From assembly GCA_020881915.1 (NCBI GenBank), contig JAJFPB010000005.1:930001-994000 (forward strand): a stretch of DNA of 64,000 nucleotides, read 5' to 3'. Shown piece by piece: positions 1-64,000 of the stretch. The notes under the pieces are model-generated. The model did no database searches. It was not told where the DNA came from and saw only the letters and a program-made list of their open reading frames with translations. This DNA comes from Paramyrothecium sp. XJ0827. Lineage: Eukaryota; Ascomycota; Sordariomycetes; Hypocreales; Stachybotryaceae. Position 1 is the stretch's first letter. Every line of letters starts with the position of its first letter. The position numbers and the translations under genes are program-made.

Positions 1-2633
1 CGATTGACGTCCCGGTGGTTTAAGTGCCGAGCACAAGTCCATGCGCTTCTCAGCTCCAGTGCGCATTCTAGAAGCGGCTCTGCTCCAACCTCGCGCACCC
101 ATGCTGTCTTGGGTTACATCGGACTGGCTTGGCTGGCACATTTGGGCAAGTCGCGTCAGCGGGAACATGTTCTCTAAATGGCAATCGAGTGAGAAGCTGG
201 AGCCTGTGCATGAGAGTGCATGCTCAGACAAAACAGGAAGAATGGACGAGATGCGTGGGGATGCAGGGGGTTTGATCGTCGGGAGGAATGTTTGAGGCAA
301 ACTGTTGGTGTTACAGACAGGTGAGTATTGAAGGCGTCATGATGAATCAAGAAAAGAAACAAATAGACAACAAAATAGGAAGGAATTAAAAAAAAAAAAA
401 AAAAAATTTAATAAAAAAATGGTAATAAAAATATGAGAAATAGGGCGGCGATCAGGTAGTCGTTGGCATTCATCTTTATCTCAAGACATGGATGGAAAGC
501 CTGAGATGATCTTAAAAAAACAAGAAACCATGCACGGGCGGCTGCTTTTGATATTCGTAATTTCTTCGTTTCTGCCGGAAAACAATGTATATTTGCCTGC
601 ATTTTCTCGATTTTGGAAAGTTCGCAGCAACATTTGAGGAGTTTGTCTAGACTTCAATCAATCTCTGTTTTTCTTGTCTTCCTTATCCTCTTGCTCACCA
701 CTGTCCTTCGGCTTCAGCTTGACAACAGTGACTCCAGTGTGAAATAAATGTGACTTCTGCTAGCTTCGTCGCAAACTGACACAATCTCCACCTGGGTGAA
801 TCAGAAGCAACCAAGCTTTTTGGCACCAGTGTTTTCCGAGACTAGAATCTCTTGTCACCTCGTGTCCACGGACGGGACGGCTTGGCACTGACCCAACCTA
901 CCGAGTGAATAGAGTGCAAAGTTGGCAGCTCGATTGAACGTGTTTGAGGAATTAGGCGTTGATGACGCAGAGCCAACTGCAAATCTGAGTGTTAAATTAT
1001 CCACTGACTTTCGTTCTTGGCGGTGATCCGCAATCCACGGGAGGATCCGTCGAGAGGCGCAAGGATGGGATACTACCCACGCTGCAGCACCACAGTGAGC
1101 GCTAACAACACTTGGCTGGCTAATGCAGACGAGAAAAGTTCTCAGGGTAAAAACAGCGAACGCAGCGTCACAGGAACATGCGAGTGAGATTGATCGATCA
1201 GCCAAAGTCTCCGGCGGCGGAGCAGTGGGCAGATGTCTGCATTTGCATGGCAGCGAGGCTGGAGCGCTGTGGCAATCAGGAGACAATGGCTCGGACGGTC
1301 TGATCACTTGACGAACACGATTCAATCGACACCTGCAACAATTGGCCTGCAACAGTCGACATGCTTGGCTGGCGCGCGTCTAGGGAATGGCCCAAGCCCT
1401 CTTGTGCAGAGATGGAGCAAGCCTCGTACCGATTCGGACGTGAAGAATATGACCAGTTCGGGCATAGCATCACGAAAGCGGTGCATACGCGGAGACAAAG
1501 AACAAAAAGAACAAGAGGTAAAAATAAAACAAGATGCAAGCCCCTGGCCCCTGAAACGCTCCACCCCCCCTTTCCGACATTAACCAGTCGACCTCGCATC
1601 CCTTGCCGTGGACCAATCCGAGCGCACCACGAGAGCATGGCGGCGCCTTGACGAGACGGCGTACCGGCAGGTATCGAAATTGTTCTGACGCGGCACGCTT
1701 TGTTCGTCCCGCCGACGGCGCATGACTGCATCAAGGCTAGCCCTGCCCAAGGTAAATATGCCTGCTTTGGATTGTTTTTGACGAGAGGGCGAGGTCTAAA
1801 ATTGAGGCTCTCGCGGTGCAGCGATGCAAGCTGAGCCGATGGGAGATGACCTAAGCCTTGTTGTCGACAAGACAGGTACCTGAGGCTACGGTACTGTTGA
1901 AGGAAGGACCTTTGGGAGTGTCTCGACACCAACGTTCAGATGTTTCGTGACGACCTGGTTGGTGCCCTACTGCGACGTTGAGGCCCTACCTTAAAGCCAT
2001 TTGGCGCGGGCCAACGGGTGCAGCTAACGGCACTGGCTGGGGCTGCAACTCTGCATCCATCCCCATCCTCGCGTCCGCTGCGCAGCCCCTGCAGCAGCGT
2101 CCGGTCGAAAGAAGAAACAGGCCAAGCTTCGCACTAGGGATTGGACGGCGTGGATCTGGCCTGCGGTCTGTGGGGACCGTGGCCCAAGTACCCGTCCGGT
2201 TCCTGGCTGGTACCTCCCGCCCATCCACCAAATCCTGCAGCCCCCGGAAACTTTGGCCAAGCCCTGGGCCAGCTGGAAGGTTCAAGCTCCCCTAGTTGAA
2301 CTGACCCAATGCCAGTCATCAATTGGGTATGGATTGGCTCATTAAGGGGGCTCTTTTCTCGCCGGCAGTGGTGTTTGGAGCTTCTCATTTTTTTTTCTTT
2401 CTCCATCCTGCTCACTTACATATTCCTCGTCTTCTCCCCCTTCAGTCTCTACCCTTCATCCTATCATTATTCCTTCCTACAAGCATCTTCTTCTCTCGCT
2501 GCGGCCTGTTGCTAGCCACTGGCCATTCTTCCTCGCCTGACCTACTTCTCATTGTAATCGCTTGACCGGAACAGAGCCTCTACGGCACACACCTCAAACC
2601 TCAACCTCCACGCAAACACCGACATCCTTCGCA
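1..2633. other. Gene-free stretch upstream of the bestrophin gene
   Basis: I see no convincing gene here. Open frames on both strands lack protein-like composition and overlap each other. The stretch holds a 19-nt poly-A tract near 388 and, from about 2380, a pyrimidine-rich segment typical of a fungal core promoter and 5' leader for the following gene. Confidence 0.6.
388..406 (+). repeat. Poly-A tract (19 nt)
   Basis: A run of 19 adenines followed by an AT-rich stretch. It could be a simple-sequence tract or the tail of an old retroposed element; nothing recognisable precedes it. Confidence 0.8.
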
Positions 2634-4046
2634 ATGGCCGAAGAAGGTCCTCGCCTTATGCCCCTTCGGACATCCAAGGATGGCACCACTACCACAAGGG
2701 CCACCCTCGAGCCTCTCGAGAAGGTCAACACGCCCGCTTCGCCCGGCGTTCCCGTCGCTCCTCTGCCCTACACCCGCCGCGCTTCGCTTGATGTTGACGA
2801 CTACTTCACCGGTCCCCGAGACATTTCCAAGCACTCCAAATGGCCCATCTTCATGCGGATGCATGGCAGCATCGCCCCCAAGATGATTCTGCCCCTCTCC
2901 TTCATTGCAGCGTGGGCTACCGCTATCACGTGTATCGACCAGCTGTACACCCCCATTGGCATCAACTCCGTCTTGCTTACAGTTACCGGTTTCGTCGTCG
3001 GTCTCGGTCTCTCGTTCCGCAGCTCTACCGCCTACGAGCGATATGCCGAGGGTCGCCGTTACTGGGCCATGCTCATCCTGGCCTCGCAGTGCCTTGGACG
3101 CGTCTTCTGGATTCATGCTAGGACCCCCGAGGACCAGGACTCTCGCAAGTTCGTGCTCAAGAGAGTTAGCATTCTCAACCTCATCGTCGCCTTCTCTGTG
3201 GCTCTCAAGCACCAGCTCCGCTTCGAGCCCTACTGCGCTTACCCCGATCTGCAGCATCTCGTCGGGCATCTTGACACCTTTGCCAAGGAGGCCACTGCTA
3301 CCGACGGTGCCCTTGTTGGACCCCGTCCCAAGAACTTCTTCAAGAGTGTAGGCGAGTACCTAGGCCTTTCTTTCGCCGAGAGCAACCCTCGAAAGGCGCT
3401 CAAGAAGGCTACCCGACCTGTCGGCAACCTTCCCCTCGAGATTCTGTCCCATCTTGCCATGACCGTCGACGACTTCATCCGCGAAGGTTCCCTGGACATC
3501 CCCATGCACCAGACCCTGGCTTACAACAACATCAACATCCTCAACGATTGCATGACCGGCTGCGAGCGTGTGCTGAGCACCCCTCTCCCCATCGCCTACA
3601 CCATCGCCATTAGTCAGATCACCTGGGTTTACATTATGTGCCTGCCTTTCCAGCTTGTTCTGCTGCTCAAGTGGATCGCCATTCCCGGCACTGTCGTAGC
3701 TGCCTACATTATCCTTGGTCTTCTTTTGATTGGTCGCGAGATTGAGAACCCCTTCGGCCAAGACGTCAACGATCTTCCTCTCGAGAGCTATTGCGACCAG
3801 ATTGCCATGGAGATGGATGTCATTGCCTCCCACGACGTGACAAACCCCGGAGGCTTCTTCAGCCGCGAGAACAACATGCCTCTCTACCCCGTCAGCACCG
3901 CCAGCTTTAGCACCTGGATGGACAGGAGCGAGGAGAAGCTCCGTGAGGCCATCCGAACCAAGCCCCAGGTTACCTTCCAGTGGCGCAAGGCTAGGAACGA
4001 CGGCACCCCTCATGAGAAGGTCCCTTACGGCGATAATAACGTCTAA
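2634..4046 (+). CDS. Bestrophin-like (UPF0187) membrane anion channel
   Basis: Single-exon gene of 470 residues. The frame is open upstream, but this ATG is the first after the pyrimidine-rich leader and gives a normal N-terminus. A polar N-terminal tail of about 100 residues precedes hydrophobic segments (ILPLSFIAAWATAITCI; LLTVTGFVVGLGLSFRSS). Two more long hydrophobic segments follow a large polar loop. The segment GREIENPFGQDVNDLPLE near residue 375 is the hallmark of the bestrophin/YneE family, and SFRSSTAYERYAEGRRYW fits the family's N-terminal core. Family members are chloride or bicarbonate channels; plasma-membrane or organelle location in this fungus is inference. No close neighbour suggests a shared pathway. 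Confidence 0.85.
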   Translation: MAEEGPRLMPLRTSKDGTTTTRATLEPLEKVNTPASPGVPVAPLPYTRRASLDVDDYFTGPRDISKHSKWPIFMRMHGSIAPKMILPLSFIAAWATAITCIDQLYTPIGINSVLLTVTGFVVGLGLSFRSSTAYERYAEGRRYWAMLILASQCLGRVFWIHARTPEDQDSRKFVLKRVSILNLIVAFSVALKHQLRFEPYCAYPDLQHLVGHLDTFAKEATATDGALVGPRPKNFFKSVGEYLGLSFAESNPRKALKKATRPVGNLPLEILSHLAMTVDDFIREGSLDIPMHQTLAYNNINILNDCMTGCERVLSTPLPIAYTIAISQITWVYIMCLPFQLVLLLKWIAIPGTVVAAYIILGLLLIGREIENPFGQDVNDLPLESYCDQIAMEMDVIASHDVTNPGGFFSRENNMPLYPVSTASFSTWMDRSEEKLREAIRTKPQVTFQWRKARNDGTPHEKVPYGDNNV

Positions 4047-4816
4047 GGGGGGTTTAAGGTGGTCCATGCCAACAAGGCTACATTTGTATGGACCCACGGA
4101 CAAAAAAGCACAAAAATATCTTTCTTCAGGCTCATAGGTCGGCGCTCTACACTACTTTACAATTAGGATCTTTATTCACAGCGGCGGAAAATTGGTTGGA
4201 AGCCCACATCACAGGAAAAGGAATACCACTGTAAATCTATGCAAATATACTTGTTTCATGATACCCAACTGTCCAACCTGTGACTAGAAAGAGTTTGTTT
4301 CTCCTGGCAGATGCGCAGCTCCAAGCTGGAAGCGCTACGTGCATTGGCGACTTGAGCCATGTGACAAGTCTTTCGCCAGGACTCGGGGCTCTTTTGGGAT
4401 ACCAATGAAATGCAACTTCACAATGGCAATGCCCATCGTGCCGACCGAATCTGCGGGCCGTACCCAAGGCCTTCGCTTTGCATCATGGGTAAGGTATTTC
4501 ATTGATAACGTTAAGGGTGTACTTCCACCTCGACACCAGACTGCCAGCTGCCAGCTCATGGAACCACCATGACAAGCAAACTTCCGACAGCTGCCACTCC
4601 TTGTTTTGACGTTTTCGATTGATCGACTCCTTGCACGGGCGGTGTATGTCAAGTCCGTTGTGCAGTATCAAGGAGAGGAAAAAACATCTTACCTTCTCAC
4701 ACACACACACCTACACACAAACACACACGCATACGCCCACGCATACGCCCACGCACGCACACAGAATTGGAAGGATTCATCTGATTCTTCTACCTTTCTG
4801 CACCTATCCGGGTAAA
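4047..4816. other. Intergenic region with CA-rich leader
   Basis: No gene is supported. The last 120 nt before the next ATG contain an imperfect CA dinucleotide tract that probably lies in the 5' leader of the zinc-knuckle gene. Confidence 0.6.
4699..4765 (+). repeat. Imperfect (CA)n microsatellite
   Basis: CACACA runs interrupted by single T, A and G changes, including a duplicated ACGCATACGCCC unit. It lies 52-118 nt upstream of the start codon at 4817, so it is probably transcribed in the 5' untranslated leader. Confidence 0.85.
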
Positions 4817-6169
4817 ATGGGCCGCAACAGCAGCATCAGCAAGAACCAGGACAGCAAGGCCACCGGTCCGGGAGGTGGTGCCAATACTCCTGGTCGTGGA
4901 GGCGGCCACACCGGGCATCGTCAGCACCCAGACGAGCAAAGCAATGGTGGTGGGCGCAGCGGCAACAACAATTCAGGTTATGACAACGGTCCTCAAAGTC
5001 GAGCAAGCGCTGGCCAGGCCAGTGGCGGACACAGACTGGATGCTCGCCGTGACGGAAATGCCCTCGCCGGCCGCCCTGCCACCGCCCTGCCCGGGATACG
5101 AAAAGACAGACCTAGCAGCCAGCAGAGCGATGAACTCCCGCATCGTCCTAACGTTCTGCCAAATGTTGGGCATCAAGAAAAAGTCGTGACGATCCGATAC
5201 GAGGGCAAGCCCGTCTCTGAAATTGTCACTGGCAAACGCATAACGCTTGATTTAATAGACGAAGGGGGGCCTGTAAAGGGCCCATGGGCTATCACCATTT
5301 CCAAGATTGATGTTGCAGCCTTCAACGCCGCCGCGCACACTCCAGGCATCGGGACCTATCGGTCTCAACGGACAGCCGGGTTCGTCCCTCCGGTCCAGGC
5401 CCCGAAACTCCCTCTTGTTGGCCGGGTGGAAGAGGTGTCGGAGGACGAGTACTTCGACGATAAGGATCAGCCTGCGCAGCCAGCGGGTGAGCAACCTTTG
5501 GCAGGCCAAGCTGCGCCGGCAGAGGACACTGAGATGTCTGGCGCCTGCGTAGAGTGCGGAAGTCCGGGGCACCACGTCACGCAATGCGTCTGGCCTGAAA
5601 GGAAGTCAGAGTACATCAAGTCTTGCACGCTGTGCAACCAAGCCTTGCATTACGTGGACAGGTGTCCCCAATGGGCCACGCTGACCGACGAGCAGAAGTA
5701 CTATGTGCTCGTCACACGACGGGTCAATATGCCCGGGCTCCAATTGGCAGAGGGCAAGTGGTGGGACTTGGCTTGGCAGATTCGTCTCAAGTCGTTGTTC
5801 GAAGCGGACCCCGATGCTATAGTTCCAATGCCATGGAGCCCTAACTTCACCAGGAAGGTCCTGGGTCGGCGTAAAATTCCGGGGCCCGATAGGAAGCACT
5901 TCGCTGGCCTCATTGAGAAGATCAACAGATACGAGAGGTCATTGAATCCCATAGATCTGCCTATTGATTCTCTCACTCGGTCGTTGAAGAGCCTGACCCA
6001 GACTTTTCACATCAAAGACACGGCAAAAGTCAAGCCGGCTCAGAGCATTACGAGCACAACGGCCCGGTACCGTAACCATGGCGCGGATGCCATTAAAGCG
6101 ATGCTCGATCAGCTGGAGGATGCGCAGACGGATGACCAGGGCAATCCAATCTACTTCGAGACATCTTAG
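4817..6169 (+). CDS. Protein with two CCHC zinc knuckles, function unknown
   Basis: 450 residues, single exon. The frame is open further upstream, but that part translates the CA repeat, so the ATG giving MGRNSSISKNQ is preferred. Residues 1-130 are Gly/Asn/Gln-rich and low complexity. Two consecutive zinc knuckles of CX2CX4HX4C form follow, starting at residues 244 (CVECGSPGHHVTQC) and 270 (CTLCNQALHYVDRC). A C-terminal region of about 150 residues contains a WWDLAWQIRLK segment. Zinc knuckles usually bind single-stranded nucleic acid, as in retrotransposon Gag and RNA-processing factors. No protease, polymerase or repeat ends surround it, so a free-standing nucleic-acid-binding protein is more likely than a transposon relic. 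I do not recognise the family. Confidence 0.7.
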   Translation: MGRNSSISKNQDSKATGPGGGANTPGRGGGHTGHRQHPDEQSNGGGRSGNNNSGYDNGPQSRASAGQASGGHRLDARRDGNALAGRPATALPGIRKDRPSSQQSDELPHRPNVLPNVGHQEKVVTIRYEGKPVSEIVTGKRITLDLIDEGGPVKGPWAITISKIDVAAFNAAAHTPGIGTYRSQRTAGFVPPVQAPKLPLVGRVEEVSEDEYFDDKDQPAQPAGEQPLAGQAAPAEDTEMSGACVECGSPGHHVTQCVWPERKSEYIKSCTLCNQALHYVDRCPQWATLTDEQKYYVLVTRRVNMPGLQLAEGKWWDLAWQIRLKSLFEADPDAIVPMPWSPNFTRKVLGRRKIPGPDRKHFAGLIEKINRYERSLNPIDLPIDSLTRSLKSLTQTFHIKDTAKVKPAQSITSTTARYRNHGADAIKAMLDQLEDAQTDDQGNPIYFETS

Positions 6170-7267
6170 GTGTCCAAGTCAAGCCCTAAGTTGTGTCGTC
6201 TCGCCCTCCATTTCTCGTGGTCATTTGTGAACACGCACGGCCCAAATGGTGAATCTGAAGAAGCCAGCGGTTTCGTCGTTCTCGGATGAGATCAAACAAG
6301 TCTTCGCCTACTGGCTTCTCTTCGCCGGTCTCACTTGCAGGCTTCTCCCAAGCAGCCCGCAGCAGCTTTCGCTTTTTGCGAACCATCCATTGGGTGTAAC
6401 CCCTTTGCTCCGCGGAGCAACTCTTGAGACCTTCACACCTGCTATGTTGACCAATTTCCAATGTAAGTACCAACCACTCTGTGATACGGTCAGTCGCTAA
6501 CACCTTGCAGCTTGTTCTCACCGAAAGCGTGTACACCGGCAGACGAAGGGACAATCGAGCGGATAGACTTGTCGTTGCTTTTTTTATTATTATAAAGTTT
6601 CATAAAGTACGCAGTTTATTGAGATTTTAGATTTTTTAAATTACTTCAGGTATCTATGTAGACTAGAGAAGTAACTACAGTCCCGTGGAAAGGGCTATAT
6701 TTCACTACAGAAGGCCGATCCCTCCAACCTTTATTCCTTTTGTCATGAATTTGTCGACAGTTAGCCGACATCTTACTTTGTCAAGCGCATTCGATATCGT
6801 TGCGAGATTAGGCGGACCAGTGCTAGTAGTTTATGCGGCCTGAGTTTGGCTTCCAAAACCTCTGGGCTTGAGGGTGTTCTCGGATACTTCGTCCGAGAAA
6901 CGAGGTCGACGCTCCCGCACGGGCTGGCGGAAATCATTGTCATGACTCGTCTGCATCGGAGCGGGGCAGCTCTAGTAATGCTAGTCAAGGTAGGCAGACA
7001 CTCTTGAGGCAGAGGAGGTGTGTGGGCCACAATACTTCAGCTTCTTCGGGGAACCTGGCTCCCAGAAGACGTAGGTAGTTGCTGACCCCCAGCCTCACCC
7101 ATGTCTGGTTCGGATTTAGGTACGAAGCCCTCATCGTCAGAGGACAAGATGTGAGGCCGCCGCGGCCCGGGAGCCATGTTCTCGGCTCTGCCCTCGCTGG
7201 CTAGTTGAAACGGACTTGCATCAACCAAGGGACCATGGCGTGGTCCCCTCGGCGCAAACAACATTGA
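6170..7267. other. Gene-free stretch between the zinc-knuckle and AT-hook genes
   Basis: No gene is supported. A minus-strand frame at 7037-7264 has protein-like acidic composition (HILSSDDEGFVPKSEPDMG). It could be an old C-terminal exon of the neighbouring minus-strand gene, but no acceptable splice joins them. Confidence 0.5.
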
Positions 7268-8659
7268 CTAGGATATTCGGGAAGCTGTTCGAGGACGGTC
7301 CGCGCTAGGTGGACGAGAACGGGTGGCACCGGCATGGGCCATGCCCTTTCTGGACCAAGATGGAGGAGGCTGATCATGCTCAGGTTGGTCATCAACGTCA
7401 CTGTGCTCGCCCTGGTCGCTATCCCAACCAAGGCGGTAACCCTTGCGCCGTGTGGCATCCCCGCTGGGCAAGTGCTTGAGGCGAAGCTCGTCCAGCCACG
7501 AGTTGGTGTGAATCTCCTTCAGCTGCTCCGCCTCCGGCAAGTTTGAACCCCCCCGGGCACGCAAGTACCCTTTGTACATCAACTCGGACCGCGGAAAGAG
7601 GGTTTGGTGACTGTTGCCATCGTACCCGTCCAGGGCCTTGATGATGTGGTTCAGATCGCGAATCCGAACCATGTACTCGACACCACTCGTTGAATCCGCC
7701 GACCCGGCGCAGATGATCTTGCCCAGGCGGTACAGGAGATCGGACTCGATCGATGGTTGCATGTTGGATGCCTTTGCCTCGTTGCGAAGCTGAACATGCA
7801 GGGTATGGATATCGTGTGTCCAGTCGTCAACCGAAGTGATCTCCTCTAGACGAGTGAGCAGGGAGCATGTTGTGTTGAGCATCGGTGGCAAGCCACGACG
7901 GCTGCGTACCCGGCACACGACGGCGAAACGGACAAAGTATGTGATGGTCGCCCGTGACCGACGGAACGCAGCGTGCGACACGATCCAGCTCAAGCGTGTG
8001 CAGAATTGTTGAGACCAGTGGTGGCGTCCGGGACCCGTGACTGTGGATGCGGTTGTATCGTAGTACATGTCAAAGGCCGGACTGATGAAAACCAAAGGCG
8101 AGCACTGGTAGAGCTGCATGCAGACTCTCCAAAGGGCAAGCAGATGAGCGTTGCCACGAGGGTCCAAGCTTTCAAAAGCTTCTCGCTCCGGGTCGTTTTG
8201 CCAGTCTTCCTGGGCCCCTTGCGGCAAATCTCCAAGGTCATATGTCCCGGCAAACCGAGCCATATCCTCGGCCGAGATCTTGTTATTAGCCATGAATTGG
8301 CGACTCCTGGCGAGGTCTCGATCCCAAGCTTCGGCCAAAAGTTGATGTTCAGCCGCCAGAGTTGACTGAGGTCTGCTTTCCTGGGGCTCGACATGATCAC
8401 CGGCCTCATGGCTGGCTGGGACAGCTCTCCAGCCCCTCGATGGCCCAGCGGTTGATTCTCCAGTACTGGCCACTTGATGCGCGGAAACACTGGCCGGCGC
8501 CGAGGCTACCGGATTGCCTGCTGCGGTGGGCTTCTTCTTGTTTTTCGAGCCAGGAGGCCGACCGCGCGGGCGCTTCGCCGGCGGTTCCTCGAGGTCCGGA
8601 GAAGGGGCCCGGGAGGGGGGTAACGAATGGATCGGGATGGTGGTGCTTCGTTCCGACAT
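7268..8659 (-). CDS. AT-hook protein of unknown function
   Basis: 463 residues, single exon, starting at the ATG that gives MSERSTTIPIHSLPPSR. The frame is open upstream, but that part looks like leader. Near residues 29-39 lies the AT-hook KRPRGRPPGSK (core PRGRP), which binds the minor groove of AT-rich DNA, followed by a lysine run that could act as a nuclear signal. After a low-complexity linker, residues from about 100 to 420 form a predicted folded region with many Trp, Leu and Arg residues that matches no family I know. The C-terminus is acidic and then Pro/Arg-rich. It is divergent from the gene starting at 8952, with a 292-nt shared promoter. A nuclear, chromatin-associated role is inference from the hook alone. 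Confidence 0.65.
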   Translation of the reverse strand: MSERSTTIPIHSLPPSRAPSPDLEEPPAKRPRGRPPGSKNKKKPTAAGNPVASAPASVSAHQVASTGESTAGPSRGWRAVPASHEAGDHVEPQESRPQSTLAAEHQLLAEAWDRDLARSRQFMANNKISAEDMARFAGTYDLGDLPQGAQEDWQNDPEREAFESLDPRGNAHLLALWRVCMQLYQCSPLVFISPAFDMYYDTTASTVTGPGRHHWSQQFCTRLSWIVSHAAFRRSRATITYFVRFAVVCRVRSRRGLPPMLNTTCSLLTRLEEITSVDDWTHDIHTLHVQLRNEAKASNMQPSIESDLLYRLGKIICAGSADSTSGVEYMVRIRDLNHIIKALDGYDGNSHQTLFPRSELMYKGYLRARGGSNLPEAEQLKEIHTNSWLDELRLKHLPSGDATRRKGYRLGWDSDQGEHSDVDDQPEHDQPPPSWSRKGMAHAGATRSRPPSADRPRTASRIS

Positions 8660-8851
8660 TTTGATGATTGTTGTGATGGTAGCGTAGAAGAGTTGTTGAT
8701 AGCGAAGAAGAGTGTTGTGGTATGTCAAATCTCGAAAGCATGGCGGTTGGCCAGGCGGGCAGGTAACTGGCACTTCACATCCAACGCCGGCAGCTGGCCG
8801 CCGACACTGACCCATTTCACCCCATGACCTCCAGCTGTCGCGTGCCTCGAA

Positions 8852-8935
8852 CAACATCTACCAACTCTTCACATCACAATACCCAAGAAACATCAACATC
8901 TACCACCTCTTCGCATCACAACACCCAAGCAACGT
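8852..8935 (+). repeat. 42-nt tandem direct duplication in a 5' leader
   Basis: Two adjacent 42-nt units, 8852-8893 and 8894-8935, each begin CAACATCTACCA and differ at a handful of positions. A truncated third unit (CAACATCC) follows before the ATG at 8952. The units lie in the divergent promoter and leader between two orphan genes. Confidence 0.9.
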
Positions 8936-8951
8936 CAACATCCATCGCACG

Positions 8952-10172
8952 ATGTCTTCATCCGATATTCGAAGCAAGTACGACCTGGAGAAGGACGAGA
9001 GCAAGGTCCTCAACTTGCTGCGCAGCTCCACACCGCGCGAACTGGGCACCGAGGCCGTTGGTGGCCTCAAAGTTGGTGGCCTGGAATGCTTGACTGTGGT
9101 CATCAGGCGTATCTATGCCTGGGCGGTTGCTGAGAGCCAGCTATCGCTTCTGCAGGCGTGGAAGGCTCTGGAGGAGGATAACCCCATACTCGCCTACGCG
9201 TGGCAAGATTTCTCCGAGGGGGGCAGCGAGAAAGCGATCGATAAAGAAGTGGCCAAGCGGCAAGCTCAGATGAAGAAATCTGTGCTAGAAAAGGTCAAGT
9301 CCAAGACCGAGAGCGCACGTTTCATAGACCTTGTGTCTTCTGTGTTGATGAACGACACGTTCTGGGCGCAAGATGAGTTCATCCTCTACCGTGCTGTCTG
9401 CGTAAAGACAGAGAACGGCTGGTCAAAGAAGGAGTTTCAAGCTCCAGAAAGAGTCACCGCAAGTCTGCTCCACTTTGATGACCGTGGCTCCATGCAGTCA
9501 TTTATCAACGAGAACATGGGCCACGCCCACACCGACTCTGGGGAGATGATGTTCTTCTCCAACAGGCCTGCGTTTATTCGCATCTTGTGCGAGCCCAACG
9601 AGTTTGGCAACGGCTTGGAATTTGATGATATTCGCGGCTTTCAAATGCCTGTTGCGGAAGCCGACGGGGGCGATCCCGAGGATGATACCTGCGCCCTGAA
9701 ATTCCGAGTTCAGCAGTACAACTTGGTTGCGGCCGTATGCCTCATCTACAACGGGCCGAGCTACGTCCGCACGTATGATGACTACGGTGCTATGACCTAC
9801 TACGATTATTGCCCTGCGCGGTATACAAATGCCGAATGGCGCGTCAACGACAAGGACAACGAATACTTTCTGATCTATCAACTTGCAGACAAGGCGCCAT
9901 TGGACGGCTTCACGGAATATGCCGAAATCGAGCCACGATACAATGGACACCTCATCGATATAGCGCAAGATATCATCGATAAACTCATGGCGGCTGATGC
10001 TCTTCAGGCGGCGGCTGTGCCGGGTCTTGCTGAGTCGAGCGCGGCTCCTGGGACTATGGATCAGCCTAGTCCCACGGCACAAAGAGTCCAAGCCACGCCG
10101 ACATCCATAAGACATGCCCTTGCGAGCGATTCCGAGGAAGCAGAAGAAACCCCGGAAGGACCCGAAGCCTAG
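8952..10172 (+). CDS. Orphan protein, unknown function
   Basis: 406 residues, single exon; the ATG follows the duplicated leader unit directly. Residues 1-100 are helical and charged. The centre contains NRPAFIRILCEPNEF and a segment FRVQQYNLVAAVCLIYNG followed by Tyr-rich sequence. The C-terminal 60 residues are low complexity. The order 'hydrophobic strand, then YNLVAAV' loosely resembles the C-terminal half of ubiquitin-specific protease domains, but the expected Gly-Gly-His-Tyr histidine box is absent (GPSYVRT instead) and I see no Cys box. If related, it would be catalytically dead; this is weak. The divergent neighbour is an AT-hook protein, also an orphan. Confidence 0.65.
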   Translation: MSSSDIRSKYDLEKDESKVLNLLRSSTPRELGTEAVGGLKVGGLECLTVVIRRIYAWAVAESQLSLLQAWKALEEDNPILAYAWQDFSEGGSEKAIDKEVAKRQAQMKKSVLEKVKSKTESARFIDLVSSVLMNDTFWAQDEFILYRAVCVKTENGWSKKEFQAPERVTASLLHFDDRGSMQSFINENMGHAHTDSGEMMFFSNRPAFIRILCEPNEFGNGLEFDDIRGFQMPVAEADGGDPEDDTCALKFRVQQYNLVAAVCLIYNGPSYVRTYDDYGAMTYYDYCPARYTNAEWRVNDKDNEYFLIYQLADKAPLDGFTEYAEIEPRYNGHLIDIAQDIIDKLMAADALQAAAVPGLAESSAAPGTMDQPSPTAQRVQATPTSIRHALASDSEEAEETPEGPEA

Positions 10173-11366
10173 GGACGGTGCAGTTTTTAACTCTGTTCTC
10201 ATCAGCAACAAGCGCGGCTTGGTACGCGCCGTGAAGGGCCGACCTGATATTGCGAGGCCACCTAGTGCAAGGCTCTGAAAGGCCACCTTGCCGGCAGGTT
10301 TACTCTGGCGGCCGCTAATTCCTGCGTCTTGTGTGATCCCTGGGGCGGATTTGGCGATCTGACGACCGACATTGGAAACTCTTGAGAAGGGATTGAGGGT
10401 GGAAGGTCCGGACCAGATTCATGATACTTGTGGAGGACACATCAAGGACGGATACAGAACGTGGGAACTGACTGTTTACCTACGTAGATATAAATTCACA
10501 TCCTTGATCACGAAGTTTCCATCCGATCATGTGACGGCAAGCAAGTATTCCCATATTCATCCAACCTTGATCCTTCTGTGTGACGCAATTTCACCCAAGT
10601 CCGTTTAAATCAAGCAAGGACGTGCTCTGGAGGCGATACGAACAACCGTACTTGACACGCTCAGCTTCGGACCACAGTAGACTACTTCACCGGACGATCG
10701 GATGCGAGGTTTTGCTATAAGCAAGATTACCTGACACAGAAAGAGGCGAAGCCGATGTCTCCATAAACGGCTTACAGGCGCTTCTTGGCTGCATGAGCCA
10801 CTTGGGGTGGCGATCAAGTGGTGAGCAAACATACCAAGAGTGTAAAAAGTTGTGATTATGAAGAATAATGAAGAGCAATATTATAATTGGTTTTTTTAAT
10901 AATTTTTTTTAATAATTTTATTAAATTTTTTTTAAAGAAATTTAATAGTATTTTTTAAGATCTTTTAAAGTTTTATTTTAGGCGATTCTTAAAGATTTAT
11001 TTATAATGAAGGCTACCACGTATTATGTATTTATTAGTATACCCCTGGCTCTGTGAGTTGGGTCTTCTTTGCTAACCGCTTGGCGGTCTCCCTAAGGTAG
11101 GCCGCAGAGCAAGTTGTCAGCCTCATTCACCCAAACGTGGGCAAAATGCCTACAAGATCCTAGCACCTCCTTGCGAAGATAACCACTTCGGCGTGAGCTG
11201 GGGGTCACAGCCGCGGAAAAAAAAAAAAAAAAACTTCTCAAAAGCCTGGTTCAAGCTACTCTTCGTGCCCAGAATGACGGCGAGGCTGGCAGATGTCCGT
11301 CGGAACCCTGCTGTCGCGACATGGCTCGACAGTGGGTCAATAGGAGCGCACGACAAAGGCCTGTCT
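10173..11366. other. Gene-free stretch with AT-rich patch
   Basis: No gene is supported. The middle (about 10879-11040) is extremely AT-rich, built of T/A runs such as TTTTTTAATAATTTTTTTT, in sharp contrast to the GC-rich flanks. A 17-nt poly-A run lies near 11218. Confidence 0.6.
10879..11040. other. AT-rich islet, possible RIP-eroded repeat
   Basis: About 160 nt made almost entirely of A and T, including TTTTAAAG and AATTTAATAG motifs. In ascomycetes such islets are usual remnants of transposons mutated by repeat-induced C-to-T change. No terminal repeats or coding remains can be seen, so the identity of any element is unknown. Confidence 0.5.
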
Positions 11367-11374
11367 TATATATA
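11367..11374 (+). promoter_or_regulatory. TATA box of the terpene synthase gene
   Basis: TATATATA lies 50-57 nt upstream of the ATG at 11424, which is the expected distance for a short fungal leader. Confidence 0.5.
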
Positions 11375-11423
11375 GACTGACCCTTGAAATGAAGAGGACA
11401 AGCCGAACGACACTGAAATCAAT

Positions 11424-13219
11424 ATGAATCGCCCACAAGCCCCCCCGCGCGCAGTCATCTTCGACCTTGGCGATGTCCTTTTCGCGTGGTCCGCAAAGAC
11501 ATCGACATCTGTTCCCGCCAGACAATTGAGGGACATCCTCTCTACGCCTACTTGGCAAAGTTACGATCGTGGTGAGATAAGTCGAGATGACTGCTACAAA
11601 ATCAGTGCCGAAAAGTTTTCCCTTGCGGCACCCGATATCGCTGAAGCGTTTGCTCAAGCGCGTAGATCGCTGCATCCAAATCCCGATATTATTGCGTTCA
11701 TTCGCAAGCTCAAGCAAGACCCTGCGGTTAAAGTCTACATCATGTCTAACATTGGCAAAGAGGACTTTCAGAGTCTCGGGGAGAAGATGGACTGGGCCCT
11801 TTTCGATCGCGTCTTTACCTCAGCCGAAGCAGGCATGCGAAAGCCTGAGCTAGGCTTCTACTACTACGTCTTGTATCATATTGGTCTTGCTGGCAACCAG
11901 GTCGTGTTCGTTGACGACAAACAGGAAAATATCGAAGCAACCGAGACGTTGGGGATCCATGGCATCGTATTTGGCGACTCGATATTGCTCGAGCCACGCG
12001 AGATCTTTGACACGCCAGCCGCCAGGGGATGGAGGTGGCTATTCCACAACGCCTGGCGATGCGAATCAGTCACGGATAATGGGATCAGCTTTGCAGATAA
12101 CTTTGCCAAATTGCTAGTCCTGGACACTCTACCAGGATCGTGAGTTGCTATACTCATCAATACTTACGTCGGGCAATGCCTCGAGCCCTGTGACTGACTT
12201 GTGCGGTGTCAGGTCTCTCATCGATCTGAACTGGGGGTCTAGAAAGACATGGAACTTCTTCACGGGTAAGGCAAAGCTATTCTTAAGCCCCCCAACAATG
12301 CCAGCGGAAGTGATTAACAGCTTGTTCATCAAGACGAAGCGGTTCTCGTCCCTGGCGGGGGTTTCCCCGACGACCTTGACACGACGTCTTTGGCACTGAA
12401 AGTTCTCCCGCCTGCGGATCGCGACACCATTACATTGCTGCTCGACAAGATGGCCGAACTCGTCAACACTGACGGCACTTTTCAGGTGAGAGCGTCACAC
12501 CGAAAGGCTGACGGTCAGCCTGAGAAATGCATCTGATGGAGGAGATACAGACCTACTTTGACCCCGAGAGGCCCAGAGTCGACCCGATTGTCAGCGCGAA
12601 CATACTCGCCTGCTTTTACTCTTACAAGCGGGGCAATGAGTTTAAGAGCACCATCCAGCTCCTCCAGTCACTTCTCCTGAAGCGTTCGTACTTGGAAGGC
12701 ACGCGCTATTACGCTACCGCAGACTGCTGCCTGGGCTTCATCGCACGTCTGCTGCGATGCTCGAGTGACGCGCACCTACATACATCACTGGGCGCGCCTC
12801 TGAGATCCCGATTACAGGAACGGGTCGGGCAGGACGGCAGCGCGCTGGACTTGGCCATGTGGATCACGGCATGTGTACAGATGGAGGTGGCATGTGATGT
12901 GGACTGTGCTGCCTTGCTGAGGCTGCAGCAGGAGGACGGGAGCTGGGAGCAAGGCTGGATGTATCGGTACGGCTCGACGGGCGTGAAGGTGGGCAATCGC
13001 GCCGTCACGACAGCAATGGCTGTGGCAGCACTCTCGGCGGAGAGTGGCACCGGTGACGGGAGCAAGGCAGCTCCTCGTTGCGGCGCTGTGCCTCACGAAC
13101 CTGCATTAGCTGGAGCCGATGGCTGGGCATCAACCAGTGGTCATGCGACCAGTAAGATCACTGGCCATGTCGAAATTCCCAACCACGCTGTGGCCACCGG
13201 GGTGCCAGTGGCCATGTAG
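11424..13219 (+). CDS. HAD-fused class II terpene synthase (drimane type, AstC-like)
   Basis: Four exons: 11424-12139, 12213-12265, 12334-12485 and 12551-13219, giving about 529 residues. The N-terminal half is a haloacid-dehalogenase fold. It has the nucleophile Asp14 in VIFDLGD, Ser108 in YIMSN, Lys140 in RKPEL and the Asp pair 164-165 in VFVDDKQEN. The C-terminal half is a terpene cyclase beta domain, with the protonating motif DLDTT at residues 270-274 and a late GSWEQGWMYRYGSTGVK block. This architecture defines the HAD-like terpene synthases such as Aspergillus AstC, which cyclise farnesyl diphosphate to drimanyl diphosphate; some relatives also dephosphorylate it. Position Asp14+2 is Gly, not the usual phosphatase Asp, so own phosphatase activity is doubtful. 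The last 50 residues look un-conserved, so a terminal intron may have been missed. An SDR gene follows. Confidence 0.85.
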
Positions 13220-13954
13220 CAGTCCCCGTGCTCGTGGGCGATGAGGCTTCGAGGGTGCTGGCGAGCATCGAAGATTCTGCCTCCAATTCTCACTAGTGGC
13301 CTCTTGGCTTGGGATGGGCCTTCATTTTGAGTGTGTAGAGCTTCGAAATGAACGCAAGTAGCCAAATACAAGCTCCCGGAGCATCTACCATTTTTCGAGT
13401 GTTACCTGGCGATGCGACTTGACCATAGTCCAGTTACAACGGGACCACGGATCTACAATTGCCGACCATCCTATCAGCAGGGTCGAGTAGACCTCATCGT
13501 TCTAGAGAGCCGCGGCTTCGAATCGTCAAGAGAGCGCCAGATGCGGATGACCGAGGAGGCTTGAGACGGCTCATGCGGAGGTTGTAGGTGACGTCGGCAC
13601 ACCAAGCCACAAATCAACCAGGAAGAAAGTCAATGGTCATAAGGCACACTTCGTTACTTGCCCCAATGGCTGCACCATCGGGTTAACGAAGGGAGGGTCC
13701 AAAAGTGTTTTGCGTTTAGACCAACGATTTACGTTTGGCTAGCGATTGCAATATGCTCGGCACGCTCGGGTTAGAGGAATACTCTCCTGTTTGTCTTCGA
13801 ATTTCAGGATGTTGCGGCTTCTTCTTCATCAGATTTCGGTGGCAGGATAACTTGTGCAAGTTTCCATCCCTGAGCTGTGCCCTCTTATACAAGGCCTGGA
13901 CCCTTGATCTCACCCAAAGTAGACCGCAAGAGTTGGCCGGGGGCTCTATACAAA
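13220..13954. other. Intergenic region between terpene synthase and SDR
   Basis: No gene is supported in these 735 nt. The last part should contain the promoter of the SDR gene. Confidence 0.55.
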
Positions 13955-15128
13955 ATGGGCAATATTCTAAGCCAGTTCTACTTCATTCCGGCCCCATCCC
14001 TGACGGAGAAGAACTGCCCGGATCAAAAAGGCCGAGTAAGTGGCCAGCTCCTTGCATTCATCAATGAGGCTCCCCGTTTGCACGGCTCACGTTCCTGCTT
14101 CTACAGGTTTTTCTAGTCACCGGTGGCTACGCCGGGGTCGGTTTCGAGCTGTGCAAAATCCTGTATGCTCGCAACGCGACTGTATGGGTCGCAGGCCGCT
14201 CCGAGTCCAAGGCCAAGAAAGCTATAGCGGCCATCCAGGCGGGCTCTCCCCGAAGCAATGGAACTGTTCACTTTCTGCAGCTGGACTTGTCCGACCTCTC
14301 CACCATCAAGCCAGCAGCTGAGTCTTTCATTGCTCAGTCAGAGCGCCTCGACGTTCTCGTCAACAATGCTGGTGTTCGTCCTGCCCATTTCCTCCCCGCC
14401 CTTCTTGAGCGGACCTCCTGACAATTCTAGGTTATGTACCCTCCTAAAGGAAGCCTTGATGCACACGGCAATGACCTGCAAGTAGGCACAAATTGCCTAG
14501 GTCCGTATCTTCTCTACAAGCTCCTCCAACCTCTTCTCAAGGAGACGGCTGCCTCTGCCCCAACAGCGAGTGTTCGAGTAGCCTGGGCCGCCTCTTTAGC
14601 TGTACACTTGGCAGCACCTAAGCCGGATGGAATCATATTGGAGGAAGACGGCCGACCTACAGATCAAGGAGTAGGGGCCAACTATGCGCAGACTAAAGTT
14701 GGCAACGTATTTTTCGCACGAGAATGCGCCAAATCGACGCCCCAGACGGGAGTCGTGCATGTAGCCTTTAATCCGGGCAATCTGCGGACAGAGTTGCAGC
14801 GACACTGGACGGGCGTAGGCCACTGGATAACTGTAAGATGCCCTGAGAAGCTTGGATGCATTCCCACTCGCTGACTGCCGTCTACTCGCAAATCTAGGAC
14901 AAGTTCATCTTGTATGACACTATCTATGGGGCTTATACGGAACTCTTCGCAGTACTTACGCCCGAACTCACGCCAGATAAGTCTGGGGCTTATGTGTACC
15001 CTTGGGGTAGATTTGGCGACCTCCCCGCAGGCATTGAGGACTCTTTAAGAACAGAGGCCGAGGGCGGTAATGGCGTCGGGTCAAGATTCGTGAGATGGTG
15101 CGAGGAACAGATCAGAGAATATCTGTAG
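13955..15128 (+). CDS. Short-chain dehydrogenase/reductase
   Basis: Four exons: 13955-14035, 14107-14373, 14431-14832 and 14898-15128, all phase 0, giving 326 residues. The second exon opens with the Rossmann motif TGGYAGVG (residues 32-39). NNAG closes exon 2, and the catalytic Tyr201 and Lys205 lie in YAQTK. The probable catalytic Ser is in WAASLAVH. Overall similarity is to the retinol-dehydrogenase/WW-oxidoreductase-like SDRs common in fungal secondary metabolism, which oxidise or reduce alcohol/ketone pairs with NAD(P). Same strand as the terpene synthase about 740 nt upstream, so oxidation of a terpene alcohol is a reasonable but unproven role. The second donor (GTTCGT) is non-canonical, but the frame demands it. 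Confidence 0.85.
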
Positions 15129-15326
15129 AGCAAGAGACAGACTCTGAGTTGGCGAATGTTTTCTGTAGCAATCGTCATGAGATGCAAAATCTCACTACTT
15201 CTGTCTCGGCTACTAGGGTTCAAGAACGGGCCAACCCCAGACCCGCTGCTATCATCGCATTTCTGCTGAGATCGACGAGTAATCTGATGCCTCGTTGTAC
15301 CTAGGCCCAACAGCGGAGGAAGCGTA

Positions 15327-15911
15327 TCAAGTTTGTTCACGCAGAAACGTCACCGGTTCCGGGTGAGTATCATCGTACTTCCAACGCAACCGCTCAATAA
15401 CTCCATCCTCACCGTCGCTGCAAAGGGGCGCGAAGTCAATTGTATAAGAGCTCAGTGGGCGCGTTTGGAATCGGCCTTGACGGGCGGTCTCCTTGTGCGT
15501 TGAACTCCATACAAAGACGTCGTGGTGATAGTGTCGCAACTTGTACGTCTCCTTGTTCATACTCTGGAATGCCATGAACAGCTCCCCCTGTAAAGTGATA
15601 TTGATGTGAAATGTCTTGACTCCGTTCCAGTATTTCCCGACATAAGCGGCCAAGTCTCTCGGCTTCGTCCCGTGCTCGCGCCTGGCCTCAAGCTGCGCAT
15701 TGAGTTTTGCCGCAAGGCTTGCCCCCGTGACAGCTGCCTCTTTTGCGAGTGACACGAAATCCACTTGGCTTTCTTTGAATCCAAAGAGAGCTTCTATGAC
15801 GAGTTGAGCAACCCAGTCGCACGCATCGCACAGAGCCGTCGAATTCTGGAGGGCAAACACGGCCGTTTCGGTCTCTGGAAGAATGTAGACAGCCGATGTG
15901 AATCCTTGCAA
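15327..15911 (-). pseudogene. C-terminal fragment of a beta-lactamase/transpeptidase-like protein
   Basis: About 194 residues remain. They start at GFTSAVYILPETETAVFALQ and run through the C-terminal lipocalin-like tail to a normal stop. This start corresponds to the end of the serine-hydrolase domain of fungal beta-lactamase-like proteins (LovD/AmpC fold). The active-site SxxK and YxN parts, which should lie upstream at higher coordinates, are missing. An in-frame TAG preceded by a plausible acceptor lies just upstream of the first codon, and within 150 nt the sequence turns into the first 5S rRNA gene. The gene therefore looks cut off by rearrangement. An intact copy could have belonged to the adjacent terpene genes; that is speculation. 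Confidence 0.7.
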
Positions 15912-16060
15912 GCTTGTCTATTCCGTATTGTACGCTTGTGCCGTTTCAAGTATTATCTTGATGTTGACAGGCTGACCAAAACTCGACCCAAAACCTTCAG
16001 CTACAACGTCGCGATCCAGGTATTCTGCCCTTGTAGAATGCAATAGAGTCGCATCCCAAC

Positions 16061-16179
16061 ACATACGACCATAGCCGCAAGAGAACATGGGATCCCGTCC
16101 GCTCTCCCTTAATTAAACTTGTGAGCGGCAGATTAGTAGTTGGGTCGGTGACGACCAGCGAACACCGGCTGTTGTATGT
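16061..16179 (+). rRNA. 5S ribosomal RNA, copy 1
   Basis: 119 nt starting ACATACGACCATA and ending TGTTGTATGT, so that the two ends pair as 5S helix I. The internal segments GGGATCCCGTCCGCTCTCCC and TAGTAGTTGGGTCGGTGACG carry the conserved helix III loop and the RNA polymerase III C box. A T5 terminator follows immediately. Helix II pairs CGCAAG with CTTGTG (one G-U). Dispersed 5S genes like this are normal in filamentous ascomycetes. Confidence 0.9.
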
Positions 16180-16257
16180 TTTTGCTCCTGTTTTAATTTT
16201 TGCGTGTGGAATTGTAGCGAGTCGCCTGTATAGATCGATTCATGAGCCACCATCACC

Positions 16258-16376
16258 ACATACGACCATACCTACAAGAATACACGGGATCCCGTCCGCT
16301 CTCCCCTAGTTAAACTTGTAAGGGGCAGATTAGTAGTTGGGTCGGTGACGACCAGCGAATACCGGCTGTTGTATGT
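16258..16376 (+). rRNA. 5S ribosomal RNA, copy 2
   Basis: Second 119-nt 5S gene in the same orientation, 78 nt after copy 1. It has the same helix I ends, GGGATCCCGTCCGCTCTCCC core and C-box region. It differs from copy 1 at about a dozen positions. In helix II, TACAAG here pairs perfectly with CTTGTA, replacing CGCAAG/CTTGTG of copy 1, which is a compensatory change. A long T run follows as terminator. Confidence 0.9.
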
Positions 16377-16619
16377 TTTTTGTTTTTTGCTGTTTGTGAT
16401 TCCTTGTTGTCCCATCGTCGTCCGAACCTGTCGCACATTGGAACCCACGTCTCATGAGAATTGCATCTGATTAATTCAATGGTCTGTCACTAGGTCTTTT
16501 GGAATCTGATTCACTGCATGAGCACGAGGTTTTACCATTATATCCACGCTAGCTCTTGAAGTAAAGCGTTTGCATGATACTCAGCAGCAGACGCTCTCAA
16601 GCTCTTCATTTTACTCACA

Positions 16620-17534
16620 TCAGGGTTTGATATCCATCGTCTCGAGATATGCTTTCACATCTGTCATTGGCAAACCCCTCTCATGATTGACGGTCATTTC
16701 CTTATCCCACGACACGCCTTTGCCCTGCGCAAATGTGTCGCGATACTTGACCATGGTGTTGGGATCTTCCTCCATCTGCTTTTTTAGCACCGGGAGGTCC
16801 CAGAGCTCCCGCTGGAATTTCTTCTGTAGTCGCGCCTCGACCAGGTCCGCTACCTCGGCGTAGGAAACGGTGTCACCGGCTGTGTAAACGACCTGACTCT
16901 TGATACCCTGCGGATCGAGCACGACATCTGCCGTTACCCGTCCAATGTCCTCGGGCGTAGTCAGAGTGATGCGGTTCTCCCAGCTACCCAAGGCGCGCAC
17001 CGTCTGCGCCGCTAAATCGACAACGCCAAACGCTGGTACAAACAAGAAGCTCATGAATAGCCCAGTCGATACGATTGTCCAGTCCACGTCGTGTTGTCCG
17101 CGCAGAAGAGTGCGGACTTTGAGCTGCTCGTCAAATAGGTCCTGCGAGCTGCCCTGCCCAATCACATCGTAGTCCATGCCAAACTGCCACGGGAAATACC
17201 GCCCAACCTTGGCCTCGATTGCCGCTTCCGCGAGCTTTGTTTGCGTCCCCGGGGGGAGTCCCATGCCGTTGCACGACACGACGACGTCGTATTTCCGGAA
17301 GATGCTGGCGAGATCCGACACGGAAGCATCGACCACATCTGTGGCTTCAAAGTCCACACCGAGCGCACGAAGATGCTGCACTGCCTTTTTCTTATCAGGC
17401 GCGGCCGAGTCCAGCGTCGCCTGCCGTACAAGAACAGACAGTTTTGTCTCCTGGCTTTTCGGGTGCTTTGCGAGTGCTTCGAGTACGGCAAGCCCGAGTT
17501 CGCCAGCTCCTAGGACGAGAACTTTTAGTGCCAT
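16620..17534 (-). CDS. NmrA-like / isoflavone-reductase-like NAD(P)-binding protein
   Basis: 304 residues, single exon. The ATG giving MALKVLVLGAG is chosen because the dinucleotide-binding motif GAGELG (residues 9-14) then sits at the usual distance from the N-terminus. Further features are VDFEATDVVDASVSDL, VVVSCNGMG and FPWQFGMDYD, typical of the isoflavone reductase/NmrA (PCBER) family of atypical SDRs. Such proteins are either NADPH-dependent reductases of small aromatic or specialised metabolites, or redox-sensing regulators. No catalytic Tyr-x3-Lys pair is needed in this family. Its substrate cannot be told from the sequence, and no neighbour clearly shares a pathway. Confidence 0.85.
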   Translation of the reverse strand: MALKVLVLGAGELGLAVLEALAKHPKSQETKLSVLVRQATLDSAAPDKKKAVQHLRALGVDFEATDVVDASVSDLASIFRKYDVVVSCNGMGLPPGTQTKLAEAAIEAKVGRYFPWQFGMDYDVIGQGSSQDLFDEQLKVRTLLRGQHDVDWTIVSTGLFMSFLFVPAFGVVDLAAQTVRALGSWENRITLTTPEDIGRVTADVVLDPQGIKSQVVYTAGDTVSYAEVADLVEARLQKKFQRELWDLPVLKKQMEEDPNTMVKYRDTFAQGKGVSWDKEMTVNHERGLPMTDVKAYLETMDIKP

Positions 17535-17864
17535 ACTGAACGTAAATAATTCAGCACTCGAAGGTAAGTTGGAGCAAGAGATTCGCCGAACACCAATGTA
17601 CACAGACACGCTTTAACTGAACATGACCCCAGCGGACTTAAGCCCAGCACCGAACCACTGGCGTTGATGATTGCTAAGCATGCATGTCCATCGTCCCGGA
17701 TATCGCTGACCATCGACGTAATGGTGGGGCACTTTGACATCTGACCAATCTATTCCTTCTGGATTCGTTAACGAAGGATTTGAGCCCCGTCAAAGCTGGT
17801 TCTATTATTATGAATAAATCGGTTAAATGATATTAAAATACGTCGTGTTAGCAACCAAGTAAGA

Positions 17865-17894
17865 GGTGGTGGCGGCGGCGGCGGCGGCGGCGGT
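17865..17894 (+). repeat. (GGC)n microsatellite
   Basis: About nine GGC units preceded by GGTGGT. No open frame around it looks coding. Confidence 0.9.
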
Positions 17895-18474
17895 ATCAAC
17901 GTGAGGATGATGTCCCGAGGAACCGATGCTTCTTCATACTGACAATCCTAATAGTGCGCTGCCAAGTATGGCCAATGTGGTGGCTCTGGCTGGACTGGTG
18001 CGACCTGCTGCCAGTCTGCTAGCCAGTGGTACTCTCAGTGCCTGTAAGCGGACGGTAACAATAGCCTCTGGTCCGATCACTTGAGCCCCTACCATGAATC
18101 AAGGTTCCTTATTCCGACAGCCGAACGGACAGTCCGGACAGCCCCCCCCCAAGACTACCAAGGCAAGGAACAAGGCTTCATTTAGTTGTACATATTGGAT
18201 CCGTAAATAAGGAGGGCAAGCCCTCCAAAAAGAACATATTCCTACCCAATCAGTCTCCTTAGCCTCGTAGACGCGGCCGACCGGCACAAGCGGGGCCCGC
18301 TCCGGAGCTCAACCACTGGCCGCCCTGCATCTAACCTCAAGCCATCGGCAGGACCATTTTCCCTGCTGATCTTCTGGACGTTTGAGTCCTTTTCCTGTTT
18401 ATGGAATGGGTCGGAAACGTCCCCTTTTTGTCTTTCTGTATCCATCTTTTGCTGAAATAATCCCGTCATCGCCA

Positions 18475-18555
18475 TGACATCGCAATGAGTAAATCCATGA
18501 TCCGCTGACATCGCGCTGGGTAAATCCATGATCCGCCATGACATCGCGCTGCGTC
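18475..18555 (+). repeat. 31-nt tandem repeat, 2.5 copies
   Basis: Units start TGACATCGC at 18475, 18506 and 18539. The first two contain GGGTAAATCCATGATCCGC or a one- to three-base variant of it; the third is truncated after CGCTGCGTC. It lies about 190-270 nt upstream of the mannose-6-phosphate isomerase start, so it could affect that promoter. Confidence 0.85.
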
Positions 18556-18742
18556 TTGACTGACGTCAACGACAGCCGGAAGGCTTCATGACGGGCAACA
18601 TCCGTCACCACCAGCGCAGATAAATGCACGATATTTAGATGACTGTCGCGCTCCGGAATAAAACTCTACACAATGCAAAGCTTTCGTATCTGCATCCGAA
18701 CTTAGTCATTAGCAATATTGTCAGGAAGGGAAGGGGGAAAAA

Positions 18743-20014
18743 ATGTCAACCCCTCTGCAACCGTTTTACCAGCTCCGCTGCAGCTGCAACTCCTATCCAT
18801 GGGGCAAGCAGGGCTCGCAGTCACTTGCCGCCCGCCTCTGCGCGAAAACGCCAGGATGGGCCGACCAGGACACCAAGTCGGATTTTTCCATTGATGAGTC
18901 CAAGCCCTACGCGGAGATGTGGATGGGCACATATCCCGTCCTGCCGTCCTACATTGCCTCTAGCGGCGAGGACCTGCAAGATGTGCTCGACCGCTATCCT
19001 AATGAGCTGCTAGGTGCGGGCGTGGTGAAGAAGTTTGGACATACAAAGCTACCGTTCCTGCCTAAGGTGCTATCTATTTCCAAGGCGCTGCCGCTGCAGC
19101 TCCACCCAAACAAGGAGTTTTCGAAGAAGAAGCACGAGGAGGATCCCAATTCGTTTCAAGACCCGAACCATAAGCCGGAGATTGCGCTCGCATTGTCCGA
19201 GTTTGAGGCCTTCTGCGGGTTCAAGCCGCTCCACACGATTGTCCCTCTCCTCCAGCTCGACCCGTTCAAGAAGTTCCTGGTCGTCGGGAACGCCAGCAAT
19301 CTAAAGTTCACAGACGAAGATCTCCGCGCGGTTGTGCAGAAAATCCTCGAGTCGCCAGATAACGATCTCAAGCAAGCTTACAAGGACCTCATCGCCCTGC
19401 CGGCATCGACCTTTACCGGCGCAAACGCCCACATCCCCAAGCTTGCGCCGCGCCTGGCGGAGCAGTACGATGAAGCGGACCCGGGCGTGCTCGCCGCCCT
19501 GCTAACCATGAACTACCTTATCCTCCAGCCCGGCGAGAGCATCTACATCCCCGCTGACGGTGTGCATGCGTACCTGTCCGGCGATATCATCGAGTGTATG
19601 GCCCGCTCAGATAACGTCCTCAATACCGGCTTCTGCCCCAAGGCAGAACGCAGCAGTGCTGCAGAGTTTTGCTCCGTACTAAAGCTCGCGCCCCACACAG
19701 TTGAGGAGTGCATGCTAAAAGCCAAGGGCTACGGGCGCAGCGAGAAAGGCAAGACGCATATGTACGCGCCGCCGCTGAGCGAGTTCAGGGTGACGGAGAC
19801 GAGACTGGGGCCGGGCGAGGAGGAGCTGCTGGGCAAAGGCGGTCCTTCCATTGTGCTTGCGACCAAGGGGAGTGCGATTGCGAACGTTGCGGACAAGACG
19901 TTTGAGCTTGGCGAGGGGCATGTTTATTTTGTCGCGCAGGGACATCGGATCGAGCTCAAGGCGAAGGACGATGGGCTGTTGTTGCACACGGCATATGTGG
20001 ATGAGACGGGGTAA
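18743..20014 (+). CDS. manA: Mannose-6-phosphate isomerase (type I)
   Basis: 423 residues, single exon, full family length. It interconverts fructose 6-phosphate and mannose 6-phosphate in the cytosol, feeding GDP-mannose for N- and O-glycosylation and cell-wall mannan. Zinc ligands of the type I family are visible: Gln119 and His121 in LQLHPNKE, Glu146 in HKPEIALAL and His275 in PADGVHAYLSGD. Nearby IIECMARSDN contains the conserved substrate-binding Arg288. The N-terminus NSYPWGKQGS and the EMWMGT block also match. The gene is preceded by a 31-nt tandem repeat. The symbol follows general usage for fungal orthologues (PMI40 in yeast). Confidence 0.95.
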   Translation: MSTPLQPFYQLRCSCNSYPWGKQGSQSLAARLCAKTPGWADQDTKSDFSIDESKPYAEMWMGTYPVLPSYIASSGEDLQDVLDRYPNELLGAGVVKKFGHTKLPFLPKVLSISKALPLQLHPNKEFSKKKHEEDPNSFQDPNHKPEIALALSEFEAFCGFKPLHTIVPLLQLDPFKKFLVVGNASNLKFTDEDLRAVVQKILESPDNDLKQAYKDLIALPASTFTGANAHIPKLAPRLAEQYDEADPGVLAALLTMNYLILQPGESIYIPADGVHAYLSGDIIECMARSDNVLNTGFCPKAERSSAAEFCSVLKLAPHTVEECMLKAKGYGRSEKGKTHMYAPPLSEFRVTETRLGPGEEELLGKGGPSIVLATKGSAIANVADKTFELGEGHVYFVAQGHRIELKAKDDGLLLHTAYVDETG

Positions 20015-20219
20015 AATTGATGACACGACGAGCAATGATGACAACAAGGCGTAAAATAGTATGCAGCACGTTGGTGAAGCAATTAAAAAGAGCATATTCA
20101 GTGCGGACTCGGCTGCTTCATGTCCCGCCCACGGCAAAAAAGGCAAGTCATATATGCCGATGTATTGCAAAAAACCATGTACAGATGAAATGAATATCAT
20201 CATCACCGCACTATAGACA

Positions 20220-20798
20220 TTGGGAGTAGTAAGCGTTCTGGAACTGGCAGGTGGTGCCCGAGACGCAGTCGAAGCTGCCGGTCCACTTCGCCAAAACACC
20301 ACGATTCCTATCCCTCATGTGCACAGCTGGGGTCTGACCGCGGAGAGTCCACAGCAATTTGGGCCCATTATCATCATGGATTATGTTTACGAACCCTTCT
20401 ATCAACTATCCTAAAGCAGCCAACCACAAGTGATGGTGATGACCTGGTCTTGAACGCGGATATCGACAACGCAGTGTTAGACGAGATCTATCACCAGATT
20501 GCTAATTACATGCTCCAACTTTCCCGACTCACATTCTACGGCATCGTCGCTATATCGAAGGACTGCACATCAGACAAGTGGTCTGTCACCGGAAGACCCC
20601 TTCACACCCTTCTGCGGCGACATGCGACCATCGAACATGCTCGTTAATCCGGATACCCTCTGTATTACCGCCGTGCTCGATTTTGAGTTTACAAATGCTA
20701 TGCCGGCCCAGTTTACTTACGACCCGCCCTGGTGGTTACTGTTATCCGGGCCAGAGGCATGGCTGTGTGAGGCAGTATCAGAATTCTCAATTAAGTAG
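20220..20798 (+). pseudogene. Broken aminoglycoside-phosphotransferase (APH) family gene
   Basis: Recognisable pieces lie in three reading-frame segments. The first is a helix-strand segment with TTIPIPHVHSWGLTAESP and FGPIIIMDY (to 20411). The second is NADIDNAVLDEIYHQIANYM to WSVTGRP, after a frameshift at about 20400-20405. The third, in another frame from about 20605, is FCGDMRPSNMLVNPDTL (catalytic loop Asp and Asn) to AVLDFEFTN. Roughly 60-80 residues usually found between WSVTGRP and the catalytic loop are missing, and the start of the N-lobe and the C-terminal helices are gone. This is a family of fungal small-molecule kinases; the copy is dead. Confidence 0.8.
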
Positions 20799-21754
20799 CG
20801 GTGATCTTAATTCAATCTCAACTCAAGTTTTCACTTAAGTCAAGTAAGTCGATGACCCTGTTTATTTCAAGTTAGCAAATTCATAAGGCTTTGAACTTGA
20901 TTTACTTGAAATTGTGGATTTTATGGATTTTCCCATAGGGTAATCAATTGAATGGAACCCAGGAATGCGGGCAGGGGTGGTGGGACTACGTTTTTTGCCT
21001 CGCTCACGTGGTGGAAACACCTGGTTCAGAATTAACATCGTTCCCTGGGGAGAAGCATCTGTATTCCGCGATTCGCCGGCAACCGCTATGGCAGCACAAC
21101 AACAGTCGTTAGAATCGCTTCGGGGAATTAGTGGCCAGCGCAAACCACTCAAGCAGCAGCTTGACGCCGCGTCCATCAAGAATGAAGCCAGAGAACGACC
21201 CTCGCCGACCTCAAGGGAGAGCGGACTGGAACCCATGTTTTCTTGTGGCTATGGTCATATATGCTAGAGATGGAAACTAATGTATCCTTGAAGAGCAGGA
21301 CGTGATCAAGACGCTTTACGGCATAAGGCTGCAGCATAAATATATAAGCAGCGAAAGGTACAGAGGCGACGAATAGCGCGGCGGAGACCTAGGTCCTAGG
21401 TGATTCGTTGCCATGAGACGGGGTTAAAAGCCATCTCTAAGAACAGCAAGAATGGTTCAGAGGTCTGGATGTCTTTAGAGTAGTGTTTCGTTCGCATGGC
21501 CACTTGTGTCTGGTTAGCGTGAGACACAAACACTAATGGTGATGGCATGGACTAGCATGAAGCGGTTTGGTCATAATTCTTCTAATAAGTATGGATGCCG
21601 GAGTTATTAAGAATATCTGCACGTGTCGCTCCTGAATTGTGACACGACCCAAAGGGCAATCATGAATCAGGTGAGACGGGGGTGGATGTTTGATGAACTG
21701 CTGCGTACGGTACCATCTCAACTTGCAGCGTGGTAGTTTCCCTGCAATTAAATA
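20799..21754. other. Gene-free stretch with degenerate short repeats
   Basis: No gene is supported. At 20800-20910 there are many loose copies of CAAGT/ACTTGA words (for example TTCACTTAAGTCAAGTAAGTC and GAACTTGATTTACTTGAAATT). This suggests an eroded repeat or transposon next to the dead phosphotransferase gene. Confidence 0.5.
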
Positions 21755-23092
21755 TCATGACAAGAGTATTACTTTCGTCTCATGCACTTGAACCCTAGAA
21801 AACGAGATATTGTCCTTGACGGATCCCAGGTTTTTGTCCGCCCAGACATCTCGCACCTTGAAAGAGCCGCTCCTCCTGATGGGAAAGCTTGGCAATTTAT
21901 CGAAAGCAACTTCGATGTCGACAGGTGATTGGCCGTAGTTCAATGCCAGAATCACGTAGACGCTCTTTTTGCTCTTTAAAGGCCCGCCCCAGACCTGGAT
22001 TACGCCCTCTGTCGAGAGGGCCGGAACATAGTCCACGGCTTTTCCCAAATCATCTTGGTTGACGTCAATCAAGTCCTTGTTCTTGTAGATTTGCAAAGAT
22101 GATTCGGGAATGCTGACGATATTGCATCCTATGATGAGGGGCGATTTGAGAGCTGACCAGAAAGACATGTGCGTTTGTTCCTGGAGTTTGTTCATTGTAT
22201 TCGTGCCAATTTCCATCATGTCCATGTCAGCTGCAATTGTTAGGAATGGAAGTAGACGGTGCCATGAATTGTTCTGGGGATTTGCTTACCCCATGCGCCG
22301 CGTTTCTGGAACGTGCTCAACTCTCTCATCTTGTTGATCATTGTCAGGACGCTTACTCCTGCGTAGCCCGTGTTGAGGCAGTAGGCTGTCTTGCAAACGC
22401 CCCCTCGATCCGTGGAGAAATTGGCATAGATGTCTCCGCTCATCCGATAGCTGTCACTTATTTGATCGGCCCAGAACCACGGGAACTGGTGGCCCCACTG
22501 ACACAGGCTGTAGAAGATGTCCCTGCCGGACCGCTTGAGGGCATTTGACATGATGGCGAAGCGGTCCTGCTGGGGAACCGTGCCGGCATGGAAGCCACCA
22601 CAGTTGTCATACTTCAGGTAATCAACGCCCCAGGATGCGTAAGTGGCGGCGTCAAGCTCTTCATAGCCCCACGAACCGGGCTTGAAGTCGCAGTCGTAAA
22701 TACCAGCATCGCTGTAGATGCCGATTTTGAGCCCTAGTTTGTGAACTGCATCTGCGACCCCTTTGATGCCGCCCGGGAAAAGAGTCGAGTTTGCGCGTTG
22801 GCGTCCGTCGGCATCACGAGTTTTTGCTTGCCATCCAGCGTCTAAGACGACATATTGGTAGCCGAGCTTGTCAAGACCGTGATCTATGATAGCCTGCGCC
22901 GTCTGCTCAATAAGTGACGCGTTGATATTGGCTTTGTAGGTATTCCACGAGTTCCATCCTATGCACGTTAGTTTCGATTGTACCTGAGCAGACATTCTGG
23001 CGTAAAGACGAACCCATCTGAGGTTTTGCCAATGCCTTTGCAGACACTAGTGCAGGACTGGCACAAAACCAGAAGATTGTTGAGGGCAGCAT
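21755..23092 (-). CDS. Secreted alpha-galactosidase, GH27
   Basis: Three exons on the minus strand: 23014-23092, 22290-22958 and 21755-22230, giving 407 residues. Exon 1 encodes a short hydrophobic signal sequence and joins exactly to form the hallmark KPQMGWNSWNTY. The GH27 nucleophile is Asp144 in YLKYDNC, and the acid/base is Asp202 in YRMSGDIY. Cys pairs and LDAGWQAKTRD also fit the family. The C-terminal beta-sandwich starts around SPLIIGCNIVSIP. The enzyme releases terminal alpha-galactose from galactomannan or raffinose-type oligosaccharides outside the cell. It is the first of four neighbouring genes for secreted proteins. Some GH27 members act on other alpha-D-galactosides or L-arabinopyranosides, so substrate is inferred. 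Confidence 0.92.
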
Positions 23093-23546
23093 GTCGAGAT
23101 GGATACGGGGCGGCTGCTCATCCGATGTATTCTACTAGCATGAAACAAGGCGGGGCCGCATTTCTTTATTTCGACGTCAACACCAAATGGAATACCATTC
23201 CGGATCCATCCGACACTTTCTCCGCAGCATCATTCAGATGCAATGATACAGTCCACCGGCCGAAGCGCCGCTACTTACTCCGGATGAATCCCCGCATTCT
23301 CCACGTCGCAACGAAATTGGAGAAGATCAACTTCGTCGTGGGTCGGAAAGACTCTCGGCATGAAAACCAGCCGTCATAGGACCAGTTTAGTGTCCGCTCA
23401 CCAAACTTCGAAATCTCCATCGTTGGTATCTGTCTCGATTGCTTTATATCTCCCTGGGAAACCCCTTCATGGTACTTCCGCCTGGACTGTAACCACTTAT
23501 GATTTCGCTGCCATTGAGCTCAGTAACTCAACCTTGAGGTGCAGAG
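23093..23546. other. Divergent promoter region
   Basis: 454 nt between the divergent GH27 and fasciclin genes. I see no separate gene in it; both promoters must lie here. Confidence 0.6.
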
Positions 23547-24299
23547 ATGCGATTCTTTCACGTTCTAGCCGTGCTTGGACTGGGCGCGTTGGCGATGGCC
23601 GAGGTCCTTGATAGAGCACCACTAAGCTATGCGCCCAAGAAGGCTGACACGTATACACTGCCTCAAGGAAACTCCAAGACTTTGTTGGATTTCATTAACT
23701 CGAGGCCTGATCTGACAACTTTGGCAGAACTCATCAATGGATCTGCAGGTATGGCCACGAATCATAGGAACGACTTGGTCGGTTACGTTGACACATGGTC
23801 AGGATTTACTGAAGCATTCGCTACTCCGGTGACCTGGGACTACACTTTCTTCGCTCCTTCTAACAAAGCCTTTGAGAATACTGGGCAGTACTACTCCACT
23901 TTCGCCAGCAGCGCGAAGGGCAAATGGTGGCTTGGCAATTTGATCCAGCACCATTATATTCCGAACGCAAAGTTGAGCCTTTCGGCATTCAACACAACCT
24001 TTTCCCGGATCCAAACGAGCACCTACATGTTTGTGGGGGCGCAGGTGGTCGATGGGCAAGTGGTGCTGAATCATGCCGCGAGGATCCAAGAAGGAGATCT
24101 CGCAGGCACACGGGTAAGCCAACTTCCTTGTTCTTCAGATGACCTTCGATCACGTTGAATCTGATTAATACAGGGCTTGGTGCATATAATCGACCGGATT
24201 CTAGACCCTGCGGTCATGATATTTGAAGACGATCTGCCTTGGATTAAGCAGGGATTTATTGCGGGCAGTTGCTCTAATCCTGCTCTGCCTTATTGTTGA
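23547..24299 (+). CDS. Secreted fasciclin (FAS1) domain protein
   Basis: Two exons, 23547-24113 and 24174-24299, giving 230 residues. A signal peptide (MRFFHVLAVLGLGALAMA) is followed by one FAS1 domain. It shows TLLDFINSRPDLTTLAELI, the H1-like block WDYTFFAPSNKAFEN, and the H2-like VHIIDRILDP at the start of exon 2. Two Cys close the C-terminus (GSCSNPALPYC). FAS1 proteins mediate adhesion to cell wall or matrix; no GPI tail is visible, so it is probably released or wall-associated. It is divergent from the alpha-galactosidase. Confidence 0.88.
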
Positions 24300-24786
24300 T
24301 GAAACTGAATATCAATGCCTAGTTAAGCTAAAAGGTGTAATGTCAAAGTATTGTGAAGACACCTTTGTGTTCCTTCGTGTTAAATTATAGAGAATGTCTC
24401 TAATGAGGGTTGGAGTTCCTCGAACTGCATTCATGATGGTGAGATGGAAGACTCGATTTGTGATCGAATGACCTCTTTAATTCATGCCTATGCCTTTTCC
24501 TCGACTGCATCGTATCGTGGTAAGAACTACATCCTTTTACATTTCAATTTCCAATCGTTTAGGCAACCCGAGCAGTAAATTCTTCTCTGAACCTGCCAAA
24601 ATAAGTAAATATTTCAAGAAAATCAACTAGGACTGTACAGATGAATGAGAATGAATGAACAGGAATGACCGAAATTGATTAACCTCCCGTGCGCGATCAC
24701 ATTGATTTCTGCCATCAGTTCAACAACGCGGACAAAGCATCAAGAATGCTCGTCAAGTGAATGCCAGCACTTCACTTAATCCGATA
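24300..24786. other. Intergenic region between convergent genes
   Basis: Tail-to-tail spacer between the fasciclin and alginate-lyase-like genes. Nothing is recognised in it. Confidence 0.6.
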
Positions 24787-26081
24787 CTACTCCTCCAATC
24801 GGTACATCAACGTCCCGAAGCCAAGCTGATCATATCCCCCACTGTTTGGCCCGTAGTCACCGCCGCCGCCTTCAGCTCCATCGCCGTCAGCAACGACAAG
24901 GTCACGGTACGCCTTGGTCCAAGACGCATTGAGCCGCTTGATGCCGTTGTAATGGGCGTATATCAATTCCCCGATGGGACGGATCTCCCCACGAGCAACG
25001 CTACTAATATTTGTCGCGGTGCCATGGACATTCGTGTACGTCTCGAAAGGAACATCGTGTCCAACGTTGTACTTGAAGACATATTCAGACCTGCCAAGTT
25101 AGTGCCAGGACTGGGCTACTGTGTCAATTAGGGCACGTACCCAGCCAGAATCCTGTTATTCTTCAGTGCAAAAAGGTCCTCACCCTGATTGTAGCTCTGC
25201 TGTGCCAGAACCCCCAACAAAGCAAAGTCAAGCAGGGCATGTCCTTGGTCACGTCCAGCCTCTTGGTTCTGCCCAAGGGTTTTGTTGGTGCCATCTTCCT
25301 TGTGCAAGTACCAGATGGCATTGTCGAGAGCACCCATTCCATGAGCGGTCTTGAAATAGCTGACCGCTTCCTTGACCGTAGTGGCGTTGTCGGCAAGTAC
25401 GCCTATAGCATGCATCGTGCATAAGTTTGCGAGATCCCACTGTAATGAATCAGCGTGAGGCCTGGGTTTGCAGTAAAATCTTACATTGGCCCAGTAATGG
25501 TTATCAGGCCTGCCGTTATGCTCGTCGAGAAACAGTCGGTTCATAGGATAAAACACATCGTAGAGCAAGCTCACGAGAGCATCTAGGCCAGACCAAGGAG
25601 AGTAGGTCCTCAGAATCTCAGCTGCGTTTGCTAGTTGGTAACCGTACAGGCCACTGGCGAGAAATTTGTCGCTGCTGCCGACAATCTCCTTCAGTGTCTG
25701 GCTCCACGCATCAAGAATAGTCCCTGCCGCTTCGGCATAAGTGACATTGCCTGTTATTTTCCAATACAAGGCGTTGGCATATGCCAAAGCAGCATCGCGG
25801 TAGATGTCTGGATAATTCTGCGTACAGCCTGCATTGGTACCGCGGCAGATCGATTCCCGGGCTCGTGGTGTTGGAGATGCATTCACCTTTGCCTTGAGCT
25901 TTGCGAACGCGGTAGTCAAAGGCTCCGCAGAGTTGTTCAGAAAGAGTCGGACGCGATCAAAATCCTTTTCGGTGTGCAACAGGCCTGGATGAATGAACTT
26001 TGACGGTTCGACGCATGCGGCTGCTGCCGAGAGCGTGCTCGCAAGAACAATTGTCGTTTTGAGGAGCATGGTAATGATCAA
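24787..26081 (-). CDS. Secreted alginate-lyase-like (alpha/alpha barrel) polysaccharide lyase
   Basis: Three exons on the minus strand: 25485-26081, 25141-25439 (45-nt intron between them) and 24787-25090, giving 399 residues from the first ATG. A second ATG four codons later (MLLKTTIVLASTL) may be the true start of the signal peptide. FIHPGLLHTEKDFDRVR after the signal, NHYWANWDLANL across the first splice, and the C-terminal GGYDQLGFGTLMYRLEE match the chondroitin AC/alginate lyase superfamily, Pfam alginate_lyase type. The conserved Asn-His-x-Trp segment is the likely catalytic region. In ascomycetes, proteins of this group act on uronic-acid polymers or remain unassigned, so the substrate is open. 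Confidence 0.85.
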
Positions 26082-27432
26082 AATGACTGAAACCTCTTAG
26101 ACCTTGGTGCTTTGCTAATTTCAAATAATGCGACTCTTGTTGAAGGGCAGGTCACCTGCTTTTCAAGACTTGAACGGCCTTCCGAGATTCGTCCTACATA
26201 TCACTCATGGGGTCTGACTTTCGCCAGGAGGGCCTCGTGATCGGGGAAATCCCTGGACTTTCGCAGATCTGCAGTGAATGAAGATGTCAAGACAAGCACA
26301 ATGTGGACCTCACGGGCGAGGCCGGGCGTTTTCCCGTGGAGGCAAGTGGCTTAAGCTGGTGGCGTCCAGATATTTTCAGCTTTCATTTGTTCCACGAATG
26401 AAATATTTAAAAGAAACACAAGCCTGATATAGCAATGGAGAGTCGTAGAGTGGCCGGGTTTCCTAGATCTGCCCAGCAAACCCGGCAAGTATAAAGCTGA
26501 AACACACCAGTGCAGTATTACCCCAGTTTCCCTCCGCCAATCTTCTTGAACCTTGCAACGACCGCAAAAGGGGGTTTGAGAGTAGCTCACCGGTCATACT
26601 AGGTGCAGTCAATTAGTGTAGTGATAAGAGGCCATCAAGTGGTTCTACAAGGTGCTACAGAACTGGAACAAATTCAAGAGCAATCTCATCTGACAGATTC
26701 ATTCCTCGCCTCAAGAGATTGCCAACATGACGAAAATAAGGATGCATGAATGTCTATGGGTAGGCAGAGAAGACCACATTGGCTGCGCTTGGCGGTGCAG
26801 CAAGGAGCCATCATAACATCCGCGTTTAACGTGAACCAGGAGTACTTTCAGTATTGTACAGCTGCCATTCGTGCAGTCCCAGTCTTGGGAGCATCACGGC
26901 ATCCAATGGTCCTGGGCTGTGTTACTGTCACTCATATTACACTATATCTTACTTCCAGCCTGCGCAGAGACGGGAGGTTTGGGGACCGAATGGCATGTTC
27001 TCGTCATGCGGCAGGAAAAATCCGGGTTGCATGTAGCAATTTTCCTTCCATTCGGGGCATCTCCGAAGGTCTTGCCGAACCAGACTGTGTGCTCCTTGTG
27101 CTAAGATTGTTGCTGTCGATCATCTCCGAGACTTCGGCCGGACGCCGACACCCCAGCCATGTCGCAGAAGCATATCCCATGGAAATGAGGACGAGAATTT
27201 CCTAGTAACTCCGCAACTAGATGCCTTTCCTTAAAGTGGTTGATTTAAGGAGAGACAATATGTAAGATGCGGACCTTGGATAGACTGAAACCATTGCTCT
27301 CCACCCCACTTTCGACCTCAAACGTGATGGTGCTTCATTGCCATTTATTATCATTAATTCGATCATCCAACATCGCTATGGCTTATATTCGTGGCCGACA
27401 AACGCCGGTACTCAAGAATGCTCAACTCGAGA
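26082..27432. other. Gene-free stretch of about 1.35 kb
   Basis: No gene is supported. A minus-strand stretch around 26990-27110 (FGKTFGDAPNGRKIATCNPDF) has protein-like composition but cannot be extended into a model. It may be a decayed exon. Confidence 0.5.
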
Positions 27433-28809
27433 TCAGGGATCAATCGTCCTCTTATTTGCAAACCCGACCCGCTTGTTGCCAAGATCAAACACCACAAATT
27501 GCGCCTTGAGCAAGATATCTCCAAGAACAGCGAAAGGAATACCTTCAGAGGTCTGAATGCCTCCAAAGCAATGAGTCTCGTTCGCCTGGCCATAGTTGAT
27601 GTAATGTCCCGGCACCAGTCCGCGGAACGAGCCAAGCCCAAAGTAGAAATCAGGTAGAGAGGATTCGCAAGGAAAGATGATCATGCCTTGATAGTCATCG
27701 TATTCGGCACCCTCAACGTCCTCGTAGTACGCATTGACGATCTCGTCTGGAACAAGCAACAGCGTCGTTCCGGTGTCGACGATGCCGCGGAAGGCAAAGT
27801 CGACGTACCTCCCTCTGCGTCCGACCTTGTAGCCCGACACTGGAATCTTCCACAGGGGGCTTGTGAGGTCAATGTCGGTATACTTGATCTCGCCCTGGTA
27901 CTCGTTCCTGTCGATGTAGCCAAAGTTGTAGTTGCCGGTTACGCCCTTCTTCAAATTTGCCGTGAATAGAGGCTTCGCCAGGCTGTCTCGGATGTTGTCC
28001 ATGTACGTCTTTTGCTGGGTCGGACGGACCGTGTTGGCACCGCTCAGGGCAAGGCCAAGGATGCCGGACGAAAACGTGTCGCGGCTGATGTCGTACGACA
28101 CCTGGATCGCAGCCTGGACTGCTTGGTCATTGAACGAAGTCCTGCCCACCTGAACCCTGTCCTTGTACACAATACCGCCGGCGCCAGCACCGTCGCCGTA
28201 ACGGACGCTCCAGCTCTCGCCGCTCAGCAGCCTGCTAGTGTTGGAGGCCTTCGGCTTGTAGAGGATTTGGCCTTGCACTTGGAGGGGATAGGTATCTGTC
28301 GAAAAGCTCCACCTGGGTCTGTCAGCTTTGTAGGGCAGGGGAGCCAGGCGTCTTACAAATCAGAAGATCCCGTGTCCAGATTCAGGTACGTCGTCTGTGG
28401 CGGCGTGCCGATCCGGACGGGCACGACGTATTGAGCATCGTACCACGGTGTGGTGTAGGCCGGCACGGACGTATTTTCATTGGCTGAGTTGTCAGCCAAG
28501 TACTTCTAGGCTTGGAAGCGGCTTACCTAGGTTCAAGAACATCTTGAACTTCGCATGAAGGTCTGGGTTGATTTCGACGGCCTTCAGCAGCCGAGGGGGC
28601 AGAGTATCGGCATACTTGGCGTGTGCCCTGATCACGGCGGACGCAGCATCTGGATCCTGAAACTTCGTGTTCAAGACTTGCGGGAGGCTGAATGAGCTAC
28701 CTGGAGCCTCCTTACGATACAAGGCACCGACCTGGTCGGCAGGAGTTGGCACAGCGTCGGCCCATTGCATCAAGTGCGCAAGAGCGAAGGCGGCGATAGT
28801 GGTCTTCAT
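27433..28809 (-). CDS. Secreted pepsin-type aspartic protease (A1)
   Basis: Three exons on the minus strand: 28527-28809, 28357-28483 and 27433-28312, giving 429 residues. The signal peptide MKTTIAAFALAHLMQWADA and a propeptide of about 75 residues precede the catalytic domain. The two active-site aspartates are Asp131 in LDTGSSDLW and Asp316 in VDTGTTLL. The flap region and the C-terminal LGDILLKAQFVVFDLGNKRVGFA are also typical of the family. The first intron separates the propeptide from the mature enzyme. It acts outside the cell at acidic pH on proteins. It is the fourth consecutive gene for a secreted product. Confidence 0.93.
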
Positions 28810-29720
28810 AATGAATGCTAGCCGCGGGCAGACGATGAATTGGTGCGGTCAGGGTTCACGTCGCTACGCAGACAATTTGAGGATGAAGATGGCCTGAAAA
28901 CCGAAGTGATTGTCGGTCCTACTTATTGCATTTCTTGAAGAGGGCTGGCCTGCTGAGGGAGGTCATGATCACCAGATGTGCGGCCCTTGGAACGCTTGTG
29001 GTCGCAAGCCAAGCCTACGAGAGATTTTCGAGGAATGTTTGAAACCTCAACGACAAAAAGTTCATCCAACGTAGCACATTCTGCGTGGCGGCGGTCGCCC
29101 TTGTTCGAGGTGGGTGAGACATGCCCGTTCAGACAGCCAATGTCTCTCGCTTAAGGCGCATGCCGCCCCTTTGGGAGACGCGCGAGCGTTTGACGGGCTG
29201 GCGGAGGAACAATGGGATGCAGATCGACAATAAGGTTACCGGTTCACTGACGAATGCCAAACCTGGGAGCGCCCATGATTGGGTCAAGGCCGTGGCATGG
29301 CATGCGATGGGTTGGGATTTTTGAACGGGCCGACAGCACCCTTCACTTGCCGCGTGGAGTCACATTCTTGCGTCGAGAACCCAGCCTGCTGACAATGCGA
29401 ATGATTACAGTATGCCATGATGAAAGATGAGTGATGATGATGTAGGGGCTGAGTCTGAATCTAGAGCTGAAGTTGAAGCCTGGATGACACATGCTTCCCA
29501 CCCACGTTGCCGTCACACCTGCGAAACGACCCAACTGGGCCTTAGCGTACCTGGCTTGGGAGTCACCCCTCCATGACTCACCCATTACAGCACTGCACCA
29601 CCAAAAATGGCATGCACAATGGGATTTTTCTGCGATAAGATAAGCTTCGGTGGCGCGGGGGAAACAATAAAAATTAAGGTCTTCGCAACAACAACTCTCC
29701 TCCACAGCATCCACGCAAAC
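28810..29720. other. Divergent promoter region of protease and RIO1 genes
   Basis: 911 nt without a supported gene; it holds the two divergent promoters. Confidence 0.6.
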
Positions 29721-31436
29721 ATGTCGTCCGAGACTCCGGCTACCGATTCGCCGGCGGCGCCGCACCAGCCGCCGTTCAAATACACGGCCAGCCAAGGCTA
29801 CGAGCAGACCCACGAAGTGCCTCCCGAGGTGCGCATGCCCCGAGGTGCCCCGCTACCCCAGGACGACAACGACGATGACCTCGACGATATTCTCGGTGAT
29901 GACGGCGACTTTGACGTCGACGAGGACGAGTGGAATGCGGATGCGGGAGATCTGACCAAGTCCTACAACCGCCAGAGACAAATGCAAGACAACGTTGGAG
30001 GCGTCGTGCTGCCACGCTCCAACCAGCAGAAGCCTTCTGCCAATACCTTTGCCAGCGTTGACGATCAGGTCTCAGCGCTGTCGAAACACGCCGCAAAAAT
30101 CCGCCTCGACAGCGTCAAGCAGGATGCCGACAAGGACAAGGACAAGGCCGACCGCGCCACCAGCGAGCAGGTCCTGGACCAGCGTACCCGCATGATCTTG
30201 CTGCAGATGATCAACCGCGGCTTGGTCAGCGAGGTCCACGGCGCCATCAGCACCGGCAAGGAGGCCAACGTCTACGGTGCCGTGGCGTACGACGACCGCA
30301 CCGGCGAGACCATCCAGCGGGCCATCAAGGTGTACAAGACGGCCATTCTGGTTTTCAAGGATCGGGAGCGATACATTACCGGAGAGCATCGCTTCAAGGG
30401 CGGATTCGACAAGGGCAACAACCGAAAGATGGTGAAGCTCTGGGCCGAGAAAGAGTTCCGAAACCTGCGAAGGATATACAATGCCGGAATCCCTTGCCCG
30501 GAGCCCTTGAGCCTCAAGCTTCATGTTCTGCTTATGGGTTTCCTGGGCGACCGGAAGGGCTGGGCTTACCCCAGACTTCGTGATGCTGTCCTGGACGGCG
30601 ACGACGTGGAGCAGCAGTGGCAGAGTCTGTACGTCCAGCTGCTTGGCCTGATGCGTCGGATGTACCAGGTGTGCAGGTTGGTCCACGCCGATTTGAGCGA
30701 GTACAACATTCTCTACCACAAGAGCAAGCTTTACATCATCGATGTATCACAGAGTGTCGAGCCCGATCATCCCCGGTCGCTCGAGTTCCTGAGGATGGAT
30801 ATCAAGAACATGGGTGACTTCTTCCGGCGCAAGGGCGTCGATACGCTGAGCGACCGGACCATGTTCAACTTCATCACCGTACCAGAGGGCGCCGTCGAGG
30901 AGCCTGCCATGTCCGAGGCTATTGAGAAGCTGTTTGAGTCGAGGCCAACCGTTGCCGACGATGATCAGGCGGCGGTAGAGGTTGACAACGAGGTGTTCCG
31001 CAACCAGTACATTCCTCAAACTCTGGAGCAGGTCTACGACATTGAAAAGGACGCTCAGAGGCTCGGCAAGGGCGAGGGTGATCAGTTGGTCTACAAGAAC
31101 CTGCTCGCTGACCAAGTTGTCGCCGGCAATGCCGAGGGTGGGTCGAAAGAGGAAGAGGGCACTTCCGAGGAGGACTCAGGCGAGGGCGCCGAGCTCGACA
31201 GTGACGATTCGGGTGACGAAGCCGACTTTGAAAAGGGCCGGCCTAGAGGACGCCGGTTCGAGGACAAGGATGAGAAGAAGGTGAGTGACCAGCCTTCAAC
31301 CCTACATACACACACTAACATATCCCAGCAACACAAGCTGGCCGTCAAGGAAGCCAAGCGAGAAAAGCGGAAGGAGAAGATGCCCAAGCATCTGAAGAAA
31401 AAGATTGTGTCCAGCACATCGCGACGTAAGAAATAG
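29721..31436 (+). CDS. RIO1: Atypical protein kinase RIO1 (ribosome biogenesis)
   Basis: Two exons, 29721-31280 and 31329-31436, giving 555 residues. The 48-nt intron is in frame and easily mistaken for coding sequence. It has a GTGAGT donor, a CTAAC branch site and a CAG acceptor. The ATP loop STGKEANVYGA starts at residue 177, the catalytic HADLSEYN spans 322-329, and the metal-binding Asp341 is in IIDVSQSVE. The RIO1-specific flexible loop region YITGEHRFKGGFDKGN is present. The N-terminus is acidic (DDDNDDDLDDILGDD), and the C-terminus is acidic and then Lys/Arg-rich. RIO1 acts in cytoplasmic maturation of the 40S subunit (20S pre-rRNA cleavage), and this role is expected here. Confidence 0.96.
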   Translation: MSSETPATDSPAAPHQPPFKYTASQGYEQTHEVPPEVRMPRGAPLPQDDNDDDLDDILGDDGDFDVDEDEWNADAGDLTKSYNRQRQMQDNVGGVVLPRSNQQKPSANTFASVDDQVSALSKHAAKIRLDSVKQDADKDKDKADRATSEQVLDQRTRMILLQMINRGLVSEVHGAISTGKEANVYGAVAYDDRTGETIQRAIKVYKTAILVFKDRERYITGEHRFKGGFDKGNNRKMVKLWAEKEFRNLRRIYNAGIPCPEPLSLKLHVLLMGFLGDRKGWAYPRLRDAVLDGDDVEQQWQSLYVQLLGLMRRMYQVCRLVHADLSEYNILYHKSKLYIIDVSQSVEPDHPRSLEFLRMDIKNMGDFFRRKGVDTLSDRTMFNFITVPEGAVEEPAMSEAIEKLFESRPTVADDDQAAVEVDNEVFRNQYIPQTLEQVYDIEKDAQRLGKGEGDQLVYKNLLADQVVAGNAEGGSKEEEGTSEEDSGEGAELDSDDSGDEADFEKGRPRGRRFEDKDEKKVSDQPSTLHTHTNISQQHKLAVKEAKREKRKEKMPKHLKKKIVSSTSRRKK

Positions 31437-32025
31437 GTGACATGACAAACAAAAAAAAAAAAAGCAAAGACTTTACTTACGACTTGATGTATGCAACGAT
31501 GAGTGACTGGGTTATGGTATGACAACAAACTCCGCGTCACGAAAACTGGTTGCGAGCAACAGATAGCAGTCGGATGATGAGCACTGATTAGTCGCACGGC
31601 GCTTGCCAAGCTGGTTTCGCTCTGTGCGTTAACCGCTGGTCTGGTGCTGGCGATCTGACGCCCGTTCTCGGGCACTAGATGATCAAAGAGAGCGCTGACG
31701 ACTTGCTGTCTGGGCATGAAATGAATGCCAGTTCGAAGCCGTCGAGGCTTATTCTCGGCATCCATAGAATGTATTTAGACGTAATACAACGACTGTCCTG
31801 CTCATGCCGGTTATTGAGCTGTAAGAGATGACTGAAAGTGTGAAGAATACCAAGTAGAAAAATATTCTCAAAATAGTAGAGATTTGTTCAAGAATCATCA
31901 GACATTTAGCAGGAAATTGTTAGAAATATGATCGAAATATTCACATTATTTCAGAGGTTTGGGATATTTCTGAGATGAACTTAGTACCGTTCGTCTTGTT
32001 CTACGATGCATGTCATATTCCACCT
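31437..32025. other. Intergenic region between convergent genes
   Basis: Tail-to-tail spacer of 589 nt after the RIO1 gene, including an A-rich 3' end near 31451. No gene is seen. Confidence 0.6.
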
Positions 32026-33804
32026 CTAGTACTCGAATCGCCAGCGAGGGTCTGTGTCACCCTCCCAGTCCTTCAAGTGTCCAATCGCCTGAACCTCCTC
32101 CGTGATCTGAGCCTTGCGTTTGTTTTCTCTCCTCAAGATGAACCAGAGGATGCTGCAGACAACGACGTTGGCCAGCAGATATCCCAGGGCGAACGAATGG
32201 CCAACGATGTACCGTGGCTCGTCGCCGGAGCGGTAGAGCTGCGTTCCCAGCACGGCTCCGAGGTTGCCGATGGTGATTTGCATGGCGTTTCCGACGGCGC
32301 GCTTCGTCTGGCCCGAGACGTTGATCGCGGGCCAGGACAGGACCAGGGCGGTGGCTGGGTAGATGCCGCCGGCCGCGAAGAAGGTGCCCAGGTACGACAC
32401 GCCGGGCCGTCCGGCGGGGTCCTTGTTGGCGAGCAGGATGATGTAGCCGATGGAGGCGAACGCCGCAGAGCCGCCGATGAACACGGCACGCTTCCCGGTG
32501 CGCTCGGACAGGATGGCGATGGTGAGGGTCGTCATGAAGGCGAATGCGTACGGAGGGATGGTGAGTAGCTGGGCAACGGCTGCGGTGTAACCAAGGTTGC
32601 GGATGATGGAGGGCTACCAATGTCAACAAGTATCCTGCGGTAGCAGCAGTTGAACTTACCAAGAATAGGGAGAACGTGTAGAGAGGCAAACTCATGGTGT
32701 GGAAACCCAGGCCATACAGCCAGCACTTGACGTCCTTGATTGCGCTTAGCACGTTACCCCAGGTGAAGCGCTCGTCGTGCGTGGCGTCGCTGTCTGCGGA
32801 GAGTCTTGCATGAATGAAGCGTCGTTCCGTTTCGGTGATGAACTTTGCCGTGTCAGGGTAGTTTTGGATGAACCAGTAGGCCCCAATAGCAATGACTACA
32901 GTAGCAATTCCTTCCTAATTTGTGTAAGTGAAGTGGCCCACGATGGATCGACGTGTACTCACGAGAATGAAGATCCAGCGCCAGCCATTTTCCCACACAA
33001 TCCCTCGCATGTGTCCAATTCCCTACACGTCGTCAATTTCCTTTTTATCTCCATTATCAAGTGTGAAACTTACATAGGCAAGGATACCGCCAAAAGCACC
33101 GGCCAGTGAGGCAGCGCTGAAAAACAGCGAAATTCGATACTGTCTTTCACGTCTCTTATACCACATGGAGAAATAGAAGACAACTCCTGGAAACAAGCCC
33201 GCCTCTGTGACTCCGAGTGCAAAGCGGGAAATAAGAAAGCCGGCATAATTGTGTACGAGGCCCATGAGAGTCGCGACAATGCCCCAGGCGACGGTGAGGG
33301 TCGGGAGCCAGAACCTCGGCGTAGTGCGCTTCAGAATGATGTTGCACGGAATCTAGGCTGTTAGTTTTGTCCATTCTGGCTGCAACTACGAGAACATACC
33401 TCGAAAATAACGTAACCGACAAAGTACAAGGTCAGACCGGTCAAATATTGGTTTCCAGCTGTGTGGTGTTAGTAGTGCTACTCGCGAGTTCTCACCCAGG
33501 CAATTGATACATACTCATGTGTACATCATCAATAAGACCCTCAATTCGAGCATTTCCCACTGATACATGTAAGTATTTGAATGCATTGGGTGGCAGGGCA
33601 TGCGAATATACCGTTGGACCGGTCCAGGAATGACAGCAAGTACAAGATTCCGACGGCGGGCAAGAGTTGCCAATCAATTTTTCGGAGCAGCGCCTTTTCA
33701 TTAATATCGAATTGCTCCAGGTCCGTAGCCGCTGGGCTGTCTGTTGCTGGCGGCGAGTCCTTTGGCGGAGCCGTGCCCGCGAGTTCGTCGCTGCGCTTCT
33801 CCAT
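32026..33804 (-). CDS. MFS permease, anion:cation symporter family (Dal5-like)
   Basis: Seven exons on the minus strand: 33612-33804, 33515-33559, 33400-33458, 33074-33352, 32963-33022, 32660-32914 and 32026-32613, giving 492 residues. The frame stays open through every junction. LDRSNVGNARIEGL after the first splice, and SRFALGVTEAGLFPG with SMWYKRRERQYRIS, are signatures of the ACS family. Yeast members (Dal5, Tna1, Vht1, Seo1) import allantoate, nicotinate, biotin and related organic anions by proton symport. Twelve membrane segments are expected and the hydrophobic pattern agrees. The substrate is not predictable. No biosynthetic gene lies next to it. Confidence 0.9.
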
Positions 33805-36048
33805 CGTGCGTAGACGTTACAGTCTCAAATGCCGTGACAATGGCGGTTTGGCTGCGGCGTCCTCGAGAGATACGGCCGGTCTTTATGTGAGCGACCGGAG
33901 CACACGCTCAACTAGACCCAGCGTCACCATCCCTGCCACAGTGTTCTGCTCCATCATGATCGCCTCGATTGGACATCGAGCCGTTGGGGGCAGCGAGAGC
34001 AAATCGCCGTCAACCATGATGTATCGAGCTCCTAGTGCCATGACGATTCCGTGGGAGTCGCTGCTCCGGTGCAAATCAGGGCCCCTTCATTGGCTGGATT
34101 GAGGGGTCGCAATTGATGCCATCGATGGCGACATGCATGGGCACTCGGGAAACAAGCTTTTCTATTCGCTTTGGCGGCCACAAGCTATGGATCTCAACTG
34201 TCGTTGCAGAAGCACCTCCCGGGGATTCGAGATGCCAACTGCTTCCGGCGCAAGGGTTTGCCTTTTAGCTGCCCTTATTGGCGTAGCATGTCGTGGGAAA
34301 CGTGGAGATGATGCGATGGCGTTCGTTCTGATGGCAGCCACGGCAGTTGAGCCGTCAGATCGGTTGGTTTGTTCGGATCGTCGCGTGTTTCATACTTAAT
34401 CTCGGCGAAAGAGCCGATTGAGGATTTGAATTCCGTGTTCTTGGCCTGCAGAGGCTCGATGTTGATGGAAGCGGCTGGTTTTGACTGCACCGGATTTGCG
34501 CTTGAGACACCCGGTGCAATGTTTGACCGCCGCGGTCTATTACTCGGGGGCGCATCAATCTCTACCGAAACTCAGAGCTTGGATACGGTTGCCTCTGATA
34601 TGTCGCGATCGTGCGCTGCGCTGCCAAAGAGCGCTTAGACATCTAATGGTGCGAATGGTAATTCGTGCTCTACTGTCTTTTGACACCAAGTTTGATTCCC
34701 ATTTAAATGGGAATCAGAAGAACCATAACAGAAACATTCGGGTTTTCACAGGATTTTATCAGAAAATCCTAGGACTTCATTCCATTTTCCAAGTACGGTC
34801 TTGAACGTGCCCCTCGCGATCCATTCTCCCCCCGATGGGCAAGGCGAATGCTACAGGGTAGCCAACATGATCCAGTCCGCGATAAGATACGGTACGTCAT
34901 AGGTGCAATCACATGATTGTGCCTGAAGATGGTTTCATGACTAAGCGAAGAGCAAACGCCATTTGACGTTGCTTTCCCGTCAATCCGGTTCCCATCCATG
35001 ACAGATAGAGTGTCAGGGCGATCCGACGTCAGCGTGTCAGTCTGCCAAGGTCACCCTCGCTCGCAAGGATCGCGCACCGTGTGCCTGCCAGTCGTCATGA
35101 TTCGCGCCCGGCAACGGCGCTTCAGGCAGTCGAGCCGGGGTTCTGGAAGCTCGTGATGGGCCGGGCTCAGCTCACCACTGTTGCCTCGAGATGGCACCCT
35201 TCGTGGGCCGGACATGGCCAGCATTCCTCACGGATGATACCAAAGGAGGCTGCCCAGTAGGCACACTCTCCTAGCTCTGAGCCAACTCGGTTGCGATAAC
35301 AGACGTGCCCACTGCCTGTGCCCGGGTGTCACCGGCTGTCTCACCCCTAAACTAGTGCCCACGGGACCCGAGGAGGACCCCGAGGGAGGTAGCGTCGCTG
35401 GACAGTGTTGGGCCCGATGAATGACTTAATTTGGAACAAAGCGCATTGTGTGAGATGATGGAGAATGACAAACTGCCTCGGGCGAAGCGTCACAGCTTGC
35501 AGCAAATTACGGGGGTCATGCACATTCCGATGTTATCAACCTTTAACCCAACAAAGGCCCGGCGCTAGGCCCGAGGCGGCACGCACTGGAGAGGGCGCTG
35601 CGCCACTGGCTGTTCGCAGCGCGCTCTAGGCGTTTCTGGCCTCCCACCCAGCGCCAGGCGGTTGCTTTGGCGAGGTCACCCCAGGGCCACCCACCCCTGA
35701 TGGTGAGTCACGGTCATGCGCCGCCACAGGCCATCCCATATGACTCCCTATCGGGCCAATCAGCGCCGCCCCGGTCCAGCGTGCGCTCTCGCAGTCATAT
35801 AAGCCCCGGTGGTCATGTTATGTTTCGCTCCAGCTCCTCGAGATCCTGCTTTCTCTCCCTTTCCTCACCATTCTGCCCTTATCTTCGCACGCCCTGCGGA
35901 ACCGCTTTCCTCGAACTCGCGAATCTACGCCAGCTGACCGCGCGCCCTTCCCACAACACCAAGGCTCAGCCCACTTACACCAGCGCCCACCGGGCCCCGT
36001 CAGTCACTCGTCCTCTATAAACAAAGGTCACAGGAACTGCTGGTCAAC
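33805..36048. other. Gene-free stretch of about 2.2 kb
   Basis: No gene is supported on either strand. The right end is a pyrimidine-rich promoter and leader for the gene at 36049, with a TATA box near 35798. The rest shows no repeat or RNA gene that I can recognise. Confidence 0.6.
35798..35803 (+). promoter_or_regulatory. Probable TATA box
   Basis: TATAAG within CATATAAGCCCC, about 250 nt upstream of the ATG at 36049 and followed by a CT-rich initiator-like stretch. Confidence 0.4.
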
Positions 36049-37062
36049 ATGGACGTCCTAAGTGCTTCCATAGGAGGGTCCGCGGACTATAAACACTTTC
36101 CTGTTCGCAGTAACAAGCCTGCGCGCCGTTCCCGCAACTACATCATCCGCGCTGCCGCCAAGCGCTACGCCAACAACGCCGAACTCTACCATGGATCGCA
36201 GCCCCGGTCTCCCTCGCTCTTTGAGCAGCTTGCTGCTATCGACAAGGTAGAATCAGGAGCCGGTGCCAAGACCACGAACCGGCGATCCGAGCTGGAAAAG
36301 GTCCTACGTCAAGAGCTTCCTGTTGCTGCAAGGCCCGGACGGTCACGGTGTCGACGGGGTCAACATGCGTGGCTCGACGACGAAGAGGGCGGCAGGGATC
36401 TTGCAAAGACAAACATTCCCCTGCCGACGGACCACGGGAGTCTTGTGAGACGTCCCTCTCTCGAGCGCGAGGATGCCTTCCGCGATGCTTCTACTGCCAA
36501 AGGCAACGTCCGGCTGCGACGTGCCGTCAACACCATCGCCGGCGACGAGGATGCCCAAGTCGCCGAGCTGTACAGTATGGGCCTGCTCTACGACGAGGAC
36601 GAGCAGAGCCGCACAGAAGCCTTCAACCTAGACAGCATCAAGCATGACGAGACCCTTTATCCCATCCGCCCTTCCAAGAGGGCGAGGAAAAACAGGAGCA
36701 AGGGCTCCGACGAGCCGCTGCACCTGAATTTGTCTTTTGCGGACCTGGGCAACGACAATGCCATTGCTCAGTACCTCATGTCTCCTACCGCTGAATTCTC
36801 CACCGAGGACGACGCCAACCATCAGTCTCGGCGCGAGTCTCACGCCGATGTTCCCCTACGAGTAATATACGAGCTCGCCACGTCGACGCCTTCCTACGAC
36901 GTCGACACCTCCCAACCCCCCGACTTGATCAACGACTCGCTGTCGGACTACGACTGCCTGTCCGAGAGCGAGTTCGACGACACACCCTCCCAGCAGGAGG
37001 TCTACGACACTGCGGCCAACCCGCCCACAGAAGCCTGGATCATGCTGGGTGACGACTCGTAG
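36049..37062 (+). CDS. Conserved-looking fungal protein of unknown function
   Basis: 337 residues, single exon. I recognise no domain. The N-terminus has a basic stretch (KPARRSRNYIIRAAAKRYANN) that could bind nucleic acid or be a nuclear signal. A second basic cluster, RPSKRARKNRSKG, lies near residue 210. The remainder is acidic and Ser-rich, ending with TEAWIMLGDDS. Composition suggests a largely disordered nuclear protein. A long promoter with a TATA box precedes it, which may point to strong or inducible expression. Confidence 0.7.
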   Translation: MDVLSASIGGSADYKHFPVRSNKPARRSRNYIIRAAAKRYANNAELYHGSQPRSPSLFEQLAAIDKVESGAGAKTTNRRSELEKVLRQELPVAARPGRSRCRRGQHAWLDDEEGGRDLAKTNIPLPTDHGSLVRRPSLEREDAFRDASTAKGNVRLRRAVNTIAGDEDAQVAELYSMGLLYDEDEQSRTEAFNLDSIKHDETLYPIRPSKRARKNRSKGSDEPLHLNLSFADLGNDNAIAQYLMSPTAEFSTEDDANHQSRRESHADVPLRVIYELATSTPSYDVDTSQPPDLINDSLSDYDCLSESEFDDTPSQQEVYDTAANPPTEAWIMLGDDS

Positions 37063-37980
37063 CAGGTCCGCCCAGGGAATCCCCCCGTGACCCGACGGGA
37101 TTTCGACACCTGGATTGGATGGGGAGCAGGCGGCCGTGCCGCCTGGTCTCCTCCCTCGGACTGGTCCTCATATACCCCATGCATGATTTTCAGCGTTCTG
37201 TTGGCGGGTGGTTGATTGTATGACGATTTGAGGCGCCGCCGCGTCCAGCGCAAGCGACGGTGCTCGCGCCTAGTCGCGCTTGAGCATCGCGCGGCGTGGG
37301 ATGTGGCGTCGCTTTTGTATGCTACTGTATCAGGTGGCGTTCAGAGTTGGATCTCTGCAATCTTGGCTAGCATATCTTTGGCGTTCCATGGAGGACTGAC
37401 GGAGGACTTTCTTTCTAGCTTTTTTTCTTCTTTAGAGCGATAACTCATTTATTTCATGAAAAAAATTCAACATTAGCCGGCATACTAGAGCTGCATTCTT
37501 CTCATTCGTGCATTTGTGATTCCGAAGCGATGCGTATGCGCGCATGTGACACGACGTGTGCGCGGCCATCCTTGTACGCGCCCAGCTGCAATGGAAGAGT
37601 CATGCGTAATGCACTCAAGGAAACCAATGTAATAGGCCAAAACCTGCTCATTTGGGCTTTCCACGTAAGCGCCAACATCAGACTCACTGCTTATCAATAC
37701 GTCGCTCGTTTGTCCGTTTGCTCATTGTTGGTTGTGTAAATGAGTCCCTTGTTGGCTGGCGTTTCCCATTGTCGGGCCATCGGCCAATGGGCGGACGCCA
37801 AAAGTCTCCGAGGGCCCGCCCCGGCGTGGGGCCGGGTTGGATGTCTCCGGCCGGGCCTCGAGTATAAGAGCCGGCCTACGCTGATGGAGTCTCGAGGTTG
37901 CAGAGCATCTGGCGCACAAGTCGACACTGAACAGGCTGCTACATAAATTACAAGTTACAATACCCTTAAAAACACTTGAC
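37063..37980. other. Gene-free stretch upstream of the flavoprotein
   Basis: 918 nt without a supported gene. The right end holds the TATA box of the next gene. Confidence 0.6.
37863..37868 (+). promoter_or_regulatory. TATA box of the flavoprotein gene
   Basis: TATAAG in GAGTATAAGAGCC, 113-118 nt upstream of the ATG at 37981. Confidence 0.5.
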
Positions 37981-38985
37981 ATGTCCTCCAAACTCTACGA
38001 CGCCCTCGTCATCGGCGGCGGCCCCGCAGGCCTGTCCGTGGCCTCGCACCTCGCCCGCCAGGCCTACTCGACGCTGGTCTTCGACTCCGGTGTCTACCGC
38101 AACGCCCCGACCAAGTACATCCACGGCACGCCCTCGCTGGACTACGTCAAGCCGGCCGACTTCCGAGCGCAGAGCCGCGAGTCCCTGCTCAAGCACTACA
38201 AGGAGATTGAGTTCTGCGACACCAAGATCACAAAGGTCCGCAAGACCGACGACGGCTTCTTCGAGGCCGAGGATGGCCAGGGCACTGTGTTCCGCGGCCG
38301 TAAGCTCGGGCTGGCCACCGGCGTGCGTGACATGGTGGAGAAGGAGATTGAGGGCTACGAGGCGTGTTGGGGGCGCGGCATGTAAGTTCACCGACGATCC
38401 AAAACTGGAGACTCAGACTGACAATGTGTTAGCTTTCACTGTCTCTTCTGTCATGGCTATGAAGAGCGAGGGTCCGAATCGGTGGGCGCTCTGGCCACCG
38501 GCCTCGTCACCAGCCAACAGATGATCGAGCACATTACTCTCATGGCCGCACGCCTCGCCAAGTCGGTGACTGTCTACACAAACGGCAACGCCGAGCTGTG
38601 CGAGTCGGTCAAGGCGTCCATCCACAGCCCCAGAGTCCGCGTGGAGAACCGCAAGGTTACCAAATTCGCCTTGATCGGCGACGGCCCCCAGGTCGAGGTC
38701 ACCCTGGAGGACGGCACCAGGCGCACTGAGGGCTTCGTCGCGAGCCACCCCGAGGTTGAGCAGACGGCGCCCTTTGCGGAGCAGCTCAGCCTCGAGCGGA
38801 TCCCGTCGGGCGAGATCAAGGTGTCGCCGCCCTTCAACGAGACGAGCGTCAAGGGCTGCTTCGCCGCCGGAGACAACGCGACGGTCATGAGGAACGCGCT
38901 GCAGGCGATGCACATGGGAGGGTTCGCCGCGGTGGGCATGGCGTCTCAACTGCAACACGAGCTGTTGGATGTGGAACAGAATTAA
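37981..38985 (+). CDS. Thioredoxin-reductase-like FAD oxidoreductase (GliT-type)
   Basis: Two exons, 37981-38381 and 38433-38985 (51-nt intron), giving 317 residues. The FAD-binding motif IGGGPAG is at residues 11-17. The redox pair Cys137-x-x-Cys140 in FHCLFCHGYEERG is created right after the splice. The C-terminal FAD block is GCFAAGDNATV. Size and order match the two-domain thioredoxin reductase fold. Fungal stand-alone members of this type include dithiol oxidases such as GliT for gliotoxin and close relatives of unknown substrate. The second Rossmann domain lacks an obvious full NADPH GxGxxA motif (SVGALATGL occupies the place), so oxidase rather than NADPH reductase activity is possible. 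Convergent with a metallo-beta-lactamase-fold gene only 72 nt away. Confidence 0.85.
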
Positions 38986-39057
38986 TTCAGGTTTGCACGG
39001 AATGGAAGGGAAACATGGTTGGGACGGATGTAGACAAGCCCTTTGTACTTCTAATGA

Positions 39058-40104
39058 CTAATCAAGAACGACAACATCTCCAGACCCAAGCTCCAGATAG
39101 TCGTACTTGGGCGCCTTCCCAACCTCTCGCAGTCGCTCGTGTTCGTGCGCGACGGCCTCTTTGAGCGTGTACTGAGTCCTCTGGAGCAGCGGTGCGATGA
39201 AGCCTCCGCCCGTCTTCACCTCGTCGTGCGTCGCGACCCAGTATTTGGCGCCGCTCGTGCCGACAGCCCTGATGCCGTTGAGGGCGCCCAGGTTCAGCTG
39301 CTTCGTCAGCCAGATGCGCACGTCGTGCAGGCCGTGGAGCAGGGCCAGGGGCTTCACGCCGGACGACTGCACGCCGACCAGGTCCTGGCTCTTGATGCCG
39401 TGCGGGGTGTAGATGACGGCCTCGGCGGTGCCGCTGGCGTTGGCGCCGGGTCGGTGGTTGATGTCGAAGGCGATGAGCACGGCCGAGTGGTAGTACAGGG
39501 CGTCGCCTTCTGTGGTGACGGTTCCGATGCCGATCCACTCCGGAAGCGGGCCGATTGGCAGCCTGGACCACGGCACGCCGGCTGGCAGGCCTGGGATGGT
39601 CATGACCTTTTCAAAGTGGCCCCAACTGCGTATCAGCTCTGCGGCAACGTCTGTCGCGTACACCGGCGTGTCCCGCGGAAGCTCCTCGAGGGTCGCGCGG
39701 TGGCAATGGTCCGTAAACTCATGCGAAATCACGACAGCATCAATGTAGGACCCGTGGCGCTGCGCCACGCCGGGCGTCAAGCCGCGAGTCTCGGCTTCCC
39801 TCAGCACCTCGTCGAGGTCCGCGATGGTCGAGACGCTGGGGGGCACGACGTGCCACTGCGTGCTGAACCACCAGGCCACGTCGCTCTGGGGGCCCTGCAG
39901 CCACGGGTCGAGCAGGATGTTGAAGTGCGTCCGGCCCCGCGGCGGCGCGACGGACGCAGGGTACGGGAGGTGGAGCAGCCAGGTGGTGTCTCCGTTCACG
40001 TGGGTCAGCAGCGGGCGGTGGTGCGAGTGCAGCAGATGCGACCACTCCTTGACGTTGGAGACGTGGCTGGAGGGCGGGCCGTGGTGATTGTCAGCGATGG
40101 CCAT
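39058..40104 (-). CDS. Metallo-beta-lactamase-fold hydrolase
   Basis: 348 residues, single exon. The ATG giving MAIADNHHGP is chosen because the upstream open part is Pro/Arg-rich and unlike the family. The motif HEFTDHCH (His128, Asp132, His133, His135) replaces the canonical HxHxDH: the second His is Phe, but the Asp-His pair is kept. Other family features are LLDPWLQGPQSD, a Pro-rich approach, and GIKSQDLVGVQSS. Fungal proteins of this type hydrolyse unknown esters, lactones or thioesters. One metal ligand seems changed, so activity is uncertain. The tail-to-tail arrangement with the flavoprotein may be incidental. High GC here produces a long antisense frame, which I reject. Confidence 0.8.
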   Translation of the reverse strand: MAIADNHHGPPSSHVSNVKEWSHLLHSHHRPLLTHVNGDTTWLLHLPYPASVAPPRGRTHFNILLDPWLQGPQSDVAWWFSTQWHVVPPSVSTIADLDEVLREAETRGLTPGVAQRHGSYIDAVVISHEFTDHCHRATLEELPRDTPVYATDVAAELIRSWGHFEKVMTIPGLPAGVPWSRLPIGPLPEWIGIGTVTTEGDALYYHSAVLIAFDINHRPGANASGTAEAVIYTPHGIKSQDLVGVQSSGVKPLALLHGLHDVRIWLTKQLNLGALNGIRAVGTSGAKYWVATHDEVKTGGGFIAPLLQRTQYTLKEAVAHEHERLREVGKAPKYDYLELGSGDVVVLD

Positions 40105-41561
40105 GGTTCGGGGCCGCTCACATGGCGGAATGCAGCCTGCGCGTAGGAAAGGGTATCGCGCAAAGGGGAATGGATAGAAGCATGCCCAAGGCGAGGCGAC
40201 ATCGATGATGCGACAATTTGCCGCGACCCCTTGTCCGTGTCCCCTTTGGGATGACTTCGCGGGGATAATGCGGGGAGGCGGGCCGGGGATCGGGATCGGT
40301 ACCTTGACCCGAATCGGCAGGGGACTAGACGACTTGGTTAAACCCGAGAATTCCAAATCATCGCAAAGTTGAGTCTTGGTCCACGATTACGAAAGAATGG
40401 CAAGAATAGGAAGCCGTTGCGCAGCCACACCCAGTTGTCGTTTCATGGCCTCACCGGGTCTCACTCAGCCAAAATGTCTTGCTTGATGTCTCGGTTCAAC
40501 GGCGGCTGCACCGTCAATCCTTACTTCGCATTACAAAAACACATGCTCTTCCAAGGCTCCAGGGTGCCATCGGCGGGACAACGGGGCTGTTGTAACCAGC
40601 GGTCAAGACTTCTCCCATTTTGATTATATTGCACGGCACACAAAGTTAGCCCGAGCGCACGGGAGATCAACCACTACGACCTCCATGATTTCATGATGAC
40701 CGGCAATGCTCTAAACAACGGCGTTTGCCGCTGGATTTTTCACGCAGACCGGAATGGGACGAGTTGAACGCGAAGCAGTGCCCTCAAGCTGTCATTGCTT
40801 TTTATTGCTAGGTCAATCACGCAAGACGACGTTGTGCAGAAAAAAACTCCAGCCTTTCCTCTTGCGAGGCCATCCCAATTTCCTTCGGGGACCAAAGGCC
40901 GAGCCTGAGACATGCGCCGCGACTACTGCCGTCCGGCCGGCTCGCAAACACCAGGACCCATGAACCCAGCTCTGTTCACCTGCTGCGGTACTGCACTTTC
41001 GCCGGCAGTACTCCAGGCCGACATGCCATCCGACGCCGGACGTAGCGCGAGGTATCACAGATCCCTGGGATTGTGGCGCGCTAATCCAGACCTCCCGTCT
41101 TCTGTCCGAAGATCAATGACATAGACTGCTGGTAGCGCTGGTCCCCATTCCTAACGCTCTTCCAAATACTCGAGAAGACTAGACTAGCTTGGCTTCGTAC
41201 GCGGGTACGATCATGGACGAATCCCCCTTCCGCTACTCTGTACAACCTCAAATGCCCTACGGCTGGCAGGCTTGGCGCCTCGCCCATCGACGGCGGATCG
41301 GGGTAGGTCCGCCCCTGGGCCAAACTCTATGAGGCTGATTTGTTTCTTGGTTGCCCGAGAGCGCCGTGGGCATCAGGAAGTAGGTGACACAGAAGGCACT
41401 TGCGCCAGGAGCCAGCCTGCATGGATATAATTGCCATGCGGCCCGTCCAAATTGCCCCGTCCCCCCTCGGTCATTGCCGGACTGAACACCATTCTTTCTT
41501 CTGCAGGTATCACTAGAAAACTTTGACTCACCCCTGATTTCCTCTGGGTTGACAGCCAGCC
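40105..41561. other. Gene-free stretch of about 1.45 kb
   Basis: No gene, repeat or RNA gene is supported. It separates the divergent promoters of the metallo-hydrolase and the alpha/beta hydrolase. Confidence 0.6.
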
Positions 41562-42810
41562 ATGCTCAAGCCCGGCGTCATCCTCGCTCTTGTCACGGGC
41601 GTCGTGGCCCGCAAGTGCCACAACCTCACGGTCCCCATCACTATTTCGTCCCGCAATGCTGTCTTCGACATTGAGGCGCCGTCAACTGAGGTTGAGGCCA
41701 CGAACTTCTTCCTCGGCATCGCCCGGCAAGGGTTCAACTACACAGACAGCGTGACAAAAGGTGTAAGTTAACGCGGCTTCGCCTGCGTAACACGTCCCCT
41801 GACCTCTGCAGTACACGACGCGCCAAGGCGACTACGACATTGCGGCCACGTACTGCGAGCCAGACGGCGGCCCCGGACGCGTCCTTCAGATTCTGACCCA
41901 CGGAATCGGCTTTGACAGGAGCTACTGGGACTTTTCGTACAACAACTACAACTACAGCTACGTCGACCGGGCGGTGGACGAGCTCGGCCACTCGACATTC
42001 TCCTGGGATCGTCTCGGCATCGGCAGTTCTTCCCATGGCGACCCCGTGTCGGAAATACAGGTGTTTCTGGAGATTGCCGCTCTCAAGGAGTTGACGGCCC
42101 TGATACGCAAAGACAGCATTAACGAGATAGACGGCCATTACTCTCAAATCGTCCACGTCGGTCACTCATTCGGCTCCGTCATCACATACAATTATGTCAA
42201 CGCCAATCCCTCTTTGAGCTGCGGGATTGTCCTCACCGGCTTCAGTCAAGTACCGGATTACCTGAGCGGCTTCGCCCTGGGCTCCAACTTCGTCCCCGTC
42301 GCCGAGAACCCCGTTCTGGCGAGTAAGTATCCGGCAGGATATCTCGCGCCCAAGTCCAGCGTCGGCGTCCACATCGACTTCTTCGCCGAGGGCGATTTCG
42401 ACCCTCACGTGCTGGACGTTGCCACCCAAACCGGCCAGCCCGTCACGCCCGGCGAGATCCTGACGGTTGGTGCCGGCACAGGCTCACCAAACTCCTTCAA
42501 TGGGCCTGTTCTGGTCATCACCGGAGGTAAGCCGCTATTGTCCTTAGTGAATGCGTCACTGACTTGATTGAACGCGTCACTAACTTTGATCACAGAGAGA
42601 GATGTCCCATTCTGCGGGGGGAATTGCCTGAGCACGTCGGCCATCGATAACAAAGCCCCTAATCTGATTGCTGCTTCCAAACAATATTTCCCAAGTGCGT
42701 CCATGTTCAACGCCACGGTCGTCCCAGGAGCAGGCCATGGGTTGAACATCGGCTACTCCCACACTCTCACCTATGACAACATTCTAGACTTCCTCGCAGA
42801 AAATATTTAA
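41562..42810 (+). CDS. Secreted alpha/beta hydrolase
   Basis: Three exons, 41562-41762, 41812-42526 and 42596-42810, giving 376 residues. An N-terminal signal peptide (MLKPGVILALVTGVVA) leads to several N-glycosylation sequons. ILTHGIGFDRSYWDF is an oxyanion-hole type HG motif, and the nucleophile elbow is VGHSFGS with Ser186. The catalytic His is probably in GAGHGLNIGY in the last exon. The fold is the alpha/beta-hydrolase (abhydrolase_6/esterase) type; the substrate is unknown. The second intron carries a 21/22-nt tandem duplication that repeats the presumed branch site. Confidence 0.87.
42548..42590 (+). repeat. Tandem duplication inside an intron
   Basis: TGAATGCGTCACTGACTTGAT (written here in pieces: TGAATGCGTCACTGAC then TTGAT) is followed directly by TGAACGCGTCACTAAC then TTTGAT. 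Each copy contains a branch-site-like CACTRAC just upstream of the acceptor at 42594-42595. Confidence 0.8.
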
Positions 42811-43748
42811 CTGCTTCACACCAGGGCAGATGGGTCACGTCAATGACTAGGCCGCGCCCTCTCGTGTCTTCGTGTTCATAATTTCCACCATGATTCGAGT
42901 CTATAGTTTTCTGCAGCAATAATACAATTTCCACCACAGGGCTCACGAACCACATGGCGAAGCAGTTGTGCAAAAGCGATTATGTCAAAGGCTGACCATG
43001 CGGAAGTGTCTTCGGACACACGACACCAAGCTGTGAGTTCGAGAGAGGTATCGATGTCTGCGAGCCACTTACTTCGGGTACGCCGAGGGATCTAGATTGC
43101 ACGCAACCTGGTAGCTTGGACCGTGCAGACGTGGTCTATGTCATCAAGCGACCCACGGGAGTCAAGACGAAAAGAGTATAAAACTACACCCCTCTCCAGA
43201 TATCAGATGATTAATTCATGGTTATAATTGACCAGCAGTTTTACAAATCTGCAGTGTGATTTTTCTTGCCAACTCCTTGCCATGGTTAGATGGCTTTAGA
43301 ACAAGTGCGGCTTGCAGGTTGATCAAGGTACTCGTGCCAACCGGTCCCTGCACCACTTGGCCTTGGAGAAGTGCCGGTAGCCCAAGGAGCTTACTTCAGT
43401 TCGACGGGAAGACGCCAGGCGGTGGGCCGTACCCTGCCGGATCGGAGCTGGGACCGGCGGGTGGGAGCAGTTGCCGACTTCCCCGAGCGGACGGGAACAT
43501 CCACAACGACAGACCCGGGCTGACATGGGGCTGAGCGATGGAGAGAGGAGGGAATAAGTTGAGGCGTATTTGAATCGGAAGGCCTCCGAAGCCAGTGTGG
43601 CCAATCATATGGCGCGGAGCGAATTCCTGGGCTCGTCAACTTCTGATTGGCCAAACCCGCTTTACCTCATTAAAGACCCAAGTTGAAGTATGTGAACAAT
43701 GCTTTTTATGTCGCTACCTCACCGTACCCAGCGAAGCAAAAACACGAG
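42811..43748. other. Intergenic region upstream of the Zn2Cys6 regulator
   Basis: 938 nt with no supported gene. A good TATA sequence (GAGTATAAAACT, near 43173) occurs about 570 nt before the regulator ATG. Either the regulator has a long leader or an unrecognised transcript starts here. Confidence 0.5.
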
Positions 43749-46213
43749 ATGGCACAGCAGCCTGCGACGGGAAACTGGCAGACGGCTCGTCGGCGAGCCA
43801 TAGCTCCGAGGCCTGTAGGCATGCCAAATCTGCCGGCCCATCAGGCTGTATCGCCTCGCAGAGCACCGCGGCGACAGTCGCAAGTGAAGCTCGCATGCAA
43901 TGCCTGTCGGATAAGGAAGAACAAGGTATGGGGGTGTATAAGTCCGTTAAAGCCCACGTCCTGACTGCTTAGTGCGACGCGGCACGACCGCGCTGCAGTC
44001 AGTGCATCGAGAGGAACAAGACGTGTGAGTACGATGCGGCCCCTGGCCAGACGAGGGCCGAGGCCGTGAGCGACCAGCTGCGCACCGACAACGCTTCGTT
44101 GATGGACATGTTTTGGCGCCTCCAGACCACGTCAGCCGAGGGAGCCCAGGAGTTTCTTCATTTCATTAGGGGCGCCGGGCCACTTGACTTGCCAATGTTG
44201 GAGCAATGGTTCCTTCAACGCCGAGAAAGGTGGGAAGCGGAGGAGAATCGTGGTATCCAGGAAGAACAGACCGGGAAATCATCATCTGCACCGCGTCTTT
44301 CTCGAGCTGAGTCTTCAGAGACGGTCGGAACTGTAGCAACATCACAGGAAACACTCGCAGTGGCCGCAGGCATCTCGCAGCTATCTGCCCCCTCACAACA
44401 CTGGAAAGACTCATTGACAGTCTCTTCCGTCAAGGATTCCGTCAGTATGTTCCTCCGGTCCGCTGGGACGCTGTTCCACGTCTTTACGAGAAATCAGGCG
44501 GACTCACTATTTGAGGAGGTGCTCTCGACCGCAAGTTATCCTGAAAGCGTTGGTTTCCTGGACGTCCTCAAGCAGGAAACTGACGCCCGGCGCCATGCCC
44601 AGCTCGCTGAGTTGTGCGGCATGGCTGCCGTTGGCGCACTCTACTGCCGGCTCCCGGGCACAGGTATTGCGCCCCCAGCTGAGGCAGCTGAGTTTTTCTA
44701 TTCAATCACAAAGGTGATGCTGGACAACTCGATTGAAGCCAGCCCCTTGCGCGCCATGAAGATCTGTGCCCTGATCGCCATGTACAACATTGTTCTCAAA
44801 GCAACCGTCGCATTTACGTATATTGGTAAGGCGTACACCTTCGTTGGTTTTCAAGGGCGAAATGCTGATGAACCTCGCAGAGCTCGGAATAGGGCTTGGT
44901 CGGGTGTCCGGGCTGAATGCCGCTGAGTGTCCCCAGACTCTGCGGCCGGAGGAGTTCTTGGATTACAAACGCGTCTGGAGAACTTTGATCCTGTTCTCGG
45001 GGTGAGTCTTCCTGGCTGCTTCCCTCCTTTGCTAGTAGAAAGCAGCTGATGTCCTCAAGTTGGCTGGGAGCATCTCTGGGACACGTTTCTGGAGAGGATC
45101 ATCTCCAGTATCATTTGCCGCGAGAAGACAACACCGTCCTGACTGGATATGTCATTGAAGGGCAGCTCGTCAAAGCCACCATGATAAAGGCGGCAATTAT
45201 CCGCAAGATGGGTGACAACAGTATTGCGGATGATGCAACTATCGAGAGCTTCCGGAAGGCGCTCAGCACCTTCCATGAGGAGCTCCCGCCAAGTGTCACC
45301 ATCGATACGTTGTTCGACGTACAGCGGTTCGAACCATTGAGGCCAAACATATTTTATCTCCACCTGTTCTACCTGTCCGCGATGCAGCTTCTTCATCGCC
45401 GGATAATGGCGAGCCAGCTTGAAAGCGCTCAGAGTCAGCCTGCCAAAGCAGCAATCAAGGAAGGCCTTTTGGCGGCTAAAACGACCGCAAGAGTGCTAGC
45501 CTTGATGCGCTTCGAGGGTGCCATTGTGCAGCTCTGCTGGATGTGTGTGTAAGTATGCATGTTGCACGAACTAAGGAAAACGGAAAACTGAAATTCTTTC
45601 AAGATACACGTCGTATAGCTCGGCCATCATCATCCTACAGGCCGTTATCCAGAAAATTCTGAATCGATTCGCACCGAGCACCTGGACGTCAGACCTCAAA
45701 CTTGTAGACGTCTGCGTGGAGGTCCTGCACTACTGCTCACAGGTGGACAGTATAGCATGCGGGCTCGAGAAAAGAATATGCAGATATGTACAGATCGCGC
45801 AGGATGCCGTTGGTGGCGAGGAGAATCAGGATCCGCCCGAGGACGCCGAGGAACTCATGCCCGTGGATTACCTCTTTCAGACACCAGAAGGCAGCATTGA
45901 TCTTCACAAAGCTGCGCGTGACCTTCTTCGCCTCGTTCAGAAACCATTCAGCGACTCTCTCGAGCTAGTATCCGAGGCAGTCTGCCCGAGCCTTGAGGTG
46001 CGTGCAACCTTGGTGAACTGGGCGGAGGCGGCGGTGGGCTCACCACAGGAATGGGCGTGGGAGCTGCAACGCTGCGAAGTTCTACCAGACACGAAAACGG
46101 ACAGCATCAAATGTGATTTCCGGACGATTGAGGTTCTGTCAAAGTTGAGACCGGGGCGCGTCGTATCGACTGGGGATATGCCTTGGACCACATGGACGCC
46201 ACCTCCGTTTTGA
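43749..46213 (+). CDS. Zn2Cys6 transcription factor (regulator 1 of the A-T-R-kinase locus)
   Basis: Five exons: 43749-43925, 43973-44825, 44881-45001, 45060-45548 and 45604-46213, giving 749 residues. The Zn2Cys6 cluster is Cys50, 53, 60, 67, 70 and 77 (CNACRIRKNK then CDAARPRCSQC). The first intron falls exactly between Lys59 and Cys60, splitting the DNA-binding domain. The centre resembles the fungal-specific regulatory domain, including a YKRVWRTLILFSGWLGASLG block. The protein binds CGG-containing sites as a dimer, judging by the family. It is the gene immediately upstream of the aldo-keto reductase, whose promoter carries a CGG-N8-CCG palindrome, so it is a candidate pathway regulator. 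Confidence 0.88.
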
Positions 46214-46365
46214 CCCCTGGCTAGCATCTCGTCGATGTAAGCATACTGTCACTGTCTCGGCTAACCTCTGGGACGTCGCGACGATAACTATTGGTCAATG
46301 GCCGCAATTGAATCGGAACCATCCAGTACGCAACGGCTTTACCGCGGTTCATGGCCTCGTGTCCA

Positions 46366-46395
46366 ACCGATTCTCGGTAGGCGGATTAAAATCCG
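46366..46395 (+). promoter_or_regulatory. Composite inverted-repeat operator, copy 1 (aldo-keto reductase promoter)
   Basis: ACCGA-TTC-TCGGT at 46366-46378 is followed two bases after its trailing A by CGGATTAAAATCCG at 46382-46395. The second element is an inverted CGG-N8-CCG (arms CGGAT/ATCCG). It lies 232 nt before the ATG at 46627 and about 155 nt before a TATA-like CATAAATA near 46552. The same pair, in opposite order, is found at 51702-51739. Confidence 0.65.
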
Positions 46396-46626
46396 TTGCC
46401 GGACGGGTGGGGCTGGACGCACATCCGCCTGCCGAGATCACCGGTCGCATGCCGTTCCTGGACACTCTCAGCGATACTGGCGATGCTACGCCGCAGGACA
46501 GAACAATCGGAGGCAACTGCTACTGTCTCTTCCATTGGGTGAGATTTGAAGCATAAATACCCCCAATCCGTTGCCTCGGCAGTTCTCACTCTTCACTTCT
46601 TCTATGACCCAGCGAAGTCTCTTACA

Positions 46627-47651
46627 ATGCCTCTTCCAACTCATTTTACCCTTAATACAGGCGCGAAGATTCCTGCCGTCGGCTTCGGAACATGGCAAGC
46701 GCCTCCTGGTCAGGTTGAAAAAGCTGTCGAGGTTGCGCTCAAGAGCGGCTACAGGCACATCGACTGCGCTGCCATATACCGCAACGAAGCCGAAGTGGGT
46801 CAGGGGATTCGCAATAGTGGTGTGAACAGGGCGGAAATCTTCATTACAGGCAAACTGTGGAACACAAAACATGCACCTGAGGATGTTGAGGCGGCCGTCG
46901 ATAAGACGCTGAAGGATCTCGGTACCGATTATCTCGATCTGTACCTCATGCACTGGCCTGTGTGAGTTACTTGTTCTGTTGGACCCAGTAATTTGCTAAT
47001 ATTGTTGGAAGGGCTTTCAAATCTGGAGACTCTTTGTTTCCGATCGATTCGGATGGCCGGTTCCAGCTTGGCGACATCGACCCTGCCGAAACCTACGCCG
47101 CCATGGAGAAAGTACTCGAGACTGGCAAAGTTCGTGCCATCGGTGTCTCCAACTTCACACGACAGCGGATCGATGATCTCCTGTCAAAAACAAAGGTTGT
47201 GCCGGCAGTCAACCAGATCGAGGCCCATCCGTACCTGCAGCAACCCGAACTCCTTGACTACCTCAAGTCCAAGAATATCCAACTTGTTGCCTACTCACCG
47301 CTTGGAAACAATCAAAACGGCGAACCAAGAACAGTGGATGATCCACTAGTCGCCGAACTTGGAAAGAAGTATGACCTGGATATCGGGCAGGTCTTGTATT
47401 CCTGGGGCGTCCAGCGAGGCACCGTAGTGCTGCCAAAGAGCGTGACACCGAGCCGCATTGAATCAAACCTCAAGGTACAAGAACTCCCAGAGGATGCTTT
47501 TCAGCAACTGAACGCCTTGGAAAGGAAGAAGAGATACAATTGGCAGGTAAGGTGGGGCTTCGACATATTCCAAGAGTTGGGCGAAGACGAAGCGAAGAGA
47601 CTAGCAAAAGAGAAAGGCCCCGAGAACCTGCAGATGTTTAGTGCAAAGTAG
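46627..47651 (+). CDS. Aldo-keto reductase
   Basis: Two exons, 46627-46961 and 47012-47651, giving 324 residues. The ATG giving [16 protein letters not shown] is at the normal distance from the first strand. The catalytic tetrad is complete: Asp46 and Tyr51 in [11 protein letters not shown], Lys76 in GKLWN and His109 in MHWPV. The coenzyme-binding region is [14 protein letters not shown], typical for NADPH. The enzyme should reduce aldehydes or ketones to alcohols in the cytosol. Its neighbour produces an aldehyde or alcohol from a carboxylic acid and shares its promoter motif, so it may complete that reduction; this pairing is inference. Confidence 0.93.
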
Positions 47652-47807
47652 ACGACAGCTCGCTTTGCATGATTATGCATCTAACAACGTTGAAACATGA
47701 CTCTTCAGAGTGCTACTAAGTGATGTTGGGCCACGCCAGGGACTCGGTAAAGTCGACGTGAGGCCAGAATGCCTATGAACGGTTAGCCAGGTGACAAGAC
47801 CTCTGAG

Positions 47808-50025
47808 TCAGAGACAGACCGATGAGTCAAGGTCCAACCAATCAGTAGTTTCCCATTCGTCTAGCAAATTTGGATGGTACACAACGGATGGATCGGCCTC
47901 GGGATAACCCTGAACCAGAGGCACTATGATGTGTCCAGCCGGAATCGCGTCTGAGGTCGCTGTAGCGGCGCTACCAAGGTCAACCGGCTGGAGCGCCCGA
48001 GCCGGCTCGATCCTTTCGGCAGCTGGTGGTGGCCGCTGGATTTGGGTCAATGCTGCCTCGCGGAATTCCTCTAGGATGACGGCGTAACGTCGGCTGGGTG
48101 AGTTTGACGCTGTAGCCTGTGCCAAATATCTGTGACATCTCTCGGCCAAGGAAAGCAAAGACGATCTGTTCTCTTTGCCAATTGTCTGTCCTTGACGTCG
48201 TTGCTGGATTTCCCAAACATAGACAACGACCAGAGCAATAAAGACGATGTAATGCGTCCACCAAAACGCGTGGAACATGGGGCCCTCTTTGGCGAAGGTA
48301 TCGACAGTTTCCAGCGTCACCTTTGCGGCAGCCATGCAGTCATTGACGCGATCTTCGTACAATGACGTTGAGCTTCCAAGGAGAAAGAGACGGTTGGCAT
48401 GCATGATAGCGTGTGACTGGGCAAGTTTGAGGACTGTGGCCTGTCGTCGATAACGGGTGATGAGCATGGACGGAGGAATGGAGCCAAGATGAAGCGGTAG
48501 GCTGTCCCGCCACTCGTTGATCATCTGCATGAGTTTATGAACCGCGGCAACACGTCCTTGCTCAGAAATGTCCCTTGTCGAATACACCTCACGGGATATG
48601 CGACCCATGATTCGTGCGATTCTGGAGAAAAATTAGTGACTGGAAATTTTCGTGGGTCATGCAAATTTACTTTACGTGGAAGATGAGGGCGTCGATTTGG
48701 CAGTCATCGGGAACGTCGGGGACTTCGCATGGGCCGTCCGCCGTCATACTGTCGTCGTTGACGCGATCAGGTAGCTCCTGGTCGATATCATCGTCGTGGA
48801 AATAACGAGGTCGACCGAAAACAACGCCAAGATGGTTATCCAGGACATATGCTGTCCAAAAAGTGCGTAGCCCGCATTGCATGTGTATGTAGTCAACTGC
48901 ACGATTAGTCCTTCGCCTCCTGGCGTTGACCCGTCGATGCAGCCCGAGAGCAGATACAAATTGCAATGCTGTGCCAAACACAAACCAGCTACGGTTGAAT
49001 CGGGATGTTGTGAGTAGATAGAGAACCTGGACCAGCCTTGCCTGTGCAGACTCCAAACGAGGATAGCCAGTTTCCGAGTCGGTGAGCTTCGTGGCCCGGC
49101 AGAAGAACTCGTCGCTCAATCTCAATGCTTTGGCTTCATCTTCAACAGAAGTTAGTTTGTTGGCCGATTTCTCGCGGTAGGCAACGGCCACTGCAAGCAC
49201 ACCGAGCACGATGGCTGCCCTAGCGCGACCGATGCCGTGCCATATAGGCTGCTCGGTCGCTACGTTCTGCTCAACGGCACCCAACCACCCCTCGACAGTT
49301 GGACGATGGAGGAAACGGTAGGTTGCGACGCAAAAATCGAAGTAGTGGCCGACGAGGTACCTGGCCTCTGTAGGTCCTGGGAGACGCAACGGCGTTTGCT
49401 CATCGATGTCGGGCAGCGGATTGTCGCCAGCCATCGTGACTGGCTGGTTCTCCGCCGAGATTTTGGGCTCATCAGTCACGGCGTTTGCATTCTGTGTCGA
49501 AAGCCTTTTCCACGCGCGGTGGAGAAAGCTAAGGCCAGAAGTTGAATCGAAGACTTGACCTTGGATCTCTGCAATACCTAGCTCTGGAGATTCCCGCGAC
49601 GGACCAGTGCTCTCCTGATTCTGGAGGGGCTCCATATCGGCGTTGAAGACATCATTCTCCGGGACACGGACTGGCTGAGGGCGCGGGAGGAAGGGGGTGG
49701 TGCTTCCATTCGACTCCATGCGAGAAGGGGGCGTTGGAGGTCGTCCGCGCGTGTACTTGGCATCGTACAGGCAAGACCTTCCCCGGACTACACATTTGTC
49801 GCATGGCTGGGTCCCACTGCACTTGGCTTTTCGCGATTTGCAAAAATCGCACGCCCGACTGACCTTCCTACCCTTGTGCATGCCATTGTCGACCGTCGTG
49901 GGTGACAGCTCGGATGAGGAGCTGGCATCACGACCGTTTGGCCTCGAGATGGCAGATGCCGGCGCACTAATCCGGCGTCGTTTATGCGACGCTGGGCTCG
50001 GGGGTGATGCAATGCGATAATCCAT
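47808..50025 (-). CDS. Zn2Cys6 transcription factor (regulator 2 of the A-T-R-kinase locus)
   Basis: Two exons on the minus strand, 48671-50025 and 47808-48621, giving 722 residues. The start giving MDYRIASPPSPASHKRRRIS is preferred over an upstream extension of the frame. The binuclear cluster is Cys59, 62, 69, 75, 78 and 85 (CDFCKSRKAKC, CDKC). It is preceded by basic residues and followed by a fungal_trans (middle homology) domain with LRLPGPTEARYLVGHYF and RTFWTAYVLDNHLGVVFGRPR. The middle homology domain is the standard regulatory part of Gal4-type factors. The gene is divergent from the A-T-R-kinase gene and convergent with the aldo-keto reductase, placing it between two genes that share an operator-like motif. 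Confidence 0.9.
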
Positions 50026-52176
50026 TAGACTGCGACGGACAAAGACGATCGGAATGCGTTGGTTGCTGACGAGGCGGAAAAGGAAGAAGGAATACGGAAA
50101 AGGTTGGGAGAGATTCCCTCGAACGGCGGGGAAAGTGGAGGGGAGGGGGCTGGAGCGGACCCTGCCGATTCCCCATGGGGAAGCACATGGCGGTGCCTCG
50201 TCGCAGAGAGCGAGAGTTGTAGACAAGTTGCAAGAAAGACCAAGGGTTTACTAACAATGGGGTAAATTATTTAGTTTAAGAGATCAAATTGGAACACATT
50301 CCTATTCATCCTGCATTTTGGCAAGGAAGAAAGGCGAATATGTTCGAGTTGGTCCTCATTCCGTACCTACCAAACGAGTGATGGTGTCAACACGCGAGCC
50401 AATTGCAACACGAATAGGAAATTGAGCATACGAACGAATTCGCAAGGGGAAATGAGTAAGTCGGGAGTGGCTTGGTACGCCAATGCCGATTGTAGAACAG
50501 AAGACTGCGATTTCTGCAAATTCCCATTACTTTCGCCAGCCGTTCAAACCCCCGAAGCGTGTCAAAAGGAACCAAATGCATTGGTTCCATTCTTCAGCCA
50601 GTGCCAAGTCTATGATTGTAGCTGATGAATCGTCCACCGGTGCAAAAGAGACAGCATTATCATCGCACAAGGCGTCGTTAATTACCTTAAGCAGTGGTAT
50701 TTGCCCCAGCTTCATGTACCACTTCTCAGTAAGCCACAATACCTGGCTCGTATTTTGCCTTCGACCCTGGCCTTCCATGCATTACCCCACTATTGGAACC
50801 GAGCCCTCAAGCAATGCAGGCCACGATGCCGGGAGCTCCGAACTCAGCAAAGCCCAAGTATGTGAACTCTTTGGTCTATGATCGAACCATACCACCGGTA
50901 TTGGGGATACGTAATCAGGCTATGCCAACAGCAGGTCTGCGGAAGACGGCAGTGCCGATGCTTGTAAGGTTAGGGTTGGAGATCGAGTTTTGGCGGTTTG
51001 TACGATTGGCACCCATTACGCGTCCACCTTCGCTCTTGAGTCGGAAGGGACTGAACATGCCGACTTTAATCACACGAATCACACAGTTTCGCATCCGTGA
51101 TATGTAGCTTAGATAGAACAGGCATCACCTTCACCGAGGAGGAGGCGGAGGTTGTGGACTGTGCATAGCCCGTGTCTTTTGCAGTAGTCAATCTCGTGCA
51201 TCGTGTCGCAGTCAGCAGCATCGAGCGCCACATCAGAGGACAGAGAAATCATGAGGCGCTCACTAGAAGGGGGCTGGTCGACACTATGCTCGCAGATTCG
51301 ATGATTGCAAAGCCTGTCATGAGCCTCTCCAATGATAGTCAGATAGAGGCATGTCTTTGTATCTTGCAAACTGGTGAGTAAAAACTCAGAGAATAAACTT
51401 CTACTCCTATAAAAAAAACAAGGATTGAAATCCGAAGAGAAAACAATCTGTAAAATGCTCCGAAGAATTCAATAATTCAGAATACTCACTCATATTGTCA
51501 TATTAACATTTCTCAGTGGTCATGCGGGGTCGCTCATGATTTCCCTCACCAAGGCCTGGTCGAACCGGGAAGCTCACAGCACCACGATTGAAGCCATCTC
51601 CACTGTCCTTATCCTTCGCTGAGCGCCTTCTCACTGGGTTGATCCTGAGAGAAGCTTGGCTAAAACAGTAGAATCTGGGCCAAGGCTCGGCATTTGGTGC
51701 CCGGATTAAAATCCGTGTCGAATTACCGATGAGTCGGTAGTTTGTCCGGCAATGCGACCGACCAATGATGAGCATAATCCGCCGCAATGCGTCCAGGCGA
51801 GACTGCTGACCATTTCCAACGCAGTTGTGGTAGTATATTCTTTCCCTGCAGATCTGAGTATCGACTGTTGCTGTTATTCCCGGAGACTTCCATTGATAGG
51901 CATCGAGATTTCGAACTACTGGATATGAATTGGTGGATCGCCTTGTGATGTGCATCCAGTATCAAAACATCTAGCATCTTCGAATTGCCTGCCCCCGCAA
52001 TTCACAACGGATGCTTTTCCGTTATACCTGATTCTAGCAAGAACAAGGGAAGATCGCATCTGAGCCACTACCCATCGGAGCACACCTCCAGCATTGCCGA
52101 GCGAGGCTCAAAAGCGGCCCGGCTCCCTTTCCGAAATCGACGACAATCCACAGAAGGCATTTGGAACACTTTCAAG
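50026..52176. other. Divergent intergenic region of about 2.15 kb
   Basis: Between regulator 2 and the A-T-R-kinase gene. No intact gene is supported. A minus-strand stretch around 50850-51090 (ANRTNRQNSISNPNLTSIG, then LRIPNTGGMVR with in-frame TGA codons) looks protein-like and may be a decayed gene that I cannot name. The composite operator at 51702-51739 lies in the right part. Confidence 0.5.
51702..51739 (+). promoter_or_regulatory. Composite inverted-repeat operator, copy 2 (A-T-R-kinase promoter)
   Basis: CGGATTAAAATCCG at 51702-51715, identical over 14 nt to the copy at 46382-46395. It is followed after 8 nt by TACCGA-TGAG-TCGGTA at 51724-51739, a perfect 6-nt-arm palindrome. The pair lies 438-475 nt upstream of the ATG at 52177. 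It is a likely binding module for one or both Zn2Cys6 factors of this locus. Confidence 0.65.
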
Positions 52177-55100
52177 ATGCCGGCGTCTGTCTGCGTACCT
52201 AGCCACGCCGAGACCCTCACGGGTGAGGCCAGTGGAATTGATCAGATTGTTGAGGCCATCTCTACCTCACCGCAAGTCCAGGATGACGACTCGTCTCTGC
52301 GTACAGTGGACGCTTTGGTCAGACGGCGAGCATTACTGCATTCCAACGATCATGCGGTATCCTATCCCTATTCCGGTACAGCCTTCCGCGACTATACTCT
52401 GCGCCAGCTCGATGTCTTTGCCTGGCGTGTCGCAAAGTACTATGAGCAGTACCTGCCAGTTCGTCAGAGCTCAGAAGAGAAGCCGACCGTCGTCGCTCTG
52501 CTAGGACCCTCCAATCTGGAGTATCTAGTCACCCTCCTAGCACTCTCAAAGCTAGGACATACGGCTCTTCTCCTCTCAACGAGGATACCGCAACCCGCGA
52601 TTGAATCGCTCGTAAACGGCACCGGTGCCTCAGCCCTGATTGCTGATGAGAGGTTCTCCGAAACCGTCGAGGCCGTCCAGAAGAACATCCCTGCACTGTC
52701 ACTCATTCCGATCACGGAACGAGATGTGTTTGAGTTTCCGATTGAAGCTCATGGCGACACACAACTCGATTCCAATTTGGATCCCAACGTCGAGACAAAC
52801 AATATCATTTTCATCATTCACTCGAGCGGTTCGCACCTTTCCCACAACTCCTGCATGAGGACGTGCCACTAATTAGTCCAGGATCAACGGGCCTCCCTAA
52901 ACCTATTTATCAGACTCAAAAGACATGCCTGCCCAACTACGCCAGCAGCATGAACATGAAGGCTTTCATCACACTGCCTCTCTTCCACAACCATGGCATA
53001 TGCAACTTGTTCCGTGCCATCTACGCGAGAAAGTCAATTCACATATACAATGCTGATCTCCCCTTAACACAGGATTACCTGATTCAGATCATGCGGGAGA
53101 ACAAATTTGAGATCTTCTACGGTGTTCCCTATGCTCTGAAGCTGCTGTCCGAGTCAGACGATGGTATTCAGCTGCTGCGGGAGCTCAAAGTTGTCATGTA
53201 TGGCGGTTCAGCCTGCCCGGATGACTTGGGTGATACGCTTGTCAACAATGGAGTCAACCTCATAGGCCACTATGGAGCGTGAGTTGCACTTGGTAGCATG
53301 AGACATGGATGACTGACCTATATAGGACTGAGGTCGGACAACTCATGACCTCGTTTCGACCCGAAGGCGACAAAGCTTGGAACTATGTCCGGGAGCACGA
53401 AAAACTCATCCCGTTCCTGAAATGGATACCACGAGGACCGAATCTTTATGAGTGCTGCGTCTTGGACGGCTGGCAATCGAAAGTGCAGTCAAACCAACCC
53501 GACGGCTCTTACACAACAAAGGACTTGTTCGAGCCTCACCCAACCATACCAAAGGCTTGGAAATACATTGCTCGGCTAGACGACACCATTGTCCTCGTCA
53601 ATGGCGAAAAGTTCAACCCTGTCGCAGCGGAAGGCTCAATCAGATCCAACAAGAACATTACAGAAGCGGTGGTTTTTGGGGCGGGAAGACCGTTTCTCGG
53701 TATTCTAGTGGTGCCGGCCAAGTCATTGGCCGGGAAATCGGACGAGGAAATCTTGGAGGTGATCTGGCCCGTCGTCGACGCAGTGAACTCTTCTGTCGAC
53801 CACTTTGCTCGAATCTCAAAGGGAATGGTTTGCCTTTTGCCAACGGACTGCGCCTATCCCCGTACAGACAAAGGAAGCATTATTCGCCAGGCTTTCTACA
53901 AGAGCTTCGAGAACGAGATTAACGCGGCCTATGACGCCGAAGAGACCGGTTCGAGCAATGCGAGGCAATTTGAGGAGCCCGAGCTCAAAGAATTCCTCCG
54001 GGTCCTCCTGTCGCGAGTCCTTTCCACGCAGAAGGTAGTGACTGACGATACGGACTTCTTCCACCTTGGGCTGGACTCGTTACAAGCGATCCAAACGCGG
54101 AGCGAACTACTAAAAACTGTTGATACTGGGGGGAAGAAGCTTGGTCAGAACATCGTTTTCGAGCATCCATCCATCAACAAACTGGCCAAGCACCTACTCG
54201 GGCTCAGATTGGGGCAAGAGACAAAGCCTGTGGCAGTGGAGGATGATATGGCCAAGTTGATTGAGAAATACTCGGGTTTTGACATGCAGCAGGGCTCCTC
54301 AGTGGTAAGCCTAGACAGTCATGACAACGAGTCTCAGCTAACATAGCGTTAGGTCGTCACGGGCGCTACTGGCTCACTGGGAGCACATGTTGTCGCCAAG
54401 CTGTGTGCAGACCCTGGTATTTCCACGATCTACTGCCTCGTACGGGCTTCAAACAACGTACAAGCTCTCAGGCGTGTCAAAGACTCTCTAATCCAGCGTC
54501 GAATTTACCATAATCTTTCGCTTGTTGCTCGGAAGAAAATAGCTGCCTTGCCCTCTGACCTAGCAGAGTCGAACCTTGGTCTTGACGCTGCAGATTATAA
54601 AATAATCACTAGGGATCTGCGTGCCGTCATCCACTGCGCGTGGTCTGTCAACTTCAATATGCAGCTTGCCAGTTTTGAGAAAGACAACATCGCCGGCGTT
54701 GCGCACCTGATTGCCCTCTGCCGAAGCTCCTCTTTCCCAGCCTCTATGAACTTCTGCTCTTCGGTGAGCACATGCGTTCGAGCGACGACTGTGCCCATCC
54801 CAGAGTCTGCTCCTCCTTTGGAGTGGGCACAGGGCATGGGCTACGCGCAATCCAAGTCAGTGGCCGAGCATGTTTGCGCCAGAGCTGCGGAGAAAGGAGT
54901 AACGAGCCGAGTGTTGAGAGTGGGACAGATTGTCGGCGATACCAAGCACGGCGTCTGGAATGCGCAAGAAGCCGTACCCATGATGATGCAGACGGCCGTA
55001 ACCATGGGAGCGTTGCCCAAGCTCAAGGAAACGCCTTCTTGGCTGCCCGTGGACACAGTAGCGGAAGCCGTGGTTGACCTGTCGCTGTCTGAGGCCGGCA

Positions 55101-55996
55101 GCCTGTTCGCCAATGTAACTAATCCAAAAACATTTAGCTGGACAGACGACCTGTTACCGGCCTTGCGTGCTGCTGGTCTGTCCTTCGAGGAAGTTGAGCC
55201 GAAGGAGTGGATCAGGCGTCTACGCGCATCCAACCCTGATCCTGTACAGAACCCGCCTATCAAGTTGGTGGATTTCTTTGCATTCAAGTACGACAAGGAG
55301 GAGTTCACCCCATCCAAGGAATTTGTCACCAGCACAGCGTGCTCTCTCTCTCCAGCTCTTGCCAACTCACCGGTCTTAGATCAAGACCTGGTGAACAACT
55401 TCGTCCGCTACTTTACGACAAACCACTGGCAGGTACCCGTTCAGCAGCCTGCGAAAAAGACTGTCGTGATTGTTGGTGGACCATGCGGTACTGGGAAATC
55501 CATGGTCGGCTCTGCCGTCTCTTCATGGCTTCGCGTGCCGTTCATAGAAGGCGATTCGCTTCACACCCAGGCTTCAGTAGAGAAAATGCGTGCCCAAGTG
55601 GCGCTGCTCGACGAGGACCGGGCTGCATGGCTACAACGTATCTGTAGCCGCGCGAAAGAGACGCTGCAGGAACTGGGATATCAATCCGTCGTGGTAAGCT
55701 GTTCTGCTTTGCGACAAAAGTACAGGGAACAGGTTCGCGTGTTTCTCGCCGCAACTGAAATCGATGTCATTTTCGTCGACCTGCAGGCGAGCCGTGACGC
55801 CCTCGTGGAAAGACTAGAGCGGAGGACAGATCACTATATGGGGCCGGCCATGGTCGACGGCCAACTAGATACGTATGAGGCGCCTGGCTTGCATGAGACT
55901 GACGTCGTACCCGTCGATGCTGAGGCAGATGAAATTGTCGTCGTAAATGAGGTGAAATGGCTTCTGGAAAGGCTTGGTGTGGAATTTCAAAGGTGA
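52177..55996 (+). CDS. NRPS-like carboxylate reductase (A-T-R) fused to a gluconokinase-like kinase
   Basis: Four exons: 52177-52828, 52882-53278, 53326-54304 and 54353-55996, giving 1223 residues. The adenylation domain has HSSGSTGLPKP (A3, residues 215-225, completed by splicing), HYGATEVGQ (A5, 347-355), ARLDDTIVLVNGEKFNP (A8) and Lys532 in PRTDKGS (A10). The carrier domain has Ser601 in LGLDSLQ. The thioester-reductase domain has TGATGSLG from residue 679 and Tyr840/Lys844 in GYAQSKS. From about 1040 a second enzyme follows: Walker A GPCGTGKS (1052-1059), FIEGDSLH (EGD at 1075-1077), EKMRAQVALLDEDRAAWL, VSCSALRQKYRE and RTDHYMG, which matches the bacterial/fungal gluconokinase family over its whole length. 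Reductase and kinase lie in one exon with no stop. Expected activity: activation and reduction of an acid to an aldehyde or alcohol, then possible phosphorylation. Confidence 0.9.
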
Positions 55997-56299
55997 AATT
56001 TTCCGTGAAGAAGTCCGGTTGGAATGGAAACATGTGTAGATCTACCAAAGTCCGGCGACAATTCAAGTGAGATTTTTGGATCAAAAGCCTTAAAAAATTC
56101 GAAGACAAAGCGAGTTAAATAAGAAGGCTTCTTCAGTAATTTGGGCTTCTATCAGAATACTCAAAGATTACTTCTTTGATAGTTATGGTCTTTAGAAATC
56201 ATCAGAACTTAGGGCTCCATGAAAGACTTGATGTAGGCTCATCTACCAACCCATTTAGGTAAGCCAACGCGGCATCGGTACGCAAAGACGATGTGACAT
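55997..56299. other. Intergenic region between convergent genes
   Basis: Tail-to-tail spacer of about 300 nt, AT-rich. Nothing is recognised. Confidence 0.6.
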
Positions 56300-57366
56300 T
56301 CACATGCTTCTCGCTTCTTTCGGCTCCCAATCCATTGAAGTACAGAATGCATCAAGGTATTCCAATGAGAGTGAGTCCGCCACGTCAATCACACCTTTCA
56401 GATCCCTTCCATCCATAATGAGGCCATAACGACAAAACAAACCAAGCAATCTGGCTGCCCGGATAAGCTCCAAATCTACTTTTGAGGCGTTTGCTGCTTG
56501 AATCCAAAACGTTCGCCAGAACAGATCCTCGAGCTGACGGCGATTGTTGTAATACTGCCAGCCTCTTGAGTCCATAAAGCCGAGAGTATTCTCAAATCCC
56601 CATAGTGTAAGACCAAAAGGAAGGATTCTCGCCTCAGCCCAATCCACAATTCCAGTAATGTTGCCTGTATCGGGATTGATCAGGATATTCATCTCGCTGA
56701 GATCCTCGTGGCAAAGCACGAAAGGATGGGCGCATGAGAAAAGAGACGGAAGCATTCTAGAGACTCGCTGTAGGTTGGGCAAGAATCGAGCCGGTAGCGA
56801 TTGAGCAAGAAGATCCAACTTGGAACGGAACTCTGTAACAAGGGCTTCCGAGTCATCTGGTTTTAACTGCTGCGGGCAATTCCACGATTGTGCAAACTAG
56901 CTGCCTAGTTTAGTCAGGCTCAAGAATAGGGGTTGGGGACAGACTTTGCAAAATCCGTGACGGTATTGCACTGCCGCGATATAGAATTTTCCGGCTGTGG
57001 TATAGAGATATCTCGTGCCATGATATAGGCAGTTCCAGTGAGGTTGTCCATTTCGTAAATATGAAGCGGTTGCGGATGGCCAATCGTTCCGTGATACCGA
57101 CAGCCAGCTACGAATTGCGGGTGCATCTTCCTAGCTAGTTCGGTCATGCCGATGTCCAGCGGAGAGATTTCTGCTCGGAATTGGAAGACTTTGGACTTGT
57201 TCTCCCCAGCGGTTATGGTGTACCTGAATGTTCCCTGGATTGGCACAGGCTCAAGTGGCCCACCAGCATGATGAAGAGCGAAACCATCGCATTGCTGCCT
57301 AGTCGCAGTTGTATTGGATTCGAAGAACGAGTTAATCGCTCCGTCCAGGCTGTATACCGAAGTCAT
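56300..57366 (-). CDS. APH-family small-molecule kinase
   Basis: Two exons on the minus strand, 56941-57366 and 56300-56896, giving 340 residues. The donor (GTCCCC) is poor, but it is the one I found that keeps DFAKS joined in frame to FAQSWNCPQQL. The start is the ATG giving MTSVYSLDGAINSFF. The N-lobe contains YEMDNLTGTAYIMARD. The catalytic loop is HEDLSEMNILI with Asp207 and Asn212, and the metal-binding Asp227 is in GIVDWAEA. Fungal members of this aminoglycoside/choline-kinase-like family are numerous and mostly uncharacterised. It is the intact counterpart of the family of the pseudogene near 20.5 kb, but the two are not close copies. It may or may not belong to the adjacent cluster. 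Confidence 0.83.
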
Positions 57367-58170
57367 ATCGAAGAATGTTAAAGAGCGGTGAGGGGAAGAA
57401 GTTGTAGGAAATGTTGGTCGCGCCCTTCTTTCTTCCTTTCTGGGGGCCACGCCAAGCCCGTACACTATAGTAGTCACTTACCCTAAACCTACAGGAAAGG
57501 TCCGCGTGGGTATCGCAGTCGGACCTAGATAGCATCATCGAATATTCAACCCAACTATTCAAGGCCAATCTCGGCGACAGTGGGTCCCTGTGCATACGAT
57601 TGCAACACCATCCGTATGAAATTGTGACGAACTTCGTAGATCAAATGGCCCTCATGTTTTCTTTCAAGTCACTTTGTCAGCCAGCAGCCTGATCATGCCG
57701 TGTTGTTGGGGTGGGTTGTGGGATTTGGTTATGGACCAATCAATTCTCTACGAACTGTCAAGGCAAGAGAGTGAAAGAACCACAATGTGGCCCGGCGGGA
57801 TTAATTCATGTTCAAGCAAGGGTGATCACAGGTTCTTAATGGCATTGCCCGATTCTAGTTTCATGAAATGTGGTCGATAGTCCAACCAGAAGAGCCGTTG
57901 AATAATCTGGGCTGAGCTTTTATATTTGCAAACTATCGAGACAAAAGAGTGAAAGAATCATAGTGAAACCAGGTCAGGTGGATCAGTCGTCCACAAAACG
58001 AAGCAGACCACACATCCCCACATCCCAGTTTGTCATAATTTCCTCAGACACACGACAGCAGCTCCAATACCGAACTGTCACGACTGTTAACATCAATCAC
58101 ACCGAAGCCACGGAGCAAGGTCTTCCACTCACCCTCCTGAGCTTGTCTTGTCTTGTTCTATTCCTCGAGC
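57367..58170. other. Gene-free stretch with an imperfect direct repeat
   Basis: No gene is supported. Segments starting AACTGTCAAGGCAAGAGAGT (57753) and AACTATCGAGACAAAAGAGT (57931) are imperfect direct repeats of about 33 nt, 178 nt apart. Confidence 0.5.
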
Positions 58171-58413
58171 TTAGTGGCCATCGCAGTGGTACTGGGAGCT
58201 GCCAGCCGCGCAGGGGTTCTGGTCGTGGCCGGGATGGCATGAGCCGGCGGGGTTGGAGGGGCAGCAGAGCTCGCACTCGGAGAGGGACCAGATGTCACAG
58301 CCAAACTGGTCAGCAAGCTCGGGGAGCTCGGGGCAGTCCCTGCGGAAGACGCTGTTGGGGCGGGCAGCAGCCAGGGTCGCGAGAGCGACGACAAGAGCAG
58401 CGATCTTGACCAT
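58171..58413 (-). CDS. Small secreted cysteine-rich protein
   Basis: 80 residues, single exon. The signal peptide MVKIAALVVALATLAAARP is followed by a dibasic site (FRR) and a mature part of about 55 residues with eight Cys, including a CC pair in ECELCC. The spacing is C-x11-C-x7-C-x2-CC-x7-C-x8-C-x9-C. It ends in an aspartate/histidine tail. This is the profile of a small secreted effector-like or hydrophobin-sized protein, but the spacing is not that of hydrophobins or CFEM domains. I recognise no family. A TATA box precedes the gene. A longer overlapping frame in another phase is a shadow. Confidence 0.75.
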   Translation of the reverse strand: MVKIAALVVALATLAAARPNSVFRRDCPELPELADQFGCDIWSLSECELCCPSNPAGSCHPGHDQNPCAAGSSQYHCDGH

Positions 58414-59621
58414 TTTGAAAAGCTTGAATGCTTGGATGTGTATGGTTGTTTGATATTGGTGCTTTGAAATTGTTGATGGACTATTAACGAGAGAGGCATA
58501 TGTTTTCTTTTGCGGAAAACCACACGGCTTTATACTCGCGCAGTGTCCGACCTGATCCCACCGGCAGTTATTCACAAGCCGACATGCAAATGAATGCTGG
58601 AGAATCCCACGAGGCATGCAAACTCAACGCCACCATCCCGGAGTGGAAGCGGATGAACGACGAGGCTCGGACATCAGGGTTGCAGGTAAAATATCCCAGT
58701 CACTCAACGTCGACATTGCTTCGGCTCGTCGGGGTAACTTGAGTAAGAAAGCCGCGCGCCATTGCGGTCCTCATCAGACGCGCGCCTGGCATCGTGACGT
58801 GCGTCTCACATGCACGAGGCAGCTAACAACTACGAGGAGAATTGCTTGTGCTGGGCCATGTGGTCGACACCGAGCCGATTGACACCCTGACGACTCCTTG
58901 CTTGCCATGGTACAGATAGTTGATTGCATTGTGGGTGAGTACCTTACTTGACTTGTCTTACCTAAGGCAACGTCGCAAATGGCGCACGTCAAGTGTTAAT
59001 AGAACCCTGATGGCCTTTTCCCATAACTTCCCCTGTCATCCATCACAATCAATGGCTTGGCATTCAATATCACTCCAATGAAAAGGACCTTTTGGCCCGA
59101 CCATCAGGCCCGATGCATCCTCCTGCAGGTCAGCGGGACGTCGGGCGCGGTGCCCCTCAAGTGAGTAGGATAGCTGAGCCTATGCCGCACACACTGCGTG
59201 CTCACCACGAGGTCATGCATGTGAATCAAAGCTGACTGACATGAAAGATCCCTGGGCCAGGCCAAAGAGGTACTCACCGACAAGGATGAATCGCCGCCAC
59301 CCAGCTTCTTCCAGGCCGGTGATGAGGCCGCTCGCGGTCAATGCATCCGAGCCAGGTGTGTGTGTGTGTACGGCCTCTGCGCTTGCACCTTGCACTCAGT
59401 AGTCTCATGGACCATCGCGCCACATGAAAGGGAGGCAGGGAGATAGCCTTGTCGAGCGGCTGATAGATCAAGGAAGCCGGCCAAGCTGGACGCACAGGTA
59501 TGTCAACGGACAGGGCTGGTGAGCGGATGCTTATATGAGGGCAGACAATCCTCTTCTCTCGGTGAAAGTTCCCTCTTCACGGCTCACCAGCACACACGGT
59601 CGTTCAAGCTCGTCAAACATC
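58414..59621. other. Divergent promoter region of about 1.2 kb
   Basis: No gene is supported between the small secreted protein and the repeat protein. A short TG tract lies near 59357. Confidence 0.55.
58528..58534 (-). promoter_or_regulatory. TATA box of the small secreted protein gene
   Basis: TATAAAG on the minus strand, about 115-120 nt before the ATG at 58413. Confidence 0.5.
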
Positions 59622-61495
59622 ATGGCGCTCAAGACGTGGGTTGAAGTTGTCCTGGTTGCCAGCCAGGCAACTGCTGCAATGGCCCAATGCCAGTGAGTTG
59701 ACATACCTCAAGCTGGCTCTGACAAATATTCAATTCTGACAAGTCGCGGCGTGTTACAGGACCATCACAAGCACCTCCTATGGTATTGCCACCACCGTGA
59801 CTGAGTTCTCCAGCTTCCGCTCGTCACTCAACAGCCGCTTCTCTACGTCGGGTGTCTCGTTTTCCGGTGCCAGAGTGCCATACTACAGCACCCTTAGAAC
59901 GGGCGGAGACGGTGTTCCGTTCACAGCCATCTACTACTACGACTCGCATGCCCTTTCGAGCGCCGGATTCCAGGTCATCTCGGCTCCAGTCACTAGTGTA
60001 TCGTGCCCTCCTACTACTACAGCTCTGCCTCCCTCGCCTACTGGCTCCATCTGCAGCCCTCATGGCGATCACTGTGAGTGCTGCCGTCCATTAGCTTCGC
60101 CAGCATGTAATTCCGTGTCCAGACTGACAAAGTGTAGGGCACTGCGAGCCTTCTTCCACGGCCTCGGACGCTCCTGAGCCTACCGGCGAGTGTGAGCCGC
60201 ATGATGACCACTGGCACTGCCCTCCTGGCGTGCCCGAGCCTACCACGCCACCACCAGGCCAAGGGCCAGAACCCTCCGCTTCGAGCAGCCAGGGAGGTCA
60301 GTGTGAGCCCCACGACGACCACTGGCATTGTCCACCTGGAGTCCCTGAGCCAACCACTCCGCCTCCGGGGCACGGACCGGAGCCTTCGGCAACTAGCACA
60401 GGCGCCGGTGAATGCGAACCGCACGATGACCATTGGCACTGCCCGCCTGGAGTTCCTGAGCCAACAACACCTCCACCGGGTCATGAGCCCCAGCCCTCAG
60501 TAACGAGCACAGCCGCGGGCGAGTGTGAGCCGCATGACGATCATTGGCATTGCCCTCCGGGAGTTCCCGAGCCCACCACTCCTCCTCCGGGCCATGGACC
60601 GGAGCCTTCGGCAACCAGCACCGGAGCTGGTGATTGCGAGCCTCACGGTGATCACTGGCATTGCCCACCTGGAGTTCCTGAGCCTACCAACCCCCCTCCC
60701 GGGCATGAGCCGGAACCTTCAGCCAGTGCCACGGAGCCCGGCCAATGTGAGCCGCACGGCGATCACTGGCATTGCCCCCCGGGCGTGCCCGAGCCAACTT
60801 CACCTCCACCCGGCCATGAACCAGAGCCTTCGGCGACCAGCACTGGCGTTGGCGAATGTGAGCCACACGGTGATCACTGGCACTGCCCTCCTGGTGTCCC
60901 CGAACCAACCAACCCGCCATCCGGTCACGAACCTGACCCCACGGGCGGCGATGGTGGTAGCGGCGCGTGCGAGCCCCATGGCGACCACTGGCATTGCCCG
61001 CCTGGCGTTCCTGAGCCCCCTACTCCCCCTGCAGGCCATGGACCAGAGCCCACGACCTTGAGCAGCGTGATAAGAGACCAATGCGAACCGCATGGTGATC
61101 ACTGGCACTGCCCCCCCGGTGTCCCTGAGCCCACCTCCCCTCCCTCTGGTTCCGAGCCAGCTGAATCGCCGCCTTCTGGCGAGTGTGAGCCCCACGGGGA
61201 CCACTGGCATTGCCCACCGGGCGTCGAAGAGCCCAGCACTCCTCCCCCCGCTGACTCCAGCGGCGACGGCAGCAGTGAAGGCGAAGCCTGCGAGCCCCAT
61301 GGCGACCACTGGCACTGCCCTCCTGGCGTGCCAGAGCCTACCTACCCACCCGGCAGCGAGCCGGAGGCTACAAGCACCGGTCACGGTGCTGCTGCGGCTA
61401 CGCCCCCTCCTCAATCCGGCGCTGTCAAGGGAAGTGCAGGCGGCAATATTGCAATGGTCGCGGCCCTTGCTGTCGCTCTACTGTCTTTTGCGTAG
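59622..61495 (+). CDS. GPI-anchored wall protein with 11 His/Cys-rich repeats
   Basis: Three exons, 59622-59692, 59760-60073 and 60138-61495, giving 580 residues. Exon 1 encodes the signal peptide. Exon 2 is a Ser/Thr-rich N-terminal domain of about 105 residues ending in CSPHGDHW. Exon 3 starts inside the same motif and then carries 11 repeats of about 34-38 residues. Each repeat has an invariant core CEPHGDHWHCPPG (some with HDDHW) and a Pro-rich linker of type VPEPTTPPPGHGPEPSA. The C-terminus GGNIAMVAALAVALLSFA is a GPI-attachment signal. Each core has three His and two Cys, suggesting metal binding or disulfide-linked loops on the cell surface. Function is unknown. Confidence 0.88.
60191..61386 (+). 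repeat. 11 tandem coding repeats (about 105-115 nt each)
   Basis: Eleven units beginning TG(T/C)GAGCC or TGCGAACC encode the His/Cys core of the surface protein. The core is nearly invariant, while linkers diverge with distance from the first units. Most divergence in the core is silent, pointing to purifying selection on the protein motif. Confidence 0.9.
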
Positions 61496-61906
61496 TCTTT
61501 AACAACTCCATGAGTTGCCAGGTCGGAGGACTTTGAATTCACAAGTACAGTAACATTCGAAACTCCCAGTTTATAATCCATAGTTTCATTGAATCTGTGT
61601 TTAACAATCTTTGCAACTCTGTCCCTCAAAATCCAGCCTATTGTCTCTCCTCCTCAGCCGTGATGTGTTATATTGCGAAAAGCGACGAGGTGAGGTGCGG
61701 TCGACCTGGTTCAATTACTCGGTGAAGCTGCGTCGAAAGACTCTTGCCGCCTGGTGACTTCTTAAGATGTTAGTTGCTTAGAAGAAGTAGAGTGAAGAAC
61801 AGACTTACGAACCATGGTACAGGCCGTTGGTTTATCGAGTCCCGAGGTTTCCCTGGCTTGCGACCAGTCTCATCATGGTAAAGACAAACGGTCATAACAG
61901 CACGCT
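61496..61906. other. Intergenic region between convergent genes
   Basis: Spacer of about 410 nt. Nothing is recognised. Confidence 0.6.
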
Positions 61907-62329
61907 TCACTGAGCCCTCCCGAACGACATCCGCCACTCAACCTTCTCAGCGGGCTGGCGCAGTTCCTCATCGGAAGACTTTGTCAATTCGCACCACATG
62001 AGCTTCTCAGGTGCGGCTTCGTCGGAGGCGTCCCGGTATTCTGTCGATATCTGCTCGTAGTATCCATTACCGGACACTGCTGAGCCGATCATCGTAAAGG
62101 TAGCATTCATGCACCTTTGACTGCCGTATGCGTAAATTTTGCGCGCCTCTGGGTAGAGGATCACGACGTTCTTAGGCGTTCCATCCCTGGACATCTCTTT
62201 TAGTTTCTCGAATAATTCCTGGCCGTTCGGACCCTCCACCGCGAGGAGGTTGAGGTCAGAAGTCGATCGTTCGGCGGGCGCTGACACGCTTGCCGATTGT
62301 CTGGCGTCAACGTTGTCGTGGATGATCAT
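61907..62329 (-). CDS. Small protein of unknown function
   Basis: 140 residues, single exon, ATG giving MIIHDNVDARQSAS. Composition is protein-like: a Ser/Ala-rich start, then LLAVEGPNGQELFEKLKEM and VVILYPEARKIYAYGSQRC, suggesting an alpha/beta fold, with a polar acidic C-terminal half. No signal peptide, membrane segment or motif is recognised. An additional exon cannot be excluded. Confidence 0.5.
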   Translation of the reverse strand: MIIHDNVDARQSASVSAPAERSTSDLNLLAVEGPNGQELFEKLKEMSRDGTPKNVVILYPEARKIYAYGSQRCMNATFTMIGSAVSGNGYYEQISTEYRDASDEAAPEKLMWCELTKSSDEELRQPAEKVEWRMSFGRAQ

Positions 62330-63065
62330 TGTAAAGTATCAGATGAAGCTGGACTGTTGGGGTGACTTGGGGACCTGGCTCATCACGCCGTGGAGATGAA
62401 AGGTCAACGATCTGGTTCCTGCAGCTGCGAAGGTTCCGAGACTTAGGTCGGCATGCCTTATGCGCCAGCTGCCAGATATTGCCGCCGCGTGGTGCGCCAG
62501 CTGGTCGACGCCCTCTGAATCATGGAGCTCCGCCCCATCACGATGATTCGAGGCCAGTGATTTCCTCAGGAAAATGGGATTTGGGGGTTTTCAAGGCATT
62601 CTGCGCTGGATAAATCATTCCACCAATCCTCAAACAGCTCATGAATAGACACAATGACTTGTATCGGCACGTGGAAGAAGCTCATTGAGTTGGGCCCCCA
62701 ACAACCCGGTAACCTCCCAAGATGCTAGAGAAAGATTCAACACAGAGAGCGTTGAAAATTTAAAAGAAGCCTGAGGACTGTGCTGGTGGTGGAGGTCCGC
62801 GTGCGGTAACAAAATCTCCTTGATGCCACTCACCTGCACTCGACGCCTGGATCTTCGCGCCCTCTATTCCTTTTTAGCAAAGATGATGTAATTGGCTTCA
62901 CTCGCACGCTATTTTGACGGCATGTACCTCCAAGGGTGACGGCAGCTGCTTCCCCAATCATCGAGTCACGTTTTCACTGCCGCCAATTCCTGGCGACGGC
63001 CTCAATTGAGGGACAATCGAGCTACTTCACTCACCAACCAAAAGCCTCACCCTCGGAACGCAGCC
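62330..63065. other. Divergent promoter region
   Basis: 736 nt without a supported gene, upstream of the phosphatase. Confidence 0.6.
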
Positions 63066-63692
63066 ATGGTCTTTGAGTTCCTGTTCAGCCCCGATCCGCC
63101 CGACACGCCCAATCCTCCCGTCTCGCAAGTCGAGCCCGGGCTCTACGTCGGGGGCATCGCCAGCTCCCTCAGCGTCGACGCGCTGGAACGCTACAAGATC
63201 ACGGCGCTCGTCTCCCTCGCCGACCACCCAGCGCCGGGGTGGAGCAGCCCCGGGATCCGCGCCCTCGTGCCCGCCGACCGGCACCTCTTCGTGCACTGCC
63301 GCGACACCTCGGCGCAGGACATCCTCGCGCGGCTGGCCGAGATCTGCGACTTCATCGACAGCATGCGGCACAACGCCAACGGCAGCGTCCTCGTCCACTG
63401 CACCCGGGGCGTCTCGCGGTCGCCGGCCATCGTGGCCGCGTACCTCATGCGCAAGTACCGGCAGCCCGCGGGTCGCGCCATCGCTGCGATCGAGCGGGTG
63501 CGACGCGTCAGGCCCAACCCCAGCTTTGTCGCGCAGCTCAACGTCTGGGACGAGGTGCAGTACGATTGCTGGGAGGGGGGCGACAGATCGAACCCAAAGC
63601 TGCCGTATCTGATGTATATGGAGAAGCGGGCGGGAGCGGCGCAGGCCGAGGGTTCACCAACAGCAGGGGACGCGCCGATCGCTGGCCTCTAG
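63066..63692 (+). CDS. Dual-specificity protein phosphatase
   Basis: 208 residues, single exon. The ATG giving MVFEFLFSPDPPDTP is the first true ATG of the frame. The P-loop HCTRGVSRSP (Cys112, Arg118) is the HCx5R signature of Cys-based dual-specificity phosphatases. The N-terminal EPGLYVGGIASSLSVDAL and the general-acid region around HCRDTSAQDIL (Asp80) fit the small DUSP/Yvh1-like class without extra domains. It would dephosphorylate phospho-Ser/Thr/Tyr, probably on MAP kinases or related targets. GC is very high, so several long overlapping frames are shadows. Confidence 0.92.
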   Translation: MVFEFLFSPDPPDTPNPPVSQVEPGLYVGGIASSLSVDALERYKITALVSLADHPAPGWSSPGIRALVPADRHLFVHCRDTSAQDILARLAEICDFIDSMRHNANGSVLVHCTRGVSRSPAIVAAYLMRKYRQPAGRAIAAIERVRRVRPNPSFVAQLNVWDEVQYDCWEGGDRSNPKLPYLMYMEKRAGAAQAEGSPTAGDAPIAGL

Positions 63693-64000
63693 ACTAGCGA
63701 ACGCATCTCCCCATCAGGATGGCGCACTAAAAGACTGGGAGACCCTTGGACGAATCTCCATCGCAGGCCTGCCGCCCGTAAAGCTTATTGCGCGGCACCA
63801 GTCACCACATCAGACTCGAGACGGTCACTCTTGAACCTGGCTCGTCTCGAAAAGCTCAGGCTGTGCTCCAGGCTACGCCTCAAAACTTCAGCACAGTCCA
63901 TCTCGTCCCCCTGGCTGCAACCCCAAACGTCAGAACCCCGTCCAGGGCTTGGCGGCTCCAGGGCGCTCCCATTGGCCCCGCGTTCTTGGCGTGCCCCGAT
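63693..64000. other. Right-end flank without gene
   Basis: 308 nt downstream of the phosphatase. Nothing is recognised before the window ends. Confidence 0.55.

Follow-up and report, generated by a model that had tools for sequence, protein, structure and literature searches.

A single gene of Paramyrothecium sp. XJ0827 encodes a protein in which a carboxylic-acid-reducing enzyme is joined to a kinase of the sugar-acid type. It lies in the window analysed here (the whole stretch of 64,000 nucleotides, positions 930,001 to 994,000 of contig JAJFPB010000005.1), in an assembly of 51.8 Mb in 15 contigs. As read from its sequence, the protein consists of adenylation (A), carrier (T) and thioester reductase (R) domains whose essential residues are intact, followed by a kinase with an intact core and a kinship with fungal gluconokinase. 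We think the chances about even that this is a bifunctional enzyme, which would both reduce an acid and transfer phosphate to a small polar molecule of the same pathway, the latter not being gluconate.

Structure of the fused gene

The coding region runs from an ATG at 52177 to a stop codon at 55994-55996 on the + strand; when its three introns (53, 47 and 48 bases, all GT-AG) are removed it has 1223 codons plus the stop and no internal stops. Its features are as follows:

52177..55996, + strand, whole A-T-R-kinase coding region (1223 aa, spliced translation without stops)
52177-52828, 52882-53278, 53326-54304 and 54353-55996, + strand, exons 1 to 4
52829-52881, 53279-53325 and 54305-54352, + strand, introns 1 to 3 (GT-AG ends)
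52345..53944, + strand, adenylation domain, residues 57-556, split by introns 1 and 2 (Pfam)
53993..54196, + strand, carrier domain with the phosphopantetheine Ser-601 (Pfam PP-binding, 38.4 bits)
54356..55072, + strand, thioester reductase core, NAD_binding_4, with Tyr-840xxxLys-844 (Pfam, 158.2 bits)
55385..55456, + strand, junction, comprising the conserved R-domain end (DLVNNFVRYF...W) and a short variable linker
55427..55993, + strand, gluconokinase-type P-loop kinase domain, residues 1035-1223
55574..55576, + strand, Ser-1084 codon, replacing the Asn of most stand-alone gluconokinases

The Pfam domains fall in the order AMP-binding (residues 57-369), AMP-binding_C_3 (435-556), PP-binding (573-640), NAD_binding_4 (678-916) and AAA_33 (1047-1186), and exon 4 holds both the reductase and the kinase with no break between them. 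This agrees with the initial annotation, which had read adenylation, carrier and reductase motifs followed by a P-loop kinase in the same exon and frame, and the kinase motifs are where it had placed them (GPCGTGKS at residues 1052-1059, EGDSLH at 1075-1080, DEDRAAWL at 1096-1103 and SCSALRQKYRE at 1125-1135). The same annotation had singled out 55400-55450 as the place where a sequence error might have created the fusion. The gene has no ambiguous base (N), and this region aligns without gaps with the Paramyrothecium relative; among more distant relatives the linker differs in length. The closest match among those listed is a Paramyrothecium foliicola protein, with 87% identity over 100% of residues 1-1020. 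Most kinase-free relatives terminate in the junction region (55385..55456), where the confidence of the structure model is lower (blocks of pLDDT 74 and 70).

The reductase part

The A domain (Pfam scores of 120.6 bits for AMP-binding and 147.8 bits for AMP-binding_C_3) carries His-253 in its PxxH motif and Glu-444 in GEK, and the R domain scores 222.2 bits against the NCBIfam model TIGR01746 (thioester reductase), above the cut-off of 213.35. Pfam order and scores both bear out the A, T, R sequence of a fungal carboxylate reductase. Five residues of NcCAR, the carboxylate reductase (CAR) of Neurospora crassa, are described as essential (H237, E433, S595, Y844 and K848; PMC5826065), and their counterparts in the window protein, His253, Glu444, Ser601, Tyr840 and Lys844, lie within matching motifs (PxxH, GEK, carrier Ser and YxxxK). 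Glu444, Ser601, Tyr840 and Lys844 are each invariant in 129 of 129 aligned rows (the window protein and 128 database proteins of at least 800 aa), as is His253 in 123 of the 123 rows with a letter at that position. From these sequence features it is well supported that the A-T-R part is a working carboxylate reductase.

Among solved structures the A domain matches feruloyl-CoA, fatty-acyl-CoA and 4-chlorobenzoate-CoA ligases best, all of these being weak matches by sequence, and a reading of the A-domain code gave no usable substrate prediction. NRPSs are described as conserving Asp-235 of PheA (PMC4804170); Asp is present in none of the 123 rows with letters in segment 249-257 (LPLFHNHGI), a weak hint against an amino acid as substrate, since the correspondence to PheA Asp-235 was judged by eye.

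The kinase domain and its acceptor side

In a profile search against gluconokinase families, residues 1035-1223 score 140.6 bits with TIGR01313 (gluconokinase, GntK/IdnK type; cut-off 113.75), which upholds the earlier reading of a true GntK-type kinase within a four-domain protein. The models for single enzymes score far under their cut-offs (NF008583, 98.6 of 265; NF007336, 92.9 of 304), and we class the C-terminal part as a GntK-type domain rather than as a gluconokinase. Its sequence matches the solved gluconokinases 3t61, 1knq and 4eun, and it has the gluconate-kinase fold. The window protein and 75 further rows of the 117 fused kinases aligned keep all eight kinase core residues. The structure model of the R domain with the kinase is confident as one unit (pTM), and the kinase is predicted to pack with the R domain, although pTM alone is no proof of a fixed contact.

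The acceptor side differs from that of ordinary gluconokinases. The initial annotation held that the Asn before KM and the G-x-P after it are both replaced. The first of these changes proves to be a trait of the whole family: in the xxNxxKM motif the window protein has Ser-1084, and Asn occurs in none of the 114 fused rows with a letter there (of the 117, Ala in 87, Ser in 17, Asp in 5, Pro in 2, His in 2, Cys in 1 and a gap in 3), as against 96 of the 111 stand-alone rows. In the subset of 72 rows that have the eight core residues complete and are well covered elsewhere, the residue is Ala (56), Ser (14) or His (2). The second change is real in the window protein, which reads Q-V-A, but is not a family trait, as fused rows have the Gly in 65 of 117 and the Pro in 44 of 117. 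Cys1054 in the P-loop and a Tyr or His at 1184 likewise set the family apart, both from the majority of stand-alone rows and from the genome's own gluconokinase, a separate, ordinary gene on contig 7. Two groups that neighbour each other, one of 5 rows and one of 7, bear names of Pleosporales fungi (the order was looked up for Bipolaris) and have Asp1098 replaced as well. Given the absent Asn, the replacement of Asp1098 in some members and the genome's own gluconokinase, gluconate is unlikely to be the natural acceptor of the fused kinase.

Distribution of the fusion

With the kinase segment as query and candidate length governed by the complete protein, a search gave 36 matches at E <= 0.001; reductase and carrier domains are listed for all 36 and AAA_33 for all except P0034, and four (P0009, P0012, P0027 and P0031) are without a listed AMP-binding domain. 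A search with residues 1-1020 found 1131 proteins. Of the best 120 of these, 108 cover 60% or more of the kinase in the alignment, 3 cover part of it and 9 little or none of it; AAA_33 is listed for 97. The domain order, which the initial annotation had proposed seeking in other fungi, is thus found in most of the relatives examined, and these rule out a fusion unique to the Paramyrothecium genome. Named matches span Sordariomycetes and Dothideomycetes (lineages having been looked up for single examples), and the pairing of reductase and kinase is widespread in filamentous fungi; Trichoderma virens Gv29-8, for one, has an intact orthologue (P0167). The names given to these proteins in the databases are haphazard, and include 'gluconokinase', 'male sterility protein', 'FUB8' and 'ascB like'.

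The architecture has also been in print since 2014, when a table of secondary-metabolite backbone genes gave 'A-T-R-gntK' for Aspergillus flavus AFLA_054270 (PMC4073137). The window protein, an A-T-R part and then a GntK domain, has the domain order printed there, at 1223 aa versus 1251 for AFLA_054270. The expression given for that gene is low (RPKM 0.0-0.3 in four strains or species), and around its table row there is neither a function nor a discussion (PMC4073137). Aspergillus flavus belongs to the Eurotiomycetes, and no Aspergillus protein is named among the 36 kinase-search matches or the best 120 of the 1131. PFICI_12508 of Pestalotiopsis fici has been counted as a plain A-T-R enzyme among 84 fungal CARs, in a paper whose main text does not contain the word 'kinase' and in which PnlA, produced in Saccharomyces cerevisiae BJ5464-NpgA, is the protein of that species described as assayed (PMC9605436); PFICI_12508 is our P0196, of 1234 aa, and has the kinase, with Asp1098 changed. 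The initial annotation knew of no characterised A-T-R-kinase fusion. That stands in so far as the open-access PMC literature, to which our search was confined, yielded no functional study or product of the family, but the architecture itself is common and had been printed. Both enzyme classes, A-T-R and kinase, were already known, as was the fact that they occur combined (PMC4073137); new, as far as our searches of the open-access literature show, are the breadth of the family, the kinship of its kinase with fungal gluconokinase, the family-wide lack of the Asn, and the finding that the kinase has decayed repeatedly while the reductase stayed invariant.

Origin of the kinase

A kinase tree of 55 rows (27 of the 117 fused and 28 of the 111 stand-alone, one ordinary fungal gluconokinase included) places the fused kinases and this genome's own gluconokinase on one branch (100/99), apart from the other stand-alone enzymes. 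Two nominally stand-alone rows within the fused clade are fragments; P0037, which includes the last part of an R domain, comes from a fused gene, and P0038 begins inside the kinase on a contig of 964 bases. The fused rows other than the metagenomic pair P0035/P0036 group at 99/98, and the split of the own gluconokinase from the fused rows is weak (82/29), so a separate kinase origin for the metagenomic pair is possible. The named stand-alone matches are mostly bacterial; a bacterial origin is nevertheless rejected by the branching of the fused kinases with the one ordinary fungal gluconokinase in this 55-row tree. Probably the kinase was recruited once, from the fungal gluconokinase lineage.

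Loss and decay of the kinase

The reductase tree was built with FastTree from 123 of the 129 rows, six being omitted for poor coverage, and its support values are local only. Its root is provisional, as the outgroup P0035/P0036 came from a search that selects for the kinase and the relatives are the best 120 of 1131; long branches may also have met in it. Intact kinases are found on its earliest branches (P0035/P0036, P0236 and P0033). The simplest reading is thus that the common ancestor of the sampled rows had the fusion and that kinase loss came afterwards, a picture towards which the kinase search that yielded P0035/P0036 is biased. The state 'absent' requires 8 changes on this tree, 6 of them forced by well-supported branches, and 'absent or degraded' requires 16.

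Nine of the 12 rows that lack most of the kinase stop shortly after the conserved Trp of the R-domain tail; of the other three, two run slightly into the kinase and one ends earlier with a different tail. Seven decayed rows (P0161, P0166, P0178, P0181, P0184, P0202 and P0205) retain 159-182 residues at the C-terminus, in which the last strands and helix are preserved, but are missing the P-loop Lys, the Arg1167/His1170 segment, or both. P0228 bears a kinase by coverage, but its tail is seemingly unrelated (14% identity). Some of the 'absent' or 'degraded' rows may be gene-model errors; for example, P0156 is truncated, whereas intact kinases are seen in P0155 and P0175, which sit on branches of near-zero length.

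At 60-65% reductase identity, kinase identity is 0.31 for decayed versus 0.49 for intact members; in two further bins with three decayed pairs each it is 0.66 versus 0.77 (reductases 85-90% identical) and 0.78 versus 0.83 (90-95%). The pairs in this comparison are non-independent, the sorting of rows by kinase residues makes it partly circular, and P0228 is among the rows compared. Mean identity among the 72 intact members is 0.68 for the A domain, 0.66 for R and 0.52 for the kinase, and A-domain and kinase identities are correlated (0.89). That the kinase is the least conserved part even of intact members, and that it is degraded or missing in many relatives in which the reductase is seemingly kept, are observations that run counter to a bifunctional role. 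Since the kinase has decayed in several lineages that kept the reductase, the kinase step appears to be dispensable there.

Gene neighbourhood

We selected 44 ORFs of at least 150 codons in the window, of which 4 overlap the exons of the fused gene on its strand, and scanned 30 of the others. The neighbours are as follows:

46992..47648, + strand, aldo/keto reductase gene part (Pfam Aldo_ket_red, 93.5 bits)
48670..50247, - strand, Zn2Cys6 transcription factor, divergent from the A-T-R-kinase gene (Pfam Fungal_trans 78.7 bits, Zn_clus 28.5 bits)
56303..56896, - strand, APH-type phosphotransferase fragment flanking the A-T-R-kinase gene

From its position, the Zn2Cys6 protein is possibly a regulator of the A-T-R-kinase gene. 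None of the 30 scanned ORFs has a PKS, further NRPS, P450 or methyltransferase domain, and there is therefore no ordinary biosynthetic cluster in the scanned set. With 30 of the 44 selected ORFs scanned, the gene lies outside any obvious cluster, which also sits uneasily with the bifunctional reading.

Comparison with known systems

NcCAR and the other fungal A-T-R carboxylate reductases share the domain order and all five essential residues with the window protein, but stop after the R domain, so the kinase is an extra. The E. coli GntK/IdnK and Sinorhizobium gluconokinases (1knq, 3t61) share the fold, the P-loop and the EGD..H, DxDR..W, CSAL..YR and R..H motifs with the fused kinase; unlike it, they stand alone, have no reductase and possess the Asn that the fused family is without. 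That an A-T-R enzyme can carry a further catalytic domain at its C-terminus has a precedent in the A-T-R-R glycine betaine reductase (Hai et al. 2019, as cited in PMC8403587). Its extra domain is a second reductase, whereas the window protein has one NAD_binding_4 stretch only and ends in a kinase. The extra domain of the betaine enzyme reportedly acts on the released aldehyde. Two other candidates for studied relatives were set aside: TmpB of Aspergillus nidulans is 989 aa long and ends in a TmpA-like oxidoreductase domain (PMC4804170), and AOL_s00188g306 is described as an A-T-R protein of 1053 aa, with no kinase domain in that description (PMC10373296).

Possible function of the fused enzyme

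We infer that both sites are active and serve one pathway, and likewise infer the sequence of steps, a single recruitment and the nature of the substrates. The A domain would convert a carboxylic acid and ATP to an acyl-AMP, the carrier domain would take up the activated acid as a thioester, and the R domain would release it in an NADPH-dependent step as an aldehyde, possibly an alcohol; acyl-AMP, carrier thioester and NADPH-dependent release as aldehyde are described for A-T-R enzymes (PMC9605436). The kinase would then use ATP to phosphorylate a hydroxyl group on a small polar compound belonging to this pathway, most likely whatever the R domain releases. The proposal of the initial annotation, that an acid is reduced and the product then phosphorylated, would fit this scheme. 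Phosphorylation after release is favoured because there are lineages that keep the reductase residues after loss of the kinase. In its most specific form, in which one polypeptide hands the aldehyde or alcohol from reductive release to a re-aimed sugar-acid kinase and the product is a phosphorylated carbonyl or alcohol, the proposal is tentative and has rather less than an even chance of being right.

Two main rivals are equally placed, and we regard either as unlikely. In one the kinase acts first, on a hydroxy-acid, and the A-T-R part goes on to activate and reduce the phospho-acid. In its favour, the substrate of gluconokinases is an acid, which makes a carboxylic acid the ancestral acceptor, and the sequences compared leave the order unfixed; however, loss of the kinase beside invariant reductase residues is harder to understand if the reductase needs a phosphorylated substrate, and the best, though weak, solved relatives of the A domain are acyl- and aryl-CoA ligases. 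The other makes the kinase domain a structural or regulatory (pseudokinase-like) module of the reductase, which would suit the long tails kept by the seven decayed members despite loss of the P-loop Lys or the Arg-1167/His-1170 segment, as well as the confident model of R domain and kinase as one unit. It fits less well with the retention of all eight core residues by the window protein and 75 other rows, or with the greater divergence of decayed than of intact copies, a pattern that points to erosion more than to the gain of a new role.

More doubtful again is the reading that the kinase is a true gluconokinase which still makes 6-phosphogluconate and is tied to an unrelated reductase: the TIGR01313 score, the retained core residues and the branching with this genome's own gluconokinase (100/99) would agree with it, but the stand-alone Asn is missing from all 114 fused rows with a letter, the genome has its separate ordinary gene, and Asp-1098 is replaced in the two groups named as Pleosporales. 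An artefact, with two genes linked by a mis-joined gene model, a sequence error or a mis-assembly, is close to refuted and has almost nothing to recommend it beyond the usual risk of automatic gene models, which can differ inside one species (P0155/P0175 and P0156 above), since the exon is open without a stop across reductase and kinase, the same order is found in most of the best 120 relatives (108 judged by alignment coverage, 97 by Pfam listing) and the same architecture is printed in the Aspergillus table (PMC4073137).

If the two sites of the bifunctional enzyme serve one pathway, a free acid would be carried to a phosphorylated product in one chain, which would be useful for understanding NRPS-like enzymes that lie outside clusters and for biocatalysis. 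The many lineages with decayed kinases form a ready comparison by which the role of the kinase is directly testable; if release is indeed followed by phosphorylation, the kinase-less lineages would make the unphosphorylated version of the product, and the family would be a natural series of paired enzymes.

Kinase-domain variation among relatives of the A-T-R-kinase protein

The most divergent fused proteins among the 36 matches of the kinase-segment search, P0035 and P0036, are only 39% and 36% identical, respectively, to the window protein in the kinase, and both have all eight of the kinase core residues. Asp1098 (window-protein numbering) is replaced in 12 database relatives (P0193, P0197, P0207, P0213, P0215, P0219, P0221, P0227 and P0232-P0235), by several different residues, and in 11 of these the remaining core residues are intact, P0221 being the exception.

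Three Trichoderma proteins, P0029, P0030 and P0174, form one clade in which most of kinase residues His1080, Arg1099 and His1170 are replaced; all three are changed in P0029 and P0030, while P0174 has changes at Arg1099 and His1170 and is missing Arg1167. These kinases retain their length in spite of the core changes, and from their sequences they are candidate pseudokinases.

Fusarium nematophilum has two proteins among the matches listed, one with a near-intact kinase (P0150, in which Asp1098 is Glu) and one whose kinase is decayed (P0184), which suggests that the gene was duplicated and that one of the two copies then lost the kinase.

Neighbouring genes and other putative NRPS-like genes in the genome

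Directly downstream of the A-T-R-kinase gene, on the opposite strand, lies a second kinase-like neighbour, and beyond it a small ORF that, judged by eye, looks like a secreted protein:

56303-57477, - strand, APH-type phosphotransferase (Pfam 34.2 bits, ORF 56303-56896; the Pfam scan gave no match for the ORF stretch 56923-57477)
58171-58617, - strand, small cysteine-rich ORF (sequence inspected by eye)

Elsewhere in the same genome, reductase-domain matches lie inside two very long open frames, pointing to giant NRPS-like genes:

Contig C12, 1058345-1059031, - strand, reductase-domain match (frame reported as 24,978 residues)
Contig C1, 573262-573945, - strand, reductase-domain match (frame reported as 6,660 residues)
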